DNA of 64,000 nt. It comes from Deltaproteobacteria bacterium RIFCSPHIGHO2_02_FULL_44_16 (GTDB lineage Bacteria > UBA10199 > 2-02-FULL-44-16). This document shows positions 1 to 64,000 of the stretch, piece after piece. The position numbers and the translations under genes were made by a program. The stretch lies in contig MGRM01000009.1 in the NCBI GenBank assembly GCA_001798185.1, positions 1-64,000 on the forward strand, in the 5' to 3' direction. How positions within the stretch are numbered: the first letter of the stretch is position 1; every line of letters begins with the position of its first letter. The notes under the pieces are model-generated. The model did not search any database. It saw nothing but the letters and a program-made list of their open reading frames with translations, and had not been told where the DNA came from.

Positions 1-24
1 AGTGTATGAATGGAGTATGTCAAT

Positions 25-96
25 AAGTGCCGTGCACTTAATGTGAAAAAAGATGCCTTATAATGCACTTTCATCGCAATTAAGTGCACGGCACTT
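25..96. repeat. Paired dyads AAGTGCCGTGCACTT forming an 18-bp inverted repeat
   Basis: Positions 25-42 and 79-96 are perfect reverse complements over 18 bp. Each arm also contains a 15-bp dyad, AAGTGC-CGT-GCACTT, so the same operator-like site occurs twice, about 57 bp apart. The stretch lies just downstream of the hemH stop and ahead of whatever gene lies to the left. It could be a pair of repressor sites for a leftward gene, a small mobile-like repeat, or a weak terminator for hemH; no T-run follows the arm, so a terminator is the least likely. Nothing else is visible in bases 1-107. Confidence 0.6.
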
Positions 97-107
97 CATT
101 GAAGAAT

Positions 108-1151
108 TTATTTGCACCAAGCAGCTAAGGTCTCAATCCAAGCAGGATGATCATTCAGACAAGGAAGCAGCGTCAACTCCTCTCCTCCAGCTTCTCGAAA
201 AACGTCTCGTCCCCGCATCCCAATCTCTTCCAAGGTTTCGAGACAATCGACTGTAAAGCCGGGAGAGAGGACGAGCAATTTTTTAACACCTCTTTTTGCT
301 AAGGACCGAATCGTCTCTTCGGTAAAGGGGGTGAGCCACTCATCTTTTCCAAATCGAGATTGATATGCCATGGAATATTTTTCAGGTGAAAGCGAAAGTA
401 AGTCCACGAGACCTTCGGTAGTTCGTTTTGTTTGTGCACGATAACAGGTTTCATGTGCAACCTGAAAAAGCACTGCCCCTCCCGTTGTTTGTGGTGGCGC
501 ACAACAGGCTTCAGAAGCAAGACAATATTTTCCCGTCGGATCAGTTTTGCGAAGATGACGAAGAGGGACTCCATGATATGTCAAAAGGAGATGGTCAAAA
601 TCTTTTGTGAGAAATGGTTTGATGCTTTCCACAATTGCCTTGAGGTAATCACGTCTTTCAAAAAACGGAGGGATAATTTTTAAAGTAACGTGACGAGCTT
701 CTTTTTTTTGAAGAGAGCGCAGCTCTTTTTGCACTTCCACAACAGCCGTCTCATAACTTGCCATCGCATAATGAGGGTATTGCGGAATCAATAAAATTTC
801 ATCGAGCTCTGGATCAGAAAGTAATTCTTTCAGTGCTCCTCGAATGGAGGGATTTCCATAACGCATACCAAGCGCAACAGGGAACTTCGCTCTTTTCTGC
901 ACAAACCTTCGAACACGTTCACTGATAACGAGCAACGGAGAACCTTCTTCTGTCCAAATTTGCTGATAGGCATGTGCTGTCTGCTTCGAACGCTTTGGAA
1001 GCACACGACAACAAACAATGAACTTGCGAAGAAGATAAGGAACGTCCAGCACACGAGAATCCATCAAAAACTGATGAAGATAACGTCGCACATCAGCAAT
1101 GGACGGGGAATCAGGAGAGCCTAAATTTACGAGTAAAACGCCGCGCGACAT
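108..1151 (-). CDS. hemH: Ferrochelatase, internal-cysteine [2Fe-2S] class
   Basis: Inserts ferrous iron into protoporphyrin IX (or the coproporphyrin equivalent), the last metal step of haem synthesis. The 347-residue product has the family opening VLLVNLGSPDSP, the catalytic histidine in TYHGVP (His193) and the conserved glutamates in ETLEEIG near residue 305. Four cysteines (210, 216, 217, 236) cluster inside the protein, with no cysteine-rich C-terminal tail. This matches the described class in which an internal segment ligates a [2Fe-2S] cluster (Myxococcus, Bdellovibrio). The start overlaps the upstream permease gene by 41 bp and has GGAG 11 nt before it, so hemH is the last cistron of the metal-uptake operon. 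Family assignment is firm; the cluster is inferred from cysteine positions. Confidence 0.95.
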   Translation of the reverse strand: MSRGVLLVNLGSPDSPSIADVRRYLHQFLMDSRVLDVPYLLRKFIVCCRVLPKRSKQTAHAYQQIWTEEGSPLLVISERVRRFVQKRAKFPVALGMRYGNPSIRGALKELLSDPELDEILLIPQYPHYAMASYETAVVEVQKELRSLQKKEARHVTLKIIPPFFERRDYLKAIVESIKPFLTKDFDHLLLTYHGVPLRHLRKTDPTGKYCLASEACCAPPQTTGGAVLFQVAHETCYRAQTKRTTEGLVDLLSLSPEKYSMAYQSRFGKDEWLTPFTEETIRSLAKRGVKKLLVLSPGFTVDCLETLEEIGMRGRDVFREAGGEELTLLPCLNDHPAWIETLAAWCK

Positions 1152-2001
1152 AAGAAGTCAGAACTCCATAACGGGGGCTTCCTAAAAAAGCGAGGAGAAA
1201 AAGAAATCCTGCGACGGCTGCCATAGCTCCTGCAATCGAAGCATCGAGGGCGTGCGCCAGAAGATATCCAAAAAGAGAAGAGAGCGCTCCGACGGCGGCC
1301 GCAATGACAAGCATCGATGAAAGTCGGTCGGTCAAAAGATAGGCTGTTGCCGCTGGAGCGATGAGCATGGCAACGACCAAAATAGCACCGATACTTTCAA
1401 ATGCAGCAACCGTCGTCAGTGAAACAGCAGTCATGAGCATATAGTGAAAAAATCTCGTTGAGATACCGAGAGAATGCGCAAGCAGCGGGTCAAATGTGGT
1501 GACTTTCAACTCTTTATAACAGAAAAAAATAAAAAGAAGATCGAACAAAAAAATACTTCCTAAAATCCACACGGCTCGCGGTCCCCAGGAATTTCCGGCA
1601 ACAATCCAGATATCCCAGGGAACATACGCAATTTCACCGTACAAAACACATTCTTGATCGAGATCTACTTGGCCTGCAAATGCAGAAATGAGAATCACTC
1701 CGAGCGCAAAAAGCCAGGTGAATGTCACGCCAATCGACGCATCTTGTTGAAGTCGTCCCGTACGATGCAAAAGTTCCGTGACAAACGCCGTAAGAAGTCC
1801 GCACGCTGCTGCGCCAAGCAGCATCGGAATGGGATGGCGACTGTTGGAGATGAGAAACGCAAGCGCAATACCGGGCAAAACTGCATGACTGATCGCATCA
1901 CCAAGCATCGACATACGACGCAACACTAAAAAAGATCCCAGCATGCCGCACGATGCCGAAGCTAAAATACCGGTCATGATAATCCAAAAACTCGCTGTCA
2001 T
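1111..2001 (-). CDS. Metal ABC transporter permease (TroD/YtgD-like)
   Basis: Integral membrane subunit of a Mn/Zn/Fe ABC-3 family importer in the inner membrane. The 296-residue protein is almost wholly hydrophobic with about eight membrane segments. It carries the family signature for a paired permease (MLGDAISHAVLPGIALAF near residues 32-49) and the DPLLAHSLG and ESIGAILVVAMLIAPAATA blocks. A GAGGAAAG ribosome site precedes the ATG. It is separated from the upstream permease-repressor gene by 207 bp that hold a palindromic repeat, unlike the other junctions of the operon, which overlap. It presumably forms a heterodimer with the product of 2209-3489. The metal cannot be read from the permease alone. 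Confidence 0.92.
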   Translation of the reverse strand: MTASFWIIMTGILASASCGMLGSFLVLRRMSMLGDAISHAVLPGIALAFLISNSRHPIPMLLGAAACGLLTAFVTELLHRTGRLQQDASIGVTFTWLFALGVILISAFAGQVDLDQECVLYGEIAYVPWDIWIVAGNSWGPRAVWILGSIFLFDLLFIFFCYKELKVTTFDPLLAHSLGISTRFFHYMLMTAVSLTTVAAFESIGAILVVAMLIAPAATAYLLTDRLSSMLVIAAAVGALSSLFGYLLAHALDASIAGAMAAVAGFLFLLAFLGSPRYGVLTSYVARRFTRKFRLS

Positions 2002-2055
2002 ACTTTCCTCACTCTACTTATTACCAAACTGATTCACATTTTCTCTCGGGGAACC

Positions 2056-2173
2056 TCTGAAAAACTCTGACTCACTGCCGATGTTGTCATCCCTGCGAAG
2101 GCAGGGATCCAGAAGTGACTGACAATACTGGATTCCCGCCTACGCGGGAATGACATTATGAAGTTTTTCAGAG
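2056..2173. repeat. Palindromic repeat copy A with outer terminal inverted repeats
   Basis: The core at 2086-2154 has two hairpin halves, GTCATCCCTGC...GCAGGGAT and GATTCCCGCC...GCGGGAATGAC, the same plan as the copies at 5273, 5879, 16949 and 37424. This copy alone has an outer 11-bp inverted repeat, CTCTGAAAAAC (2055-2065) against GTTTTTCAGAG (2163-2173), giving it a MITE-like outline of about 119 bp. It lies between two cistrons of the metal operon and could reduce expression of the distal permease and hemH. No transposase is nearby. Confidence 0.8.
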
Positions 2174-2208
2174 AGTCCTTAGGTCTTCGATCCATTATTT
2201 GCAGTGTA

Positions 2209-3489
2209 TTATCCATGGTCGCTTTCAGGAATCGGTTTCAAATGAGGATCGCGCTTTGGATGCTGCAATAAGGTTTCAAGTTCTGCTTCCAGTTCAGGCG
2301 TCAAAATATGTTCGATCTCTTCTGCGTCAACGTGAACTTGTGTGTGACGCAGATGCAAATAGCGACTCAAATAGAGTTCCCAGAGTCGATGTCGACGTAT
2401 CAGTTTCTTGGCTTCGGAGCGTCCATTGCTGGTGAGCTGCCAATGCTCAGGTTTTTCACCGCCAAGAATCAATTCTTTTTGTTCTAAGATCGAAAGCAAT
2501 TGAAGTGCAGAGCGAACCGACAAAGCACGATAACGACGAATCTCATCCAGAGAAAAAAATCGCTCTGAGCCTTCTTCTTCTAAGCGATAGAACGTAAGTA
2601 AAATATTTTCGCAATTCATACGTCGGTGATTTCCTCGATGTCGTTGCCATCTCGGAAGAATGCCACGCTTTGGAGCCATGAGAATTGAAATCGCAAAAAA
2701 AAGTGTGATCGTCATCACAATCCAAGGACCTGTTGGCATGCGAGGAGCAAGCGCACTTGCAATCGCACCGGTTGCTCCTGAAAAAGCGCCAAAGAGACCA
2801 GCAAGCAGAAGCATGACCGGAAGACGATCGGTCCACTGACGAGCCGCAGCTGCAGGAGTAATCAGCATCGAGGCCATGAGCACAACACCGACCGCTTGAA
2901 GACCTGTCGTCACCACCAGAACAATGAGAAGGGTTAAGAAAACATCCATCAGAGTTGTGGGGAGTCCAATGGCTGAAGCAAAAGAACGATCAAACGCCAT
3001 GAGTTTGAATTCTTTATACGCAAAGAAAACTGCAACGAGTAAAAGTACTGCGAGAGTTCCAAACACTTGAACATCGCGACCAATCAGAGAAGCAGCTTGA
3101 CCAAAAAGAAATTTATCAAGCCCTGATTGATTTCCATAAGGTTGATGTTGAATATACGTAAGGAGTAAAATGCCGATCCCAAAAAAAACAGAGAGGACAA
3201 GTCCAATTGCCGCATCTTCCTTGATGCGACTTTTTTCTGTGATCACGTTGATTGCAAAACTTCCGAGAAGAGCTGTTGTTGCAGCTCCGAGAATAATCAC
3301 GAGAGGATGTTTTGTCTGGGTCAGAAGATAGGCAATGCAAATGCCGGGGAGTGCCGCATGCGCGATAGCATCACCAACTAACGCACGCTTTCGAAGGAAA
3401 GCAAAACAACCGAGGACACCACTGCTGATCCCAAAAAAAACAGAACCGAAAAGAACATACTGAACATTCGCATCAAAGAGAATGTTCAT
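2209..3489 (-). CDS. Metal ABC permease fused to a DtxR-type metalloregulator domain (YtgCR-like)
   Basis: Residues 1 to about 280 are an ABC-3 metal permease with the signature LVGDAIAHAALPGICIAYLL. After a basic linker, residues from about 297 to 426 match the DtxR/IdeR family: a winged-helix part (SLDEIRRYRALSVRSALQLL...LTSNGRSEAKKL) and a dimerisation/metal part (RRHRLWELYLSRYL...VDAEEIEHILTPELE...DPHLKPIP). The usual TxCPHGxPIP cysteine region reads RDPHLKPIP. I start at the ATG at 3489 because AAGGA lies 8 nt upstream. The gene overlaps the ATPase gene by 17 bp. Chlamydia YtgCR has the same domain order and releases its repressor half by cleavage. Whether this protein is cleaved or binds DNA is unknown. 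Confidence 0.9.
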   Translation of the reverse strand: MNILFDANVQYVLFGSVFFGISSGVLGCFAFLRKRALVGDAIAHAALPGICIAYLLTQTKHPLVIILGAATTALLGSFAINVITEKSRIKEDAAIGLVLSVFFGIGILLLTYIQHQPYGNQSGLDKFLFGQAASLIGRDVQVFGTLAVLLLVAVFFAYKEFKLMAFDRSFASAIGLPTTLMDVFLTLLIVLVVTTGLQAVGVVLMASMLITPAAAARQWTDRLPVMLLLAGLFGAFSGATGAIASALAPRMPTGPWIVMTITLFFAISILMAPKRGILPRWQRHRGNHRRMNCENILLTFYRLEEEGSERFFSLDEIRRYRALSVRSALQLLSILEQKELILGGEKPEHWQLTSNGRSEAKKLIRRHRLWELYLSRYLHLRHTQVHVDAEEIEHILTPELEAELETLLQHPKRDPHLKPIPESDHG

Positions 3490-4270
3490 GATCTTGTTCC
3501 TTCCGCTTTGCAATCTCTTCTCCCACTGCTGCTAACATATTCAGTCGTCCGCCGTATGTTTCTTGAATACGCTCTTCGGTAAAAACATCTTTGATCGGTC
3601 CAAAGGCAACCAAGCGTTGATTGAGAAGAAGCACATCATCAAAATAATGGGGAACCGTTTGAAGATCGTGATGAACGACCAGAATTGTTTTCCCCTGTTG
3701 TTTTAATTCGCGAAGCAGAAAAATAATCGCCTGCTCGGTCGCAGCGTCGACACCGGCAAAAGGTTCATCCATCAAATAAATAGTCGCTTCTTGCGCAAGC
3801 GCTCGCGCGAGAAAAACACGCTGCTGCTGACCTCCGGAGAGCTGACTGATCTGGCGATGCGCATAGCCTTGCATCCCGAGTTTTTCCAGACACTCCTGCG
3901 CAAACAAACGGTGTTGTTTGTTGGGGCGACGAAAAAGAGGAATCTTTCCATAGCGACCCATGAGCACCACATCGAGCGCGTTCGTCGGAAAATCCCAATC
4001 AACAGAACCACGCTGCGGAACATATCCTAAAAGATGTCGTTGACGTTTGAGTGATTCGCCAAAAACAGAAATCGTGCCGGAAGCAAGCGGAAGAAGTCCC
4101 ATGATCGCTTTAATAAACGTCGACTTTCCCGCACCGTTTGGACCCACAATCCCGATCAAGCGACCTTCAGGAATATCAAGATTCACATTCCACAGCACTG
4201 GACGACGATGATACGCAACGGCCAGATCACGCACAGAAATGGGAGCTGCTTTCTCATTTGATGTCTGCAT
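3473..4270 (-). CDS. Metal ABC transporter ATPase (TroB/YtgB-like)
   Basis: Cytoplasmic ATP-hydrolysing subunit of the metal importer. The 265-residue protein shows Walker A GPNGAGKST (about residue 43), a Q-loop at GYVPQRG, the ABC signature LSGGQQQR, Walker B IYLMDEPFAGVD and the switch histidine in VVHHD. It overlaps the upstream substrate-binding gene by 17 bp and the downstream permease gene by 17 bp, so all three are translationally linked. The length is ordinary for the family. Confidence 0.95.
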   Translation of the reverse strand: MQTSNEKAAPISVRDLAVAYHRRPVLWNVNLDIPEGRLIGIVGPNGAGKSTFIKAIMGLLPLASGTISVFGESLKRQRHLLGYVPQRGSVDWDFPTNALDVVLMGRYGKIPLFRRPNKQHRLFAQECLEKLGMQGYAHRQISQLSGGQQQRVFLARALAQEATIYLMDEPFAGVDAATEQAIIFLLRELKQQGKTILVVHHDLQTVPHYFDDVLLLNQRLVAFGPIKDVFTEERIQETYGGRLNMLAAVGEEIAKRKEQDHEHSL

Positions 4271-5231
4271 GATCCCCTCTCCCTAAAAGAGCATTGGTGA
4301 TTGTGGTCACATTCGCACGGACCATGCCGATATAATTTCCTTCCGGAGTGCCGGGTTTCCCCATCGCATCAGAAAAAAGTGTTCCTCCAATAATGACATC
4401 GTGTCTTCGTTTTCGTACTCCTTCGACGACCGCTTCGATAGAGCGTTGCGGAATACTCGACTCTACAAAAACAGCTTTGATTTTTCGATCGACAATAAGA
4501 TCGACTAAACGCTGGACATCTTTCAGACCAAACTCGGAAACCGTGCTAATCCCTTGAAGTGCCACGACATGAATATTGTAAGCTCGCCCAAAATATCCAA
4601 ACGCATCGTGCGCGGTGACGAGTACTCGTTGTGGTGCTGGAATTTTTGCGATCGTATCACGACACCATTGATCCAGATGAAGTAACTCTTCGCGATACGC
4701 CTTCATATTGCGACGAAATTCATCAGCATGTTTTGGATCAAGATCAGCAAGCCCTTCAGCAATCATCGGAAGCGTTTCTGCCCAGAGTTTCACATCAAAC
4801 CAGACGTGCGGATCATAGTGACCCTGAAACTCCGGAGGCTCACGTAACATCTCCGGATTCAAATTATCGGTGAGAGCTACCACAGGACGAGTGCGTGCCA
4901 TCTTCACAAAAATATCTCCCATTTTTCCTTCGAGATTCAGACCATTATAAAAAATAATATCTGCATTCATGAGACGCTGAATGTCTCCTTCACTTGCTTT
5001 ATACAGATGCGGATCAACTCCTGGTCCCATGAGACCCGTCACCTTTACGTACGAACCACCGATTCGCTCTACTGCATCAGCAATCATCCCGGTGGTGGTG
5101 ACCGCATTGATCGGTGTCTCGATACTAAATGATTTCTTTGAACTTGAAGTCGTCGTTTCATCAGCTTTTGAGCAAGCGATAAGAAGAGCGAACACCATCA
5201 TTCCAAAATAAAACCATCGAACTTTTTTCAT
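4254..5231 (-). CDS. Metal-binding substrate lipoprotein (TroA/ZnuA family)
   Basis: Periplasmic substrate-binding component. The signal ends in a lipobox, LLIAC, with Cys20 as lipidation site, followed by a Ser/Thr-rich tether. Predicted metal ligands are His75 (VDPHLY), His142 (YDPHVW), His208 (TAHDAF) and Asp288 (FSDAMG). This His-His-His-Asp set is the TroA/ZnuA type; PsaA/MntC-type proteins usually have Glu at the third place. The family binds Zn, Mn or Fe, and the adjacent mntR favours Mn. A CAGGAGAGAG ribosome site lies just before the ATG. First gene of the leftward operon; a palindromic repeat (5273-5331) sits in its leader. Confidence 0.93.
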   Translation of the reverse strand: MKKVRWFYFGMMVFALLIACSKADETTTSSSKKSFSIETPINAVTTTGMIADAVERIGGSYVKVTGLMGPGVDPHLYKASEGDIQRLMNADIIFYNGLNLEGKMGDIFVKMARTRPVVALTDNLNPEMLREPPEFQGHYDPHVWFDVKLWAETLPMIAEGLADLDPKHADEFRRNMKAYREELLHLDQWCRDTIAKIPAPQRVLVTAHDAFGYFGRAYNIHVVALQGISTVSEFGLKDVQRLVDLIVDRKIKAVFVESSIPQRSIEAVVEGVRKRRHDVIIGGTLFSDAMGKPGTPEGNYIGMVRANVTTITNALLGRGDHADIK

Positions 5232-5272
5232 ACTCTCTCCTGTATTTTTAAATTACAACAAAAAAATCTATC

Positions 5273-5331
5273 GTCATTCCCGCATGTCGTAAGCGGGAAT
5301 CTCATGAGATCCCCGCCTGCGCGGGGATGAC
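5273..5331. repeat. Palindromic repeat copy B
   Basis: Two abutting hairpins: GTCATTCCCGC...GCGGGAAT then GATCCCCGCC...GCGGGGATGAC, joined by CTCATGA. It lies in the leader of the metal operon. Copy D (16949-17007) is almost identical, and the likeness continues about 18 bp past the hairpin (ATAAGTTYATTTTGTTAC), so the repeat unit is longer than the visible dyad. Confidence 0.85.
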
Positions 5332-5374
5332 ATAAGTTTATTTTGTTACTCATTTTTAGTCATTACTTAAAATT

Positions 5375-5388
5375 TTAGCCTTGGCTAA
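5375..5388. promoter_or_regulatory. DtxR/MntR-like operator TTAGCC-TT-GGCTAA
   Basis: A perfect 6+6 bp dyad with a 2-bp centre in the gap between the divergent metal-uptake operon and mntR, 28 bp before the mntR ATG. The TAGCC/GGCTA half-sites resemble binding sites of DtxR-family regulators, including E. coli MntR boxes. The likely job is metal-dependent repression of both divergent units by the adjacent MntR, possibly also by the regulator domain fused to the permease. Confidence 0.65.
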
Positions 5389-5416
5389 TTCTTTTCTCTG
5401 TGTAATAGGGATCGGC

Positions 5417-5824
5417 ATGAGTGTCAAGAATCGAAAATTTACCAAGGTCCGTAACGATCATGTGCATGAAAAGGCGGAAGATTACGTCGAAATGATTCAG
5501 GAGCTGGTGAATGAACAGGGAGAAGCAAGAGTCACCGTTCTCGCAAAGCACTTTGGTGTCACTCCTGTCACTGCCCACAAAATTGTGGCTCGTCTGCAGC
5601 GAGAAAAACTTGTGACATCAAAACCCTATCGTTCCGTTTTTTTAACAGAGCACGGAAAACGACTCGCCAAACAAAGTCGCGAGCGACATCATATCGTGTA
5701 TACCTTTTTACGAAAACTCGGAGTTCCGGAACCTATTGCAAATACTGATGCTGAAGGAATGGAGCATCACGTGAGTCCTGAAACACTTTCCAAAATGAAA
5801 GCATTTCTCAAAACCAAAATCTAA
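5417..5824 (+). CDS. mntR: Manganese-responsive regulator MntR (DtxR family)
   Basis: Metal-sensing repressor of metal uptake. The 135-residue protein has the winged-helix DNA-binding part (GEARVTVLAKHFGVTPVTAH, with the wing around YRSVFLTEHG) and the short proteobacterial dimerisation/metal region ending in ANTDAEGMEHHVSPETL. There is no C-terminal SH3-like domain, as expected for MntR. I start at ATG 5417, which has AGGG just upstream; an in-frame TTG at 5381 would put the operator inside the coding region. It is divergent from the metal ABC operon it probably controls. The next gene starts 14 bp after it with its own strong ribosome site. Confidence 0.88.
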   Translation: MSVKNRKFTKVRNDHVHEKAEDYVEMIQELVNEQGEARVTVLAKHFGVTPVTAHKIVARLQREKLVTSKPYRSVFLTEHGKRLAKQSRERHHIVYTFLRKLGVPEPIANTDAEGMEHHVSPETLSKMKAFLKTKI

Positions 5825-5838
5825 AAAGGAGTTATGAC

Positions 5839-6780
5839 ATGAAAAAATTTGGAGCTTATCTCATAAATCACTTTCATTGTCATTCCCGCGCAGGCGGGAA
5901 TCCAGAAATATTAAAAACACTGGATCCCTGCCTTCGCAGGGATGACAAAAATGATCAAAAAGCCATTTATGAGCTGGGCTCTAGTTGGTTGCTCGCAATG
6001 ATCTGCGTTGTATTCTTCGCGAACGAAGTAAACGCCGCTTCAAAAAATTGGGACGATGTTCTTGTCACCGATCGTCCTGACGCTGCAGAAGCAAGCGAGA
6101 CTGTTGGAAAATATCGATTTCAAATTGAAACAAGTTTTGCCTTTGATCATGATGAAGATGCCGGTGTTTCAACAAACAATTACAATTTTCCAACACTCAT
6201 CAAATTTGGGGTAACAGATTGGGCAGAAGTACGACTCGAAGCACCGTTTCTCAATATTCAAACACAAACTGGAACATCATCGACAACGGGGTTTACCGAC
6301 ATTGATCTTGGCACAAAAGTGCATCTCCAAGACAATGAGGGGGCTGCACCCTCTCTCGGGTTTCTCTTTCATCTGACCCTCCCGACAGGAAAAGATATTT
6401 TTTCAGCAAATACGGTCGAACCAAAATTTGTGGTGCTCATGGATTGGGAGCTTCCTCAAAAATTTTCGTTGGGAATAAACTTTGGGCTCGACATTCCTGT
6501 GACGGATGCTAACGGAAATAAATTTGCACGATTTCTGTATGCTGGAGCTCTTAATCGCCCTCTCCCTATTCCAGCGCTCGATGATCGTTTAGGAATGTTC
6601 ATCGAATTTGCAGGAGCTGTCCCCATGATGGAAGGTCCAAAAGGAGAGCATCGCTTCGATACAGGTTTTGGGTTTCTCTTAACTCCTGACATGAAGATCG
6701 ATACGTTTGCCCAAGTCGGACTGACTGAAGCTTCACCCGATATTGGAACTGGATTGGGTTTTAGTTGGAGAATTCTTTAA
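5839..6780 (+). CDS. Outer-membrane beta-barrel, phenol MetA-like family, repeat in its leader
   Basis: Probably an outer-membrane channel of the MetA-pathway (PF13557-like) family. It has the typical opening LVTDRPDAAEASETVGKYRF and alternating beta-strand sequence to the C-terminus. Substrate unknown. The start at 5839 is fixed by AAGGAG 7 nt upstream. Residues from about 14 to 36 are translation of palindromic repeat copy C. The hydrophobic signal core (SSWLLAMICVVFF) and the cleavage site NVNA-like ANEVNA/AS come only after it, so the positively charged n-region has grown by about 25 residues. The gene ends head-to-head with the next one, overlapping by 3 bp. Confidence 0.8.
   Translation: MKKFGAYLINHFHCHSRAGGNPEILKTLDPCLRRDDKNDQKAIYELGSSWLLAMICVVFFANEVNAASKNWDDVLVTDRPDAAEASETVGKYRFQIETSFAFDHDEDAGVSTNNYNFPTLIKFGVTDWAEVRLEAPFLNIQTQTGTSSTTGFTDIDLGTKVHLQDNEGAAPSLGFLFHLTLPTGKDIFSANTVEPKFVVLMDWELPQKFSLGINFGLDIPVTDANGNKFARFLYAGALNRPLPIPALDDRLGMFIEFAGAVPMMEGPKGEHRFDTGFGFLLTPDMKIDTFAQVGLTEASPDIGTGLGFSWRIL
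5879..5946. repeat. Palindromic repeat copy C, inside a coding region
   Basis: GTCATTCCCGCG...GCGGGAATCCAG followed by CTGGATCCCTGCC...GCAGGGATGAC. It lies in frame within the first 36 codons of the 5839 gene and encodes a Cys/Arg/Gly-rich stretch ahead of the signal core. The reading frame is open through both hairpins. Confidence 0.9.
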
Positions 6781-8300
6781 CCCCCCACATCGGTCGGAGC
6801 AGTTGGAACCGTAAACGTGAAATCAGTGAGCGGAACCAAATTATTCGTGACATCACTTGTTGCTGCTGCACGATCGTTTGTGGGATTTCCACCATCAACT
6901 GAAGTATAGGTAAAATTGTCCCCTACTGAAGCATTGCAATCATTTTTGGGAGCAAACGTTATATTCGAGCTTGTCGCCGTAAATTCAGTGGCTCCACTTG
7001 CTTTGCTGATTTCCTGTCGCTGTGCTCGGGCAATACCAGTATGACTTTGTCCAGGACCCGCCCAATTACAAATAAATTTGGTCACCTTCCCGAGATCCGT
7101 TGTTGTTCCAATTTCAACACCCATACCTGCATACGCTGTTCCGGTAATATTTCCACTTGCGTCGGCTGTTGTCGTAATATTGAACACACGACTGCTATCA
7201 TCACCCTGCCCTGCTTGCCATGCATACGCCACTGTCCCCGTTCCATTGCTTGGGTTAATGCTCGCAACCATATAGTTAGCATTATCTCCCCAACCACTCG
7301 CACTTGTTGCAAGCTGATCTGCAAGGCTGATGTTGTTATCACTATCGAGCTGTTTCCCTGTGCCGCAGAACTGGGCAAATTTCATTTCATAGCTCATCGC
7401 CGTTGCCGATGTCTTTTCATAGAGAATCGTTCCCGCTTGCGTCACACCACTTGCGCCGGATCCAGCACAATTTGATCCCTCACCTTGCGCTTGATTCATG
7501 GTCATTGATACTTTTCCTTTATACGTACTATTATCGGTCGCTGTGGGAATATGTTTTAAGACAATTTTTGCCGTTTGCGCGGTAGCCCCTCCAAATGACA
7601 TCGACATCGTGAGCGTCGATTTATACACTGGATTTGCTCCAGAATCAGCAAGCCGCTCCAGCGTTGCAGCGCTAAAGGTCAAACCCGTCACAGAAACATA
7701 GGTTGAAAGAGCTGACGCAAGATCAACCGAGCTCCCAATCGCAGGGAGTGCAATGCTCGCCTTTTTTCCAGCACACGCAACGGCTCCAAAAACACTGACC
7801 ATATTATCGACAATACTTGCCACTTTTTCCACGAGTTCCGTCATTTTTGCCGCAGCGCAGGCTTGAGTCCCTTGCGTCGCATTCCAAATCGCAAGATCCC
7901 CGCTTGGCATTTGTCCACTATTTGGTGAACCATCTGGATGACCGAGATAATTGACTGACGGCGCATAACAGGAAGTGGAGGTCACCGAGGGGAGCGCCAT
8001 CGTAAATTTACAGTCATTAGTTCCAGCGATAAGAGCCTGAAGCGCTGTCTTTTTTGATGCAAAATCATCTGCAGCGGCATCACCCACTTCGGCCTTTGTC
8101 CAGAAAACGCGTTTTGAAATGGAAGTGCTGGCAGAGCTTGTCGCTGTCGGTGAACTAATCACAAGATCACCTGGGACAGTTTTCCCAGTGGTTGAATCAG
8201 TTGTTGTTGTCGTTGCAGTTGTTGTTGTCGCCGTCGTTCCACCACACGCATTGAAAAAAACGAGACTGACAAACATTCCCCAAATAGAAATCCGTTTCAT
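6777..8300 (-). CDS. Large lipoprotein of unknown function
   Basis: A 507-residue secreted lipoprotein with no family I recognise. The signal MKRISIWGMFVSLVFFNAC gives Cys19 as the lipidated residue. A threonine-rich tether follows (TTATTTTATTTTTDSTTG), and then a long Ser/Thr/Ala/Gly-rich region with scattered cysteines that looks beta-rich. The low-complexity tether and lack of charge suggest a surface or outer-membrane-anchored protein. Its stop codon overlaps the end of the convergent barrel gene by 3 bp, with no terminator between. It appears monocistronic; 69 bp separate its start from the dehydrogenase gene upstream on the same strand. Confidence 0.7.
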   Translation of the reverse strand: MKRISIWGMFVSLVFFNACGGTTATTTTATTTTTDSTTGKTVPGDLVISSPTATSSASTSISKRVFWTKAEVGDAAADDFASKKTALQALIAGTNDCKFTMALPSVTSTSCYAPSVNYLGHPDGSPNSGQMPSGDLAIWNATQGTQACAAAKMTELVEKVASIVDNMVSVFGAVACAGKKASIALPAIGSSVDLASALSTYVSVTGLTFSAATLERLADSGANPVYKSTLTMSMSFGGATAQTAKIVLKHIPTATDNSTYKGKVSMTMNQAQGEGSNCAGSGASGVTQAGTILYEKTSATAMSYEMKFAQFCGTGKQLDSDNNISLADQLATSASGWGDNANYMVASINPSNGTGTVAYAWQAGQGDDSSRVFNITTTADASGNITGTAYAGMGVEIGTTTDLGKVTKFICNWAGPGQSHTGIARAQRQEISKASGATEFTATSSNITFAPKNDCNASVGDNFTYTSVDGGNPTNDRAAATSDVTNNLVPLTDFTFTVPTAPTDVGG

Positions 8301-8369
8301 TTCTCCCCCTTTGAGATTTTTAATTTTGCTATTATGCCTCAGACAAAAACATGTGGCAAAAGATTTATC

Positions 8370-9938
8370 TTACATTTTTTCAGAAACAGTTTGCCATTGT
8401 AAGAAACGAAGCAGGTGACTCCAATGTCCGGCTTTGTCATCAGTCCCTGATCCATACCATCCACCAAAAGGCTGTGTGCCGACATAGGCACCGGTACACT
8501 TTCGATTGAGGTAGGTATTTCCTGAACTGAATTCTGAAATCCGCGCTTGAAGTTTCGGATCCTCCGTAAAGAGCGAACCTGTTAAGGCATAAGGCGTTAC
8601 ATTTGCAATTTTTACTAACTCATCGAAATTTCGAGCTTTATAGATTCCAAAAACTGGTCCAAAAATTTCAACCGAAGCCATCTCACCATAAGGGTCTAAG
8701 CCTTCATGGAGACTTATGGGAATGCCGTATCCAGGATAACTATTTTCAGGTTTTCCTCCTACCAAAAACTTTCCACCTGCTTGCACGACTTGTCGACATT
8801 GTTCATCGATTGTCGTGAGGGATCGTTCATCGATCACACCTCCCATCATCGAAGAAGGCTCAAGCACATCCTTCAACGTGATCTTTGATAACCGCTCCAC
8901 AATTCCTTGTTTTATATCATCATAAATATCTTCTTTGATAATAAGTCGTGATAGCGCAGAACATTTTTGTCCCTGAAATCCGGTTGCACTTGTTTCGATC
9001 GCATCAAGGAGTTGATCAAGATTGTTAACATCATGAACCGCAATAAAGTCACACCCTCCCATTTCAGCCACCACACGCTTGATCCACCTGGCGCTTGTTC
9101 TTGCCGCTGCTTTATTGATTTCAAGGCCAGCTCGTTTACTTCCGGTGAAGGTGACAAGAGCCACATCAGGATCCTCGACCAAAAATTTTCCAAGGGCATG
9201 ATTCCCAACGCCACTATCAAGAACAAGTTGAACAGGTGCTCCTGCTTCCTGAAATATTTTTGCGCAGTAGATTCCTGTTGCAGGCGCGCGAGGCGATGGT
9301 TTCACCACCATCACATTTCCCATAACCGTTGGCGCTGCCCACATGCCAGTAAAAATGGCGCACGGAAAATTGAAAGGAGGAAGGCTCACACCAACACCAA
9401 GCGGTTTTGCAAGAAGACGATTACGATGACCTTGCATGTCGGTCACAGCTAAAAAATCACGATCATGAAGAAGTTCACATGAGTTTGCATAATAGTCGAG
9501 AAAGTCGACGGCTTCAGCCCATTCCGCATGCGCTTCGAGCGCTGTCTTTCCAATTTCAAGCATCAGAAAACCGATGAGTGTCCATCGCTCTTCTGCGAAT
9601 TTTTTCCGGATCTGTCGCACGAGCTGCGCTCGTTTTCCATATGGCTGCACACTCCACGAAAGAAATATTTTTTGTGCATGATCGAGTGCAGCACGCGCTT
9701 GGCTTTCATCGCTCACAGAGAAAGGACCGAAGGCTTCTTCGCGGTTGTTCGGATTTTTTGTCGTATAGGTTCCGGCATTTCCTGGAACCCACGTTTCTCC
9801 CACAAGAACCTTGTGCGCCGAATGAAGAAAAGCTCGCGCTTTTTCAATGCCCCCAAGAAGGTTACGTTTCATTCCTTCATCGCTCCAGGGATTCAGCACC
9901 GGTTCATTGTGAAACTGACGAAATGTCGTGAGATTCAT
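8370..9938 (-). CDS. 1-Pyrroline-5-carboxylate dehydrogenase-like aldehyde dehydrogenase
   Basis: NAD(P)-dependent oxidation of an aldehyde, most likely glutamate semialdehyde/P5C in proline breakdown. The 522-residue protein has the P5CDH-type N-terminus (YTTKNPNNREEAFGPFSV), the PPFNFPCAIFTGM block, the general-base glutamate in VVAEMGGCDF (Cys where Lys is usual), the nucleophile Cys in GFQGQKCSALSRLI, and the C-terminal IFGPVFGIYKA and GGWYGSGTDDKAG motifs. The start at 9938 is chosen for the AAAGGAGAGG site. No proline dehydrogenase is nearby. It starts 11 bp after the chromate transporter gene, so the two are probably co-transcribed. Confidence 0.85.
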   Translation of the reverse strand: MNLTTFRQFHNEPVLNPWSDEGMKRNLLGGIEKARAFLHSAHKVLVGETWVPGNAGTYTTKNPNNREEAFGPFSVSDESQARAALDHAQKIFLSWSVQPYGKRAQLVRQIRKKFAEERWTLIGFLMLEIGKTALEAHAEWAEAVDFLDYYANSCELLHDRDFLAVTDMQGHRNRLLAKPLGVGVSLPPFNFPCAIFTGMWAAPTVMGNVMVVKPSPRAPATGIYCAKIFQEAGAPVQLVLDSGVGNHALGKFLVEDPDVALVTFTGSKRAGLEINKAAARTSARWIKRVVAEMGGCDFIAVHDVNNLDQLLDAIETSATGFQGQKCSALSRLIIKEDIYDDIKQGIVERLSKITLKDVLEPSSMMGGVIDERSLTTIDEQCRQVVQAGGKFLVGGKPENSYPGYGIPISLHEGLDPYGEMASVEIFGPVFGIYKARNFDELVKIANVTPYALTGSLFTEDPKLQARISEFSSGNTYLNRKCTGAYVGTQPFGGWYGSGTDDKAGHWSHLLRFLQWQTVSEKM

Positions 9939-9949
9939 AACCTCTCCTT

Positions 9950-11065
9950 TCACGTCAGAAATCTGCTGACACAAAAGCCCATAGCAGCTCCAGCAACGAC
10001 AAGCCAGGCGGAATTCAGACGAAAACGCCATAAAAGAAAAAAACTCAGCAACATCATAAAAATAGCTGGAACATCGGGAAGAGCTTCTTTTCCAAGCTTG
10101 ACGGTCACGACCGCCATCAACGCAAGTGAGGCAACATTGACGCCATCAAGAAAACTGCTCGCAAGACGCGACGTTCGAAGGCGCGGAATGAGAGGATGAC
10201 TGATCGCGACAAAAAAAAATGCAGGAAGAAAAATTCCTATCGTCGCAAGCAAAGCTCCTCCATGACCTGCGATGAGATATCCAACAAACGTCGCTGCCGT
10301 GAAGACGGGACCGGGTGTGAACTGGCCAACAGTAACCGCATCAATAAGTTGTGATGACGTAAGCCACTGACGATGATCGACAAAATCGGTCTGCAAAAAT
10401 GCGAGCAACACATAGCCGCTGCCAAAAAGAACTGAACCGATCTTGAGAAAAATCAAAAATAATTCACTGAGCCGTGATGAAGCATCATTTATCACAAAAG
10501 GAAGCGCACTCAAAAAATTGAGACTGAGCATTCTCCCCTCTTTTATTTGCCGCCAGAGCATGGCAAGGAAACCAGTGCCAAACAAAACCAAAAGTTCATT
10601 CATGCCAAAAGCATTTGTGACTAGAGCTGCAAGACAAAAGACCATGAGCATTTTTGTTTTCAGAGCAGTTCGACCAAGACGATAAAGTGCATGCGCAACA
10701 ATCGCAATCATCACGGGTTTCACTCCATAAAGTAAACTCTGTATTTCTGGAAGTGAACCAAAGCGAACATAAGCCCATGCAATGATCCAAACAATGATGA
10801 CAGCAGGAAGAATAAAACAGATACCAGCCACAAGAAGTCCCTTCCATCCTGCCTGTTTGTGGCCAATGTGAATGGCAAGTTCCGTGGAATTGGGACCAGG
10901 AATGAGATTGGTTGCGCCGAGAAGATCGAGAAATGTTTCTGATGAAAGCCATTTTTTTTTGCGCACGACTTCATCTTCCATCATTGCGATGTGCGCCGCA
11001 GGACCACCAAAGGAAATCGTACCGAGTTTGAGAAAAAGCAGTGCAAGTTGTTTGAGCATAAGCAA
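9950..11065 (-). CDS. chrA: Chromate transporter, CHR family, two-domain
   Basis: Inner-membrane anion transporter of the CHR family, usually exporting chromate in exchange or with the proton gradient. The 371-residue protein has two homologous halves, each with the CHR signature: FLKLGTISFGGPAAHIAMME with NLIPGPNSTELA in the first, and FLKIGSVLFGSGYVLLAFLQ with QFTPGPVFTAATFVGY in the second. About ten membrane segments are visible. The length is normal for long-chain ChrA. A decayed copy of the chrA 5' end is present at 12584-12628. Confidence 0.92.
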   Translation of the reverse strand: MLMLKQLALLFLKLGTISFGGPAAHIAMMEDEVVRKKKWLSSETFLDLLGATNLIPGPNSTELAIHIGHKQAGWKGLLVAGICFILPAVIIVWIIAWAYVRFGSLPEIQSLLYGVKPVMIAIVAHALYRLGRTALKTKMLMVFCLAALVTNAFGMNELLVLFGTGFLAMLWRQIKEGRMLSLNFLSALPFVINDASSRLSELFLIFLKIGSVLFGSGYVLLAFLQTDFVDHRQWLTSSQLIDAVTVGQFTPGPVFTAATFVGYLIAGHGGALLATIGIFLPAFFFVAISHPLIPRLRTSRLASSFLDGVNVASLALMAVVTVKLGKEALPDVPAIFMMLLSFFLLWRFRLNSAWLVVAGAAMGFCVSRFLT

Positions 11066-11149
11066 GTGATCAATCTTATTTCAACAAATCATCCACTTCG
11101 CAAGAAAGTAACTTTGATGTATCGACGAAAATTTCCTGTGAATAAAGTG

Positions 11150-12529
11150 TCAATTCAAACGGGCTAATGGCATATCGGTAATTGTAATGTGCCGAGATGT
11201 TGATTCTTTTACCACAACTCCCCATTCGTGAAACTGACTCATAAAAATTTCTTGCGCGTTCAATAAAGGGCCGTGCGAAAGAATTTTTATTTTTTCGCTG
11301 AGTTGTTTGTTGTCAATGATTTCTTCGAGTGTCGTGAAATACAGGTCTTCGGTGTAAAGTTTCCCTTCTTTTTGCACTCGCTTGAAGAGTTGATTCCAGA
11401 AATAAAACAGGTCATTCCCGGTTTTTCTTACAAGAGCAGCATGGGTAAGGAGGGAAAAAATCGCTCCACATCGATAATGTGCTCGCCGATTCGGATCTTC
11501 ATTTACTTCCATAAGTGGCCTATTCTTCAGCATTGAGAGACAAGCGTTGAATGCTTCCGTTTGAAAATCAAGGAGTCTCTGTTTGGAGATGTATTTCAAA
11601 TCGTAAAGAGCAAGGTAAGAAAATGCATCGGCCCCGCCTTCATGCATCCATATATCTCCAGATTTATATTGAAATAACTGACCATTCCAGAGATGAGCCG
11701 TCTCATGTGCAAGAAATCGTGTCAGGTCAATGAATGATTCTTCATCCTCTTCTGCCCAACTTTTTCCCAAGAGAGACAATTGAATAAGGCCAGGAAGAGT
11801 TCCCCCACTACTGTTCTTTCCTCCTCCTTCAGATGAGTAACTTAAAAATACAAAGGGCTTGAATGAAAGAGCATATCCTGTTTTCTTGGCATAATAATCG
11901 AAGAGATTTGGTAACAGAGAATTGAAACGATCTTTTAACCACTTCGGTAATGCAGGGTCAACAATCGCTGTAAGAGACGTTGTTTCGATTGGATTCAAAT
12001 TTCCGAAGTAGACATACGTTCCTCTTCGGGTTTTATCTCGCCACATTATTGAAGAACGAAAAACTTTTCCCTCCACAATTCCTTCTTCGTGGCTTCTTGG
12101 GATAAAAAGAAACTCAACGGGTTCATGACAATCCTCTGTTTCCGGACAAGCATGAAGATGACCCGTGTACATGACAACACTGGAATCGCTAAAGGACTGA
12201 AAGAACTCATAATCTTTGGGGGTCATCTCATAATAGGAAGCAAACTCAAAGGATGCTTCTTGAAACGGTTTGGAATTGAGACTTACCAATTGTTCTTTGC
12301 CATTGATTTCCTTCACCACTATTCCTGAAGTCAAAGGCTTCCAGGTATTCACTTTGAAACGATTCGCTTGTCGGTCAAAAATTAAATTCGGTACTGGCTG
12401 CGAAGTTTGAAATGTGACCTTCCAGGCATCCTTGTAAGAAAGATGTTCGACCGTCACTTTAAGGGAGAAAAGACTTTCTGGTTTTCGCGGTAACTTGCTA
12501 CAGCCAACTAAAATTAAAAGAAGGGACAT
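11150..12529 (-). CDS. Lipoprotein with HExxH gluzincin-like metallopeptidase domain
   Basis: Predicted envelope-anchored zinc peptidase. The zinc motif is His275-Glu276-x-x-His279 (HETAH), with a likely third ligand at Glu297 (HEGGADA), 18 residues later, as in M1-type gluzincins. An N-terminal beta-rich region holds a Cys pair (CPETEDC). I start at ATG 12529 because AGGAGGGG lies 8 nt upstream. This gives a very short signal, MSLLLILVGC, with Cys10 in a lipobox. The frame stays open upstream to 12628 only through a chrA-like fragment, so a longer hybrid N-terminus is possible. No close family is recognised; M1/M61-like assignment rests on the motif alone. Confidence 0.72.
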   Translation of the reverse strand: MSLLLILVGCSKLPRKPESLFSLKVTVEHLSYKDAWKVTFQTSQPVPNLIFDRQANRFKVNTWKPLTSGIVVKEINGKEQLVSLNSKPFQEASFEFASYYEMTPKDYEFFQSFSDSSVVMYTGHLHACPETEDCHEPVEFLFIPRSHEEGIVEGKVFRSSIMWRDKTRRGTYVYFGNLNPIETTSLTAIVDPALPKWLKDRFNSLLPNLFDYYAKKTGYALSFKPFVFLSYSSEGGGKNSSGGTLPGLIQLSLLGKSWAEEDEESFIDLTRFLAHETAHLWNGQLFQYKSGDIWMHEGGADAFSYLALYDLKYISKQRLLDFQTEAFNACLSMLKNRPLMEVNEDPNRRAHYRCGAIFSLLTHAALVRKTGNDLFYFWNQLFKRVQKEGKLYTEDLYFTTLEEIIDNKQLSEKIKILSHGPLLNAQEIFMSQFHEWGVVVKESTSRHITITDMPLARLN

Positions 12530-12583
12530 GACAACCACCCCTCCTAAATTCAAATGCTGAGTAAACCATAACGCGGAAATATC

Positions 12584-12628
12584 AATGGTCCCAAGTTTTA
12601 AAAAGAGAAGCTCGAGTTGTTTGAACAT
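12584..12628 (-). pseudogene. 5' fragment of a second chrA-like gene
   Basis: The 15 codons MFKQLELLFLKLGTI are nearly the same as the start of the ChrA at 11065 (LKQLALLFLKLGTI), but the DNA differs at many third positions. This is therefore an old paralogous remnant and not a recent copy. Homology stops where the conserved SFGGP motif should begin. No ribosome site precedes it. Confidence 0.6.
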
Positions 12629-12771
12629 AGGGGAAAGCGACTATGAAAAAAATACGAAATGAACTCCAGAAAAAAGTATCGTTCCCTGCAGATGAGAACC
12701 TTCCTTAAATTTGAATCCGCCCATGACAAAACGCTACGGCTTCATACGCTGATCTTTCAAGACTTTCTCTG

Positions 12772-12858
12772 CGGAGAGGGAGGGATTTGAACCCTCGATA
12801 CCGTTTCCGGTATAACGGTTTTCGAGACCGTCCTATTCAACCGCTCTAGCACCTCTCC
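12772..12858 (-). tRNA. tRNA-Ser (CGA)
   Basis: 87-nt serine tRNA with acceptor GGAGAGG/CCTCTCC, a long variable arm (CCGTTTCCGG region), T-loop GGTTCAAATCC and anticodon loop CTCGAAA (anticodon CGA, reads UCG). The 3' CCA is not encoded (GCAG follows). Last member of the tadA - tRNA-Ser - small gene - tRNA-Ser run. Confidence 0.95.
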
Positions 12859-12868
12859 ATCTTACATA

Positions 12869-13228
12869 TTAATTTTTTACAGCAATGCTTGGGGATATTT
12901 CTTCTGATGGTGTCATCACCCTCACAAATGCTTCAAAATGTTTTGCTGGAACTTGTCGAGGATCACATGTGTTATTTTCAAATGAAAAATCGTGCCAACC
13001 ATAACGTCTTTCAAACCATCTCACGCGATAAGAAAAAGTGTCACTCCACCGGTGATGAATTTTTTCAAAATACCAGAGTGAATTCCCACTGGGATCCTCT
13101 ACACGCACATAGTCATCAAAAAATGGATCCCTTCCAGATGTAATCCCTGCTTCTCCCACATGCTCGAGAACTCGCTCATAAGCTTCCTGATTTGAGCGCG
13201 GGCCATTTCGCAAACAAACTTCTGCCAT
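12869..13228 (-). CDS. Small protein of unknown function between two serine tRNAs
   Basis: A 119-residue soluble protein rich in aromatic and charged residues (SLWYFEKIHHRWSDTF, RVRWFERRYGWHDF). No signal, membrane segment or known family seen. The start is well supported: AGGAG begins right after the encoded CCA of tRNA-Ser(GGA) and lies 6 nt from the ATG. The stop is 10 nt from tRNA-Ser(CGA). The gene must be cut out of, or translated from, a transcript processed at both tRNA ends. Real gene likely; function not assignable. Confidence 0.65.
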   Translation of the reverse strand: MAEVCLRNGPRSNQEAYERVLEHVGEAGITSGRDPFFDDYVRVEDPSGNSLWYFEKIHHRWSDTFSYRVRWFERRYGWHDFSFENNTCDPRQVPAKHFEAFVRVMTPSEEISPSIAVKN

Positions 13229-13238
13229 TTTTTACTCC

Positions 13239-13326
13239 TGGCGGAGAGAGTGGGATTCGAACCCACGTTACCGTAAGGTAAACACGCTTTCCAAGCGTGC
13301 GCCTTCAGCCGCTCGGCCATCTCTCC
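13239..13326 (-). tRNA. tRNA-Ser (GGA) with encoded CCA
   Basis: Serine tRNA with acceptor GGAGAGA/TCTCTCC, a long variable arm, T-loop GGTTCGAATCC and anticodon loop TTGGAAA (anticodon GGA, reads UCC/UCU). Discriminator G is followed by an encoded CCA (13239-13241), unlike its neighbour. It lies 43 bp downstream of tadA on the same strand. Confidence 0.95.
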
Positions 13327-13369
13327 AAAGTCGTGGTTTAAAACCATACTTTGTTTCGTGTCGCAACCT

Positions 13370-13834
13370 TTACTTCTTCTCCCGTAAATCGCGAAAAAAC
13401 TGACTCAGAAGCGCTCCGCATTCTTCTGCTAAAACTCCCTGAATCACTTCAATCTGATGATTGAAGCGAGCATCCTCGACAACATTATATAAAGAGCCGC
13501 AAGCTCCTGCTTTGGGATCACGACATCCATAGACAAGCCGACGAACTCGAGCTTGAAGAAGAGCGCCAGCACACATCAAACAAGGCTCGCAGGTGACATA
13601 CAGAGTAACCTCCTCTAAGCGCCAGCTTTTGTGCATCTTTGCAAGCTGATCAAGAAGTAAAAGTTCTGCATGTCCCAAAGGGTTATGAGTACGTTCACGA
13701 AGATTATGCGAACGGCAAACGACCTTCTCATCAACAACAGCTACCGCTCCGATCGGAACCTCACCGCAAGCACTTGCTTTGTGCGCTTCAGCAATCGCTT
13801 CACGCATAAAAGATTCTTCTAATGTGGAAGACAT
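13370..13834 (-). CDS. tadA: tRNA-specific adenosine deaminase
   Basis: Deaminates A34 to inosine in tRNA-Arg(ACG), widening decoding. The 154-residue protein has the zinc/catalytic motifs of the cytidine deaminase fold: His55-Ala-Glu57 (GHAEL) and Pro-Cys85-x-x-Cys88 (EPCLMC), plus GEVPIGAV and the C-terminal CGALLSQFFRDLR. I start at ATG 13834, with GAAGGA about 7 nt upstream; the frame is open farther upstream but has no better site. Two serine tRNA genes follow on the same strand. Confidence 0.93.
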   Translation of the reverse strand: MSSTLEESFMREAIAEAHKASACGEVPIGAVAVVDEKVVCRSHNLRERTHNPLGHAELLLLDQLAKMHKSWRLEEVTLYVTCEPCLMCAGALLQARVRRLVYGCRDPKAGACGSLYNVVEDARFNHQIEVIQGVLAEECGALLSQFFRDLREKK

Positions 13835-13955
13835 AAACATTTCCTTCAAAAAGTGTTGATTTTTAGTCCCAAATCCGTACGATGCGCCCTCATTTAGAAA
13901 CAAAAGTTTTTTGCAATCATTATTTTGCAGCATCCATTAAAAAGAAGGAGTCACC

Positions 13956-14927
13956 ATGTTGTTGCAACATCTTCCCGTTTCCAACATCAATATTGCAGAC
14001 GATAGTTATCGTATGACGTTTTCTCCACAACTTGAAAATCTCAAACGCTCTATCAAAGCAGTCGGTCTTGTTCAACCTATTCTCGTTCGTCACACACCCG
14101 AAGGAACCTATCAACTTGTGTGTGGTTACAAACGTGTTCTTGTTTTTCAAGAACTCAATCGACAATCTATTCCAGCACTGGTCTCTGAACCAAATGAACT
14201 CACACCAGCACAAGCATTCCTCATGAACTTTCATGATAATGCGGCCTCGAGAAATCTGAATATCATTGAAAAAGCAAATGCGGTGATGAAACTCCGACAA
14301 TTTTGCGCTCTTCCTGAAGAAGAATTAGTGAAACAATATCTTCCCCTTTTTGGAGAAGAACCAAGTTACAAACTGCTGCATGAATTGTTGGCGCTTTCAA
14401 CACTGACCGAACCGATGAAAAACCATGTGGTCCAAGCAGATATTGCGGTCACTTCTGCTTCCCGTATTGCTGAGTTCACACCTTCGACACAGCAATCATT
14501 ACTTGCGGTACTTTCTTACATTCGTCCGACAGCTGGAAAGCTCAATGAACTTCTTTCTCTCATTCGTGAAATTTCCGCACGCGACGGGATGTCCGTCGAA
14601 AGTGTTCTTGAACGTTATCAACTTCTCGCTATTGTTGCCGATGAACAAGCATCGCCTCCGGAAAAAGTAAAAGCACTTCGTCAAACACTTCGTGGAATTC
14701 GCCTGCCACAGTTGACAGAACGACAACAACATTTAGCACAGCTCATTCAGAGTTTGGAATTACCCGACACAGCAAAGCTCATTGCTGATCCTTACTTTGA
14801 AAGTCAAAAATTTAAATTGCAGTATCAATTTAGCAATCCGGAAGAGCTGGATCAATTAATCGATAAAATTAAATCTGCCTTTGACAAACAACAATGGCGA
14901 CAAATTTTTGATTGGTATCAAACGTAA
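13956..14927 (+). CDS. ParB/Spo0J-like N-terminal domain protein
   Basis: The N-terminal 110 residues match the ParB/sulfiredoxin-fold domain: LENLKRSIKAVGLVQPILVR, then VCGYKRVLVFQELN where ParB has GERRWRAA, then NAASRNLNIIEKANAVMKL in place of ENIQREDLNPIEEA. The nucleotide-binding motifs are thus recognisable but altered. The rest (to residue 323) is helical and has no clear DNA-binding HTH of canonical ParB that I can identify. There is no parA next to it, so chromosome partition is unlikely. AAGGAG stands 5 nt before the ATG. It is followed 6 nt later by the SPL-like gene, so the two form a probable two-gene unit. Confidence 0.75.
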   Translation: MLLQHLPVSNINIADDSYRMTFSPQLENLKRSIKAVGLVQPILVRHTPEGTYQLVCGYKRVLVFQELNRQSIPALVSEPNELTPAQAFLMNFHDNAASRNLNIIEKANAVMKLRQFCALPEEELVKQYLPLFGEEPSYKLLHELLALSTLTEPMKNHVVQADIAVTSASRIAEFTPSTQQSLLAVLSYIRPTAGKLNELLSLIREISARDGMSVESVLERYQLLAIVADEQASPPEKVKALRQTLRGIRLPQLTERQQHLAQLIQSLELPDTAKLIADPYFESQKFKLQYQFSNPEELDQLIDKIKSAFDKQQWRQIFDWYQT

Positions 14928-14933
14928 TTATCC

Positions 14934-16094
14934 GTGAGCACATCCTTTGTTGAAATCGCTGGTTATTCTCCTGAGCGTCGTGTTCGGACAAAAAAACATC
15001 TGTCTCCTTTTGAGCCCGAACAAATTTGGGTTGATCAATCGATAGAAAATCATCCTGAAGTCTTACGACTTCTTAATTCTCTTCGCGACGTTGAAATTGA
15101 TGTCGTTGAAGATGTCTCCCGCATTCACATTCCTTCAACGCTTGACATCGCAAAGCAGCAATTAATTCTCACAAAGCAAAAAGGTCGCGTTCTTCGTCCT
15201 CCTCTTGGAACAAAAACAAGAGACATTGATCTCGAGATTGCTTCCATGATGGGAACTCCTTACGAATGCAGCTATTGTCCTTTGCAACTCTACCTTCGAG
15301 AACACCCTATTCCCCATCTTTCCGTGGATATCGAAACCATTTTTGAAGAAATGTCTTCTTTTCTCGATAAACACCCAGATCAATTTTTTCGAATTGGATG
15401 TGGTGAATATCACGATCCTCTTGTTTTTGATTCTCTGACCGGATTTGCAAGTCTTCTCATCGCGTTTTTTGCCGGAAAACAAAATGCTTTCCTTGAGCTG
15501 AAAACACGCATGACGAACATCGATCATCTTCTCTCGCTTCGACATTGCAAACATACCATCCTCTCGTGGTATCTCAATACACCGGAAATCATAGCTTCGG
15601 AAGAACGCGGCACTACTTCATTTGAAGAGCGCCTGGATGCTGCAAGCCGCGCAGTACACGCAGGATATCGTATCGCCTTTCATCTCGATCCCATCATTCT
15701 TCTGCGAAGCGACGGCGAAGAAATGGAAAACTATCTTCAGGTGATCGAGAAGATTTTTGAACGCTTTTCTCTGGAGCATATTGCGTGGATTCAAATGGGG
15801 TTACTTCGTTATCCAAAAGAACTTCCGGAAATCGCAAAAGAACGATTTCCTTCAACCCGCATTTTTACCGGAGAAGTTTTTCTCGATGGGAACATCATGC
15901 GCGCTCCACGCTTTATTCGTGAAGCTTCTTATCGACCTCTTTGGGAAAAATTAAAAACAAAACTACCATCGGAAAAAATCTTTTTTTCCGCAGAAACAAT
16001 TCAAGTGTGTGAAAAATTTGATCCTGCAATCACGTCGCCAGGAATACGTGAGCAGCGTTTACGAAATTCCATCATCAAACCTTTTGCGTATTAA
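14934..16094 (+). CDS. Spore photoproduct lyase-like protein with incomplete radical-SAM motif
   Basis: The 386-residue protein follows the SPL family along its length: RIGCGEYHDPLVFDSLTG, NAFLELKTRMTNIDHLL, TILSWYLNTPEIIASEERGT, GYRIAFHLDPII and IAWIQMGLLRYP. SPL uses a [4Fe-4S]/SAM radical to reverse thymine spore photoproducts. The cluster motif should be Cys-x3-Cys-x2-Cys. Here it reads Thr108-x3-Cys112-x2-Cys115 (TPYECSYC), so the first ligand is missing. Catalysis may be lost or use another ligand. The start is GTG at 14934 without a visible ribosome site, 6 nt after the ParB-like stop, consistent with translational coupling. The stop overlaps the convergent gene by 4 bp. Confidence 0.82.
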   Translation: MSTSFVEIAGYSPERRVRTKKHLSPFEPEQIWVDQSIENHPEVLRLLNSLRDVEIDVVEDVSRIHIPSTLDIAKQQLILTKQKGRVLRPPLGTKTRDIDLEIASMMGTPYECSYCPLQLYLREHPIPHLSVDIETIFEEMSSFLDKHPDQFFRIGCGEYHDPLVFDSLTGFASLLIAFFAGKQNAFLELKTRMTNIDHLLSLRHCKHTILSWYLNTPEIIASEERGTTSFEERLDAASRAVHAGYRIAFHLDPIILLRSDGEEMENYLQVIEKIFERFSLEHIAWIQMGLLRYPKELPEIAKERFPSTRIFTGEVFLDGNIMRAPRFIREASYRPLWEKLKTKLPSEKIFFSAETIQVCEKFDPAITSPGIREQRLRNSIIKPFAY

Positions 16095-17047
16095 TCCTTC
16101 GGAATGGGAATTGATGTTACTTCCTTTTTTTCTGAAAAAACGATGACGAGTTCTTTTTTTGGAAGAAGAAATCCGATGTCGGTCACTTCTCCGATTCCTG
16201 GTTGAAAGGACGTCAGAGCAAACGTTGGTTTGATGCGGAAGAGCGAACGAAGCGCGAGACTTGTCACGTAGACCTGTTCGCGGTCGTCGCGTGCCATCCC
16301 TTCAAGTGTTTTGAGCAAAAGAGAGGGAATATATTTTTGTTTCCCTTGAAGATCCCAAGCGGTCACTTCACCTGAACTCCATCCCGCGACTAAAAAATAC
16401 TGTTTTGAAGCATTCCAAAGAAGTGAGTGCGGTTGACCAAGGCGATCGTGTTGCACAAAAATTTCTGCTTTTCCATCCGCAATGCGATAGATGGTATTCG
16501 TCAACGCATCCACAGCAAAGAGTTTTCCCTCAGGACCAACGGCAATATCATACAGATGCTGAGGAGGATGCGTTCCAAAATCAATATCCGAAAGAAACTT
16601 TCCCTCGGGAAGGGAAAAATGGTGAAGGGCAGTGATATCCGCGACATATAATTTCCTCTCCACAATCACCATTCCCTTTGGCGCATGGAGTCCTGTGGAA
16701 AGTTTCTCGCCATCAATGAATCGAAGCATTTCAAGAGCGCCTTCACTTGAGAGTCGAGAAATAAATCCATTGGCATCCTTCACATCTGCGGTTCCATTCA
16801 TATTTGAAACATAGATCTGATTGGTAACAGGATCGATGACCACGCCATATGGCTGTGAGAAACCAGAAACGGTAAAAGCATATGTTGTCATCGAAAGAAA
16901 AAATGTGAAAAAAAAACTAAAAAAATATAACCAAATGAAGCTGCCGCCGTCATTCCCGCATGCTGTAAGCGGGAATCTCATGAGATCCCCGCCTGCGCGG
17001 GGATGACATAAGTTCATTTTGTTACGAATTCTAAAAAAGAAATACAT
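16091..17047 (-). CDS. Secreted beta-propeller (NHL/SMP-30-like) protein
   Basis: Probable exported six-bladed propeller. Repeating blade-like units occur (QPYGVVIDPVTNQIYVSN, LYDIAVGPEGKLFAVD, MARDDREQVYVTS). A signal core, FIWLYFFSFFFTFFLSMTTYA, precedes the mature part. No catalytic residues are evident. The start is uncertain: 17047 is the first ATG after the serA stop (8 bp away), 17017 is the next, and none has a good ribosome site. Palindromic repeat copy D lies in frame ahead of the signal core and encodes the stretch CHPRAGGDLMRFPLTACGND. Likely co-transcribed with the aminotransferase and serA. Confidence 0.7.
   Translation of the reverse strand: MYFFFRIRNKMNLCHPRAGGDLMRFPLTACGNDGGSFIWLYFFSFFFTFFLSMTTYAFTVSGFSQPYGVVIDPVTNQIYVSNMNGTADVKDANGFISRLSSEGALEMLRFIDGEKLSTGLHAPKGMVIVERKLYVADITALHHFSLPEGKFLSDIDFGTHPPQHLYDIAVGPEGKLFAVDALTNTIYRIADGKAEIFVQHDRLGQPHSLLWNASKQYFLVAGWSSGEVTAWDLQGKQKYIPSLLLKTLEGMARDDREQVYVTSLALRSLFRIKPTFALTSFQPGIGEVTDIGFLLPKKELVIVFSEKKEVTSIPIPKD
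16949..17007. repeat. Palindromic repeat copy D, inside a coding region
   Basis: Nearly identical to copy B (5273-5331), including the right flank ATAAGTTYATTTTGTTAC. It lies in frame in the N-terminal region of the propeller protein gene, read on the minus strand. Copies B and D probably spread recently. Confidence 0.9.
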
Positions 17048-17054
17048 ATATGCA

Positions 17055-17981
17055 TTATTGAACCATCGAAGAAGATTTTGCAAATTCAATCACAATTCGT
17101 GCAAGCTCTTCTCCTGCACGTGCTTGCGCTTCCTTGGTTGAAGCCGCAATATGCGGGGTAAGAACCATTCCATTTTTTCCAACAAGAGGAGAATTGATCG
17201 GCGGTTCAATTTCAAAAACATCAAAAGCTGCTCCTTGAATCTGCCCACTTTCCAGAGCATCGGCCAAAGCGGCTTCATCTACAATACCACCACGTGAACA
17301 ATTGATGAGACGCGCTCCCTTTTTCATTTGCGAAAAAGCTTTTGCATTCAACATATGCTTGGTTTCAGGTGTGAAAGGAAGGTGGAGCGAAAGAATATCA
17401 GCCTTTGTGAGGACGTCTTCATACGACATCATTGTTACCTGAGAGTTCACGGTAAAATTTTTATCCACGAAAGGATCACACACAATCACACTCATCCCAA
17501 ACGCTTGCGCACGACGAGCAACTTCACGAGCTATGCGACCAAAACCTACAAGGCCAAGACATTTTCCGAAAAGTTCTTCTCCCAAAAATGCCTGCTTTTC
17601 CCATTTGCCAGCTGACACTGATATATGCGCATCAGGAACTGAGCGCATTAAAGCGAAAAGAAGCGCAAACGTATGTTCTGCAACTGAAAGTGACGTGGCT
17701 TCAGGAGTATTTGCAACGACGATATGACGTTTTTTAGCCGCGTCTTGATCGACATTATCAAGACCAACACCTGCTCGGACAATGAGCTGAAGTTTCGTCG
17801 CTGCATCGATAACAGATTGAGTCACTTTGGTTTTACTGCGAATGGCGAGAACGTCAAAGTAAGGGATCGTCGCAATAAGTTCATCCGGAGAAAGCGATGT
17901 CTTCACCGTGACATCAAGGCCATGTGATTGAAGCAAAGCAAGAGCTTTTGCATCAATCGGATCTGTCACGAGTACCTTCAT
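17055..17981 (-). CDS. serA: D-3-phosphoglycerate dehydrogenase, short form
   Basis: Oxidises 3-phosphoglycerate to 3-phosphohydroxypyruvate with NAD, the entry to serine synthesis. The 308-residue protein has the D-2-hydroxyacid dehydrogenase plan: NAD-binding LGLVGFGRIAREVARRA, catalytic Arg in NCSRGGIVDEAAL, Glu in FDVFEIEPP and His in LTPHIAAST. There is no C-terminal ACT or ASB domain, so feedback inhibition by serine through that domain is not expected. A related hydroxyacid dehydrogenase is possible. Its ATG directly follows the aminotransferase stop (TAAATG). Confidence 0.85.
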   Translation of the reverse strand: MKVLVTDPIDAKALALLQSHGLDVTVKTSLSPDELIATIPYFDVLAIRSKTKVTQSVIDAATKLQLIVRAGVGLDNVDQDAAKKRHIVVANTPEATSLSVAEHTFALLFALMRSVPDAHISVSAGKWEKQAFLGEELFGKCLGLVGFGRIAREVARRAQAFGMSVIVCDPFVDKNFTVNSQVTMMSYEDVLTKADILSLHLPFTPETKHMLNAKAFSQMKKGARLINCSRGGIVDEAALADALESGQIQGAAFDVFEIEPPINSPLVGKNGMVLTPHIAASTKEAQARAGEELARIVIEFAKSSSMVQ

Positions 17982-19130
17982 TTAAAAAGGCTCCGCTAAA
18001 ATTTTTTGTGCTGCTGTAATTCCCTTTCCTAAACTCCCTTTTTCTCCAAGATGAGAAAGCGCAATTTCAACACTTCCAACTGCTGCTAAAATATCGAAAC
18101 GATCGATATAACCTAAATGTGCAATACGAAAAATTTTATCTTTCAGTTCATCTTGTCCACCAGCTACCGTGACCCCAAGCTCTGTTTTCATAATGTTGAT
18201 CATCGCCTTCGCATCGACATGCGTTGGCATATAAACTGCGGTGAGAGCATTGGAAGAACGCTTTGCAAAGAGTTGAAGCCCCAAAGCTTCCATACCTGCA
18301 CGTGTTGCTCTGGCAAGAATTTCATGTCGACGCCAAATATGTTCGATGGTTTCTTCTTGAAGCAAACGGAGCGATTCTTCCAGTTGAATGTAAAGACCGA
18401 TCGCAGGCGTAAAGGGATGATCTCCTTGATCATGTCCTTTACGATAGCGCTTGAGATCAAAATAGTATTTTGGGCACGTCGATGTCTCAACACACTTCCA
18501 CGCTTTTTGAGAGAGGCTGATAAATGCAAGTCCTGGAGGAAGCATGAGTGCTTTTTGTGATCCTGTCACCACAACATCAACACCCCAGGCATCTGGAAGA
18601 AAACGATCTGCAGCTAAACCTGAAATCGCATCAACCACAAAGATAGCGTCTGTTCCTGAAATCATTTTTCCCATGGCTTCAAGATCAAAGGTAACACCTG
18701 TTGATGTTTCGGTCAGTTGCGTAAAGACAGCCTTGATGTTTGGTTTTTGACGAAGCGCATTTTGAAGTTCAGCCGGATCAAGTGTTTCTCCTCGTGGGAC
18801 CACAAGTTCAATCACTTCCATGCCGTAGCGTTTGCAGAGATCAACCCAACGATGTCCAAATTTTCCGGCATTTACACAAAGGACAACATCTCCAGGTGAA
18901 AGGAGAGAAACAACAGAAGCTTCCATGGCGCCTGATCCAGAACAGGTCATGGAATAAACATCGTGTGACGTACAAAAAATATTTTTCAATTGTTCATGAA
19001 CTTTTTGCGTCAGAGCTCGAAATTCGGGAGTGCGATGATGCGGAATCTCCTTGGCACGCGCAGCAGTGACCGAAGGAGGAATCATCGTGGGTCCAGGAGT
19101 AAAAAGATAACGCTTATGAGATATCGTCAT
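17982..19130 (-). CDS. Class V aminotransferase (serine/alanine-glyoxylate type)
   Basis: PLP-dependent aminotransferase of fold type I, class V. Visible are YLFTPGPTMIPPSV, CSGSGAMEASVVSLL, VVDAISGLAADRF and the PLP-binding lysine in TGSQKALMLPPGLAF. The 382-residue length is normal. The partner serA immediately downstream suggests that it converts phosphohydroxypyruvate to phosphoserine (a SerC substitute) or interconverts serine and glyoxylate/pyruvate; the sequence does not decide this. No strong ribosome site is seen before the ATG. Confidence 0.85.
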   Translation of the reverse strand: MTISHKRYLFTPGPTMIPPSVTAARAKEIPHHRTPEFRALTQKVHEQLKNIFCTSHDVYSMTCSGSGAMEASVVSLLSPGDVVLCVNAGKFGHRWVDLCKRYGMEVIELVVPRGETLDPAELQNALRQKPNIKAVFTQLTETSTGVTFDLEAMGKMISGTDAIFVVDAISGLAADRFLPDAWGVDVVVTGSQKALMLPPGLAFISLSQKAWKCVETSTCPKYYFDLKRYRKGHDQGDHPFTPAIGLYIQLEESLRLLQEETIEHIWRRHEILARATRAGMEALGLQLFAKRSSNALTAVYMPTHVDAKAMINIMKTELGVTVAGGQDELKDKIFRIAHLGYIDRFDILAAVGSVEIALSHLGEKGSLGKGITAAQKILAEPF

Positions 19131-19192
19131 AATCAGCTTTTGTAATGAATCAGCAATGTTCTGACAAGAGAAGAAATACGAGTGGTGCGCCG

Positions 19193-19807
19193 CTAGAAAC
19201 CGAAGGTCATTCCAAAGCGAACGGGAATCACAAAGACAAGCGTATTGTTTCGAGTAAGACGATCCCCAAAAAAGAGGATCGAACGAATCGGTATTTGAAG
19301 TGTCAGAGCCCCACTCAATGTTTTCGCGCGGGCAAAATACCAGGAAACACCGGGTCCCACATTTATATTAGCGCCGTAACTTGCCGAGCGATCAAATGTC
19401 TCCCCTTCGCGCAAATAATTGATACCGCCACCGGCAACCAAATGAACATCAATTCCATTTTCCCATGAAGCAATGTGATAAATGACTTCGGAGTTCACGG
19501 TAAGAAGTTGTGTCCGCTCATTGCCATTGATTCTCAGACTTACAAATTCAACAGGGACTTGGAAGCCCCAACGAGTTTTGCAAACGTCATACCCAAGGAC
19601 TGCATGTCCACCAAAACCAGGTCCAAACGTGATGCGACGGTTGACATTCGAATTCGCAAAAAATCTTGTTTCATGCGTAAAAAGATGAGACTGAGCATAT
19701 CCTCCACCAAAGAAAAAACCATCATGTCCACAGGCGAAACTTGCTTGAGGAAAGAGTATAAAGAGAACCATGGTCACACATGCAGCACTCCCAATGAAAA
19801 ATCGCAT
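19193..19807 (-). CDS. Outer-membrane beta-barrel protein of unknown role
   Basis: The 204-residue precursor starts at ATG 19807, with AAGGA 7 nt upstream. The signal runs MRFFIGSAACVTMVLFILFPQASFA. The rest alternates polar and hydrophobic residues, is glycine- and aromatic-rich (GFFFGGGYAQSHLF, ITFGPGFGGHAVLGY), and ends in Phe, the usual C-terminal residue recognised by the Bam machinery. It resembles small eight-stranded barrels but I recognise no family. It is transcribed away from the sigma-54-driven gene to its right. Confidence 0.7.
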   Translation of the reverse strand: MRFFIGSAACVTMVLFILFPQASFACGHDGFFFGGGYAQSHLFTHETRFFANSNVNRRITFGPGFGGHAVLGYDVCKTRWGFQVPVEFVSLRINGNERTQLLTVNSEVIYHIASWENGIDVHLVAGGGINYLREGETFDRSASYGANINVGPGVSWYFARAKTLSGALTLQIPIRSILFFGDRLTRNNTLVFVIPVRFGMTFGF

Positions 19808-19890
19808 ACAACATCCTTTCTCTCCCCGTATATGCTTTCTCTGAGAGCTTCTGCCAAAGGTTTTCCCGAATGACAAGCTTACAATTGACC

Positions 19891-19907
19891 GACATCATGA
19901 TGATGTC
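19891..19907. promoter_or_regulatory. 17-bp palindrome GACATCATGATGATGTC
   Basis: A perfect dyad around a central G in the 307-bp gap between the leftward barrel gene (start 19807) and the rightward CTERM-protein gene (start 20115). TTGACC precedes it and a T-run follows. It may be an operator for the barrel gene. Apart from this and the sigma-54 promoter, I see nothing else in the gap. Confidence 0.45.
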
Positions 19908-20062
19908 ATTTTTTTGTCTGCTCTTTCTTGAGAGAAATCAAATCGTTATATCTTTTTTCTCGCTTTCTTGACGCTTGACCTCATTTGAGCTGATGCCGTT
20001 TTAACCTCCTTGAGCAATCGAAAAAAACTGCCTTTCTCGAAGGTTACCCTCGTTCTCCTGTT

Positions 20063-20078
20063 TGGCATCTCAATTGCT
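20063..20078 (+). promoter_or_regulatory. Sigma-54 (RpoN) -24/-12 promoter
   Basis: TGGCAT-N5-TTGCT matches the consensus TGGCAY-N5-TTGCW at every position, with the GG and GC elements correctly spaced. The start site would fall near 20088-20090. That rules out in-frame ATGs at 20010 and 20079 and supports ATG 20115 for the downstream gene. An activator of the bEBP class would be needed; none is in the window. Confidence 0.75.
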
Positions 20079-20114
20079 ATGAAGAGGGTGTTGGAACTTT
20101 TCGATGGAGGGATC

Positions 20115-23100
20115 ATGCGCTTCTTTTTTATTCTTTCTGTCCTGATCATCGTCATCCTCTGCAACCTCTCTTCTCTTGCAGATGCCGACACGTGTTATGG
20201 TTCTACCGGAGGCGACGGAAACACCTATCTTGAAGTGACGGTAACCGCAGGTGGAAATCCTGTAGAAGATATATACCTTTATCTTCAACCCAAAACATAC
20301 ACAGGAGGAGACGCTTATGAAACACCGTGTAGCAACTCCAGTGGAAAGGGCTATTTTAAGTTAGAAACGAATCCCTCCAAAAACTGTTTCTCCTCTTACA
20401 CTGACTATAAAGGAGTCACGCGGAGTTACTGTAGTCCTCGCAGCGCTCACTGTTATCAGTATTGCTATGGAAGTTCGTTATTGGATTCATGGTATTCTTC
20501 AAAAACACTCGCAACTGAAAATTATTTTATTGAAGCCCGTCCTCCTTACGGTTCAAGTATTGCAGACCGCTATGGGACATGCCGTATTTCAGATATCAAT
20601 CTCGATTTCAACAGTTCTCAATCCGTAAGCTGCGAAGTCACTGAAAAAAGTGAACTCTTACGAGTGAAAGTTCTCGATGACAATGACAAACCCATTACTT
20701 CAAGCCTTAATATTTATCTCGGAAGTACTTCGTCATATCTGACAAAAGAAGTCGTTGCTTCAACAACCGATTTTTATGTCATTCCTGATGAACGACTCAC
20801 CATCTCCGCAGGTTGTAAGGATTCCCAAAATTGCAAATACCGATGCGTCAGCAACAAGGTCACCAGTGTCAGCGCAGCAGAAGGGACAAAAACCATCACA
20901 CTCAAAGCCAAGGAAAGCAACGCAACGATTACAGGGCAAATTACGGGAAGTGATGGCAGCGTTTTACAAGAAGCTTATGTCAGCATGTATACCGAATGGT
21001 CTGGCGAAACTTCAGACAATGAGAGTTGCTATGCCTATGGTTATGCACAAACAGATTCGAACGGATCGTATTCACTGTCCATGCCCGCCGGAACCTATAA
21101 TGTTTCTGCGAATCCAAAATGGGTGGATGGCGGATCTCCTTATGCGGGAAAAAATCTTTCTGCAACGCTCGCTTCAAGCGAAACAGCCACCAAAAATTTC
21201 GTTCTGGTAAAAAAAGATAAAAGCATCACCGCAACCGTTAAAGACGACAAAGGAAACCTGCTTCAAAATGCTTATGTGTCTGCTTATTCGTATGACAAAG
21301 AAGATACCTTCTCTGCTTGGTCACAAAGCAATGCACAAGGGGTAGCGCAAATTGCAGTCCTCGATGGAAAACACAATGTCTTTGCATCTTACTGGTCAGC
21401 AGAAACAAACGATAGCTCAAGAACCATGGGACATTGTCCGACGGAAGGAGCGCAAGCAGTGACAGCCCCTGCTGATATTTCATTTACCTTTCCTGTGCTC
21501 GATCACACCATGAATATTATGTTTGTGGATGAATCGAATAATCTGATCAACGATATTTCTGGAGGCGTGAGCATTCGTCCTGCAGAGACCAAAGGCTGGT
21601 GCAGCGACTGGGCAAGCATTGAAAATGGAAATACACGAAAATTAGTGGGAGCAAATGCCACATGGCATGTTCAAGGATGGGTTTATGGAGGAACGAGTTA
21701 TGTTCCCAAAGAATTAAGTGTTGAATGTACTGCAGGGGCGAGTGGAAGCTCTTCGACGTGTAAAATTCCTATGGTCGCTATGAATAAAACATTGAAAGGA
21801 AATTTTGTCGATGGAGATGGCAATATTCTTGATCTTTCTGATCAAGGCTATCTCTATGTGAGTGTTAATCGAGGACCAATCTGGCAAACAGCAACCGTGA
21901 CGGATACGGGATATAGCGCTGCTGTCTCAACAGGACTCTGGTCGGTCAATCCATGGAGCGGTTGGAATAACGAATATGTATCGCGCGCCGTAACAACGCT
22001 TATTTCGATCAAGGAGAGCGATACTGTTGTTCAGCAGGATTTAATGTATCTTGCGACGGGGAAAATTGAAGTGACGCTCGAACCGGCTCAAAAATGGGCA
22101 TGGATGGAAGCAACTGTTTTTCGTGCTGATGAATTTGGGAAAAAAGACGAAGAACGACGTTACTATTATAACAACGGCTGTAGCACGAACAGTGAGGGGA
22201 AATGTACGATTACGGTTGCTTCAAAGAGGCGTGAAAAAGGTGGTTTAAAATACTACGTCAATCTCCATAGGCCCATGGATGCTATTCTCGAAGACGGCCG
22301 AGTCTCGAATGGAGAATTTGAAGTTCTCACCTATGCGGGTGAAACGGTTACGGCCAACGTGACGACCCGAACGCTCGATGCCGATATCAATGTGAATATT
22401 CTTGTCGCCGCCGATGCGGTGACAAATGTCAGCAAAGGAGTTGCACGTATCAATCCGATAAAAAATTCGAGCGCTACGACCGAAGAGGATCTCAAAAATG
22501 ATGCCTTTGTCAGTTGTTTTTCGGATCTCGGAGGAGCAACAGAGGCCACGAGCAGCGACGGAGTAGCCATGATCAAAGCCACAAGTGGCGATATCTGGCA
22601 CTGTTTTGCGGTCAATGAGCTGGGACAAAAAATTTATATTTCAGAAGAGGGAGAAATCACCGTCAATGCTGGCACAAATGAAATGAATCTCAAACTCAAT
22701 TATGTCACTGACATTTCTGAAAATTATTCTGCGACGTGGGATGCGAGCGTGGCAAATACCATTAAACTCGCAAACGGTTATACGGAAATCTATCCCGCAC
22801 TTTCTCTTGCAGAGAGTGGGATGGTCACGTGTTCCGTTCAGGAAACCGCACGATTACCGTATTTAGCTGCGAAGAGACCAGCAGCTATCACTGGATTTGA
22901 TTCCGTTTGTAATGATGAAAATGGAAACGAAATTAAAACCATGCGTTCAAATTTTACACTTTGTATGCCCTTGAATACAAACCAACTTGAAAAACTTGAC
23001 CTTACCGCAGATGATATTCAGTTTACGTATTATGATCCTTCAAGTGGAACATACGTCACGGTGAATGATGCCGCCATTGATAGCACGACAGGTATTGCCT

Positions 23101-23381
23101 GTGCACAGCTCGATCACAAAACCGAATTTGCACTTATCGGCAATGGGAATTTAACCGGTGTTGACGGAGATAGTGAAGATGCCGCAGGTGAAGCAGAACG
23201 AACTGGTGAAACAGGATCTGGAGCTCTTGGCGGATCTGGTTGCGGTTGTCGGGTTGGCGCCACATCGCAAACTCCGCAGACAGCCTACTTCTTTGTCTTC
23301 GCCATCGCAGTTCTCATATTGATGAGAAGACAATGGAAACGCGTTACCGTACGACCGAGAAATAAAGATGATCATCATTGA
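20115..23381 (+). CDS. Large surface protein with carboxypeptidase-regulatory-like repeats and MYXO-CTERM-like tail
   Basis: An exported protein of 1088 residues. The signal MRFFFILSVLIIVILCNLSSLADA is followed by cysteine- and tyrosine-rich N-terminal sequence. At least three beta-sandwich repeats of the carboxypeptidase-regulatory/Cna-B type then occur (ATITGQITGSDGSVLQEAYV, KSITATVKDDKGNLLQNAYV and relatives), typical of adhesive or stalk regions. The C-terminus reads GGSGCGCRVGA, then a membrane segment (YFFVFAIAVLILM) and a basic tail RRQWKR, which is the MYXO-CTERM sorting plan. It is therefore probably processed and held at the cell surface. The start is set by GGAGG 4 nt before ATG 20115 and by the sigma-54 promoter. 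Overall function unknown. Confidence 0.78.
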   Translation: MRFFFILSVLIIVILCNLSSLADADTCYGSTGGDGNTYLEVTVTAGGNPVEDIYLYLQPKTYTGGDAYETPCSNSSGKGYFKLETNPSKNCFSSYTDYKGVTRSYCSPRSAHCYQYCYGSSLLDSWYSSKTLATENYFIEARPPYGSSIADRYGTCRISDINLDFNSSQSVSCEVTEKSELLRVKVLDDNDKPITSSLNIYLGSTSSYLTKEVVASTTDFYVIPDERLTISAGCKDSQNCKYRCVSNKVTSVSAAEGTKTITLKAKESNATITGQITGSDGSVLQEAYVSMYTEWSGETSDNESCYAYGYAQTDSNGSYSLSMPAGTYNVSANPKWVDGGSPYAGKNLSATLASSETATKNFVLVKKDKSITATVKDDKGNLLQNAYVSAYSYDKEDTFSAWSQSNAQGVAQIAVLDGKHNVFASYWSAETNDSSRTMGHCPTEGAQAVTAPADISFTFPVLDHTMNIMFVDESNNLINDISGGVSIRPAETKGWCSDWASIENGNTRKLVGANATWHVQGWVYGGTSYVPKELSVECTAGASGSSSTCKIPMVAMNKTLKGNFVDGDGNILDLSDQGYLYVSVNRGPIWQTATVTDTGYSAAVSTGLWSVNPWSGWNNEYVSRAVTTLISIKESDTVVQQDLMYLATGKIEVTLEPAQKWAWMEATVFRADEFGKKDEERRYYYNNGCSTNSEGKCTITVASKRREKGGLKYYVNLHRPMDAILEDGRVSNGEFEVLTYAGETVTANVTTRTLDADINVNILVAADAVTNVSKGVARINPIKNSSATTEEDLKNDAFVSCFSDLGGATEATSSDGVAMIKATSGDIWHCFAVNELGQKIYISEEGEITVNAGTNEMNLKLNYVTDISENYSATWDASVANTIKLANGYTEIYPALSLAESGMVTCSVQETARLPYLAAKRPAAITGFDSVCNDENGNEIKTMRSNFTLCMPLNTNQLEKLDLTADDIQFTYYDPSSGTYVTVNDAAIDSTTGIACAQLDHKTEFALIGNGNLTGVDGDSEDAAGEAERTGETGSGALGGSGCGCRVGATSQTPQTAYFFVFAIAVLILMRRQWKRVTVRPRNKDDHH

Positions 23382-23412
23382 CGTTCTGAAGAGGAGCCGT
23401 TAATCCGATTGC

Positions 23413-24639
23413 ATGCCATTTCCACGAACATTTTTAACCGCAATTCCAAAGGCTGATCTCCACGTTCACCTTGGGGGATCGCTTCGACTCTCCACCCTCA
23501 TTCAACTTGCGAAAGATCAAGGAGTGAAACTCCCCTCTTTTACCGAAGAGGGTTTGCGAGAACTTGTTTTTAAAAATGAATATAAAAACCTTCCCGAATA
23601 TCTTTTAGGCTTTCGTTATACAGAAGCCGTGATGAGAAATCCGGAAAGCTTAGAACAAGTAGCGTATGAACTTGCTTACGATTGTTTTGAAGAGAATGTC
23701 TGCTACGTTGAAGTCCGCTTTGCCCCGCAACGTTATCTTTCAAGCGCTTTTCCCATTGATGCGATTTTTACCAGTGTCAACAAGGGACTTGCTCGAGCCA
23801 CATCTGAAATCAATCAACAAACACTTATCCGCGAAGGACGAGTTCCTGCTTTTCACTACGGGATCATTGGATGTGCCATGAGAAAAATTCGTCCGGAGTT
23901 TTCAGAATATTATGAAATGCTCACCAAATTTCATCCGACGATGCCCGAAGGAGAATGTCATGCGCTAGCAGCACGCGAATTGGTGCGAAGTCTTATCAAG
24001 GCACGCGATGAACAAGGAATTCCTGCTGTTGGCTTTGATCTCGCAGGAGAGGAAAAGGGTTATCCTGCTGAAGATTTCAAAAATGCTTTTGATCTCGCGC
24101 ACCGTCATTTTCTGATGAAGACGGTACATGCAGGAGAAGCCTTTGGCCCTCCCTCTATTTTTCAAGCCATAACCGATTGCCATACAGACCGTATTGGACA
24201 TGGAACGCATCTGTTTGACACCTCTCGCGTTGATCTTCCGACAGAAGGAGAGCGACAACGATATGTCCATGCGCTTGCAGAGTATATCGCTGAACGCCGG
24301 ATTACGATCGAAGTCTGTCTGACCTCCAATCTGCAAACAATTCCTGAGCTCGCGGATCTTTCACGTCATCCTTTTCGACGAATGGTAGAAGAACGGCTCT
24401 CGTGTACGCTGTGCACCGATAATCGATTAATCTCCCATACCACCATGACCGATGAAATTGAAAAAGCGGTCAATACGTTCAATCTCTCGGCACATCGCCT
24501 TCGAAACGTAATCATTTGTGGATTTAAACGAAGCTTCTATCACGGAACCTATCGCGAAAAACGAAAATACGTTCGCCACATTATCGATCGTTTCGACGAA
24601 CTGATGCGTGAGTTTAATATTGCGGATGTCGCGGATTAA
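23413..24639 (+). CDS. Adenosine deaminase family protein
   Basis: Zinc-dependent amidohydrolase converting adenosine (or a related purine) to inosine. The 408-residue protein has His17/His19 in LHVHLGGS, the zinc histidine and general-acid glutamate in VHAGE (His239, Glu242), GHGTHL (His263/His266), CLTSN and the zinc aspartate in CTDNRLIS (Asp336). The TDN form is common in many bacterial members, where the E. coli enzyme has TDD. It is somewhat longer than usual, with an insertion around residues 138-180. AMP- or aminofutalosine-type substrates cannot be excluded. It starts 31 bp after the CTERM protein gene and may share its sigma-54 transcript. Confidence 0.85.
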   Translation: MPFPRTFLTAIPKADLHVHLGGSLRLSTLIQLAKDQGVKLPSFTEEGLRELVFKNEYKNLPEYLLGFRYTEAVMRNPESLEQVAYELAYDCFEENVCYVEVRFAPQRYLSSAFPIDAIFTSVNKGLARATSEINQQTLIREGRVPAFHYGIIGCAMRKIRPEFSEYYEMLTKFHPTMPEGECHALAARELVRSLIKARDEQGIPAVGFDLAGEEKGYPAEDFKNAFDLAHRHFLMKTVHAGEAFGPPSIFQAITDCHTDRIGHGTHLFDTSRVDLPTEGERQRYVHALAEYIAERRITIEVCLTSNLQTIPELADLSRHPFRRMVEERLSCTLCTDNRLISHTTMTDEIEKAVNTFNLSAHRLRNVIICGFKRSFYHGTYREKRKYVRHIIDRFDELMREFNIADVAD

Positions 24640-24655
24640 GGACTGTGTACTTTTC

Positions 24656-25810
24656 TTACTGGTTTTTAGTTCGTCGTAACTCTTCTTTCACCAGCGCTTG
24701 TAAAAATTTTCCATCGAACCAAAAGCGGGATTCACGGCCATTCACCAAAATCGTCGGCGTTGCGGCAATATAATAGCGGTGTGCTGTGTGAATGTCTTCT
24801 TGAAGACGCTTCTCTGTTTCGGGCGAAGCAAGACAGGTATCAAACTCTTCTTTTGTCCAATCACGTTGCAAGGCAATCTCTCCAATCACTTCTGCGCTGA
24901 GATCACGTTGACGTTTAAAAAGTTCATCATGGAAATCCCAAAAATCGTTCCGCGCTGCTGCACAGATCGTCGCCTTTGACGCCAAGCAGGAAAAGGGATG
25001 CATGGCTTGCTGTACTCGCGGGTTACACGCTTGATCCAGCGGCATATGAATATATCGAAGTTGCACCACATCTTGAAATTCTCGAAGATAAGGCCAAAGT
25101 GTTGAGGCAGCACGCTGACAATGGGGACACTGAAAATCAGAAAATTCCAAAATCAAGACTTTCGCCTGTGGATTGCCTCTCACAGGCCAGTTTGGATTGA
25201 CTTCAATGGGATAGAGCGAACCGAGATAATGGGCCTTTAACTTTTCTTCAAGCGAGATGTCAGGTTGCTGAGGATCTTTTCCCATCTCTTGCCACACAAC
25301 GCCACCCACACCAAAAAGCACAGCGATGACAATGCCGTACATCAACAAACGACGAAATGGAACTCTCCACGAATGAAAACCAATGGCCACAAAAAGCGCC
25401 ATAAAGATGAGGGCATTCAGAACATACATCGTGACACATTTCTCGCAGAAAGCATGAAGGACAAAACGAAGCAGATACGCCATACGCAAACTAAACAAGA
25501 GGCCAAAAAACGAAAGAAACCACAAAGCGAGAATAAGCGTGCGTTGCTCACCGCGCCAAAAAAGAGCAATCAGAGTTGTGAGAGCCATAACAACATAAAA
25601 AAGAAATCCCCACCAAGCAACGGGAGTACCGAGAAACGAGGCATAAGAACTTGCGTTGACAATGGCACAATCCGCATTCCCACCGCTACACGTCATCGAC
25701 TGATCAAAACCATTTTTTTGAATATCACGATATTGAGAAAACGAAGTAGAGGAAACCACCATCCCGACAATGGATGCCGCAATGACAACCAAGAGCGCTA
25801 TCTTTTTCAT
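24656..25810 (-). CDS. VKOR-thioredoxin fusion (disulfide-bond formation)
   Basis: Membrane enzyme that makes disulfides in exported proteins, replacing the DsbB/DsbA pair. Residues 1-170 form the vitamin K epoxide reductase domain with four to five membrane segments, the loop cysteine pair Cys41/Cys48 and the quinone-facing Cys122-x-x-Cys125 (CEKC). Residues from about 205 are a periplasmic DsbA/DsbG-like thioredoxin domain with Cys228-Pro-His-Cys231 and the cis-proline loop AATPTILVNG. I start at ATG 25810, with GGGGGAGAG just before it. It lies 17 bp after rpoD on the same strand, so it may be read from the rpsU-rpoD operon. The cysteine-rich exported proteins nearby are plausible clients. 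Confidence 0.9.
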   Translation of the reverse strand: MKKIALLVVIAASIVGMVVSSTSFSQYRDIQKNGFDQSMTCSGGNADCAIVNASSYASFLGTPVAWWGFLFYVVMALTTLIALFWRGEQRTLILALWFLSFFGLLFSLRMAYLLRFVLHAFCEKCVTMYVLNALIFMALFVAIGFHSWRVPFRRLLMYGIVIAVLFGVGGVVWQEMGKDPQQPDISLEEKLKAHYLGSLYPIEVNPNWPVRGNPQAKVLILEFSDFQCPHCQRAASTLWPYLREFQDVVQLRYIHMPLDQACNPRVQQAMHPFSCLASKATICAAARNDFWDFHDELFKRQRDLSAEVIGEIALQRDWTKEEFDTCLASPETEKRLQEDIHTAHRYYIAATPTILVNGRESRFWFDGKFLQALVKEELRRTKNQ

Positions 25811-25827
25811 TCTCTCCCCCGAGGTTT

Positions 25828-27693
25828 CTACCAATCAACAAAACTTTTGAGTTTCTTTGCCCGACTTGGATGCCGAAGCTTGCGAAGCGCTTTCGCTTCG
25901 ATTTGACGAATACGCTCACGTGTAACGGCAAAATCACGTCCTACTTCTTCCAGCGTATGATCTGATTTTTCACCAATTCCAAAACGCATGCGTAATACTT
26001 TTTCTTCTCGCGGTGTCAGCGTTGCCAATACTTTTTGCGTCTGTTCGTTCAAATTAAAATTCACCACAGCATCAGAAGGAGAAACCACAGATTTGTCTTC
26101 AATAAAATCTCCCAAATGACTGTCCTCTTCTTCTCCAATAGGAGTCTCAAGAGAAATGGGTTCTTTTGCAATTTTCAAAACCTTTCGCACTTTGTCGACA
26201 GGAAGTTCCATTTTTTCTGCAATTTCTTCTGGGAGAGGTTCGCGTCCAAGAGCCTGCACCAGATAACGCGAGGTACGCACAAGTTTGTTAATCGTTTCGA
26301 TCATATGCACTGGAATTCGAATCGTTCGGGCTTGATCCGCAATCGCTCGCGTAATCGCCTGACGAATCCACCATGTCGCGTATGTCGAAAATTTATAGCC
26401 ACGTCGATATTCAAATTTATCGACCGCTTTCATCAGACCAATGTTTCCCTCTTGGATTAAATCTAAAAATTGAAGTCCGCGATTGGTATATTTTTTAGCA
26501 ATGGAAACTACAAGACGAAGATTTGCTTCGACCAGTTCATTTTTTGCTCGTTCTGCAAATTGATCAGAACGCTTGATAGCGCGAAACGTTTCGCGAAGGC
26601 TTGCTGCATCTTGTCCGGCTTCTTTTTCAATGTTGCGAACGGCATTTTCAGCCTCTTTACAGGTAATCATAATCTCCGCAATATCTTCGCGTGACAATTT
26701 CAACGTTTTCGTCAGCTTTCGTCGTTGATAGTCATTGCGACGATAACTCCGAAATGCTTCTTTTAATTCCTCATAATTCACTTTCATTTTTCGAGCTGAT
26801 TGCTTCAAAAGGTGCTCGTGAGTTTCGATCGTTTTAATTTTTTCTTCAATTTTTCCAATGATATGAGCAATTGTTTTTTGGGAAAGATTGACTTCTTTAA
26901 ATTGAACCAGAAGATTTTGCTGAGCTTCTGCAATTTTTTTCTCAAGTTTATTCTTCCCCGCCGCTGAAGCAGGTTTTATCAACTTTTCCTTGAGAGTCCG
27001 TAACTGTTTATCACAAGACCGAAGACGATGAATCTCTTTAATGAAAGCCTGACGCTGCGCTTGATCGTCAACATCTTCTTTCTTTTGCTCTGGAAGTTCG
27101 ACCTCTTCTTCTTCCTCATCATCTTCATTTTTCCGAACAACGACTGGTTCTTCCTCTTCTTCTTCCTCTTCTTCGATGACTTCAACTTCTTGCACAATTT
27201 CTGCGAGACGGAGTTTATTTTTTGATAAGAGTTCTCCAAGAGATAAAATCGCCTGCATGCCAAGAGCGCTCGATAAAAGAAAATTGAGCATTTCATTTTG
27301 ACCCTGTTCAATACGCTTTGCGATTTCGACTTCTCCTTCGCGGGTGAGCAGAGGAACTTGACCCATTTTGCGAAGATAAAGTCGAACAGGATCCGTTGAA
27401 CGTCCCACTTCTTTTACTTCATCCGTCGCTGGAGCTTCGTCATCGTCTTTCGCGCGTGCTTGCGCTTTTTCCGCGACACGCTTGCCTTCGTCTTCGTTAT
27501 CAACAATTTCGATTCCCATTTCATCGAAGGTCGCAAGAACCGTATCGAGTTGATCCGAAGAGACAAGCTCAGGAGGCAAAACTTTATTAATTTCAACAAA
27601 GGTCAAAAAACCCTTTTTCTTTCCAATTTCAATAAGGCTTTTGACTTGTTCCATCTTTGTGGGAATTTGTTTTTTTGTTTTTACCTGTTTCAT
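25828..27693 (-). CDS. rpoD: RNA polymerase primary sigma factor RpoD
   Basis: Housekeeping sigma-70. The 621-residue protein has region 1.1 ([20 protein letters not shown]), region 1.2 ([21 protein letters not shown]), a non-conserved insert with a run of glutamates ([12 protein letters not shown]) and lysine-rich helices, region 2 ([40 protein letters not shown]), region 3 and region 4 ([36 protein letters not shown]). I take ATG 27693, preceded by AAGGAG, though the frame is open upstream. Last gene of the macromolecular synthesis operon. Confidence 0.97.
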
Positions 27694-27713
27694 ATGACTC
27701 CTTGAGACTTTTT

Positions 27714-29501
27714 TCATGACGCGCGTTGCTCCACCTTCAGCTCGCACGTTAATTCTTGTTTCGTTTTCAATAAACTCATTAATTTCGTCTCATCATGTTC
27801 TACTTCCGCTTGTCGGATCGATTCATTAATCGTTCTCATGCGCTCCATCACAGATCGACGCTTAATACTTTCAATACAATCCTCGACAAGCAACTGCACA
27901 TTGGTTTCTGTAAAATCTTTCTCAGCAACCGCAATAGCTCGTAATTCCTCTGCAAGCGCTGGATCACCAAAAGCATCGAGCATATCCGTAAGATGAACAT
28001 CCGGTGCAGTGATCTGCTGTTCCAAAAAAACCTTCATGATATGTTGACACCATTCATCGAGAAAATCCTCAGCCGCGAGTTTTGTTTTTACACATGCAAT
28101 ATACGTCGGGAAGCGAATCAAAATTTCAAGCAACGTACGTTCCGCTGACGGAACAATCACATTCGAGGTCCTCTGTATTTTTATTCCCGGAGCAAGAATG
28201 GGATCACCTTTCTTTTCCATCGCTTTTTGAATCATCCCTTCATCAACAGAAATGATACGTGCTAAATAAGCTTGATATAATTTCCGCTCTATGGAGTCTG
28301 TCACTTTCTCAAGAAGTGGTAAAATTTGTCGTGTTGCCGATGTTTTTCCGACAAGATCTCTTCCCGTCTCCTCCACAACCCCATCAATAAAAAATTCAAA
28401 GAGCGATCTTGCCTGCTGACATCTTTCTTGAAAATGTTCCACTCCATTCTGACGTACAAAACTATCAGGATCCTCTCCCTTGGGAAGACACACAACCCGA
28501 GGCATCATTCCTGCCTCTAAAAAAAGAGGGAGTGTCCTTAGTGTCGCTCTTCTTCCCGCTTCATCTCCATCAAATGCGAGAAACATATTCTTCGTATAAC
28601 GTGTCAGCAGCTGAAGATGACCCGTCGTTAAAGCTGTTCCAAGTGGGGCAACCACGTAGCCAAGCCCCACACTCACAAGTCGAAGCACATCGGTGTATCC
28701 TTCAACAATAATCACTTGTTCTTGTTGTCGGATAGCGTTTTTTGCCTCACTTAAACCAAAAACACTACTCGATTTATGATAAATGAGAGAATCAGGCGAA
28801 TTGATATATTTTGCCATCTCATGTTCATCAAGAGTTCGACCTCCAAACCCGAGAATTTCACCCCGCGGAGACGTGATCGGAAAAATGATACGATCACGAA
28901 AAAAGTCGTAATATCCCTCCCCCTCTTTTTTCCGCAGAAGCCCAAGTTCAGCCGCCAATGCAAGTGGTGCGCCCTTTTCCTTCAAATGCTTCTCTAAACC
29001 GTCCCAGCCTTTGTCGGCATAGCCCAAAAAATGTTGCTTCCAAAGATGTGATGGAATGACTCGTTCCTGCAAATAATCTCGAGCTTTCTTCCCTTTGACC
29101 GGATGAGCGAGGGTTGCCGCAAAATAATCGAGTGCAATCTGATTGAGACGAAGAGACCATTTCCGTTGACGTTGTTGATCAACTTCGTGGGTTGATAAAG
29201 CTTTATTTTTTTCAGTGGGAAGTTTCAGGCCTACTCGATCCGCAAGGAGTTTGACCGCTTCGGGAAAACTCATCCCTTCGAATTTCATAAAGAAGGTGAT
29301 CACATCACCCCCTTCACCACACCCAAAACAGTGAAAAATCTGTTTTTCTTCGCTGACCAAAAAAGAAGGGGATTTTTCGATGTGAAAAGGACAAAGGCCT
29401 TTAAAGTTTACTCCGGCCTTTTTAAGAGAGACTCTCTCATTGATAAGAGAGACAAGAGACAACCGCTCTCGGAGTTCATGAAGAAAAGAACGTGGAAACA
29501 T
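27714..29501 (-). CDS. dnaG: DNA primase
   Basis: Synthesises RNA primers at the replication fork. The 595-residue protein has the N-terminal CHC2 zinc finger ([11 protein letters not shown]...[10 protein letters not shown]), the TOPRIM catalytic core ([23 protein letters not shown]) with RNA polymerase basic motif [11 protein letters not shown], and a C-terminal helical DnaB-binding region. AAGGTGGAG precedes the ATG. It lies between yqeY and rpoD, the classical rpsU-dnaG-rpoD order with one insertion. Confidence 0.97.
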
Positions 29502-29512
29502 GGAACTCCACC

Positions 29513-29956
29513 TTACGACAATTTCTTTCGAACGAGATCACTGACCCATTTTCCATCAACCCGTCCTTGAATTTTGGGCATTAAGAGTTTCATAACAGCA
29601 CCCATAGCTTGATTCCCCTTTTCACCTACTTCAGCAATTGCAGCATCAATCAGCTTTTCCGCTTCTGTTGCTGAAAGTTGTTCAGGAAGATACGCTTTTA
29701 AAAGCTCCGTCTCCACTTCCTCTTCGTGCGCTTTTTCCGGACGATTCCCTTTTCGAAAAAGCTCTGCTGCTTCTTGTCGTTGCTTGATAAGAACACCGAT
29801 CAGTTTGAGAATCGTCTCATCGTTTAAAGGACCTTTCTCTTCGATCCGTTTATTTTTAATGGCTGCAACGACCATACGAAGAGTTCGGACCTTCATCAGA
29901 TCTTTGCTTTTCATGGCTTTGTGCAGATCTTCTTCGATGCGTTCCTGAAACAGCAT
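29513..29956 (-). CDS. GatB/YqeY family protein
   Basis: A 147-residue protein of the YqeY family, related to the tail domain of GatB that contacts tRNA in the amidotransferase. The hallmarks are LHKAMKSKDLMKVRTLRMVVAAIKNKRIE near the start and KGNQAMGAVMKLLMPKIQGRVDGKWVSDLVRKKL at the end. The biochemical role of free-standing YqeY is not settled. It sits between rpsU (16 bp) and dnaG (11 bp), a common place for it. Confidence 0.93.
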   Translation of the reverse strand: MLFQERIEEDLHKAMKSKDLMKVRTLRMVVAAIKNKRIEEKGPLNDETILKLIGVLIKQRQEAAELFRKGNRPEKAHEEEVETELLKAYLPEQLSATEAEKLIDAAIAEVGEKGNQAMGAVMKLLMPKIQGRVDGKWVSDLVRKKLS

Positions 29957-29972
29957 AATTCACCTGATCTTT

Positions 29973-30173
29973 TTATGAGATAGAGGGTCGAATTCCGGTT
30001 CGTCGAACTCGCTTGCGTGCTTGAGCTGATTTTCGTTTACGTCGAACGGACGGTTTTTCATAATGTTCACGTTTACGAAGTTCAGAAAGAATTCCCGATT
30101 TTTCACACTGTTTTTTAAAACGACGAAGTGCCTGTTCGAATGATTCACCTTCTCGAATCTTGACGCCTGGCAT
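29973..30173 (-). CDS. rpsU: Ribosomal protein bS21
   Basis: Small, very basic protein of the 30S subunit platform, needed for initiation. The 66-residue product begins [20 protein letters not shown] and ends in the Arg/Lys-rich tail typical of S21. The start at 30173 is the family-conserved one; an in-frame upstream ATG would add 13 unrelated residues. First gene of the rpsU-yqeY-dnaG-rpoD-VKOR run. Confidence 0.95.
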
Positions 30174-30231
30174 AAAAAAATCACCACCTTTGCGGGGAAA
30201 ATCTAGAGTCAAGCTCTAGAGCCGAATGTTT

Positions 30232-31344
30232 CTATGTGAGTGCCTTCTCATTGTCAACGGGGAGTTTTTTCAGTTTTTTCAGTTTTTTCAGCAACGTCAT
30301 CGACTCGATATGGTGCGTTTGAGGGAACATGTCGATGGGGAGACTCTTCTGGAACATATAGCCATGCTTTTGCAGCCAGGCGATATCGCGAGCTAAGGTC
30401 GAGGGGTTACAGGAGACATATATCATGAAGGAGGGAGCGACTTTGACAATGGCCTCAAGAGCCTCAAAAGCCCCTTTTCGAGGGGGATCTAAAACAAGAA
30501 GATCAACCTCTCCCTGAACAAACTGTTCTACCTCCGCGGCTTCGGCTGCATAAAAATGGAGCTGCGCTCTTTTCTCTTGAAATGCTTTTTTTTGCGCAGA
30601 GTCCACGGCTCTTTTATCCACTTCGACAGCAATGACTTCTGAAGCTTTTTTCGCAATTTCAAAAGAAAAATTGCCCTCTCCAGCATAGAGCTCAACCACT
30701 CGTCGGTGCGGTAAAGCATTCACCCATTCGATAAGGGTTTTGCGAAGAACTTGATTTTGCTCAGAGTTAATCTGAAGAAAAGAGGCCTCACTCTCATCCA
30801 GGCGCAGCGCCACTCCTTTTCCTCGTTTCCGAAAATATTCTCGCTCTTTCTGCAGCTGTTCATTGAGGCGTTCATCAGCAATATAACATTTTTCAAACTC
30901 AACAACCTCTTTTGAACGAGGACGATAAAATCCGAGCCGCTCTTTGGAATCAACATGAAGTTGAATGCGATTCCGATAATGCCATTGCTTGGGCGAAGGG
31001 AGTGTCAGGGCGATTTTCGCTTCGATGTCATCGCGTTTCATATGAGCAATGCGTTCAAATGCTTCGAGCAGAATTTCTCGTTTCCAGTGAAGTTGCGTTT
31101 CAGAGGAGAGATGTTGCCACTGACAACCGCCACAGAGACCAAAGACAGGACATAGTGGGAGTGCTCGATCTTTTGAGGGAGTGATGATCTTCACTATTTT
31201 TGCCTCAAGATAATCAGGATAGGTTTTCACGATCTCAATTTCCAGTTCGTCGCCAACAGCAGCGTACGGAATAAAAACTGTCTTGCCGTTCACGGAAGCA
31301 AGACCAGATCCTCCTGAAATCAATTTTTGAACGACCACTCGCAT
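30232..31344 (-). CDS. 23S rRNA (uracil-5-)-methyltransferase, RumA/TrmA family
   Basis: SAM-dependent m5U methyltransferase, most like RlmD (U1939). The 370-residue protein has an N-terminal TRAM domain (residues 1-55), a [4Fe-4S] cysteine set CPVFGLCGGC plus a later Cys in EKCYIADE, the SAM site VVELYAGEGNFSFEIA, DPPRKGAFEAL and the nucleophile Cys in VSCNPSTLARD. The start at 31344 is chosen for GGGGAG. The C-terminus ends in KKLKKLKKL, encoded by a three-unit 9-bp tandem repeat, which replaces the usual ending. RlmC or a TrmA-like target is possible. Confidence 0.88.
   Translation of the reverse strand: MRVVVQKLISGGSGLASVNGKTVFIPYAAVGDELEIEIVKTYPDYLEAKIVKIITPSKDRALPLCPVFGLCGGCQWQHLSSETQLHWKREILLEAFERIAHMKRDDIEAKIALTLPSPKQWHYRNRIQLHVDSKERLGFYRPRSKEVVEFEKCYIADERLNEQLQKEREYFRKRGKGVALRLDESEASFLQINSEQNQVLRKTLIEWVNALPHRRVVELYAGEGNFSFEIAKKASEVIAVEVDKRAVDSAQKKAFQEKRAQLHFYAAEAAEVEQFVQGEVDLLVLDPPRKGAFEALEAIVKVAPSFMIYVSCNPSTLARDIAWLQKHGYMFQKSLPIDMFPQTHHIESMTLLKKLKKLKKLPVDNEKALT
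30263..30289. repeat. Tandem 9-bp repeat (AGTTTTTTC) x3
   Basis: Three perfect units in the last codons of the rRNA methyltransferase gene, coding Lys-Lys-Leu on the minus strand. Change in unit number would lengthen or shorten the tail by three residues without shifting frame. Confidence 0.85.
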
Positions 31345-31441
31345 CCGACTCCCCATGCAGAAATAAACTGACGAAGGCAAGCAGTTATGTTAGAAAAGTG
31401 GCGACTTTTAAAAAAAGAAAAATATTTCTAAGGAGGAAAAT

Positions 31442-31849
31442 ATGGGCAGTTGTCTTCTCAGCGTTGAAACAGTAGCAACAGGTAAAAATGAAACAGGCGC
31501 TCTTGCACGAGCAACACTTCCGCTTGCACAAAATAAAGTGAATATCGATTGCACATGCTGCTACAGCACGAACAATGAAGCAACCTTTCATTTTGTGACG
31601 AACAATGCATCGAAAGCAAAAGAGCTTCTCTCTAAAAATGGTTTTCGTTGCACTGAAAATGAAGTCTGTCGCTGGTCAACCAATAATCATCCAGGAATTC
31701 TTAATAAAGGAACAACTGCTCTTGCTGAAGCGGGGATTGAAATTGAATATTGCTATACCGCAACTCCGGCAAGTAATAACGGCATGACCGATGTGATTTT
31801 CTGCACGAATAATAATAAAAAAGCAGCCGAAGTATTACGTCGTTATTAA
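31442..31849 (+). CDS. Double ACT-domain protein
   Basis: A 135-residue cytoplasmic protein made of two ACT-like units: residues 1-70 (GALARATLPLAQNKVNIDCT...ASKAKELLSKNGF) and 72-135 (NHPGILNKGTTALAEAGIEIEYCY...NNKKAAEVLRRY). Free-standing double ACT proteins usually bind amino acids or act as small regulators; the ligand is not known. Unusual features are many asparagines and cysteines (CTCCYS) in the first unit. AAGGAGG stands just before the ATG, and a strong terminator follows 19 bp after the stop, so it is a single-gene unit. Confidence 0.8.
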   Translation: MGSCLLSVETVATGKNETGALARATLPLAQNKVNIDCTCCYSTNNEATFHFVTNNASKAKELLSKNGFRCTENEVCRWSTNNHPGILNKGTTALAEAGIEIEYCYTATPASNNGMTDVIFCTNNNKKAAEVLRRY

Positions 31850-31867
31850 ACTTTGTGTGTCACAAAT

Positions 31868-31897
31868 AAAAACCCCCATGAACTTTGGGGGTTTTTT
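31868..31897. terminator. Rho-independent terminator, probably bidirectional
   Basis: AAAAACCCCC (31868-31877) pairs perfectly with GGGGGTTTTT (31887-31896) around a 9-nt loop, with further T residues to the right. The A-run on the left makes it work for the leftward half-SWIB gene as well (stop 31919). Confidence 0.9.
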
Positions 31898-31918
31898 GTT
31901 TCTCTCTCTCGATATCAT

Positions 31919-32110
31919 TTAAGCTTTATTGAGTCTTTTCTTTTTGACATACGCCCAAAGTTTTTTGGTCATCGCACTTGGAGCAATGGGTTTATTGCCA
32001 AATACTTTTTGTAAGGGATCCTTACAACCTTTGAAGTTGATGGTGTATCCCCCAAACGCTCCCTTTTTCTTTCCGCGTTTGTGAAGTCTCTTTCGTTTTT
32101 TCACTGGCAT
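31919..32110 (-). CDS. Short SWIB/MDM2-like domain protein (about half a domain)
   Basis: A 63-residue, very basic protein. After the lysine/arginine-rich head KKRKRLHKRGKKKG, residues 29-60 (DPLQKVFGNKPIAPSAMTKKLWAYVKK) resemble part of the SWIB/MDM2 fold found in chromatin factors and in chlamydial and other bacterial DNA-associated proteins. A full SWIB domain is about 75 residues, so this is a half-length form. The AAAGGGG ribosome site supports the ATG at 32110. It may bind DNA or compact the nucleoid; this is inference from charge and resemblance. Confidence 0.6.
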   Translation of the reverse strand: MPVKKRKRLHKRGKKKGAFGGYTINFKGCKDPLQKVFGNKPIAPSAMTKKLWAYVKKKRLNKA

Positions 32111-32287
32111 GTGTATCCCCTTTGCGATTGGCTTCTTCTATTCCCTTCACTCGAAAGAAATAAAATGGCCTGTTTGATTTGCCCTCATGATATCAATTTC
32201 AGGCTCGAATCAGAAATAAAAAATGAAGAGCAACTCTTGAGAGATTTCAACGATACTTGGGGAGAGAAGACATCAGATGGCCAAGGA

Positions 32288-32313
32288 AATGATTGTAACT
32301 ATTTGAAATCATT
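32288..32313. promoter_or_regulatory. Inverted repeat upstream of the sigma-54 promoter
   Basis: AATGATT (32288-32294) and AATCATT (32307-32313) form a 7-bp dyad with a 12-bp spacer, centred about 33 bp upstream of the -24 element. It could be part of an activator site, though sigma-54 activators usually bind farther upstream. The 274-bp gap from 32111 to 32384 holds this and the promoter; no convincing gene is present. Confidence 0.35.
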
Positions 32314-32333
32314 ATTATTTTTTAGATCCTACT

Positions 32334-32349
32334 TGGCACTCGACTTGCA
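32334..32349 (+). promoter_or_regulatory. Sigma-54 (RpoN) -24/-12 promoter
   Basis: TGGCAC-N5-TTGCA is a perfect match to the RpoN consensus. Transcription would begin near 32360, giving a leader of about 25 nt to the ATG of the 1663-residue protein at 32385. It is the same class as the promoter at 20063. Confidence 0.78.
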
Positions 32350-32384
32350 TCTGATATCCCTCTTTCTCTCATGAGGCATAGAAC

Positions 32385-35300
32385 ATGGTAGGTTCACGTC
32401 CAATAGGTGAGAAGCAAAACAACATCTGTGATGAAACAAGCGTGCTCGTCTGCGAAGAAGCGCCTTCAGAAAGTGCACAAACAACAACCTCATCAGTGGC
32501 ACATGAAGATACTTACGCAGCTTCTTTGAGAACCAGGGAAGATTCCCTAACCGCAGAAACACTACAACGAAATGCCCTTCGCATAACACCACAGACTCCA
32601 CCTCCTCTCGATGCTGCAAGTGCCATAAAAGAATTATTGCGTATCGCACCGCCTGAGCTCGCAAATCAGATCAGATTTTCGAATGAACTTGTTCCAACCA
32701 TTCGCGATTATGCTCGGATCATTGAAGAACTCGCCATAGCAAGAAATGACCTTTTATCACTGTCATTAAAAGGATTAAGAAACCTTGTTGAATTTTTATC
32801 AGAGCGAATGGGAAAATATCGAACGTTCCTTCTTGCGGAAAACGATCGCATTAAAAAAGAAGAAGATCGTATTCGGCCGTCAATATTCGATCCTCTTAAT
32901 ATGATTCCTGTTTCTGATGACAATTGGCAAAGTGATGAAGGAAAAGCAGTGCGTGCAGCGCTTGCAGCGCTTGAAAAAGATTTGGTTCACTTAGGGTTTC
33001 TTCGCGCTCCTTATGAACACCGAAGCATTGGGCAGTCGTATTTGTTCACCAATACAATGTCTCTTTCAAAGGGGCTTGAGCTACTGGATGAAATGACACG
33101 TCGTTTTCTCACCCATGAAGAGAAACGTATGCGTTTGTTGACAGAGCAGCGACTGCGAGAAGTAAGAAAAATCTCAGCGACACATCATCGCATGGGAACG
33201 CTCAAAGCGCTTTATGCCAGAATCGCACCGATTAATGCTCTTCATCTTTCAGCATCTGACATTGGCCAGGAAGTGGAGAATCAAATTGCACGCTACGAAG
33301 ATCTCATGGGGAAAACAGGAGTAAAGCTCGGGAAACTCAATGAAGCAGCTCTCATTCGCACCAATGAAGCCATGATCGAGATGGCGGAAGCACAACAGGA
33401 GATAGTTGCTTCTGCAGACCTGCAAAAAAACGGAGTGATTACTCTTGGAAGCGCTTGGCTTTGGGGAATTGAAAAAACTCTCTCTCCGCTCAATCCTGTT
33501 GTTCACGATCGATCCCGTGAGCTGCATGTTCACAATGCCCATCGTTTTGACACTATGCTCGCCACACTTCGCAAAGCAAAAGAAGCCTATGACAATGGAA
33601 GTTTTGAGACCGGACAAAAACTTTTTTTGTCACTTGATCAGAAAGAATTTGAAGAACTTCAGAAACTTTTTTCCTCTGCACAAACGCAGCAGTTCTATGT
33701 CAACATGGGGCTTGTTGTTGTCTCAGCCTCAATCACAGGTCCTCTGGTTGGTTTAGCTGGTGGGCTCATCGGTTTTGCGAAAGGAAGTATTGGCGCTTAT
33801 CTTGCTTCTGGAGTTATCTTCACGATCGCGCGTCGTCTTGGCGCGGCAGCCGTAACGACCTCCACTCTCTATAATCAAAAGGAACCGGTCGCCATGAATG
33901 CTGGCTCGTGGTTGGGAGAGATGGCGCTTGCCTCAACGATGTTTGGAGTACTTGGCAAATCCATGCAAGCATACGAAGCGTATGCACTCTCAAGAATGGG
34001 TCAAGTGGCTGCGCAGCGTATCGCTGCGCGACAAACTTCGACAGCGGTAGCTGGAAAAACGTTGAGTGAAGCTGAATACAACGCACTTCTCACCGAAGAA
34101 GTCGCAGCAATTCTCAAGCATCCGATTTACGGCGACGCCTACAAGGCAGGTGCATTTGCTGCTGAGCTTGCGGGCTTTACGGGATTTGAATGGGTTGTGC
34201 GTATCGGACAAATTGCGTGGGAAGGCTATAAACAACTGGAAGAAGTTGATTTTGATCCTGCACGCGCGGCCTCTGAACTTCTTACTTATGAAGCCTGGAA
34301 AGATCGCTTTATCTTTCTTGCGGGACTCAAAGCTGGTGGATGGCTTACTCAAGATATCACTGATGCCTTTCATGGCAGGGTCGGAGACTTCCTCAGGCGC
34401 AGAGTAGAAGTAAGATGGCAAGCTTTTTGCGTTAAAGCAAAAATGCTCGAAGCGAAGTGGGCTGAATTTGCTCGAAGCGAAGTCCCTTCACCGGAACGAA
34501 TGATACGACTTGCCAAAGAAGGCATAGCTCTTTTTCGCGAGTATATAGACATACTCAAAGGCAATAGAGAACCAGCCAGTAAAATCGCAAAGTATGAAAA
34601 GGCGATAGAAGAAATTGACAGTTTGGTAAGACGCCTTGTCGAGTATATCAAACAGATTGGCAACAAATGGCCGCAACCAGCATGGGAGGCTGCCCCTGGA
34701 GGAGATGAAAGTGGCGGAGCTCGTCCATGGCTTCAGGTCTTGCGACCTTCACCGATAATGAGTGAAGGTCGACACGATGGCTTTGGTGATCCCCAATCGT
34801 TTGGAATACCAATGGATGATCCGATGGACGGACCAACACGTGTTGGCCCGATGATCGTTGCTGGAAGTGATCCGAGTGGCAGTGGAAAAAAACCAGAAGA
34901 ACCTGATACGTTGAGTGAACGACGAGGGCTTTCAAATGAAGAGGAAGTCGACGAAGAAATAGAGCCTGGAGAAAGAACCGCATCTGACCAAACAGCTGAC
35001 ATTCTACCAGATGAAACTGCGACACGCGATACGGTGCTAGATACACCTCTCTCTGACCTTATCGGAGATCTTTCTCTTGAAGATGTAACTGCGGGAGGTT
35101 TGGAAGCACGACAAATACGTGCTCTGACACCAGAAGAAATCGAGGTCATCGCCAGCACTGCGGAAACAACGGCCGATCGACCTGGAATTCTTGAAAGTGC
35201 GGAAACAGCAAGCGGTACTCTTCTCGACCCTGCGGATATTCCAGCTCCTGCAGAAAGTGGTGAAGGCTCTCTTGAAATTCCAGTGCATGCACTGTCTCCT

Positions 35301-37376
35301 GGTCAACTCGCAAGTCTCGCACGACCCGATGATGACGAAGCACCCACGACTGATTACTTACTCCCTCCTGATTTAGTGCAACGTTTTCTGGACGTCCATA
35401 AAGCTCCAACACTTGGAACAGTAGCCAAGACACCAGAAGGAATCGAACCAGCTCCGTCACCTCCTGTAGAGCAAAAACCGCCGCCTCTGACGGTTTTCCT
35501 CGCTGGACGACCGGTCCCCTCTCCAGAAGTAATAGAGCGGAGCCTCGTTCTGACAGACACCCCCATTGGAGAAATGTCGGATCAGATTGACGCCGCGGGA
35601 TCAGAAGCAGGCATCACACTCTATGGCGATGTACAAAAATATGGCGACAATAATTATGATGCGACGTTAAAGTATAAAAGAGGTGGAGGAGTCTTTGATG
35701 GTGGAGGCGATGGAGCGCAAACTACTCATGCCGTGAAAATAGCAACGACAGAAGTTGCTGCACATACGCGTGAACTTCCAACCACGGTTGCGGCTGACCC
35801 GGAAGCTTTCAACGAAAGAGAAACTGTAGCTCTCATGGCAAGAGGGGGAAGAGACCGGGTACTCAGTCAAAAAAATTACTTAGCAAAAGTTCGCGTCCAT
35901 ACTCGACGGGAACCAGTTGATCTTGCACATGCAACCGCGACTGAAGCAAGAGAAAAACTCGGAACTGAAATGTACGGTCTTGTTCTTGAAGCTCTTGGAC
36001 GAGCAGAGCCGCTCTTTACAGCAATCGCAACAGCTCACGAAGCAGTCAACGAAAGTCCACTTCCAGGGAAACCGACTGGGTTTATGACCTTTGTGGTCGA
36101 TCTCATCGTTGAAGTCGTTGATGCAAAAGGACATCGTCATTACTTTGATGTGACCTACCATGCGGGAGATGCGAGAAAAATTCATTACGATGCCACGGGC
36201 CGTATCGTCTTTAAGACAGAAGATCATACCAAGGCTTTAGCCACAACCACTGTTGATCCTCTCTTACCTGGTTCCAAAACAGGATACGCAAAAGCACTCA
36301 CCGGTTCTCATGTCGTCACTCACTATCTCGGCGGAGGAGAGGGACATATACTTGTCGGTGATGTCGATATTGCCGAAATTCACGATGGAGATATTACGGT
36401 GAAAGGATCTGATAGCATCTCCACTGCTCCTTCTGGAGAGATGGGTGCCATTGCATTAAGTAAAGATACTGCACTCGAGGGAGCTCGTGGTATTGCGATT
36501 GCTCTTTTGCAAAACACAACTCGATTCCATGTTGGAAGAAGAATTCTTGAAGCCTATGAACAGAGACAGGATCGCACGATAGATGATTGGGGCTACGTCA
36601 GAGCAGTCCTGCCACTGCGTGAAGAGTTTCAAAACAGTGGAGATTCCGCAAAGCTTGCAAATGATCCTGTCGTCCTTCTCCAAGGTACTTTCGACAATGG
36701 CACTGAACCGCAAACAATACCGGCAGTTTCTTTTACAGAACCAGATGGAACCACACTCTACTACACACGCAACAGAAACAGAGTTTATATTCAGGATCCA
36801 AGCCAGTCGGATCATTACATTTTGCATGCAGTCTGGGGAGGAGACAATATAACAGTTCAGGTAAGAAGAGTGAGGATCCAACAATCGCCCGCTGATGTTT
36901 ATGTTTCTGCAGCAGGAGATCTCGTCGTCTTGGCACATTCAAATGTTCCGATAGATACTGTATATATATCTCGGGATAAAAATCATCGTATTCGTTTCTC
37001 TTCGACATCACAACCTGGTCATTTGGGAACCGCGCAAATAACCATTGAAAAAGATCGTGGAGGAAAGCCGAAAAAAATAACGCTCGCGGTATCAACGAAA
37101 GCTAAAGTTCCAGTTGAAGAACTTCCTGTCATTGGTCAAGCTGTCAAACAAGCAAATGAAAGCCTCGCAGATGCTCTCTCATCAGGACCTGCAACACGAC
37201 ATGAAGCAGATGCTCCGGCACTATCCGTGAATGACTGGATGATTTTAAATGAAGCTGCAGTCGAGGTAGGGCTCAGCCCTCCACGCGATCCTGCAGAACG
37301 TCCACCTGAAATTGTTATCGAACAACGTGGATTAGATGAAAAACCAAAGAAACGTTGGTGGGAGTTCTGGAAATAG
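32385..37376 (+). CDS. 1663-residue protein of unknown family under sigma-54 control
   Basis: I do not recognise this protein. It has no signal peptide. Residues 75-430 are helical and charged with heptad-like stretches. Residues 437-490 are a Gly/Ala-rich hydrophobic segment (GLVVVSASITGPLVGLAGGL, GAYLASGVIFTIARRL) that could insert as a hairpin. Residues 500-760 are helical again. Residues 770-1060 are acidic and Pro/Thr/Glu-rich, probably a disordered linker. Residues 1075-1570 look beta-rich, with Gly-rich turns. The end is basic and aromatic (KKRWWEFWK). The layout recalls large effector or scaffold proteins, but nothing proves this. Codon use looks like the neighbours. The ribosome site is weak (GAGG 9 nt upstream). 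It is monocistronic as far as seen. Confidence 0.85.
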   Translation: MVGSRPIGEKQNNICDETSVLVCEEAPSESAQTTTSSVAHEDTYAASLRTREDSLTAETLQRNALRITPQTPPPLDAASAIKELLRIAPPELANQIRFSNELVPTIRDYARIIEELAIARNDLLSLSLKGLRNLVEFLSERMGKYRTFLLAENDRIKKEEDRIRPSIFDPLNMIPVSDDNWQSDEGKAVRAALAALEKDLVHLGFLRAPYEHRSIGQSYLFTNTMSLSKGLELLDEMTRRFLTHEEKRMRLLTEQRLREVRKISATHHRMGTLKALYARIAPINALHLSASDIGQEVENQIARYEDLMGKTGVKLGKLNEAALIRTNEAMIEMAEAQQEIVASADLQKNGVITLGSAWLWGIEKTLSPLNPVVHDRSRELHVHNAHRFDTMLATLRKAKEAYDNGSFETGQKLFLSLDQKEFEELQKLFSSAQTQQFYVNMGLVVVSASITGPLVGLAGGLIGFAKGSIGAYLASGVIFTIARRLGAAAVTTSTLYNQKEPVAMNAGSWLGEMALASTMFGVLGKSMQAYEAYALSRMGQVAAQRIAARQTSTAVAGKTLSEAEYNALLTEEVAAILKHPIYGDAYKAGAFAAELAGFTGFEWVVRIGQIAWEGYKQLEEVDFDPARAASELLTYEAWKDRFIFLAGLKAGGWLTQDITDAFHGRVGDFLRRRVEVRWQAFCVKAKMLEAKWAEFARSEVPSPERMIRLAKEGIALFREYIDILKGNREPASKIAKYEKAIEEIDSLVRRLVEYIKQIGNKWPQPAWEAAPGGDESGGARPWLQVLRPSPIMSEGRHDGFGDPQSFGIPMDDPMDGPTRVGPMIVAGSDPSGSGKKPEEPDTLSERRGLSNEEEVDEEIEPGERTASDQTADILPDETATRDTVLDTPLSDLIGDLSLEDVTAGGLEARQIRALTPEEIEVIASTAETTADRPGILESAETASGTLLDPADIPAPAESGEGSLEIPVHALSPGQLASLARPDDDEAPTTDYLLPPDLVQRFLDVHKAPTLGTVAKTPEGIEPAPSPPVEQKPPPLTVFLAGRPVPSPEVIERSLVLTDTPIGEMSDQIDAAGSEAGITLYGDVQKYGDNNYDATLKYKRGGGVFDGGGDGAQTTHAVKIATTEVAAHTRELPTTVAADPEAFNERETVALMARGGRDRVLSQKNYLAKVRVHTRREPVDLAHATATEAREKLGTEMYGLVLEALGRAEPLFTAIATAHEAVNESPLPGKPTGFMTFVVDLIVEVVDAKGHRHYFDVTYHAGDARKIHYDATGRIVFKTEDHTKALATTTVDPLLPGSKTGYAKALTGSHVVTHYLGGGEGHILVGDVDIAEIHDGDITVKGSDSISTAPSGEMGAIALSKDTALEGARGIAIALLQNTTRFHVGRRILEAYEQRQDRTIDDWGYVRAVLPLREEFQNSGDSAKLANDPVVLLQGTFDNGTEPQTIPAVSFTEPDGTTLYYTRNRNRVYIQDPSQSDHYILHAVWGGDNITVQVRRVRIQQSPADVYVSAAGDLVVLAHSNVPIDTVYISRDKNHRIRFSSTSQPGHLGTAQITIEKDRGGKPKKITLAVSTKAKVPVEELPVIGQAVKQANESLADALSSGPATRHEADAPALSVNDWMILNEAAVEVGLSPPRDPAERPPEIVIEQRGLDEKPKKRWWEFWK

Positions 37377-37423
37377 GAAATTTGGAGAAGCGAGAAATAA
37401 TTTCTAGATGCAAACCCTTCTAT

Positions 37424-37487
37424 GTCATCCCCGTGGAAACGGGGATCTCCTGAGAACACCTGAGATTCCCGCTTTCGCGGGAATGAC
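37424..37487. repeat. Palindromic repeat copy E
   Basis: GTCATCCCCGT...ACGGGGAT, then GATTCCCGC...GCGGGAATGAC, in the 122-bp gap between the 1663-residue protein gene and mltD, which converge here. The paired hairpins may also help termination from both sides. Confidence 0.85.
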
Positions 37488-37498
37488 GGTAAAAGTCT

Positions 37499-39079
37499 CT
37501 ACAACCCAATCGATGTTCGTTTCACTTCTAAAATTGTTCCCGCACGGACGCGACGTGGATTGCGAATGCCATTCCATTGCATGATGTCGCGAGCACGAAC
37601 TCCATATTTTTCTGCGACGTGGCCAAGCGTCTCACCTGGCTGAAGATGATGCTTGATCGCCGCCTCTTCGACTGCAACCACAACATTGCTTGAAGGGAGC
37701 GGGGAGGAGATATCAGTCGGAAGCGTCAGTTTTTGTCCCGGATGAAGACGAGATCCGCGCATCACATGATTGACTTTCATCAGTTCCGAAAGTCCAACAT
37801 TATAATGTTGTGAAATCGTCCAAAGACTCTCTCCTCGACGAACCGTGTGAACGGCTTGAGCAGTCGGAGTCACCGACTCTTGTCCTGTCGGTTTTGACTC
37901 TAAAGCAGCTGTCGCTGTTTCTGTCATCTCTTCCGGTGTCGAATCTGCTCTTGGAACAGGTTTGGCTTGAGGAGCACGCGCAATCACTCTCCCCTCACGT
38001 GGGATGACTAATTGTTGGCCCGGATGAATATGCGAACGTTGACGTAAATTGTTGGCAACTCTCAGTTCTGCAATACCGACCCCATAACGATTCGCAATTT
38101 TTGAAAGCGTCTCTCCACGCTGCACGCGATGCGATGCAATCGTCACCCGTTTTTCAACAGGGACCGCTGCATAATTTTCTTTAAATTGTTCTTTGGTGCC
38201 TGCAGGAATTTTGACTCGATAATCTCTTTTGCCATGAGGAGTCACATCGCGAAGAAGATGCGGATTCAAATCGCGAATGTCACTGATCGAAACACCAGCA
38301 GAGGTCGCAATCACATTGAAATCAGTTTGCGAAGGAACCGTCACGTGGTCATACGCCAAAGGTTTTTCATACTCAATATCATCAAAACCAAATTTTTTTG
38401 GATTCTTTGCCATGAGCATTGCCGCTATATATTTTGGAACATAGTCACGCGTTTCAGGACGAAGGAGTTTTCGACGCGGCTCCGCGATCACCCAAAAATC
38501 GCGACTCCCGGATTGAGCCATAGCACGTCGCACTTTTCCCACTCCAGCATTATAGGCTGCCATACACAGATACCAGTCCCCGAGTTCCTGATAGAGATCT
38601 TTAAAATGACGAGCCGCAGCACGGGTCGCTTGTTCCGGATCACGGCGTTCATCTTCCCAGGGAGTCGCATACAAACCATACATACGGCCGGTTCCACTCA
38701 TGAATTGCCACGCCCCCATGGCTCGAGCACGTGAACGGGCATGGGGATTAAATCCACTTTCGATCAGAGAAATAAAAACGAGGTCCTCAGGAACTCCTTC
38801 TTCCTTCAAAATACGTTGCATCATCGGCAGATACCGCCCGGAACGGGCAAGATATCGCTCAAAATGACGTCTCCCCGGACCTTGAAAGTATTCCATCCAG
38901 GCAAGGACATTGTCATTGACGACGACCGGCATATCAGAATGAAAACGCTTCGCCACGCGCTCACGTTTATACTCACCGCTTTCGATATTTTTTGCTCTCC
39001 ATGCTCCGGTACTGGAGCAACCTTCAAAAAAAACGATAAGAATCAGATATTTTGCGACGACAAACAGATGGCGTTTCAT
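37499..39079 (-). CDS. mltD: Membrane-bound lytic murein transglycosylase D
   Basis: Cleaves the MurNAc-GlcNAc bond of peptidoglycan from the outer membrane. The 526-residue lipoprotein has lipobox FFEGC (Cys21), an SLT domain with catalytic Glu107 (FISLIESGFNPHARSRARAMGAWQF family motif) and CMAAYNAGVGKVRRAM, then three LysM peptidoglycan-binding repeats at about 305-350, 405-450 and 470-520. Linkers between the LysM units are Thr/Pro/Glu-rich. GAGGTGAAG precedes the ATG. It lies 35 bp downstream of ftsZ on the same strand, so it may end the dcw operon. Confidence 0.95.
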   Translation of the reverse strand: MKRHLFVVAKYLILIVFFEGCSSTGAWRAKNIESGEYKRERVAKRFHSDMPVVVNDNVLAWMEYFQGPGRRHFERYLARSGRYLPMMQRILKEEGVPEDLVFISLIESGFNPHARSRARAMGAWQFMSGTGRMYGLYATPWEDERRDPEQATRAAARHFKDLYQELGDWYLCMAAYNAGVGKVRRAMAQSGSRDFWVIAEPRRKLLRPETRDYVPKYIAAMLMAKNPKKFGFDDIEYEKPLAYDHVTVPSQTDFNVIATSAGVSISDIRDLNPHLLRDVTPHGKRDYRVKIPAGTKEQFKENYAAVPVEKRVTIASHRVQRGETLSKIANRYGVGIAELRVANNLRQRSHIHPGQQLVIPREGRVIARAPQAKPVPRADSTPEEMTETATAALESKPTGQESVTPTAQAVHTVRRGESLWTISQHYNVGLSELMKVNHVMRGSRLHPGQKLTLPTDISSPLPSSNVVVAVEEAAIKHHLQPGETLGHVAEKYGVRARDIMQWNGIRNPRRVRAGTILEVKRTSIGL

Positions 39080-39114
39080 GCTTCACCTCAAAAAAGTAGC
39101 TCCAGTATAGCAGC

Positions 39115-40404
39115 TTAATCTGCCTGCTTCCTCAAAAAAGTTGGAATATCATATTGATCACTTTGATATTCTAAAACTCCGATATCTTTATTGACCTCAC
39201 GATGAAGATCCCGATCACGAATCGGAAGTGGAACTTCCACATGTTTGGTCGCAACTGCAAGCTCTTCATGATACATTGCAGCACGCGTTCCCGGCATGTT
39301 GCGCATCCCCCCGGAAGGAAAGACATTTTCTTCTATCATCGCATAATCCATGTCCTGCCTCGGTTCTGGCATTTTCTGTTGAAAATTTTCGTTTTGAAAA
39401 TGAGAGATACGATGCGCAGGTGTCGGTGTGGTGCGAACTCGATGCAGTGGTTTATTAAAGCCAGTTGCAATCACCGTGACACGCATATTGCCTTTCATCG
39501 ACTCATCAATCACCGCGCCAAAAAGAATATTGGCATCTTCATGCGCTTCTTCTTGAATGATTTTCGAAGCTTCGCTGATTTCATGAAGTGTCATGTCTGG
39601 ACCACCGGTCACATTAATCAGAATTCCGGTTGCTCCCTTAATCGACACATCTTCCAGCAGAGGTGAAGAAATAGCGCGAGTTGCTGCTTCAATGGCTCGC
39701 GCTTCCCCTGTTGCTGTCCCTGCTCCCATAAGAGCCATCCCCATTTCATTCATCACGGTTCTGACATCGGCAAAATCAAGATTGATAAGACCGTGCACCG
39801 TGATGAGATCTGAAATTCCTTTCACCGCTTGATAGAGCACGCGATCTGCTTGCTTGAAGGCGTCGAGCATCGTCACATCCCGCTCGACAATACCAAGCAA
39901 TTTTTCGTTTGGAATGGTGATGAGCGTATCAACGACTTCGCGCAGTTCATGAATACCGCGATCTGCTTGCGCCATGCGATGCTTCCCTTCGAACGCAAAA
40001 GGTTTCGTCACCACACCAACCGTGAGCGCTCCCATTTCCTTGGCAAGTTTTGCAATCACAGGAGCGCCACCTGTTCCCGTTCCACCACCCATACCGGCAG
40101 TAATGAAGACCATGTCGCATCCTTCGAGATGTTCTGCGAGCGCGCGTTGATCTTCAATCGCCGCATTTTTCCCTACTTCTGGATTTGCGCCTGCCCCGAG
40201 ACCCTTGGTCAGTTCACGGCCAATCTGAATTTTGCGAGGCGCTCGACTAAAGCGAAGCGCCTGCATATCCGTATTGGCAGCGATAAACTCGACCCCTTCA
40301 AGTCCCGCTTCCATCATCGTATTTATAGCATTGCCGCCACCTCCACCAATGCCAACGACTTTAATTTGTGCGTTTTGCGCCATTTGTTCTACGAGTTCAA
40401 ACAT
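39115..40404 (-). CDS. ftsZ: Cell division protein FtsZ
   Basis: Tubulin-like GTPase that forms the division ring. The 429-residue protein has [15 protein letters not shown], the synergy loop [15 protein letters not shown], the GTP-binding tubulin signature [19 protein letters not shown], a variable linker from about 320, and the conserved C-terminal peptide [11 protein letters not shown] that binds FtsA. A GGGGGG ribosome site is present. Gap to ftsA 16 bp. Confidence 0.98.
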
Positions 40405-40420
40405 GTGACCCCCCTATGAG

Positions 40421-41647
40421 TTAAAATATTTCCCCTAACCATTCCTTCATTCGGTCTTTGACTTTTCCATAGACATTTCGATCTCGAACTCGAAAGCGTC
40501 GCTGATCAAAATTCTTAGCGCCCGTAATGACAAGTCCCACACCAGTTGAGTACATCGGACTACGCACCACATCGACGAGTCCACCGATTGCAATCGGAAT
40601 ACCGCGACGCACCGGAAGATTGAAGACTTGCTCTGCCAGCTCCACCGCTCCTTCAACGAGCGTTGCGCCACCTGTCAACACCACTCCTGCTGCAACCATA
40701 TCTTCACATCCGCCACGCACAATCTCTTGCTGAATCATCGTAAAAATTTCTTCCATACGAGGTTCAGAAATTTCACCCAGAATTTGTCGTGAAAGAATGC
40801 GAGGATTTCGTCCACCCACCGACGGCACTTCAATGGTTTCATCTTTGTGCACCATTCCCGCAACACAGCATCCATATTTTTGCTTAATCTTTTCGGCTTC
40901 ATGTGTTGGCGTACGAATTCCCACCGCGATATCATTGGTGAGATGATTTCCACCGACAGAAAGCACGGCGGTATGCACAATGCTTCCACCCGAGAAAATG
41001 GCGATGTCCGTGGTTCCCCCACCGATATCGACCAGGACCACGCCGAGTTCTCGCTCATCTCCTGACAGAACAGCCTCAGCAGACGCAAGCTGCTGCAAAA
41101 CAATGTCGTTCACATTGAGTCCTGCTCTGTTACAACATTTAATGATATTTTGTGCAGACGTCACAGCGCCGGTCACAATGTGAACCTTCGCCTCCAGACG
41201 CACACCACTCATTCCCACAGGATCACGAACTCCATCCTGATCATCAACAATAAATTGTTGTGGAATGACATGGATCACTTCGCGATCGAGCGGAATTGAA
41301 ACTGCTTGCGCCGCATCGATCACACGATCCACATCTGTCTGGCGAACTTCTTTCTCTTTAATCGCCACAATGCCATGACTGTTGAGTCCCTTGATGTGAC
41401 CACCAGCAATGCCGGCATAGACCGATGTGATGTCACATCCTGCCATGAGTTCAGCCTCTTCGATCGCTTTTTTAATCGAAGAAACCGTACTATCGATGTT
41501 AATCACCACCCCCTTCCGAAGTCCTTTCGAAGGATGAGATCCTATCCCGACGATATCGATCCCGTCATCGGTGACCTCTCCGACAATGGCACAGATCTTC
41601 GTCGTCCCAATGTCGAGGCCAACGATTAAATCCTCGTTTTTTGCCAT
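40421..41647 (-). CDS. ftsA: Cell division protein FtsA
   Basis: Actin-fold ATPase that ties FtsZ to the membrane. The 408-residue protein begins with LIVGLDIGTTKICAIVGEV, has the 1C subdomain around residues 85-165, the ATP motifs VVLVDIGGGTTDIAIF and VVLTGGATLVEG, and ends in an amphipathic helix (GKVKDRMKEWLGEIF) for membrane binding. AAAGGGGG precedes the ATG. Confidence 0.97.
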   Translation of the reverse strand: MAKNEDLIVGLDIGTTKICAIVGEVTDDGIDIVGIGSHPSKGLRKGVVINIDSTVSSIKKAIEEAELMAGCDITSVYAGIAGGHIKGLNSHGIVAIKEKEVRQTDVDRVIDAAQAVSIPLDREVIHVIPQQFIVDDQDGVRDPVGMSGVRLEAKVHIVTGAVTSAQNIIKCCNRAGLNVNDIVLQQLASAEAVLSGDERELGVVLVDIGGGTTDIAIFSGGSIVHTAVLSVGGNHLTNDIAVGIRTPTHEAEKIKQKYGCCVAGMVHKDETIEVPSVGGRNPRILSRQILGEISEPRMEEIFTMIQQEIVRGGCEDMVAAGVVLTGGATLVEGAVELAEQVFNLPVRRGIPIAIGGLVDVVRSPMYSTGVGLVITGAKNFDQRRFRVRDRNVYGKVKDRMKEWLGEIF

Positions 41648-41676
41648 ACGCTTTTCCCCCTTTCCTAAAATGCTTT

Positions 41677-42447
41677 TTATGTTGAGTACTTTACCACAAT
41701 TCGATGCTGATCATGCATCACAATATACTGAATTCGTCGTCCTTGTTGATAGATCGCATCTCGAAAACGATCGAGTTGTTCCATTCGCTTTTCCAAATCA
41801 TAATGACCAAGCAATACAAACACTGGCCGCATCGTCATCGTGAATGAATATCCTTTCACCGGATGAAAATTTACTTCAGCAACCTCTTCACCGGGGAAAA
41901 GAGAAGAGCGATCAAACCAAGCGAGAATCGAAAAAGCCTGCGTGATTCTCTGTTTTTCATGCTGCATCATGCCAGTGAAAACGGGATAACTTTTGTCATC
42001 CACCGTTTCTACTTTTTTAAACGGTTCTCCTTTTCGATTCATCAGAAAGAGTCCTTGAGACGACAAAATCGCAATCGGCTCTTCTTCTTCAATATACATC
42101 CACAATGTATGAGGAGGACGACGACGAACCGAAGCAATTCGAATCCAGGGATCTGCTTTGAGGCGTTGATAAATCGCAGACACATCGATCCAAAAAAGAT
42201 TATCTCCGACTTCAACGCCGGTAAGCCTTGCCACTTGATCTGTGGTCAGCCGTTTCGTCTCCCCTTCGACCACAATTTCGCGAATGGAAAAATAAGGGGA
42301 GAAAAAAACAACGCGGTAGAGACCATAAAAGAAGACCAGTCCAAAAAGAACGATCACGCTTATCATCATAAATCGCTCAAGACGTCGCATCAGTTTTTTC
42401 ACTTCGCGCCGTTTACGAACCTGTTGTCGTTTCAAAAAAACACTCAT
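41677..42447 (-). CDS. ftsQ: Cell division protein FtsQ
   Basis: Bitopic divisome protein. The 256-residue product has a basic cytoplasmic head, one membrane helix (residues 30-50, ISVIVLFGLVFFYGLYRVVF), a POTRA domain (FSIREIVVEGETKRLTTDQV to about 125) and a beta domain ending near the C-terminus. It overlaps the ddl stop by 4 bp (ATGA). Confidence 0.93.
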   Translation of the reverse strand: MSVFLKRQQVRKRREVKKLMRRLERFMMISVIVLFGLVFFYGLYRVVFFSPYFSIREIVVEGETKRLTTDQVARLTGVEVGDNLFWIDVSAIYQRLKADPWIRIASVRRRPPHTLWMYIEEEEPIAILSSQGLFLMNRKGEPFKKVETVDDKSYPVFTGMMQHEKQRITQAFSILAWFDRSSLFPGEEVAEVNFHPVKGYSFTMTMRPVFVLLGHYDLEKRMEQLDRFRDAIYQQGRRIQYIVMHDQHRIVVKYST

Positions 42448-43391
42448 TGCTTCACCTTTAAGGATGCTGTTTTTAAAATCTGTTCGCAGAGTTCATCAAA
42501 AGAAATCCCTGCCGATGCTGCAGCCTTTGGAACCAGTGATGTTTCGGTCATGCCAGGAATGGTATTGATTTCGAGAAAAACAATTCGTTCATTGTCTCCG
42601 ATCATATAATCCGCTCGTGCGAATCCTGAACCATCGATCGTATCAATCGCCGCAAAAAGTTTTTCGGAAAGTTTTCCCAGATGCTCCGAAAGTTTTGCGC
42701 TGATATTCGCAGGAACTATATAGTCAGTTTTCCCTTTGGTATATTTTGATTCAAAATCGTAAAAACCACTTTTCGGCACAATCTCCACAATCGGCAAACT
42801 TTTTCCACGCAGAAGTCCCACCGTCACTTCCCTTCCGCGCACATATTCTTCGACTAACACCGTATCATCGGAAAGAAGAGCGCGTTCGAGCGCTTCACCT
42901 AAGAGATGAGCTTCATGCACAATCGTGACATGAATCGTGGAACCCTCTCGTGATGGTTTCACAATCACGGGATACGGAAGGGTCAGGCGTTCAATAAAAC
43001 TCGTGATCTCATTTCCCGCAACATAGACCTCATCGCGCGCAACAGGAACGCCAAAGCTCGTTGCAAGTCGCTTACACAAAACTTTATTCATCGCTATCGC
43101 CGAGCCACAAACACCGGCTCCCGTATAAGGGATGCGCATCCATTCCAAAAGTCCCTGAATGCATCCATCTTCTCCATATTTTCCATGAAGCGCGATGAAG
43201 GCGACGTCGATTTTTTCTTGCGTCAAACGCGTCATCACATCACGCTGCGCATCGATTTCAACGACATCATACTCACGACGTTTGAGAGCCGCGGCAATAG
43301 CAATTCCTGTCTTGAGAGAAATATCCCGTTCTCTGGATTCTCCCCCAAACAATACAGCAATTCTCTTTTTTTTCTTATCGTTGTTTGTCAT
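42444..43391 (-). CDS. ddl: D-alanine-D-alanine ligase
   Basis: ATP-grasp enzyme making the D-Ala-D-Ala dipeptide for cell-wall precursors. The 315-residue protein shows IAVLFGGESRERDISLKTG, IALHGKYGEDGCIQGLLEWM, PVIVKPSREGSTIHVT and the Mg-binding RADYMIGDNERIVFLEINTIPGMT. It overlaps murB by 17 bp and ftsQ by 4 bp. Confidence 0.96.
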   Translation of the reverse strand: MTNNDKKKKRIAVLFGGESRERDISLKTGIAIAAALKRREYDVVEIDAQRDVMTRLTQEKIDVAFIALHGKYGEDGCIQGLLEWMRIPYTGAGVCGSAIAMNKVLCKRLATSFGVPVARDEVYVAGNEITSFIERLTLPYPVIVKPSREGSTIHVTIVHEAHLLGEALERALLSDDTVLVEEYVRGREVTVGLLRGKSLPIVEIVPKSGFYDFESKYTKGKTDYIVPANISAKLSEHLGKLSEKLFAAIDTIDGSGFARADYMIGDNERIVFLEINTIPGMTETSLVPKAAASAGISFDELCEQILKTASLKVKQ

Positions 43392-44409
43392 TCCCCACCA
43401 CGATCATTTTTTGTTCCAACGCCACGCCGCTACTCTGTTTCACACGATCTTTGACAAGACCCACAAGCACGAGAAGATCGCGCGCTGTGGCATCGCCTTC
43501 ATTGAGAATAAAATCAGGATGTAACGTGGAGACGCGCGCACTCCCTACTCGAACGCCCTGCAGACCCGCATCTGCAATCAGTTGACGCGCTTCCACTTTT
43601 TCTGGATCAGCAAAAGGCGCGATCGAAAAAACATCCCCTTCGGGATAGAGCTTTCGCTCTTCATGATGTTCGTCACTCTTTTGAATCGCAATTTTTAAAA
43701 GAACACGCAGGATGGGAGTGGTTCGAGGAAGCTTCAACTTTCCTCCTTCAAAACGAAGAGATTTTCCCTGCAACGTGATTTCTTTTTGCTGCGCATTCAA
43801 CACCGTGATCTCTTCCACCTTATGTTCGAGCGAAAGATGTCGCAGAGAATGACCACTCTGAAGTGCGCCGGCAACCGTCCCTGGCAGATTGACAAAACGC
43901 TCATATCCACTGAGATGAAAAGCTTCCGCAAAACGCGCAAATTCTTTCAGTTCAACTCCTGCATGTACACTTACTTTAGCTTGCTCATCAGAGGTTCGCA
44001 TCATTTCACAACGACAAAACTCTCCCCCAAAACGGATGACCATCCCGAGCATTCCCCCATCGCGCACCAGAAGGTTTCGCCCTTTTCCGAGAAAAAGATA
44101 CGACACGCCGCTGTCGTGTGCGAACTCCATCACCGCTTTGAGGCCCTTCACATGTTTTACCGTCACCAGCGCTTCCACCGCTCCTCCGACCCCAAAGCCG
44201 GTATACTCCCTCATCGCTTCATCAAAGCGAACTTCAGTGATTCTCGAAAGTCTCTCTTTTTGATCGTGTGACATGTGCTGTGCTTCAAATGAGCGTTCAA
44301 GCCGTGCTCGCTCACGCGGATGCAAAAGCGAGAGATCAATGTCATCAAAAGAGGGAAGATCTTTTTCTTTGGCTTGCTCTCGTTCTTCTTCTTTGATCTC
44401 TTCCATCAT
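43375..44409 (-). CDS. murB: MurB-like UDP-N-acetylenolpyruvoylglucosamine reductase with altered active site
   Basis: Sits at the murB position and keeps the FAD-binding fold: YTGFGVGGAVEAL, FLGKGRNLLVRDGGMLGMVI, LPGTVAGAL and the C-terminal VSTLHPDFILNEGDATARDLL...VKDRVKQSSGVALEQKMIVVG. Two things are odd. A charged extension of about 65 residues precedes the domain. In the substrate domain the usual GSVF motif reads GDVF (Asp259 where MurB has its catalytic Ser), and the NAGAYG segment after LPGTVAGAL reads SGHSLR. It may be a poor or non-catalytic enzyme, or use different residues. The AAGGGGG site supports ATG 44409 (or 44406). Confidence 0.8.
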   Translation of the reverse strand: MMEEIKEEEREQAKEKDLPSFDDIDLSLLHPRERARLERSFEAQHMSHDQKERLSRITEVRFDEAMREYTGFGVGGAVEALVTVKHVKGLKAVMEFAHDSGVSYLFLGKGRNLLVRDGGMLGMVIRFGGEFCRCEMMRTSDEQAKVSVHAGVELKEFARFAEAFHLSGYERFVNLPGTVAGALQSGHSLRHLSLEHKVEEITVLNAQQKEITLQGKSLRFEGGKLKLPRTTPILRVLLKIAIQKSDEHHEERKLYPEGDVFSIAPFADPEKVEARQLIADAGLQGVRVGSARVSTLHPDFILNEGDATARDLLVLVGLVKDRVKQSSGVALEQKMIVVGNDKQR

Positions 44410-44431
44410 ATACCCCCTTAAGTGTGCTTCT

Positions 44432-45523
44432 TTATTTCACGTTCAAACATTCATTCACTATACGCTCCGCAGCATCTGGTTGCCGCCGCTTGAGAAGCGC
44501 CTGCGACATCGACAGAAGATGTCGTGAATCTTCGGTTAATTTTTTTATTTCATTCGCAAGACGCTCGCCTGTTAACTCTGCCTCCAAAATCATTGTCGCA
44601 CCGCCAATACGGACTAAACTTTCAGCATTCGCACGTTGATGATCGTCAGCAGAATACGGATACGGAATTAAAATAGAAGGGAGAGTGGCAATGGTCAGCT
44701 CTGCAATGGTCATGGCACCTGCTCGTGCAATCACGAGATCAGCTTCTTCATATACTTTTTCCATTGCTCCAATAAATTCAAAAACACTCGCCTCAAAACC
44801 TCTCTCTGTATACACCTGCTTGACTCGCTCTCTCTTTTCTTGAGTTCCTATTTGATGAATAAAACGGAGAGAAGATGTGAGTTCTTGTAAATGTGGAAGC
44901 GCTTCCAATACCGCACGATTTATTTTTTGTGCTCCTTGAGATCCTCCAAAACAGAGAACCGTAAAAGGTTTCACTTTTTCTTTTGAAGATTTGGAACGAA
45001 CTCCCAAAATAGATTTTCGTACTGGTGTTCCAGTCAGCATCACTTTCTTTTGCGGAAGGGCTCGAGCTGCTTCAGGTAAACCGAGACAAATAAGCGAAAC
45101 CCATCGCGCAAGAAGTCGAGTCGTTAATCCCGGAATGGCATTTGGCTCAAGAAGAACCGTGGGGATGCGAAGCAGTGACGCCACAAGCGTCACCGGTCCC
45201 GCAGCATATCCTCCAATACTGACGACGCGAGATGGTTTCTCGAACATCACCAAACAAAAAGCGCGGAAAAGAAGAAGAGGAAGACGCGCATACGACGTTA
45301 TTTTTTTTATTCCATGTCGATCTTTGAGAGAAACAGCGGGCAAAAGAAGAAGTTTCCAACCAAGCGGTGGAAGAAGTTTTGTTTCCAAACCACGCATCGT
45401 GCCCACAAAGAGAACAGAGATTCCATCTCGCTTTACAAATGATTCAGCAAGCGCAACCCCAGGAAAAAGATGTCCTCCTGTCCCACCTGCAGCAATCAAG
45501 ATTTTCATCTGCTTCTGTTTCAT
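44432..45523 (-). CDS. murG: Undecaprenyl-PP-MurNAc-pentapeptide GlcNAc transferase MurG
   Basis: Adds GlcNAc to lipid I, forming lipid II on the inner face of the membrane. The 363-residue protein begins with KILIAAGGTGGHLFPGVALAE and has SIGGYAAGPVTLVASLL, VLCFGGSQGAQKIN and ADLVIARAGAMTIAELT. The frame is open much farther upstream inside ftsW, but ATG 45523 overlaps the ftsW stop as ATGA, which fixes the start by coupling. Confidence 0.96.
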   Translation of the reverse strand: MKQKQMKILIAAGGTGGHLFPGVALAESFVKRDGISVLFVGTMRGLETKLLPPLGWKLLLLPAVSLKDRHGIKKITSYARLPLLLFRAFCLVMFEKPSRVVSIGGYAAGPVTLVASLLRIPTVLLEPNAIPGLTTRLLARWVSLICLGLPEAARALPQKKVMLTGTPVRKSILGVRSKSSKEKVKPFTVLCFGGSQGAQKINRAVLEALPHLQELTSSLRFIHQIGTQEKRERVKQVYTERGFEASVFEFIGAMEKVYEEADLVIARAGAMTIAELTIATLPSILIPYPYSADDHQRANAESLVRIGGATMILEAELTGERLANEIKKLTEDSRHLLSMSQALLKRRQPDAAERIVNECLNVK

Positions 45524-46641
45524 GAAAATGCGCTCTCGCTTCGTCGATAGGAAGAAATATTCAGTAATATTCCGACCGCAATTAAAAACATGACCACTGA
45601 TGAACCTCCATAACTTAAAAAAGGAAGCACCAGACCCTTCGTCGGCAAAAGTCCCATGACCACGCCCATATTGAGCAGCGCCTGGATCCCAATGAGGCCC
45701 GTAATCCCAAGAGCGATGTAACGCCCAAAAAGATCGGGAGCTTGAAGAGAAATGCGAAAACCGCGATAACAAAAAAAGAGAAAAAGTCCCATGATGAAAA
45801 AAACACCGAGAAGTCCTAACTCTTCTCCGACAACGGAAAAAATAAAATCGGTGTGAGCATCAGGGAGATAAAAAAGTTTCTGTTGACCCTGTCCCAAACC
45901 TTGGCCAAACAGTCCCCCTTCATTAAAGGCCACAAAAGATTGAATCATCTGAAAACCTGAACCGTATTGATCGTTCCACGGATTTAAAAAAGCGAGAATA
46001 CGCTGACGGCGATACGGTGCTTTTGCAATGAGAAGAATGACGAGGGGAAGAAGTGTGGCCAAAATTCCTCCGAGATAACGAAGTCTGGCTCCGGCCACAA
46101 AAAGCATCATCCATGTGATCATCGCGATAATGACTGCGGCGCCAAAATCGCGTTGAAGCAAAATAATCCCGCTGACAGCAGTCATCACGAGCACATGAGG
46201 AACAATACCAACGGCGAGACTCCTCATACGAGCAGATTTTTTTTCAAGAGAGTACGCTAAAAAAAGAATCATGACGAGTTTTGCAAACTCAGAAGGCTGA
46301 AAACCGAACATTCCTATTTTGATCCAACGCGTCGCGCCCCCAATCGTTCTTCCAATGCCAGGAATAAAAACAAGACCGAGAAGAATGAGACTTGCGAAAA
46401 GAAAAATATAAATGAAGCGACGATAAAAGTGATAGTGACATGCTGAGGCGGCAAAAAGTCCCACAAGTCCGAGACCCGTAAAACAGAGCGAACGTTTAAG
46501 AAAATAATAGCTATCGCCATAGAGTTCGAGCGCACGGACCGCAGAAGCGCTATAAACCATGATCACCCCGAAGACGACAAGCATCATAACGGTAAAGAGC
46601 AGCCAAATATCGAAATGATTTTTTTGAAATTCTCCGTTCAT
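45520..46641 (-). CDS. ftsW: Septal peptidoglycan polymerase FtsW
   Basis: SEDS-family glycosyltransferase working with FtsI at the septum. The 373-residue protein has about ten membrane segments and the SEDS signatures (MMLVVFGVIMVYSASAV, QPSEFAKLVMILFLAY, DFIFSVVGEELGLLG, KGLVLPFLSYGGSS). AGAGGT precedes the ATG. Its 106-bp leader, where murD usually lies, holds two hairpins. Confidence 0.96.
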   Translation of the reverse strand: MNGEFQKNHFDIWLLFTVMMLVVFGVIMVYSASAVRALELYGDSYYFLKRSLCFTGLGLVGLFAASACHYHFYRRFIYIFLFASLILLGLVFIPGIGRTIGGATRWIKIGMFGFQPSEFAKLVMILFLAYSLEKKSARMRSLAVGIVPHVLVMTAVSGIILLQRDFGAAVIIAMITWMMLFVAGARLRYLGGILATLLPLVILLIAKAPYRRQRILAFLNPWNDQYGSGFQMIQSFVAFNEGGLFGQGLGQGQQKLFYLPDAHTDFIFSVVGEELGLLGVFFIMGLFLFFCYRGFRISLQAPDLFGRYIALGITGLIGIQALLNMGVVMGLLPTKGLVLPFLSYGGSSVVMFLIAVGILLNISSYRRSESAFS

Positions 46642-46658
46642 AAACCTCTATTCGCTCG

Positions 46659-46716
46659 CGCGGAGTAAATCCGCGACTCGCTAACGTCAGGGGGAGATCC
46701 TGACACTCCCCCTGAC
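46659..46716. other. Two hairpins in the mraY-ftsW gap
   Basis: CGCGGA/TCCGCG (46659-46664 and 46670-46675) and GTCAGGGGGAG/CTCCCCCTGAC (46686-46696 and 46706-46716) are perfect inverted repeats with 5- and 9-nt loops. The base composition is more GC-rich than the flanks. They could be an attenuator, an mRNA processing site, or the scar of a small mobile repeat where murD is normally found. Confidence 0.65.
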
Positions 46717-46747
46717 CACCCCCATCGAGCATTCACGCCGTGGGTAT

Positions 46748-47824
46748 TTATCGAATTTTCAATGTTGCCAAACTCATACACGCCAAAATAAGAGCGACAA
46801 TCCAAAAACGGACGATCACTTTTGATTCCGCCCATCCTTTGAGCTCAAAATGATGATGAAGAGGGGCCATCCGAAATACTCGTTTTCCCGTGAGCTTGAA
46901 GGAGATCACTTGTGTGATGACCGAAATCGTCTCCAAAACAAAAATGCCACCAACAGCGAGAAGTAAAATTTCATTTTTCGTGACAATCGCCACATATCCC
47001 AGAAGCGCCCCGAGCGGAAGCGAACCGACATCTCCCATAAAAACAGAAGCCGGATGAGCATTGAACCACAAAAATCCAATGAGCGCGCCAATGACCGCCC
47101 CACAAAGTACCGTGAGCTCACCACTTCCTGGAATCCAAGGAATCTGAAGATATTCTGCAATCGTGGCATGTCCTGCGACATAGGCAAACATACCATAAGC
47201 AAAAAATGCAATGATCGACGGCATGCTGACAAGACCATCTAATCCATCTGTCAGATTGACAGCATTCGAAGCTCCTACAATGACACACACCGCAAAAGGA
47301 ATATACCATCCGTGAAGATCGGGTTGAAACGATTTCAGAAAAGGAAATGAAAGTTGTGTGCTAATTCCAAAACCATCAAAAAGAATGAAAACAAAAACAG
47401 TTGCCACAAGCACTTGCAATGGAAATTTCCACCGCGCGCGAAGACCTTTTGCATCTCGCAAAATGACTTTCCGATAGTCATCGATGTAGCCGATGACGGC
47501 AAAACAGAGCACCAGAAGCATCCCCAAAATCACATAGGGTTCATCGAATCGTGCGCACAAAAGTAACGCGACAAACATTGAAAACCAGAGAAGAAGCCCT
47601 CCCATGGTCGGCGTCCCGCGTTTATCCATGTGCGTTACCGGGCCATCATCACGAACCGTCTGCCAAAATTGTCGACGTGAAAGAAGACCAATAAATGTTC
47701 GACCGAGCAAAAGATAAAGACTCATGGCAATGAAACCAGCAAGAAATGTACGCACCGTAATATATTTGAGGACATTCAAAAAACTGTACGTTTCATGAAG
47801 AGGATAGAGAAAATGATAAAGCAT
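46748..47824 (-). CDS. mraY: Phospho-MurNAc-pentapeptide transferase MraY
   Basis: Transfers phospho-MurNAc-pentapeptide to undecaprenyl phosphate, making lipid I. The 358-residue polytopic protein carries GTPTMGGLLLW, the catalytic aspartates in FAVIGYIDDYRKV, NAVNLTDGLDGL, FNAHPASVFMGDVGSL and RMAPLHHHFELKGW. Its ATG shares one base with the murF stop (TAATG). Confidence 0.97.
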   Translation of the reverse strand: MLYHFLYPLHETYSFLNVLKYITVRTFLAGFIAMSLYLLLGRTFIGLLSRRQFWQTVRDDGPVTHMDKRGTPTMGGLLLWFSMFVALLLCARFDEPYVILGMLLVLCFAVIGYIDDYRKVILRDAKGLRARWKFPLQVLVATVFVFILFDGFGISTQLSFPFLKSFQPDLHGWYIPFAVCVIVGASNAVNLTDGLDGLVSMPSIIAFFAYGMFAYVAGHATIAEYLQIPWIPGSGELTVLCGAVIGALIGFLWFNAHPASVFMGDVGSLPLGALLGYVAIVTKNEILLLAVGGIFVLETISVITQVISFKLTGKRVFRMAPLHHHFELKGWAESKVIVRFWIVALILACMSLATLKIR

Positions 47825-49212
47825 TATGGTTTTCCCTCTTGCTGTTGCAGCGCTGCCACAATTTCTTCCATTTTCATTCCGCGAGAACCTTTAACGAGAA
47901 TACAATCTTGTCCACTCATCTGCTCACGCAGCGCACGTATCAATTCGTCACGAGTTGTAAAAACGTTGATTTGCTCTGATGTCATGCCATGTTTCTGCGC
48001 ACCTTTCGCAACAGAAGATGCAAAATCGCCCACTAAAAAAAGGTGATCAATACGAAGCCGAGCCACTTCATTTCCAATCTCTTCGTGCAACGATGCGGAC
48101 TGTTTTCCGAGTTCTAACATATCTCCGAGCACGGCAATCGACGTGGTGTGATGAGAACAGTTTTTTAAAACTTCAAGCGCTGCTTTCGTGGAACTCGGAT
48201 TGGCATTATAGGTATCATTTAAAAGAAGCGATCCATTTTTGAGATGCAAGGGTTGCAATCGCATACGAAACGACTTCATCGTTTCCAAAATCGCTGCGGC
48301 TTCAGAGAGATCCATCTTCATCACATAAGCCACCGCCATGGCAGCGGCAGCGTTCCATGCATTGTGTTTTCCGAGCAGTGGGAGGTGAAAGTGAATTTTT
48401 TTCTGATCGATTCGCAATGTCACTTCAATTCCCTCACGCTCTTTTTCTTCGATGTTGAGAAGTTGGATATCGCATTCTGGTGAGCTGCCATACCGAATGA
48501 TGTTGGCCTTCGTCCGTTTGATCAATTTTTGAGCAAAGGGATCATCACTATTCACAATCGCTGTCGCATCAGAACTCAGAGCTTCAAAAAGTTCTCCTTT
48601 CGCCTGAGCAACGTGTTCAATATCGCCAAGTCCTTCAAGATGAGCTGGAGCAATATTGGTGATCACACCAATGGTAGGCGCTGCAATCTCCGCAAGCCGT
48701 TTGAGTTCTCCAGATCGATTCATCGCCATCTCTACCACCGCAGCGGTATGATGCTCTTCCAATTGCAAAAGGGTCAGAGGGACTCCCACCAGGTTATTCA
48801 CATTTCCTTCATTCTTCAGCACTCGCTCTGTATGTTCAAAAAGTGCTGCCACCATTTCTTTGGTGGTGGTCTTTCCATTACTTCCCGTAATCGCCACGAG
48901 CGAAAGAGAAAAACGCCGCCGCCACCACGAAGCAAGATCCCCAAGCGCTGTCAGTGTATCTTTGACATTGATCACCGACACTTTTTGAGGAATCTCGACG
49001 CTGCGCGAAACAACGACCGCGAAAGCGCCCCGGTCCACCGCTTCCCGACAAAAGTCATGACCATCAAATTGCGCTCCCTGAATGGCAAAAAAGAGATCTC
49101 CTGCTCGCGTTTTCCGCGAATCGATTGTCACCCCTAAGAGCTGTGTCTGTTCTCCTTGTTGCATGACGACTCCTTGCACCGCGTTCACCATGTCATCACC
49201 CGAAAACTGCAA
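47824..49212 (-). CDS. murF: UDP-MurNAc-tripeptide--D-Ala-D-Ala ligase MurF
   Basis: Adds the D-Ala-D-Ala dipeptide to the cytoplasmic muropeptide precursor. The 462-residue Mur ligase has DSRKTRAGDLFFAIQG, the P-loop VAITGSNGKTTTKEMVAALF, the HLEGLGDIEHVAQAKGE block and LLNDTYNANPSSTKAAL. I place the start at TTG 49212 because AAGGAG lies right upstream, after the ftsI stop; the first ATG (49191) has no such site. Confidence 0.95.
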   Translation of the reverse strand: MQFSGDDMVNAVQGVVMQQGEQTQLLGVTIDSRKTRAGDLFFAIQGAQFDGHDFCREAVDRGAFAVVVSRSVEIPQKVSVINVKDTLTALGDLASWWRRRFSLSLVAITGSNGKTTTKEMVAALFEHTERVLKNEGNVNNLVGVPLTLLQLEEHHTAAVVEMAMNRSGELKRLAEIAAPTIGVITNIAPAHLEGLGDIEHVAQAKGELFEALSSDATAIVNSDDPFAQKLIKRTKANIIRYGSSPECDIQLLNIEEKEREGIEVTLRIDQKKIHFHLPLLGKHNAWNAAAAMAVAYVMKMDLSEAAAILETMKSFRMRLQPLHLKNGSLLLNDTYNANPSSTKAALEVLKNCSHHTTSIAVLGDMLELGKQSASLHEEIGNEVARLRIDHLFLVGDFASSVAKGAQKHGMTSEQINVFTTRDELIRALREQMSGQDCILVKGSRGMKMEEIVAALQQQEGKP

Positions 49213-49221
49213 ACGATCTCC

Positions 49222-51195
49222 TTACAACGACGAATGAAAAACCACTCGACACATTGTCCCCGACGCCACCACACTTCCTGCCGCCGGTGTCTGCTGAATC
49301 GCCACTCCGCTTCCACGAAAATCGACCTGCAGATCTGATTTCCCAAGCGCTTTCAAGACACCGCGCATGGTGAGCCCCTGGAAATCAGGAACTTTCCATT
49401 TTCCAGATCCTGCAGAAAGAACAGAAACATTCTGATCAATCTCTTTTTCTTCAACCTGGGGTTGATCAACATAGTGAGGTTCATGACGCGATGGCACTTT
49501 CAAATATCGAAGTGAAGACTCTACAATACGCTTGAAGACAGGAGCAGCGACTTGTCCTCCGTAATAACGTTCCCCTTCTGGCTCATCGAGTCCGACGTAC
49601 ACCACTAAGCGTGGTTCTTCGACCGGCGCAAAGCCCACAAAAGAAGCAAAGTATTTTCCATTCGCATATCCACGCGTAAGTTCATATGCTTTTTGAGCTG
49701 TTCCTGTTTTTCCTGCCACACGATATTCGCTACTGGCGGCAAGCGTTCCGGTTCCACCCTCTTTCACCACGGTTTCGAGCATTGTTGTCATAATCTGCGT
49801 TGTCTCTGGGCGAAGAGGTCGAGAAAGCACTTCACGTCCACGAACAGGTTTTTCCTCTCCATCAGCAGTAACAATACGTTGAAAAATGCGTGGTCGAAGA
49901 AGCTCTCCACCATTTGCAATAGCCGCAAATGCCATGGTCATTTGAAGTGGCGTCACACTAATCCCTTGTCCAAAGGCAATGGTCATATGAACAAGATCAG
50001 ACCAGGTTGAAGCAGCAGAAAGAATACCCGCTGCTTCTCCCGGAAGTTCAATCTCTAATTTTTTTCCAAATCCAAAATCGCGAAGCGACTGCGCAAGTTG
50101 TTCTGGAGAAAGCATCATGCCAATGCGACCCGCTCCAATGTTACTCGAGACACGGATGATATCTGAGACATTCAAAATGCCATGCGGATGTGTATCTTGA
50201 ATTATTTTTTTTCCGATTTGATAGCGGCCATTGAAACAATCAATCTTTGCATCGGGAGAAAGGATACCTTGATTCAGCGCAGCAGCCATCACCATGACTT
50301 TCAAGGTAGAACCTGGTTCATAGCTATCGGTGATGGCGCGATTTTTCCAAAAATGCGAAGCATATTCATTATAACGATTCGGATCAAAGGTCGGCGCATT
50401 CGCCATAGCCAAAATTTCTCCTGTGGTCGGATCTGCAACCACCACGATCCCAATTTTGGCTCCACTCTCTGTCAGCGCAACCTCGAGCTCGCGCTCAGCA
50501 ATATATTGAAGTGTTTTATCAATCGTAAGTTCCACCTGCGCAACATCACGAATAACCGTATAATCTGTGGGCGAAAGATAGAGATGCCCGCGCGCATCGC
50601 GTCGGTATTCGCCAGGATTCGATTGAAGCGTTAAAATGTCATGGACCGCAAGTTCAACGCCACCAAGAGCTTGAGCATCAAACCCGACAGCGCCCAAAAT
50701 AGAAGCAGCCAATTTCCCATTCGGATAACTTCGTTTACTTTCTTGAACCGTCGCAATCCCCGCAAGATTGAGAGAGGAGACAGTTTCGGATTCTTTTTTC
50801 GTCACGCGACGTTTAAGCCACACAAATTTTCGTTTTGATTTCAGTTGAGAAAGTATTTTTTCCCGACTCATATCCAGAAGTGGTGAGAGTTTGCGAGCAT
50901 AGGTCGAAGGATCTTTCATGCCTTGAGGATTCGCAAAGATCGAATCAACAGAAACATTCACGGCAAGTTCTCGCGAAGCACGATCTAAAATTTTTCCGCG
51001 CCAAGTACTTTGACGAACCGCTGTTCGATATTGTCGAAGCGCCACGCGAGAAAGTTTTTCATTTTCTTGAAGATGGAAAAAAAGCGCGCGGAGACTCAGG
51101 ATAAAAAATCCGCCCGCAAAAAAAAGACCGATCACAGCAATGCGCGCTCGCTGACGTCGTTCTGCTTGATCTTGTGGTGACAGTTGAGGTTTCAT
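49222..51195 (-). CDS. ftsI: Septal transpeptidase FtsI/PBP with C-terminal PASTA domain
   Basis: Class B penicillin-binding protein cross-linking septal murein. The 657-residue protein has one N-terminal membrane helix (residues 20-40), a pedestal dimerisation domain, the transpeptidase motifs SxxK (EPGSTLKVM), SxN (RVSSNIGAGRIG) and KTG (VAGKTGTAQKA), and one PASTA domain at the end (WKVPDFQGLTMRGVLKALGK to RVVFHSSL). A PASTA tail is SpoVD-like and absent from E. coli FtsI. I start at ATG 51195, directly after the ftsL stop. Confidence 0.95.
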   Translation of the reverse strand: MKPQLSPQDQAERRQRARIAVIGLFFAGGFFILSLRALFFHLQENEKLSRVALRQYRTAVRQSTWRGKILDRASRELAVNVSVDSIFANPQGMKDPSTYARKLSPLLDMSREKILSQLKSKRKFVWLKRRVTKKESETVSSLNLAGIATVQESKRSYPNGKLAASILGAVGFDAQALGGVELAVHDILTLQSNPGEYRRDARGHLYLSPTDYTVIRDVAQVELTIDKTLQYIAERELEVALTESGAKIGIVVVADPTTGEILAMANAPTFDPNRYNEYASHFWKNRAITDSYEPGSTLKVMVMAAALNQGILSPDAKIDCFNGRYQIGKKIIQDTHPHGILNVSDIIRVSSNIGAGRIGMMLSPEQLAQSLRDFGFGKKLEIELPGEAAGILSAASTWSDLVHMTIAFGQGISVTPLQMTMAFAAIANGGELLRPRIFQRIVTADGEEKPVRGREVLSRPLRPETTQIMTTMLETVVKEGGTGTLAASSEYRVAGKTGTAQKAYELTRGYANGKYFASFVGFAPVEEPRLVVYVGLDEPEGERYYGGQVAAPVFKRIVESSLRYLKVPSRHEPHYVDQPQVEEKEIDQNVSVLSAGSGKWKVPDFQGLTMRGVLKALGKSDLQVDFRGSGVAIQQTPAAGSVVASGTMCRVVFHSSL

Positions 51196-51196
51196 T

Positions 51197-51535
51197 TTAT
51201 TGATCAATAAAAATGATTTCGCTCCCCCTTGGAAGACGCATATGAAATCGTTCATGGGCAACTCTCTCCAGACGATCTGGAGATTTCAGTTTTGCGACTT
51301 CAGCTTCAAGCATCGCTCGCTCTTGCGTCAGATCAGCCACTTCGCGATGAAGGCGCGTTACTTCATATCCAAGCGCAATGACACGAACGCGCGTCCAAAC
51401 AACACACAGAAGAATAAGAGCTCCCAGACAAAAAAACAAAAACACGCGACGAATATAACGATTGCGAATCGCCACCGACTTTTTTGATAGATGCTGTTGA
51501 CCCACCGTGTGTGCCAACGCGACGACCGATCTCAT
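51197..51535 (-). CDS. ftsL: Cell division protein FtsL
   Basis: Small bitopic divisome protein of 112 residues. It has a basic cytoplasmic head, a membrane helix (residues 31-47, VFLFFCLGALILLCVVW) and a periplasmic coiled coil (VTRLHREVADLTQERAMLEA). The ATG overlaps the rsmH stop as ATGA. Assignment rests on topology and place. Confidence 0.9.
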   Translation of the reverse strand: MRSVVALAHTVGQQHLSKKSVAIRNRYIRRVFLFFCLGALILLCVVWTRVRVIALGYEVTRLHREVADLTQERAMLEAEVAKLKSPDRLERVAHERFHMRLPRGSEIIFIDQ

Positions 51536-52443
51536 GCATCGATCCTTTCAAGAACACGCAATTTTGCGCTTCGCGCTCGAGGATTATGAGCAATCTCTTC
51601 TTCTTGAGGTTTTTGCGCTTTTCGCATCGGCAAAGAAAATCCCTCCGTGGCTAAAGCACGAAACGCGCGCTTCACCATGCGATCCTCAAGCGAATGATAA
51701 CTGATCACGACACATCTCCCGCTCTGATGTAAACAGAAGGGAGCTTTATGAAGAAAATGTTCAAGCTCCTGAAGCTCTTCATTCAGAGCAATGCGAATGG
51801 CTTGAAACACACGCGTCGCCGGATGAATTCTTTTCCCCCCTTTGGTACGAGGAAAACGGGCAGATGGCGGAAGCGCTTTTCGTATTTCCTCGGCAAGATC
51901 AACTGTGGTCTCAAAAGATTTTTGTTCCCGTCGCACGCAGAGATGACGTGCAATGCGCTGCGCAAAGCGTTCTTCTCCATATTCAAAAAAAATGTGCGCC
52001 ATTTCTTCTTCTTCCGTTGTTGCAATCCACGTTGCTGCGGTTGGTTCCTTTGTTGTATCCATGCGCATATCCAGCGGACCTTCTCGCCGAAAACTAAAAC
52101 CGCGATCAGCTTCATCGAGTTGAAAACTCGAAACGCCAAGATCGGCAATAATGCCGTCGACACGGTCCCAACCAACCGATGCCAGATGTTCTGAAAGCAA
52201 AGAAAATCTCCCCTGTGTGAATACAACCCGTTTCCCGAATTCAGCGAGCCGCTCTTTCGCTCGCTTCAACACTTTTTCATCTTGATCAACGCCCAACAGT
52301 TCGCTGTGAGGCGCTGCTTTCAAAAGAGCTGCTGCATGTCCTCCCCCGCCAAGGGTCACATCGACATAGCGCTTGCACTCTTTCTCCATCTGAGAAGCAG
52401 TGAGCCATACGACGACTTCGTGTTCCAAAACAGGGAGATGCAA
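51532..52443 (-). CDS. rsmH: 16S rRNA (cytosine-1402-N4)-methyltransferase
   Basis: SAM-dependent methylation of C1402 in the ribosomal P site. The 303-residue protein has HLPVLEHEVVVWL, YVDVTLGGGGHAAALL, the DGIIADLGVSSFQLDEADRGFS-type block, GPLDMRMD and VVISYHSLEDRMVKRAF. It overlaps ftsL by 4 bp. Standard dcw member; separated from mraZ here by a STAS gene. Confidence 0.97.
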   Translation of the reverse strand: MHLPVLEHEVVVWLTASQMEKECKRYVDVTLGGGGHAAALLKAAPHSELLGVDQDEKVLKRAKERLAEFGKRVVFTQGRFSLLSEHLASVGWDRVDGIIADLGVSSFQLDEADRGFSFRREGPLDMRMDTTKEPTAATWIATTEEEEMAHIFFEYGEERFAQRIARHLCVRREQKSFETTVDLAEEIRKALPPSARFPRTKGGKRIHPATRVFQAIRIALNEELQELEHFLHKAPFCLHQSGRCVVISYHSLEDRMVKRAFRALATEGFSLPMRKAQKPQEEEIAHNPRARSAKLRVLERIDA

Positions 52444-52459
52444 AAGCGTTCGTTCTTCT

Positions 52460-52813
52460 TTATTGAAGCTCTCCAGAAGGTTCTCCCTGTAAGAAACTCA
52501 ATAAGGCTTCTTCCACTGTTCCATACATCTCTTCTTCAACGCCCATGGCCTGAAGAATTTGACGAATGTACATACTGGCATTCGCCATTTTCAGATCTCC
52601 CCCATCACACTGAAATTGAATCACACGATCGACAATGCGTTGAACAAGTCGATAATCAAGATGTCGTAGTTTTCCCAAATTCAACACCACATTGCGACAA
52701 TCACTCTGTGAAAGATGCTCCAGAATATTTTCGAAAATGTGCATATTATTGCGAGAGAGTTCTCCTTCGGTATCAATCACCGAAACATCACGAACTTGTT
52801 TGACTCGAAACAT
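52460..52813 (-). CDS. STAS-domain protein inserted between mraZ and rsmH
   Basis: A 117-residue single-domain protein resembling anti-sigma-factor antagonists (SpoIIAA/STAS): VSVIDTEGELSRNN, CRNVVLNLGKLRHLDYRLVQ, GGDLKMANASMYIRQILQAMG. The phosphorylated Ser/Thr that normally follows the conserved Asp is Tyr here (Asp53-Tyr54), so kinase switching in the usual way is unlikely. I start at ATG 52813, with AAGGAGGG 4 nt upstream; an earlier ATG directly after the mraZ stop has no site of its own. No anti-sigma kinase is nearby. Probably co-transcribed with the division genes. Confidence 0.8.
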   Translation of the reverse strand: MFRVKQVRDVSVIDTEGELSRNNMHIFENILEHLSQSDCRNVVLNLGKLRHLDYRLVQRIVDRVIQFQCDGGDLKMANASMYIRQILQAMGVEEEMYGTVEEALLSFLQGEPSGELQ

Positions 52814-52828
52814 ATCTCCCTCCTTCAT

Positions 52829-53275
52829 TTAAAGCCCCAAGTCGGCGAGTTTTGAGCCGAGTGATTCGAGCTTTTTCTGCGCAGAATCAAAAATTTCTGA
52901 CCAACGCTCTGCTGCCCAGAACTCAATGCGCTTGGTCATCCCCACAATCACAATCTCTTCTTGAAGTCCGGCATACTCGCGAAGCTCTGGAGGAAGAAGA
53001 ATGCGACCTTGTTTATCGAAAGGACACTCGACTGCTGCCGAAATAAAAGCTCGTTGAAGAGCTTTGACCTCATCCAAAAATTGGGGGAGCTGACTGACTT
53101 TCTGTTCTAACTTCTGCCACTCGAGCGCTGGATACGCCCAAAGACACTGATCAAAATTCGTGACAATAAGACGCTCGTCAAAGCTCGTGGCCAACACCTC
53201 CCGAAACTTGGAAGGAATGGAAAGCCGACCTTTGCTATCAATGCTGTGGCGGTAGCGTCCCCGAAACATCCACAA
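52829..53275 (-). CDS. mraZ: Transcriptional regulator MraZ
   Basis: AbrB-like DNA-binding protein that controls its own dcw operon. The 148-residue protein has two MraZ units: FRGRYRHSIDSKGRLSIPSKFRE (residues 4-26) and VECPFDKQGRILLPPELREYAGL (residues 82-104). First gene of the leftward division cluster. Confidence 0.96.
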   Translation of the reverse strand: MWMFRGRYRHSIDSKGRLSIPSKFREVLATSFDERLIVTNFDQCLWAYPALEWQKLEQKVSQLPQFLDEVKALQRAFISAAVECPFDKQGRILLPPELREYAGLQEEIVIVGMTKRIEFWAAERWSEIFDSAQKKLESLGSKLADLGL

Positions 53276-53298
53276 TCCTCATAAGTTAGACCTGATTT

Positions 53299-53313
53299 CC
53301 CACAATTCCCCAC
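53299..53313 (-). promoter_or_regulatory. Two MraZ boxes (GTGGG repeats, 10-bp period)
   Basis: On the minus strand, GTGGG occurs at 53313-53309 and again at 53303-53299, exactly one helical turn apart. This matches the TGGGN-N5-TGGGN arrangement bound by MraZ. The boxes lie between the promoter at 53322-53351 and the mraZ start, as expected for autorepression. Confidence 0.75.
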
Positions 53314-53321
53314 TTCTTGGG

Positions 53322-53351
53322 AGAATACGTGAAAAAACTTCACTTCGTCAA
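53322..53351 (-). promoter_or_regulatory. Sigma-70 promoter of the dcw cluster
   Basis: Minus strand: -35 TTGACG (53351-53346), an 18-bp spacer, -10 TATTCT (53327-53322). It stands about 45 bp before the mraZ ATG and directly upstream of the MraZ boxes. Confidence 0.7.
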
Positions 53352-53509
53352 GAGAAATTCTTTCTAATTGCTTGAAATTTCGTCGTTTTTTGTGGTTTAA
53401 GATGTTCATATTTTACTTTAAAAAAGCATCTCTATATTGAGGAGTTATATTAAATCTTCTACGTAAATTATTGGAATAACGTTTAATTATCTGATAAATA
53501 AGATTATTC

Positions 53510-54316
53510 ATGATGAGATTCCTTTTCGTTTCCACTTTACCCTCAGGAGACCGCGTCCCCACGCATACCACGGTCTTTGTGACGTTAACGCTCATTGCGC
53601 TGTTTCAATTGGTCATCTCCCTGGTCACCAAACATTTTTTTGCCCTCGGAATTCTCGTGAACGAAATCATCATTATTGCCGGTCTCCCTTTTCTCGTTGC
53701 ACGACTTCTTCGAACTCGATCCCAACTTCTTTTCCCTTTTCACGCTCCTTCCTTTCGATCAATTTTCTTCTCCCTCCTTTTTATGTTGGGAGTTGTCATC
53801 GTGATCGACTATCTCGTGTTCATCAGCGAAATCTTTTTTCCTCTCCCTCTCAGCTATCGAGAAGCTTTAGAACGAGCACTTGAAACATCATCGTCCGTTG
53901 AAGTCGTATGGAAATTTTTTCTTCTCTGTCTTGTTCCTGGCGTCTGTGAAGAAATTTTCTTCCGAGGCTTTTGCCAAACAACCTTTCAATTTCAGCTCAA
54001 CAAAAAAATCGCCCTTTTTCTGACTGCGTTTCTTTTTGCCCTCCTTCACGGCAATCTCTGGTATGTTCATCTCTACTTTCTTTTGGGCCTCGCCCTTTCA
54101 TGGGTTTTTTCAATAACCAAAACGTTATGGGTCCCAATATGCTGTCACATCTTTAATAATAGCTGGACGTTTTTACATGCGACGTGGAAGACAACCCTCC
54201 CGCTACGCTCAACGATGAATGTCTCTGATATTCTTCTCTTTGCATTCGGAATGCTTCTTCTTATAATTTCAACACGCATTCTGAACAGCGATAAAAAGAA
54301 AGGTGTACCTATATGA
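53510..54316 (+). CDS. CPBP-family intramembrane metalloprotease-like protein
   Basis: A 268-residue polytopic protein with about seven membrane segments. It has the CPBP (Abi/Rce1-type) motifs: paired glutamates plus arginine in VCEEIFFRGF (around residue 146), FALLHGNLW and ICCHIFNNSW. Family members cleave near membranes, and some are linked to C-terminal protein sorting (myxosortase) or bacteriocin immunity; the target here is unknown. No good ribosome site precedes the ATG pair at 53510/53513. It overlaps ldcA by 4 bp (ATGA), so it is the first gene of a recycling/envelope operon. Confidence 0.82.
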   Translation: MMRFLFVSTLPSGDRVPTHTTVFVTLTLIALFQLVISLVTKHFFALGILVNEIIIIAGLPFLVARLLRTRSQLLFPFHAPSFRSIFFSLLFMLGVVIVIDYLVFISEIFFPLPLSYREALERALETSSSVEVVWKFFLLCLVPGVCEEIFFRGFCQTTFQFQLNKKIALFLTAFLFALLHGNLWYVHLYFLLGLALSWVFSITKTLWVPICCHIFNNSWTFLHATWKTTLPLRSTMNVSDILLFAFGMLLLIISTRILNSDKKKGVPI

Positions 54317-55224
54317 AAAGGGCACAGCCCTTGAAAAAGGGAGATACCATTGGGATTGCAGCCGTAAGTGGCACTTTTGAACGCGATGCTTTTGAAAAAG
54401 GAATTACGGTTCTCGAATCGCTTGGGTTCAAAACTTTTTTTCATGAAAGCATTTTTAAAAAAGAGCGGTATCTCGCGGGAAGTGATCAACGTCGCTCGCA
54501 AGAACTCGTATCCCTTTTCGAAAATCCAGAAATCAAGGCAATCATGTTTGTCCGCGGTGGTTATGGGGCCATGCGGATTCTTCCGATTCTTGACACAAAG
54601 CTCATTGCAGCGAATCCAAAACTGGTGATTGGATATTCAGATCTCACACCACTCCTTGCGTGGTTATCTCAAAATTTCGGTTATCCTGTAGCTTATGGAC
54701 CGATGGTCCTTGGACTTGGAAAAGGAGTTCCAGAACTCACCCTTGAACACCTGGTTCGTGCTCTCACATCAGAAAAAGCACTTGGGATACTTCCTGGAGG
54801 AAACGCAAAAACACTCAAAGAAGGAGAAGCCAAAGGGAAACTTCGTGGAGGATGTCTCGTGATGATCAATGCAAGTCTTCGAACACCATATGAAGTGAAT
54901 ACAGATGATGCGATTCTCTTTTTTGAAGATATCAATGAATGGGTTCCTCAACTTGATCGACTGCTCACGCAACTGAAACACGCAGGGAAACTCAAAAAAG
55001 TTCGAGGCATTGTGATTGGAACTCTTGTGTTGCGAAGTGACGATACTCACGATGTTGTTGCGATGCTTCAAGATGTCTTCTCCGATTTTCAAGGTCCGGT
55101 TATTTTCAATTACCCTGCGGGACACGATACTGCATTTGTCACTCTCCCTCTTGGAGTTGATGCAGCACTGATCGCTTCCGAAACATCGTGCTCATTGACC
55201 ATCACGTCAGGTCTCTTTGAATGA
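54313..55224 (+). CDS. ldcA: Muramoyltetrapeptide LD-carboxypeptidase (S66)
   Basis: Cytoplasmic serine peptidase removing the terminal D-Ala from recycled murein tetrapeptides. The 303-residue protein has MFVRGGYGAMRIL, the nucleophile Ser109 in VIGYSDLTPLL, Glu205 in LFFEDINEW and His271 in YPAGHDTAFVTLPLG, the S66 Ser-Glu-His triad. Its stop codon lies inside the left arm of the 157-bp palindrome. With mpl downstream it forms a coherent recycling pathway. Confidence 0.93.
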   Translation: MKRAQPLKKGDTIGIAAVSGTFERDAFEKGITVLESLGFKTFFHESIFKKERYLAGSDQRRSQELVSLFENPEIKAIMFVRGGYGAMRILPILDTKLIAANPKLVIGYSDLTPLLAWLSQNFGYPVAYGPMVLGLGKGVPELTLEHLVRALTSEKALGILPGGNAKTLKEGEAKGKLRGGCLVMINASLRTPYEVNTDDAILFFEDINEWVPQLDRLLTQLKHAGKLKKVRGIVIGTLVLRSDDTHDVVAMLQDVFSDFQGPVIFNYPAGHDTAFVTLPLGVDAALIASETSCSLTITSGLFE

Positions 55225-55373
55225 GACGCGATTTCAAAATGGACAAATTACACGGGTGGCGCCGACGTTGGATCCCAGGGGCGCCCCACCCACGGTTTAT
55301 GGGTGGGGAGGTGGAACGACGGAGGCGACAGGACCCGTGACCACAAAACGTTTTGAAATCGCGTCTCATTCAA
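55217..55373. repeat. 157-bp palindrome at the ldcA/beta-lactamase junction
   Basis: Positions 55217-55239 and 55351-55373 are perfect 23-bp inverted repeats. Inside them the sequence continues as an imperfect GC-rich stem: CACGGGT against ACCCGTG, and CCCACCC against GGGTGGG around a short loop near 55295. The whole can fold as one long hairpin. It covers the ldcA stop codon and the N-terminal codons of the next gene. It looks like an inserted MITE-like unit or an inverted duplication, and its RNA form could limit read-through. Confidence 0.85.
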
Positions 55374-56440
55374 TTTCTGAGGCAATGAAAGACGCCATCG
55401 AAGAGGGTGTTTTTCCCGATGCAGAACTTCTGGTTGCTCATCACGAAGAAATTCTTTTTCATAAATCTTATGGCCGCGCACGAAAAGGGAGTCTCTTTGA
55501 TATCGCATCTCTGACAAAACCGATCTGTACTGCAACGCTTACCATGCTCTTTCACGCCAAAGAGCTTATCAAACTTGAAGATACGGTCTATCAATGGCTT
55601 GCAGGCGCGAGACTTCCTTTTCATCGACAGATCACCGTCGAGATGCTGCTCCATCACTTTGCGGGCTATATCGCATGGCAACCCTATTATCGCGAACTTC
55701 CTCTATCGATGATCGGTACCGAAGAAGGGAGAGATTTCATCTTCCAAGAATGTCTTCGTGAACCGCTGATTCACGCTCCAGGGGAAAAAACAGTCTACAG
55801 TGATATTGGCTCTATTCTTTTAGGAAAAATTCTGGAAGAAGCTGGCGATCATCCGCTTGATATCCTTTTTCAAGAATACATCGCCGCACCTCTCAAACTT
55901 CACGATACGTTTTTTATTCCGACGCACACTCACTCCGCGCGAGCGAATAGACGATTCATTCCGACACAGGACTGTCCTTGGCGAGGACGCATTCTCAAAG
56001 GAGAAGTCGATAATGCGAATGCGTATGCACTGGGAGGAGTAGCAGGTCACGCCGGACTTTTTTCAACTGCTTCGGATCTTCATATCTTTCTGAAGGCTTT
56101 CACCCAGAGTTTGTCCGGAAAAAATGATTGGATTCCCCCAGAAACAGTGCGAGCGTTTTTTGACTTTGAAAAAGCGTGGAGTCGAAAAGAAAACGATACA
56201 TTTGTGGGCGGGTGGAACCTCATTACCCCTGGTCGCTCTTCATCGGGACACTCTTTCTCAAAACGCTCCATCGGGCATCTCGCGTATACCGGATGTTCTC
56301 TCTGGATCGATCTCGAAAAAGAGGTCTGGGTTATTCTGCTCACGAACCGCGTTCATCCGAGCATGACCAATGAAAAGATCAAAAGCTTTCGACCTCAATT
56401 GCATGATTTGATTATGAAAGAGCTGATTCTCAACGTTTGA
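55337..56440 (+). CDS. Serine beta-lactamase-fold hydrolase (class C/PBP4*-like)
   Basis: Serine hydrolase of the beta-lactamase/DD-peptidase superfamily. Motifs: SxxK in IASLTKPI (Ser58, Lys61 from this start), YxN-type VYSDIGSILLGKIL (Tyr154), and a late HxG-like AYTGCSLWID. No signal peptide is seen, so it may act in the cytoplasm on murein fragments. I prefer GTG 55337, with GGAGG 11 nt upstream, because the frame upstream to TTG 55217 is only palindrome sequence; ATG 55385 is a further option. The first codons (RFEIASHS) are encoded by the right arm of the palindrome. Esterase activity is possible. Confidence 0.78.
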   Translation: MTTKRFEIASHSISEAMKDAIEEGVFPDAELLVAHHEEILFHKSYGRARKGSLFDIASLTKPICTATLTMLFHAKELIKLEDTVYQWLAGARLPFHRQITVEMLLHHFAGYIAWQPYYRELPLSMIGTEEGRDFIFQECLREPLIHAPGEKTVYSDIGSILLGKILEEAGDHPLDILFQEYIAAPLKLHDTFFIPTHTHSARANRRFIPTQDCPWRGRILKGEVDNANAYALGGVAGHAGLFSTASDLHIFLKAFTQSLSGKNDWIPPETVRAFFDFEKAWSRKENDTFVGGWNLITPGRSSSGHSFSKRSIGHLAYTGCSLWIDLEKEVWVILLTNRVHPSMTNEKIKSFRPQLHDLIMKELILNV

Positions 56441-56550
56441 GATCCTCTTATGACACTTTTTTAGTAACTATTTTTTAGTAATTTTGTTGAAGTCGAGATA
56501 TTCTCTCTCCCATTGCAATTCATCAAAATTCCCTGCTAGAAAGTAACCTC

Positions 56551-58023
56551 ATGATGGAACAGAAGAAAAAAAATATTCATCTTCTTGGCATTGGTGGAAC
56601 AGGAATGGGGGCCCTCGCGGGCCTTCTCAAAGAAATTGGTTATCACGTCACGGGAAGTGACAATGAAATCTATTCTCCGATGAAAGAAGAACTCGAGCGT
56701 CTGGAGATTACGCCTTATAAAGGATATAGCGAAAAAAATCTAGACGATCGACCAGACCACGTCGTGATTGGAAATGTCATCACGAAAATAAATCCTGAAG
56801 CGATCGCAGTTGAAAAACAGGGTATTCCTTATCTCTCCATGCCACAAGCGCTGGCGCGCTTTTTCTTAAAAGATCGTCAAACACTTGTGGTTACTGGAAC
56901 GCATGGAAAGACGACAGTCTCGACACTTCTGGCGTGGTTTTTAACGGCAGCGCAAAAAGATCCTGGATTTTTTATTGGCGGCATTGGAAAAAATTTCGGA
57001 AGAAGCGCTGCGCGCGGTTCCGGAAAATATTTTGTTGTTGAAGGAGATGAATACGACACCGCCTATTTCGATAAAGGACCAAAATTTCTTCATTATCGTC
57101 CTTTTGGGAGCATCTTGACGTCGATTGAATTTGATCATGCTGACATCTACAGAAGCCTTCATCATGTTCTGGAAGCTTTTCGAAAGTTTGTCGCTCTCAT
57201 GCCTCACAATGGAGTGCTCATTGCCAATATCGATGATGCCAATGTAAAACGAGTGATTGCAGAAGCCCCTTGTCGGGTCGTGACCTATGGTTTTTCTCCT
57301 GAGGCGCATTATGCCATCACTCATCTTTCTCTGACGCCCGAAGGAAGTTCATGTGAAATCACGACAAAGAAGGAAAAAATATCTCTTCACTCCCCTCTTG
57401 CCGGACGTCACAACATCGTGAATACGGTGGCAGCATGTGCTCTCTTACATGAACTTGGAATGTCGTTTGACGAACTCCAACAAGGACTTTCAACTTTTGA
57501 AGGAGTCAAACGACGACAAGAAGTGGTTGGAAATATCAAAGACATCACGATTATCGATGATTTTGCGCATCATCCCACAGCGATTTCAGAAACCATTGAT
57601 GCCATCAAAGCACGTTATCCCAAAAGACGTGTTTGGGCTCTTTTTGAACCGCGATCCAACACAAGTTGCAGAAATGTCTTTCAACACGAATTTGTGGAAG
57701 CGCTTGCTCACGCTGATCGCGTGATCATCGCTTCTCCTTTTAAAGCAGATAAACTTCCAAAAGAAGAACGACTCGACGCGCAAAAAATTGCGGATGGTCT
57801 GATGAACGAAAAAGGGATCGATGCGCATTATATTCCAGGCGGAACCGAATTCATTCTCGAATATCTGATTCGAAATATTAATGTTCAGGATGTCATTCTC
57901 GTGATGTCCAATGGCGGCTTTGACAATATCCATCACAAAATTATCGAAAAACTTGAGCGCCGAAAACTCTATGAAGATCATTCGCAACTGAAAATGAGTC
58001 GCATTCCCAAGAAGAAGCAATGA
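56551..58023 (+). CDS. mpl: UDP-MurNAc:L-Ala-gamma-D-Glu-meso-DAP ligase Mpl
   Basis: Ligates recycled tripeptide to UDP-MurNAc. The 490-residue Mur ligase has IHLLGIGGTGMGALAGLLKE, the P-loop VVTGTHGKTTVSTLLAWF, and the Mpl-specific blocks VVEGDEYDTAYFDKGPKF, FEPRSNTSCRNVF and VMSNGGFDNIHHKIIE that separate it from MurC. It overlaps tamB by 4 bp. The 110 bp before it hold no hairpin I can see. It is the only MurC-like gene in the window. Confidence 0.95.
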   Translation: MMEQKKKNIHLLGIGGTGMGALAGLLKEIGYHVTGSDNEIYSPMKEELERLEITPYKGYSEKNLDDRPDHVVIGNVITKINPEAIAVEKQGIPYLSMPQALARFFLKDRQTLVVTGTHGKTTVSTLLAWFLTAAQKDPGFFIGGIGKNFGRSAARGSGKYFVVEGDEYDTAYFDKGPKFLHYRPFGSILTSIEFDHADIYRSLHHVLEAFRKFVALMPHNGVLIANIDDANVKRVIAEAPCRVVTYGFSPEAHYAITHLSLTPEGSSCEITTKKEKISLHSPLAGRHNIVNTVAACALLHELGMSFDELQQGLSTFEGVKRRQEVVGNIKDITIIDDFAHHPTAISETIDAIKARYPKRRVWALFEPRSNTSCRNVFQHEFVEALAHADRVIIASPFKADKLPKEERLDAQKIADGLMNEKGIDAHYIPGGTEFILEYLIRNINVQDVILVMSNGGFDNIHHKIIEKLERRKLYEDHSQLKMSRIPKKKQ

Positions 58024-61000
58024 AGCGTTCTCGACAACGTCAAATAGCACGTACGCTTGTCTTCCTTATGACAGGCATCCTCTTTTTCTTTGGTGGCTCC
58101 GTATGGCTCATCAATCGACCGGCAACACTTCGTTATCTCCTCTCCTTTTTGAACAGTAAAAGTCCGTGGAACATCGAAGCCACACACATGGTATGGACGC
58201 CTTGGAGAAATCATCTTTCTGTAAAAGAAATAGCGCTTTCTCATCCTCACAAGGGACAACAATTACGAATTGAAAAAATAGATCTCAGTTATCGTTTTTT
58301 ACCTCTCCTGCGTGGAAAACTTTCTATTGATGAAAGCGTCATTCAAGGAGTGACGCTTGAGCTTCCACCCCAAGAAAAAAAGGAAAAAAAGAAAACAAAA
58401 CTCGAATTAAAAAAATTATTTCTCCTTCAAAATATCGCTCTGAACAACACTCGCATTCTCAATATCGACATTCACTTTGGGAAAAAATCACGTTTCACGA
58501 CCCAAGAAATGCGGATTGCTTTTGATCGAACTTTTCTTGGAAAGAACTGGCTTCGCATCGGTTTTGACGAGCTTCATCTTTTTTCTGCAGAACACGAAAT
58601 TCTTACTTCAGAACGCCTCACTCTCAAAGCAGAAACAGAACTGGAACGGTGGGAGCCAACATTTCCTTACGTCAACGATCTCACCGGCGAAGTGGAAGGA
58701 CTCAATCTTCTTCTTGAAGGAACTGACATTCAAAAAACCTCAGCCCAATTAAAATACTCGGACCAGATATTGACCCTCTCATCGCTCTCTTTAGAAATTT
58801 CAGAAAATATTCTTTCTGGAAGTTGCAAAGCAAATTTTACGGACGAAACATTTGGAGGCGAACTTACGATCCCCAAAGCTGTGCATATTCCTCACCTTGT
58901 CAAACCGTTAGAGGTCATGGACACAGAAGGACTTCTTTCCGGAAAAATTTCTTTTGAAGGAAGAGGATTCTCCCCTCTTCAAAGTACCGGAAAAGCCGTT
59001 GTTGACATCACACATCGATTTTCTCGTGCTGCTGATCGAGAAAATCGTGTCACCACTTCTGTCAGCTGGGAGAAAGGCCTTGTCTCTTTTCGTGAAGGAT
59101 TGATTCGAGCCGGAGAATCAGAAACGTCTTTTCATGGTTCTCTTGATATTTCTCATCAACAGATTGTTTTTGAAGGAAATGGAAAAAAATTTCCTCTCGA
59201 ATATTTTTTTGAACAATTTCGAGATCCACATCTCAAACTTCTTTTCGGAACTGCCGATTTTGCAGGAACGTTTCAAGGCTGGGGGAAAAAATTTCAGGCA
59301 CATGTCGAAGGAAAAGTTCATGATGGTGGATGGAAACCGATTGCCGCAGAAGAATTACATGTTCTTTTTGAAGCAAGCTACGATAAACTTTCGGTTCAAG
59401 GGACCATTGTTCAAAACGGCAAACAGACAGGTGATGCAATTTTCGCTCTTCTCTATGGTCCAAAAAAAGAAAACCAACCACGTCCAAAAAAAATCTCCTT
59501 GCAAGCTCATATTGAGAACTATGATCTTGGCGCTTCACTCGGAACTCCCTTTGCATTGACCGGGGAAGCAACGGGAGACATCGAGCTTTCAGGACCTGTC
59601 ACGCAGTTCAGCGGAAAAGCTGCTGTAAAAGCAACTGCGGGGACATGGTATAAAATTCCTTATGATGTGATTTCCAACACGTTCACGCTTACAAATAAAC
59701 AAATTGTTTTTTCCAACATGGCGCTCAAAGCGGCACGACTTCAAGAACGTCAGTTTTCAGCTCAGCTGGTGTTGGATTTTCAGAAAGAATCTTTTCGTCT
59801 GCATGGCACTCCGATTCCAGAACTCACCCTTGATCTCTCACGAGAGAACGCATCCGGCATCTGGACCTTCCGCCAGGTTTCGTATGCATCGCTTTTGCAG
59901 AAAGATGAAAAAGTTTCTGCGCATGGAACCATCCAGAAAGATGGGACTCTCAATCTTTCTCTTACAGGTCTTGTCAACCTCACTCTCCTCAATCCCATTT
60001 CTCATCTGGTTCGTGAAGCAGAAGGAAAAGCAACCGTTGATCTGAAACTTCGAGGTTTGGCATCAGATCCACTTCTTTTTGGAAATATTCAATTCCATCA
60101 AGCTCTTTTTTCACCTCGCTTCACACGACTGCGCATGGAAAATATTACCGGCAGTCTTCACTTTGAAGGAAAATCGATTCAGATGAAAGATATCCATGCC
60201 ACCGTTGAAGATGGACATTTTTCACTCAAGGGGAATGCAATGCATCACAACGCAACCTTAGAAAGCGCCAATCTTTCATTTTCTTGTGAATCATTAACGT
60301 TTCGTCCTCAAGGTTTAGATTTGCGTTTAACCCTTGATGCAGACGTGACGCTTCAAGGACGTTTCCCTTCTCCTTTTCTCAAAGGAAATGTCACCGTGAT
60401 TGATGGTCGATATAGTAAAAATTTTCGTCTGATCGATTCGATTCAAGGGAGAGAGGAAGATGAAAGCGCCGAAGAAGAAACAATGTCGACGTTGAATCCA
60501 ACGCTTGCTCTTCGCGTTCGCAATTCAGGTGAATTTCTCATTCGCAACAATATCGGAGATATCGATCTTCGATTTGATCTGGCAGTGACCGGCACGAGAA
60601 AAAAACCGACCGTCAATGGTGTGGTCGATGTCGCCGGCACGATACATTATTTAGGTTTGAAGTTCGACATTACGCGAGGTTTTCTGGAGTTCCGTGAACC
60701 GTATGCCACTCCTTATCTCGAAGTAACAGCAGAGCGCGAAATCGGCGCTTCCAATGTAACCCTTTTCTTACGTGGAGAAACCGAAAATCTTTCCTTGGAT
60801 CTCTCAGGAACATCACCAGAAGGCCCTCTCAATAAAAAAGATGTTCTTTCACTTATCGCTTTTGGTTTTACGGAAGAAGACCGACGATCCCAACGAAATG
60901 ATATTTCACAAGAAAGACTTGCATCCAAAGTCCTCTCTTCTCAAGTATCGAGTGTCCTTCAACGGCCCATTTCGGAATTTACCTCGCTTGATGTCTTTCG

Positions 61001-61238
61001 ACTTGAAGCGGCTGATCCAGCTTCATCAACAGGATCGCGCGCGATTTCTCGTGTTTATATTGGGAAACAGGTCAATGACCGATTAAAAATGGATTTTTCT
61101 ACCGATATTAACAGTGAAAACGCTACTCAGACTGTCAAAGCAGAATATTCGATCATTGATAATATTTTGCTTACAGGAAGCAGAAGCAGTAACAATGAAT
61201 TTGGAGCGCGAATCACTCTTCGCTTTCGTTCACGATGA
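58020..61238 (+). CDS. tamB: TamB-like translocation and assembly module protein
   Basis: Large periplasm-spanning protein (1072 residues) anchored by an N-terminal helix (LVFLMTGILFFFGGSVWLI). It has AsmA/TamB-type repeats of beta structure and the conserved C-terminal DUF490 region (GVVDVAGTIHYLGLKFDITRG, PLNKKDVLSLIAFGFT, to ARITLRFRSR). TamB-family proteins carry lipids or assist barrel assembly between the membranes. It overlaps mpl and the Omp85 gene by 4 bp each, giving the standard tamB-tamA pairing in reverse order. Confidence 0.93.
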   Translation: MKRSRQRQIARTLVFLMTGILFFFGGSVWLINRPATLRYLLSFLNSKSPWNIEATHMVWTPWRNHLSVKEIALSHPHKGQQLRIEKIDLSYRFLPLLRGKLSIDESVIQGVTLELPPQEKKEKKKTKLELKKLFLLQNIALNNTRILNIDIHFGKKSRFTTQEMRIAFDRTFLGKNWLRIGFDELHLFSAEHEILTSERLTLKAETELERWEPTFPYVNDLTGEVEGLNLLLEGTDIQKTSAQLKYSDQILTLSSLSLEISENILSGSCKANFTDETFGGELTIPKAVHIPHLVKPLEVMDTEGLLSGKISFEGRGFSPLQSTGKAVVDITHRFSRAADRENRVTTSVSWEKGLVSFREGLIRAGESETSFHGSLDISHQQIVFEGNGKKFPLEYFFEQFRDPHLKLLFGTADFAGTFQGWGKKFQAHVEGKVHDGGWKPIAAEELHVLFEASYDKLSVQGTIVQNGKQTGDAIFALLYGPKKENQPRPKKISLQAHIENYDLGASLGTPFALTGEATGDIELSGPVTQFSGKAAVKATAGTWYKIPYDVISNTFTLTNKQIVFSNMALKAARLQERQFSAQLVLDFQKESFRLHGTPIPELTLDLSRENASGIWTFRQVSYASLLQKDEKVSAHGTIQKDGTLNLSLTGLVNLTLLNPISHLVREAEGKATVDLKLRGLASDPLLFGNIQFHQALFSPRFTRLRMENITGSLHFEGKSIQMKDIHATVEDGHFSLKGNAMHHNATLESANLSFSCESLTFRPQGLDLRLTLDADVTLQGRFPSPFLKGNVTVIDGRYSKNFRLIDSIQGREEDESAEEETMSTLNPTLALRVRNSGEFLIRNNIGDIDLRFDLAVTGTRKKPTVNGVVDVAGTIHYLGLKFDITRGFLEFREPYATPYLEVTAEREIGASNVTLFLRGETENLSLDLSGTSPEGPLNKKDVLSLIAFGFTEEDRRSQRNDISQERLASKVLSSQVSSVLQRPISEFTSLDVFRLEAADPASSTGSRAISRVYIGKQVNDRLKMDFSTDINSENATQTVKAEYSIIDNILLTGSRSSNNEFGARITLRFRSR

Positions 61239-63934
61239 AACAAAAAATATTTATTTTTCTTTTGGTGCTCATGAGTTTTCTTTCATCAGCGCATGCCGCT
61301 TCAGAGAAGATCGCTCAAATACGCATTTCTGGCCTTTCGCGCATTGGTGAAGATACCGTTCGTCATGTACTCCCCTTTCAAGAAGGCGATCCTTTTCGTG
61401 TCCAAAAAGTAGATGAGGCGATTACCGCGCTACGACGATGGGGAGCATTTGATGCCATTCAAGTCGATATCGATTCGACACCTGAAGGAAAACTCCTTCA
61501 CTTTCGACTCGATGAAGCAACGGTGATTCTTCTCATCGAAATACAGGGAAATTATCCCTTTGTCGAAAATCGAATTCGAAAATACTTTACCTTGAAAGCT
61601 GGAGACATTTACACCCCTCAATCTGTCAAGGCACAAGTCGATCGCATCAAAACATTTTATGAACAACAAGGATATATCAATACCGAAGTCGAAATTCTTG
61701 AAACTGCAGAGCCCACTGAAAATGGTGTAACCATTACCTTTGCCATTCATCGAGGAGAACAACTTCGTTATCGAAATATTATTGTTAACGGGAATAAAGC
61801 TTATCCTCTCGGACGATTTGTTTCTGCTCTGAATCCCTGGAAATCATATTCAGAAAAAAGGCTCAAAGCTTCTTTACGCAAGCTCACCGATTTCTACCAC
61901 GAACATGGATATCCCCGTGCAAGGATCGAAGTTCGAGAAAAGGAAATTGACTATCATCTCTCTCGAGTCGATCTGCAACTTGAGGTGTATGAAGGACCTC
62001 ATGTCAAAGTAGAGTTTCAGGGAAATCGTCATGCAAGCGACCGTACGCTGAAAAAAACAATGACCATCTCTCGAGAAGGGAGTTTTGATCAATATGAAAT
62101 AGACGCAAGTATTGCAGCTCTTAAAAAACTTTTTGCAGAAAGAGGTTATCCGGACGCTCATATCGAGGCACAACGCGTTGATCTTTCCGAAGAAAAAAAA
62201 ATAATTTCCTTTGTGATGGAAGAGGGCGAACCTCAATTCATCAAACAGATCAGATTTCCGGGACGTAAAAAAGTTGCACAGCGCAAGTTGAAAAAGGTGA
62301 TGGCCAATCAAGAAAGGTCACTTCACACACGTGGTCCGTATAAACCGCATCTCCAAACACGAGATAGTGCAGCATTAAAAAAAGTATTAGAATCCGAAGG
62401 TTTTTTGGATGGCGCTGTCGAAGCGTGGAAAGTGAAAAAAGGAGAAGACCTCGGATCTCTCACCGTGCAGATTCCACTGAGCGAAGGAGAACAGACGATC
62501 GTCGAAGAGGTTCTTTTCCAGGGAAATCATGCTGCATCCACAAAAGATCTCCTCGACGTGCTCAAAGTTATTCCGGGAAAAACTTTTGATCCCCATTTCA
62601 TCGAAGAAGAGCGCAAGCAACTTCTCGTTTTTTACAGTGACCATGGATATCCGTACGCTCAAGCCAAAGCTTCCATCGCTTCTGGAAACGTTCCTTATAC
62701 TACGATCATCTCCTATGAAATCGAGGAGGGTCCGGAAGTTCGTATTGGTGAAGTTCTGATTGTGGGGGATGTGCTCACAAGCCAAAAGGCGATCAAAAAA
62801 GCAATGGGCATTGGTCATGGCGATCTTTTCAGCACGCAAAAAATTGTTGAAGCGCAACTCAATATCAGAAGACTTGGCCCTTTTTCCTCCGTGAGTGTTG
62901 AAACAATCGGCATCCAAGAAAAGGAAGAAAAAATTCATCTTCTCGTCAAAGTGGAAGAACAGCGTCCTTTCCTTGTTGATATCGAGTTTGGATACAGTAC
63001 GGACAAACAATATGTAGGGAATTTGAAGTTCACAAACCTGAATGCTTTTGGTTGGGCAAAACGGAACACTCTCAAACTTATCGGAGGTCGTGAAATCTCT
63101 GGCGTTGAACTCGGTTGGGTTGATCCAAGACTTTTCGGTTCCCAAGTTGAAATGACCATGAATACTTCCATGTTCTATGAAGAAGAACCTGCATTTCGAT
63201 CTCTAAAACTTGGCGGTGGAGTTGGCTGGTTCAGACGATTTGACGACGTTGGACTTCTTTTTCGATTCGATCTCAATCGAAAGTATCTTCTTGAAGGAAA
63301 TGTTGACGCAGCTGACGCGCAATCTATCCGCAATAGCACGATTCTTGAAACATCGGCTTCCACTAGTTATGATTCACGCGATAGTTTTGCTGATCCACGA
63401 AAAGGACTTTTTGCGCTCGCCGCTGTTACTCTGCTCAATGAAATCAAGGGAAAAGAATCGAATTTCATGAAACTCTCTTTATCGACAGAATATGATTTCT
63501 CACCATTTCGAAGCATCACTCTTTCATCCGCAGCGCGCCTCAATCGTATTGAACGATTTGGAACAAATGTTTCCATTCCTCTTGATCAACGTTTTTTTCT
63601 TGGAGGTGATGACACCCTCCGAGGTTTTAGTGAAGATAGCTTAGGTCCCCAAGATCTCGGAAAAATTACAGGAGGACGGCTTCGCTGGATTCTCAATGAA
63701 GAACTTCGCTTTCGACTTTTTGCCCGATTCAATTTTGCATTCTTTTATGACGTGGGACAACTGACCGATGATGCTTCAGAACTTTCCATCGGAGGCGCAC
63801 GACAGAGCGCTGGCTTTGGATTTCGCTATGTCACACCAGTGGGGCCTATCAGAGCAGACTATGGTTTTAAATTGGACCGACGAACAGGAGAAGACGTAAG
63901 TCGATTTCATCTCACTTTTGGATACGTTTTTTAG
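61235..63934 (+). CDS. Omp85 barrel (BamA/TamA family) with seven POTRA domains
   Basis: Outer-membrane assembly factor of 899 residues with signal MKQKIFIFLLVLMSFLSSAHA. By sequence repeats I count seven POTRA units, starting near residues 25, 97, 180, 257, 334, 418 and 499 (for example IRISGLSRIGEDTVRHVLPF, LLIEIQGNYPFVENRIRKYF, EEVLFQGNHAASTKDLLDVL). The 16-strand barrel begins near 580, with the L6 motif GGDDTLRGFSEDSLGP and a terminal Phe. E. coli BamA has five POTRA domains and TamA three. Linkage to tamB suggests a TamA role, while length suggests BamA. No bamD or skp follows. Confidence 0.92.
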   Translation: MKQKIFIFLLVLMSFLSSAHAASEKIAQIRISGLSRIGEDTVRHVLPFQEGDPFRVQKVDEAITALRRWGAFDAIQVDIDSTPEGKLLHFRLDEATVILLIEIQGNYPFVENRIRKYFTLKAGDIYTPQSVKAQVDRIKTFYEQQGYINTEVEILETAEPTENGVTITFAIHRGEQLRYRNIIVNGNKAYPLGRFVSALNPWKSYSEKRLKASLRKLTDFYHEHGYPRARIEVREKEIDYHLSRVDLQLEVYEGPHVKVEFQGNRHASDRTLKKTMTISREGSFDQYEIDASIAALKKLFAERGYPDAHIEAQRVDLSEEKKIISFVMEEGEPQFIKQIRFPGRKKVAQRKLKKVMANQERSLHTRGPYKPHLQTRDSAALKKVLESEGFLDGAVEAWKVKKGEDLGSLTVQIPLSEGEQTIVEEVLFQGNHAASTKDLLDVLKVIPGKTFDPHFIEEERKQLLVFYSDHGYPYAQAKASIASGNVPYTTIISYEIEEGPEVRIGEVLIVGDVLTSQKAIKKAMGIGHGDLFSTQKIVEAQLNIRRLGPFSSVSVETIGIQEKEEKIHLLVKVEEQRPFLVDIEFGYSTDKQYVGNLKFTNLNAFGWAKRNTLKLIGGREISGVELGWVDPRLFGSQVEMTMNTSMFYEEEPAFRSLKLGGGVGWFRRFDDVGLLFRFDLNRKYLLEGNVDAADAQSIRNSTILETSASTSYDSRDSFADPRKGLFALAAVTLLNEIKGKESNFMKLSLSTEYDFSPFRSITLSSAARLNRIERFGTNVSIPLDQRFFLGGDDTLRGFSEDSLGPQDLGKITGGRLRWILNEELRFRLFARFNFAFFYDVGQLTDDASELSIGGARQSAGFGFRYVTPVGPIRADYGFKLDRRTGEDVSRFHLTFGYVF

Positions 63935-64000
63935 CTTCAAGTTTTTCCAAAAATTCTTTTCGTGTCTGTTCCCACAACTGTGTTCTTCCTTCATGTGTTG
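63912..64000 (-). CDS. 3' end of a leftward gene cut by the window edge
   Basis: The minus strand is open from the right edge to TGA at 63914-63912. The last 28 residues read THEGRTQLWEQTRKEFLEKL and then EAKKRIQK, a charged helix of normal protein composition. It would end 23 bp inside the convergent Omp85 gene. Too little is visible to identify it, and it could be chance. Confidence 0.35.
   Translation of the reverse strand, partial: THEGRTQLWEQTRKEFLEKLEAKKRIQK

Follow-up and report, generated by a model that had tools for sequence, protein, structure and literature searches.

Palindromic repeats that lie in frame within genes are best known from Rickettsia. The Rickettsia palindromic elements (RPEs; Ogata et al. 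2000), in the summary given by PMC10969869, are palindromic, ~150 bp long, non-autonomous and in frame. MITEs such as Coxiella QMITE1, ERIC and Correia are short, dispersed elements with terminal inverted repeats and no internal gene, and REP/BIME sequences with RAYT (Y1) are multi-copy palindromic units. Perfect inverted repeats are also made or mended by inverse copying of one arm, as described for replication template switching, which is reported to create, maintain and mend hairpin stems (PMC8794818). In the mitochondria of Nematomorpha, perfect coding palindromes are tolerated inside coding sequence (PMC6649704).

The window analysed here, a stretch of 64,000 nucleotides, contains a palindrome at positions 55217-55373 of the forward strand that is a copy of a dispersed repeat and not a feature of the ldcA/beta-lactamase-fold gene junction in which it lies. 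We describe this repeat as a previously undescribed, hairpin-forming and putatively mobile element that occurs between genes or in frame inside ordinary genes. By analogy, RPEs are the closest known kind, as both are palindromic repeats of ~100-150 bp with many dispersed copies, non-autonomous and in frame inside unrelated protein genes. The present element differs in that it resides in another bacterial class, has outer arms that are both site-specific and complementary, and is translated in several frames and both orientations. Kinship with RPEs was sought at the peptide level, where eight element peptides matched neither Pfam nor NCBIfam models at E <= 1. The element shares the general features of MITEs but has no parent transposon that we found and no consistent direct target duplication, and its arms extend into the host flank. 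Compared with REP/BIME units it is much longer and lies in frame inside genes, and the hairpins of PMC8794818 and PMC6649704, unlike the present element, are isolated and lack a repeated mobile core.

The palindrome at the ldcA junction

The two arms of the window copy (55217-55239 and 55351-55373) are 23 nt each and 100% complementary, with a spacer of 111 nt that forms a GC-rich imperfect stem. For 55217-55373 the RNA folding energy is -88.6 kcal/mol, whereas shuffled sequences average -48.5 (z = -10.7) and none of them is as low; the perfect arms and imperfect stem described in the sequence-only reading are thus real. The conserved part of the element covers 55231-55359, and in this copy site-specific sequence is confined to the outer ~14 nt of each arm. 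In the left arm these nucleotides (55217-55230) hold the ldcA stop codon, TGA 55222-55224, and are followed by the conserved terminal repeat ATTTCAAAA. The right arm begins with the conserved TTTTGAAAT and ends with 14 site-specific nucleotides that are an exact inverted copy of those on the left. Between the arms lie two conserved core motifs on the same strand, CGGGTGG at 55253-55259 and GGCGACAGGACCCG at 55324-55337, the latter found class-wide.

Upstream, the ldcA-like LD-carboxypeptidase gene (54313-55224, forward strand) encodes Peptidase_S66 N- and C-terminal domains, and its homology to LdcA extends to residue 298 of 303, nearly the C-terminus. The beta-lactamase-fold gene (PF00144; 55337-56440, forward strand) probably starts within the element, at GTG 55337. 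Read in the frame of TTG 55217, its ORF is open through the whole element; the Pfam match starts at about codon 57, and the first homologous residues follow directly on the right arm. The right arm encodes the residues ..FEIASHS, in agreement with the earlier proposal that it codes for part of the N-terminus. A 39-codon ORF (55221-55340, forward strand) starts at an ATG that overlaps the ldcA stop and ends at TGA 55338-55340, which overlaps GTG 55337. This GTG is in frame with the beta-lactamase-fold gene and base-paired in the stem of the predicted fold. Translational coupling through the element, from the short ORF to GTG 55337, is possible.

When the junction was compared with that of relatives, a check that the sequence-only reading had suggested, a Desulfobacteraceae relative (L039) was found to carry ldcA and the same downstream gene overlapping as TGATG, with no dyad. 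This supports the reading of the palindrome as an inserted element and places the insertion just after the native start, so that ATG 55221 is probably the original start of the beta-lactamase-fold gene, from which the insertion probably separated it. Of the two gene ends previously thought to have been reset, the downstream start was therefore probably reset, whereas a reset of the ldcA end is not supported, given homology almost to its last residue. The extent of LdcA homology, together with beta-lactamase homology that begins only after the right arm, points to a native left arm, of which the right arm looks like an inverted copy.

A repeat family in the source genome and its class

A search of the source genome with the 157-bp palindrome returned 33 matches, nearly all within its bases 15-143, and these bases recur in at least 28 copies (BLAST, same genome). 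A covariance model (R1), built from an alignment of 28 copies (A1), recovered about 65 distinct copies of a roughly 145-bp unit in this ~2-Mb genome, on most contigs and in both orientations. The search for further copies, also proposed in the earlier reading, thereby settles what the element is. The copies in A1 fall into two main subfamilies that have the ends CGGGTG and CAGGACCCG in common but unlike middle parts, and CGGGTG...CAGGACCCG can be taken as the core motif of the element. The terminal repeat ATTTCAAAAC / GTTTTGAAAT is kept in most copies of the source genome, and a subfamily has the arms AGACCTCTTTCGAAAC in common. The core covaries as well (43 versus 10.7 after shuffling).

The wider comparison covered 46 genomes of the class, to which all sampled genomes of the phylum belong, and the relatives examined are from outside the source genus. 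The core motif GNNGRCAGGACCCG is present in 26 of these 46 genomes, with 55 occurrences in the source genome and 18, 15, 14, 14, 12 and 10 in others; reversed-pattern controls were mostly zero. With R1, three or more copies were recovered in G002, a member of the source family, and nine further genomes of the class gave weaker matches. In G006 (L081; G006:C9:117772-117943), a palindrome of another kind, with perfect arms of 31 bp, has the terminal sequence AGAATTCGTTTCAAAAC in common but not the core; it is perhaps a separate element with shared ends.

Database searches gave no related family. The window and 15 loci produced nothing above the gathering threshold in Rfam and no family at the element, and phage and plasmid collections contained no similar DNA. 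The 19-nt family B motif was absent from viral contigs, in which a 15-nt left motif gave many unspecific matches and was dropped. A hammerhead-like motif, CUGAUGA, in some left loops was rejected on inspection, there being no three-way junction.

No long element with the same ends was seen in the source genome (29 contigs). The only half copy (L115; G000:C7:31443-33577) was considered as an autonomous copy and rejected, as inspection revealed no recognised transposase ORF within 1 kb. Here the right half of the element adjoins other palindromic repeats, CCTGCGAAAGCAGGGATCCAG... and TCATTGCGAGCCCGAAGGGC..., which resemble repeats widespread in other bacteria. Judged by its counts per genome, a Y1 transposase seems an unlikely driver; it occurs in 38 of the 46 genomes, not in proportion to copy number (G040 has 14 motif matches and no Y1). 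Neither the Y1 survey of the 46 genomes nor the L115 neighbourhood yielded a mobilising enzyme. A possible direct target duplication, TCGAT, was seen at livF only; other loci carry inverted, not direct, repeats.

In-frame copies inside conserved genes

In the source genome, at least 11 copies interrupt conserved genes in frame and are flanked on either side by homologous protein sequence. The genes hit are mnmE, feoB, rarA, mutY, livF, pyrD, metH, mutL, miaA, yggS and a methyltransferase-like ORF. Names were assigned from alignments and Pfam matches; those that we take to be mutL, mutY and the methyltransferase were assigned partly by general resemblance to these families. The methyltransferase-like ORF holds two copies of different subfamilies, ~30 bp apart and both in frame (L008 and L100; G000:C4:29542-29866). 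Three other copies (L010, L016, L023) are open in frame ahead of signal peptides. As empty-site comparisons, pyrD and yggS were set aside, since their orthologues vary too much in length.

Two further in-frame copies were observed in G002. One (L080; G002:C188:5513-5656) lies between amidohydrolase-like and outer-membrane-protein-like parts of a single 878-codon ORF; two genes may have been fused here across the element. The other (L070) occupies nearly the same mutY linker as a source-genome copy (L021), in the same orientation and in a different genus. A single ancestral insertion was considered for this mutY pair and dropped, since the cores belong to different subfamilies and the positions lie 2 codons apart; the pair possibly represents parallel insertion, or replacement.

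Site-specific arms and their native side

The outer arms differ from copy to copy, yet the left and right arms of each copy are complementary. Flank pairing beyond the terminal repeat summed to 189 for the copies' own pairs, against 97 for the best of 20,000 permutations. Across 19 arm pairs on A1 we counted 103 double-sided changes versus 29.8 after shuffling, and none of 500 shuffles was as high. With at most one mismatch allowed, arms have a median length of 19 nt and reach at least 14 nt in 82% of copies versus 4% of chimeric controls. The genomes G006, G007 and G018 carry perfect arms of 25-34 bp that have no visible common sequence from one copy to the next, although their cores remain alike. 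At a fixed distance on both sides of the element there is a preferred motif, ARAA-NNN-ATTTC, with TTYT as its mirror.

Orthologous proteins were used to tell native from copied arms. In the purL copy of G019 (L076), the left arm encodes FGATIDF, which corresponds to a G-[AV]-x-[IVM] segment of the orthologues. The right arm is the inverse of the left at 19 of 22 nt, occupies the position of a variable loop at about native length and has no counterpart in the orthologues examined. This purL thus has one native arm, from which the other was copied in inverse. A different insertion, TTAANRLALPAVSRGVWGETSSETVVPP, is present at nearly the same place in purL of G023 (L194). In miaA, the net insert is 36 amino acids relative to eight orthologues and the arms are of native length; the left arm keeps an LADFFR-like helix, and the right, copied arm has lost a conserved Gly. 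The native side varies among loci, being element-left in the window copy and element-right in purL and miaA. At livF, the insert measures 48 amino acids (144 bp) against a 70%-identical G002 orthologue, which implies that the arms arrived there with the element as extra DNA. For the metH, mnmE and rarA copies, length and residues would allow either arm to be native, or both.

Origin of the arms

Our preferred explanation, held with moderate confidence, is a selfish, non-autonomous palindromic element whose hairpin promotes template switching that overwrites one flank with the inverse of the other. The ~145-bp core would fold into a strong bulged hairpin, and copies would persist between genes, directly behind stop codons or, within proteins, at positions that tolerate an in-frame insert. 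Once inserted, the hairpin would place its two flanks side by side, and a replicating polymerase could switch template at the hairpin base and write one flank inverted over the other. Such copying would make and maintain perfect site-specific arms, often with no net change in length. In the window, the element would have landed behind the original start of the beta-lactamase-fold gene, for which GTG 55337 is probably the present start codon. That the element moves, that template switching shapes its flanks and that its hosts could dispense with it are what we infer from these comparisons. The livF arms, having travelled with the element, count against a simple template-switch reading, as do the subfamily with AGACCTCTTTCGAAAC arms in common, metH and mnmE, which fit insertion into an existing palindrome, and the ~110-nt spacer, which exceeds the loops usually studied for template switching.

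It is possible, but we consider it unlikely, that the arms instead arise during dedicated transposition, in which the 3' end of the element folds back and extends on the target strand (snap-back synthesis) to leave an inverted target duplication. Site-specific arms in every genome examined, the ARAA-NNN-ATTTC / TTYT motif at fixed distance on both sides and the 25-34 bp arms of G006, G007 and G018 would all be consistent with such chemistry. In purL and miaA, however, the copied arm replaces native sequence and adds none; the varying native side and the livF arms that came with the element also speak against it. We know of no described element for which writing an inverted flank at insertion is an outcome of transposition, and a literature search on 'inverted target site duplication' found nothing relevant.

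Transposition targeted to hairpins, into the centre of pre-existing palindromes, would leave both arms native, as the metH, mnmE and rarA copies allow. Such targets are too rare for this to be anything but improbable: the window holds three spacerless palindromes with a half-length of at least 8 and none at 10, and many copies need 10-30. The inverse arm of purL, absent from the orthologues examined, argues in the same direction.

Nor do we find it at all probable that a once-identical terminal repeat has drifted while selection for an RNA or DNA hairpin preserved its pairing. Compensatory change in the inner arms and core and the arm sequence common within subfamilies would be expected under such drift, but the arms of G006, G007 and G018 are unrelated between copies with similar cores, and one purL arm encodes conserved host residues. 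Finally, although GTG 55337 is paired in the predicted fold and shares bases with the TGA that ends the short ORF upstream, a local regulatory hairpin that controls translation from this codon, as the sequence-only reading had proposed, is almost certainly not the explanation, since the element recurs at about 64 further, unrelated sites, L039 has both genes without it, and a family of ~65 dispersed, generic copies does not need a role in hiding the start.

Implications

A class-wide family outside the Rickettsia lineage shows independently how selfish DNA can contribute protein segments to core enzymes. Its site-specific arms provide dozens of natural replicates for the origin of long perfect palindromes, in which the point at issue is whether the arms come from hairpin template switching, as we favour, or from a new insertion chemistry.
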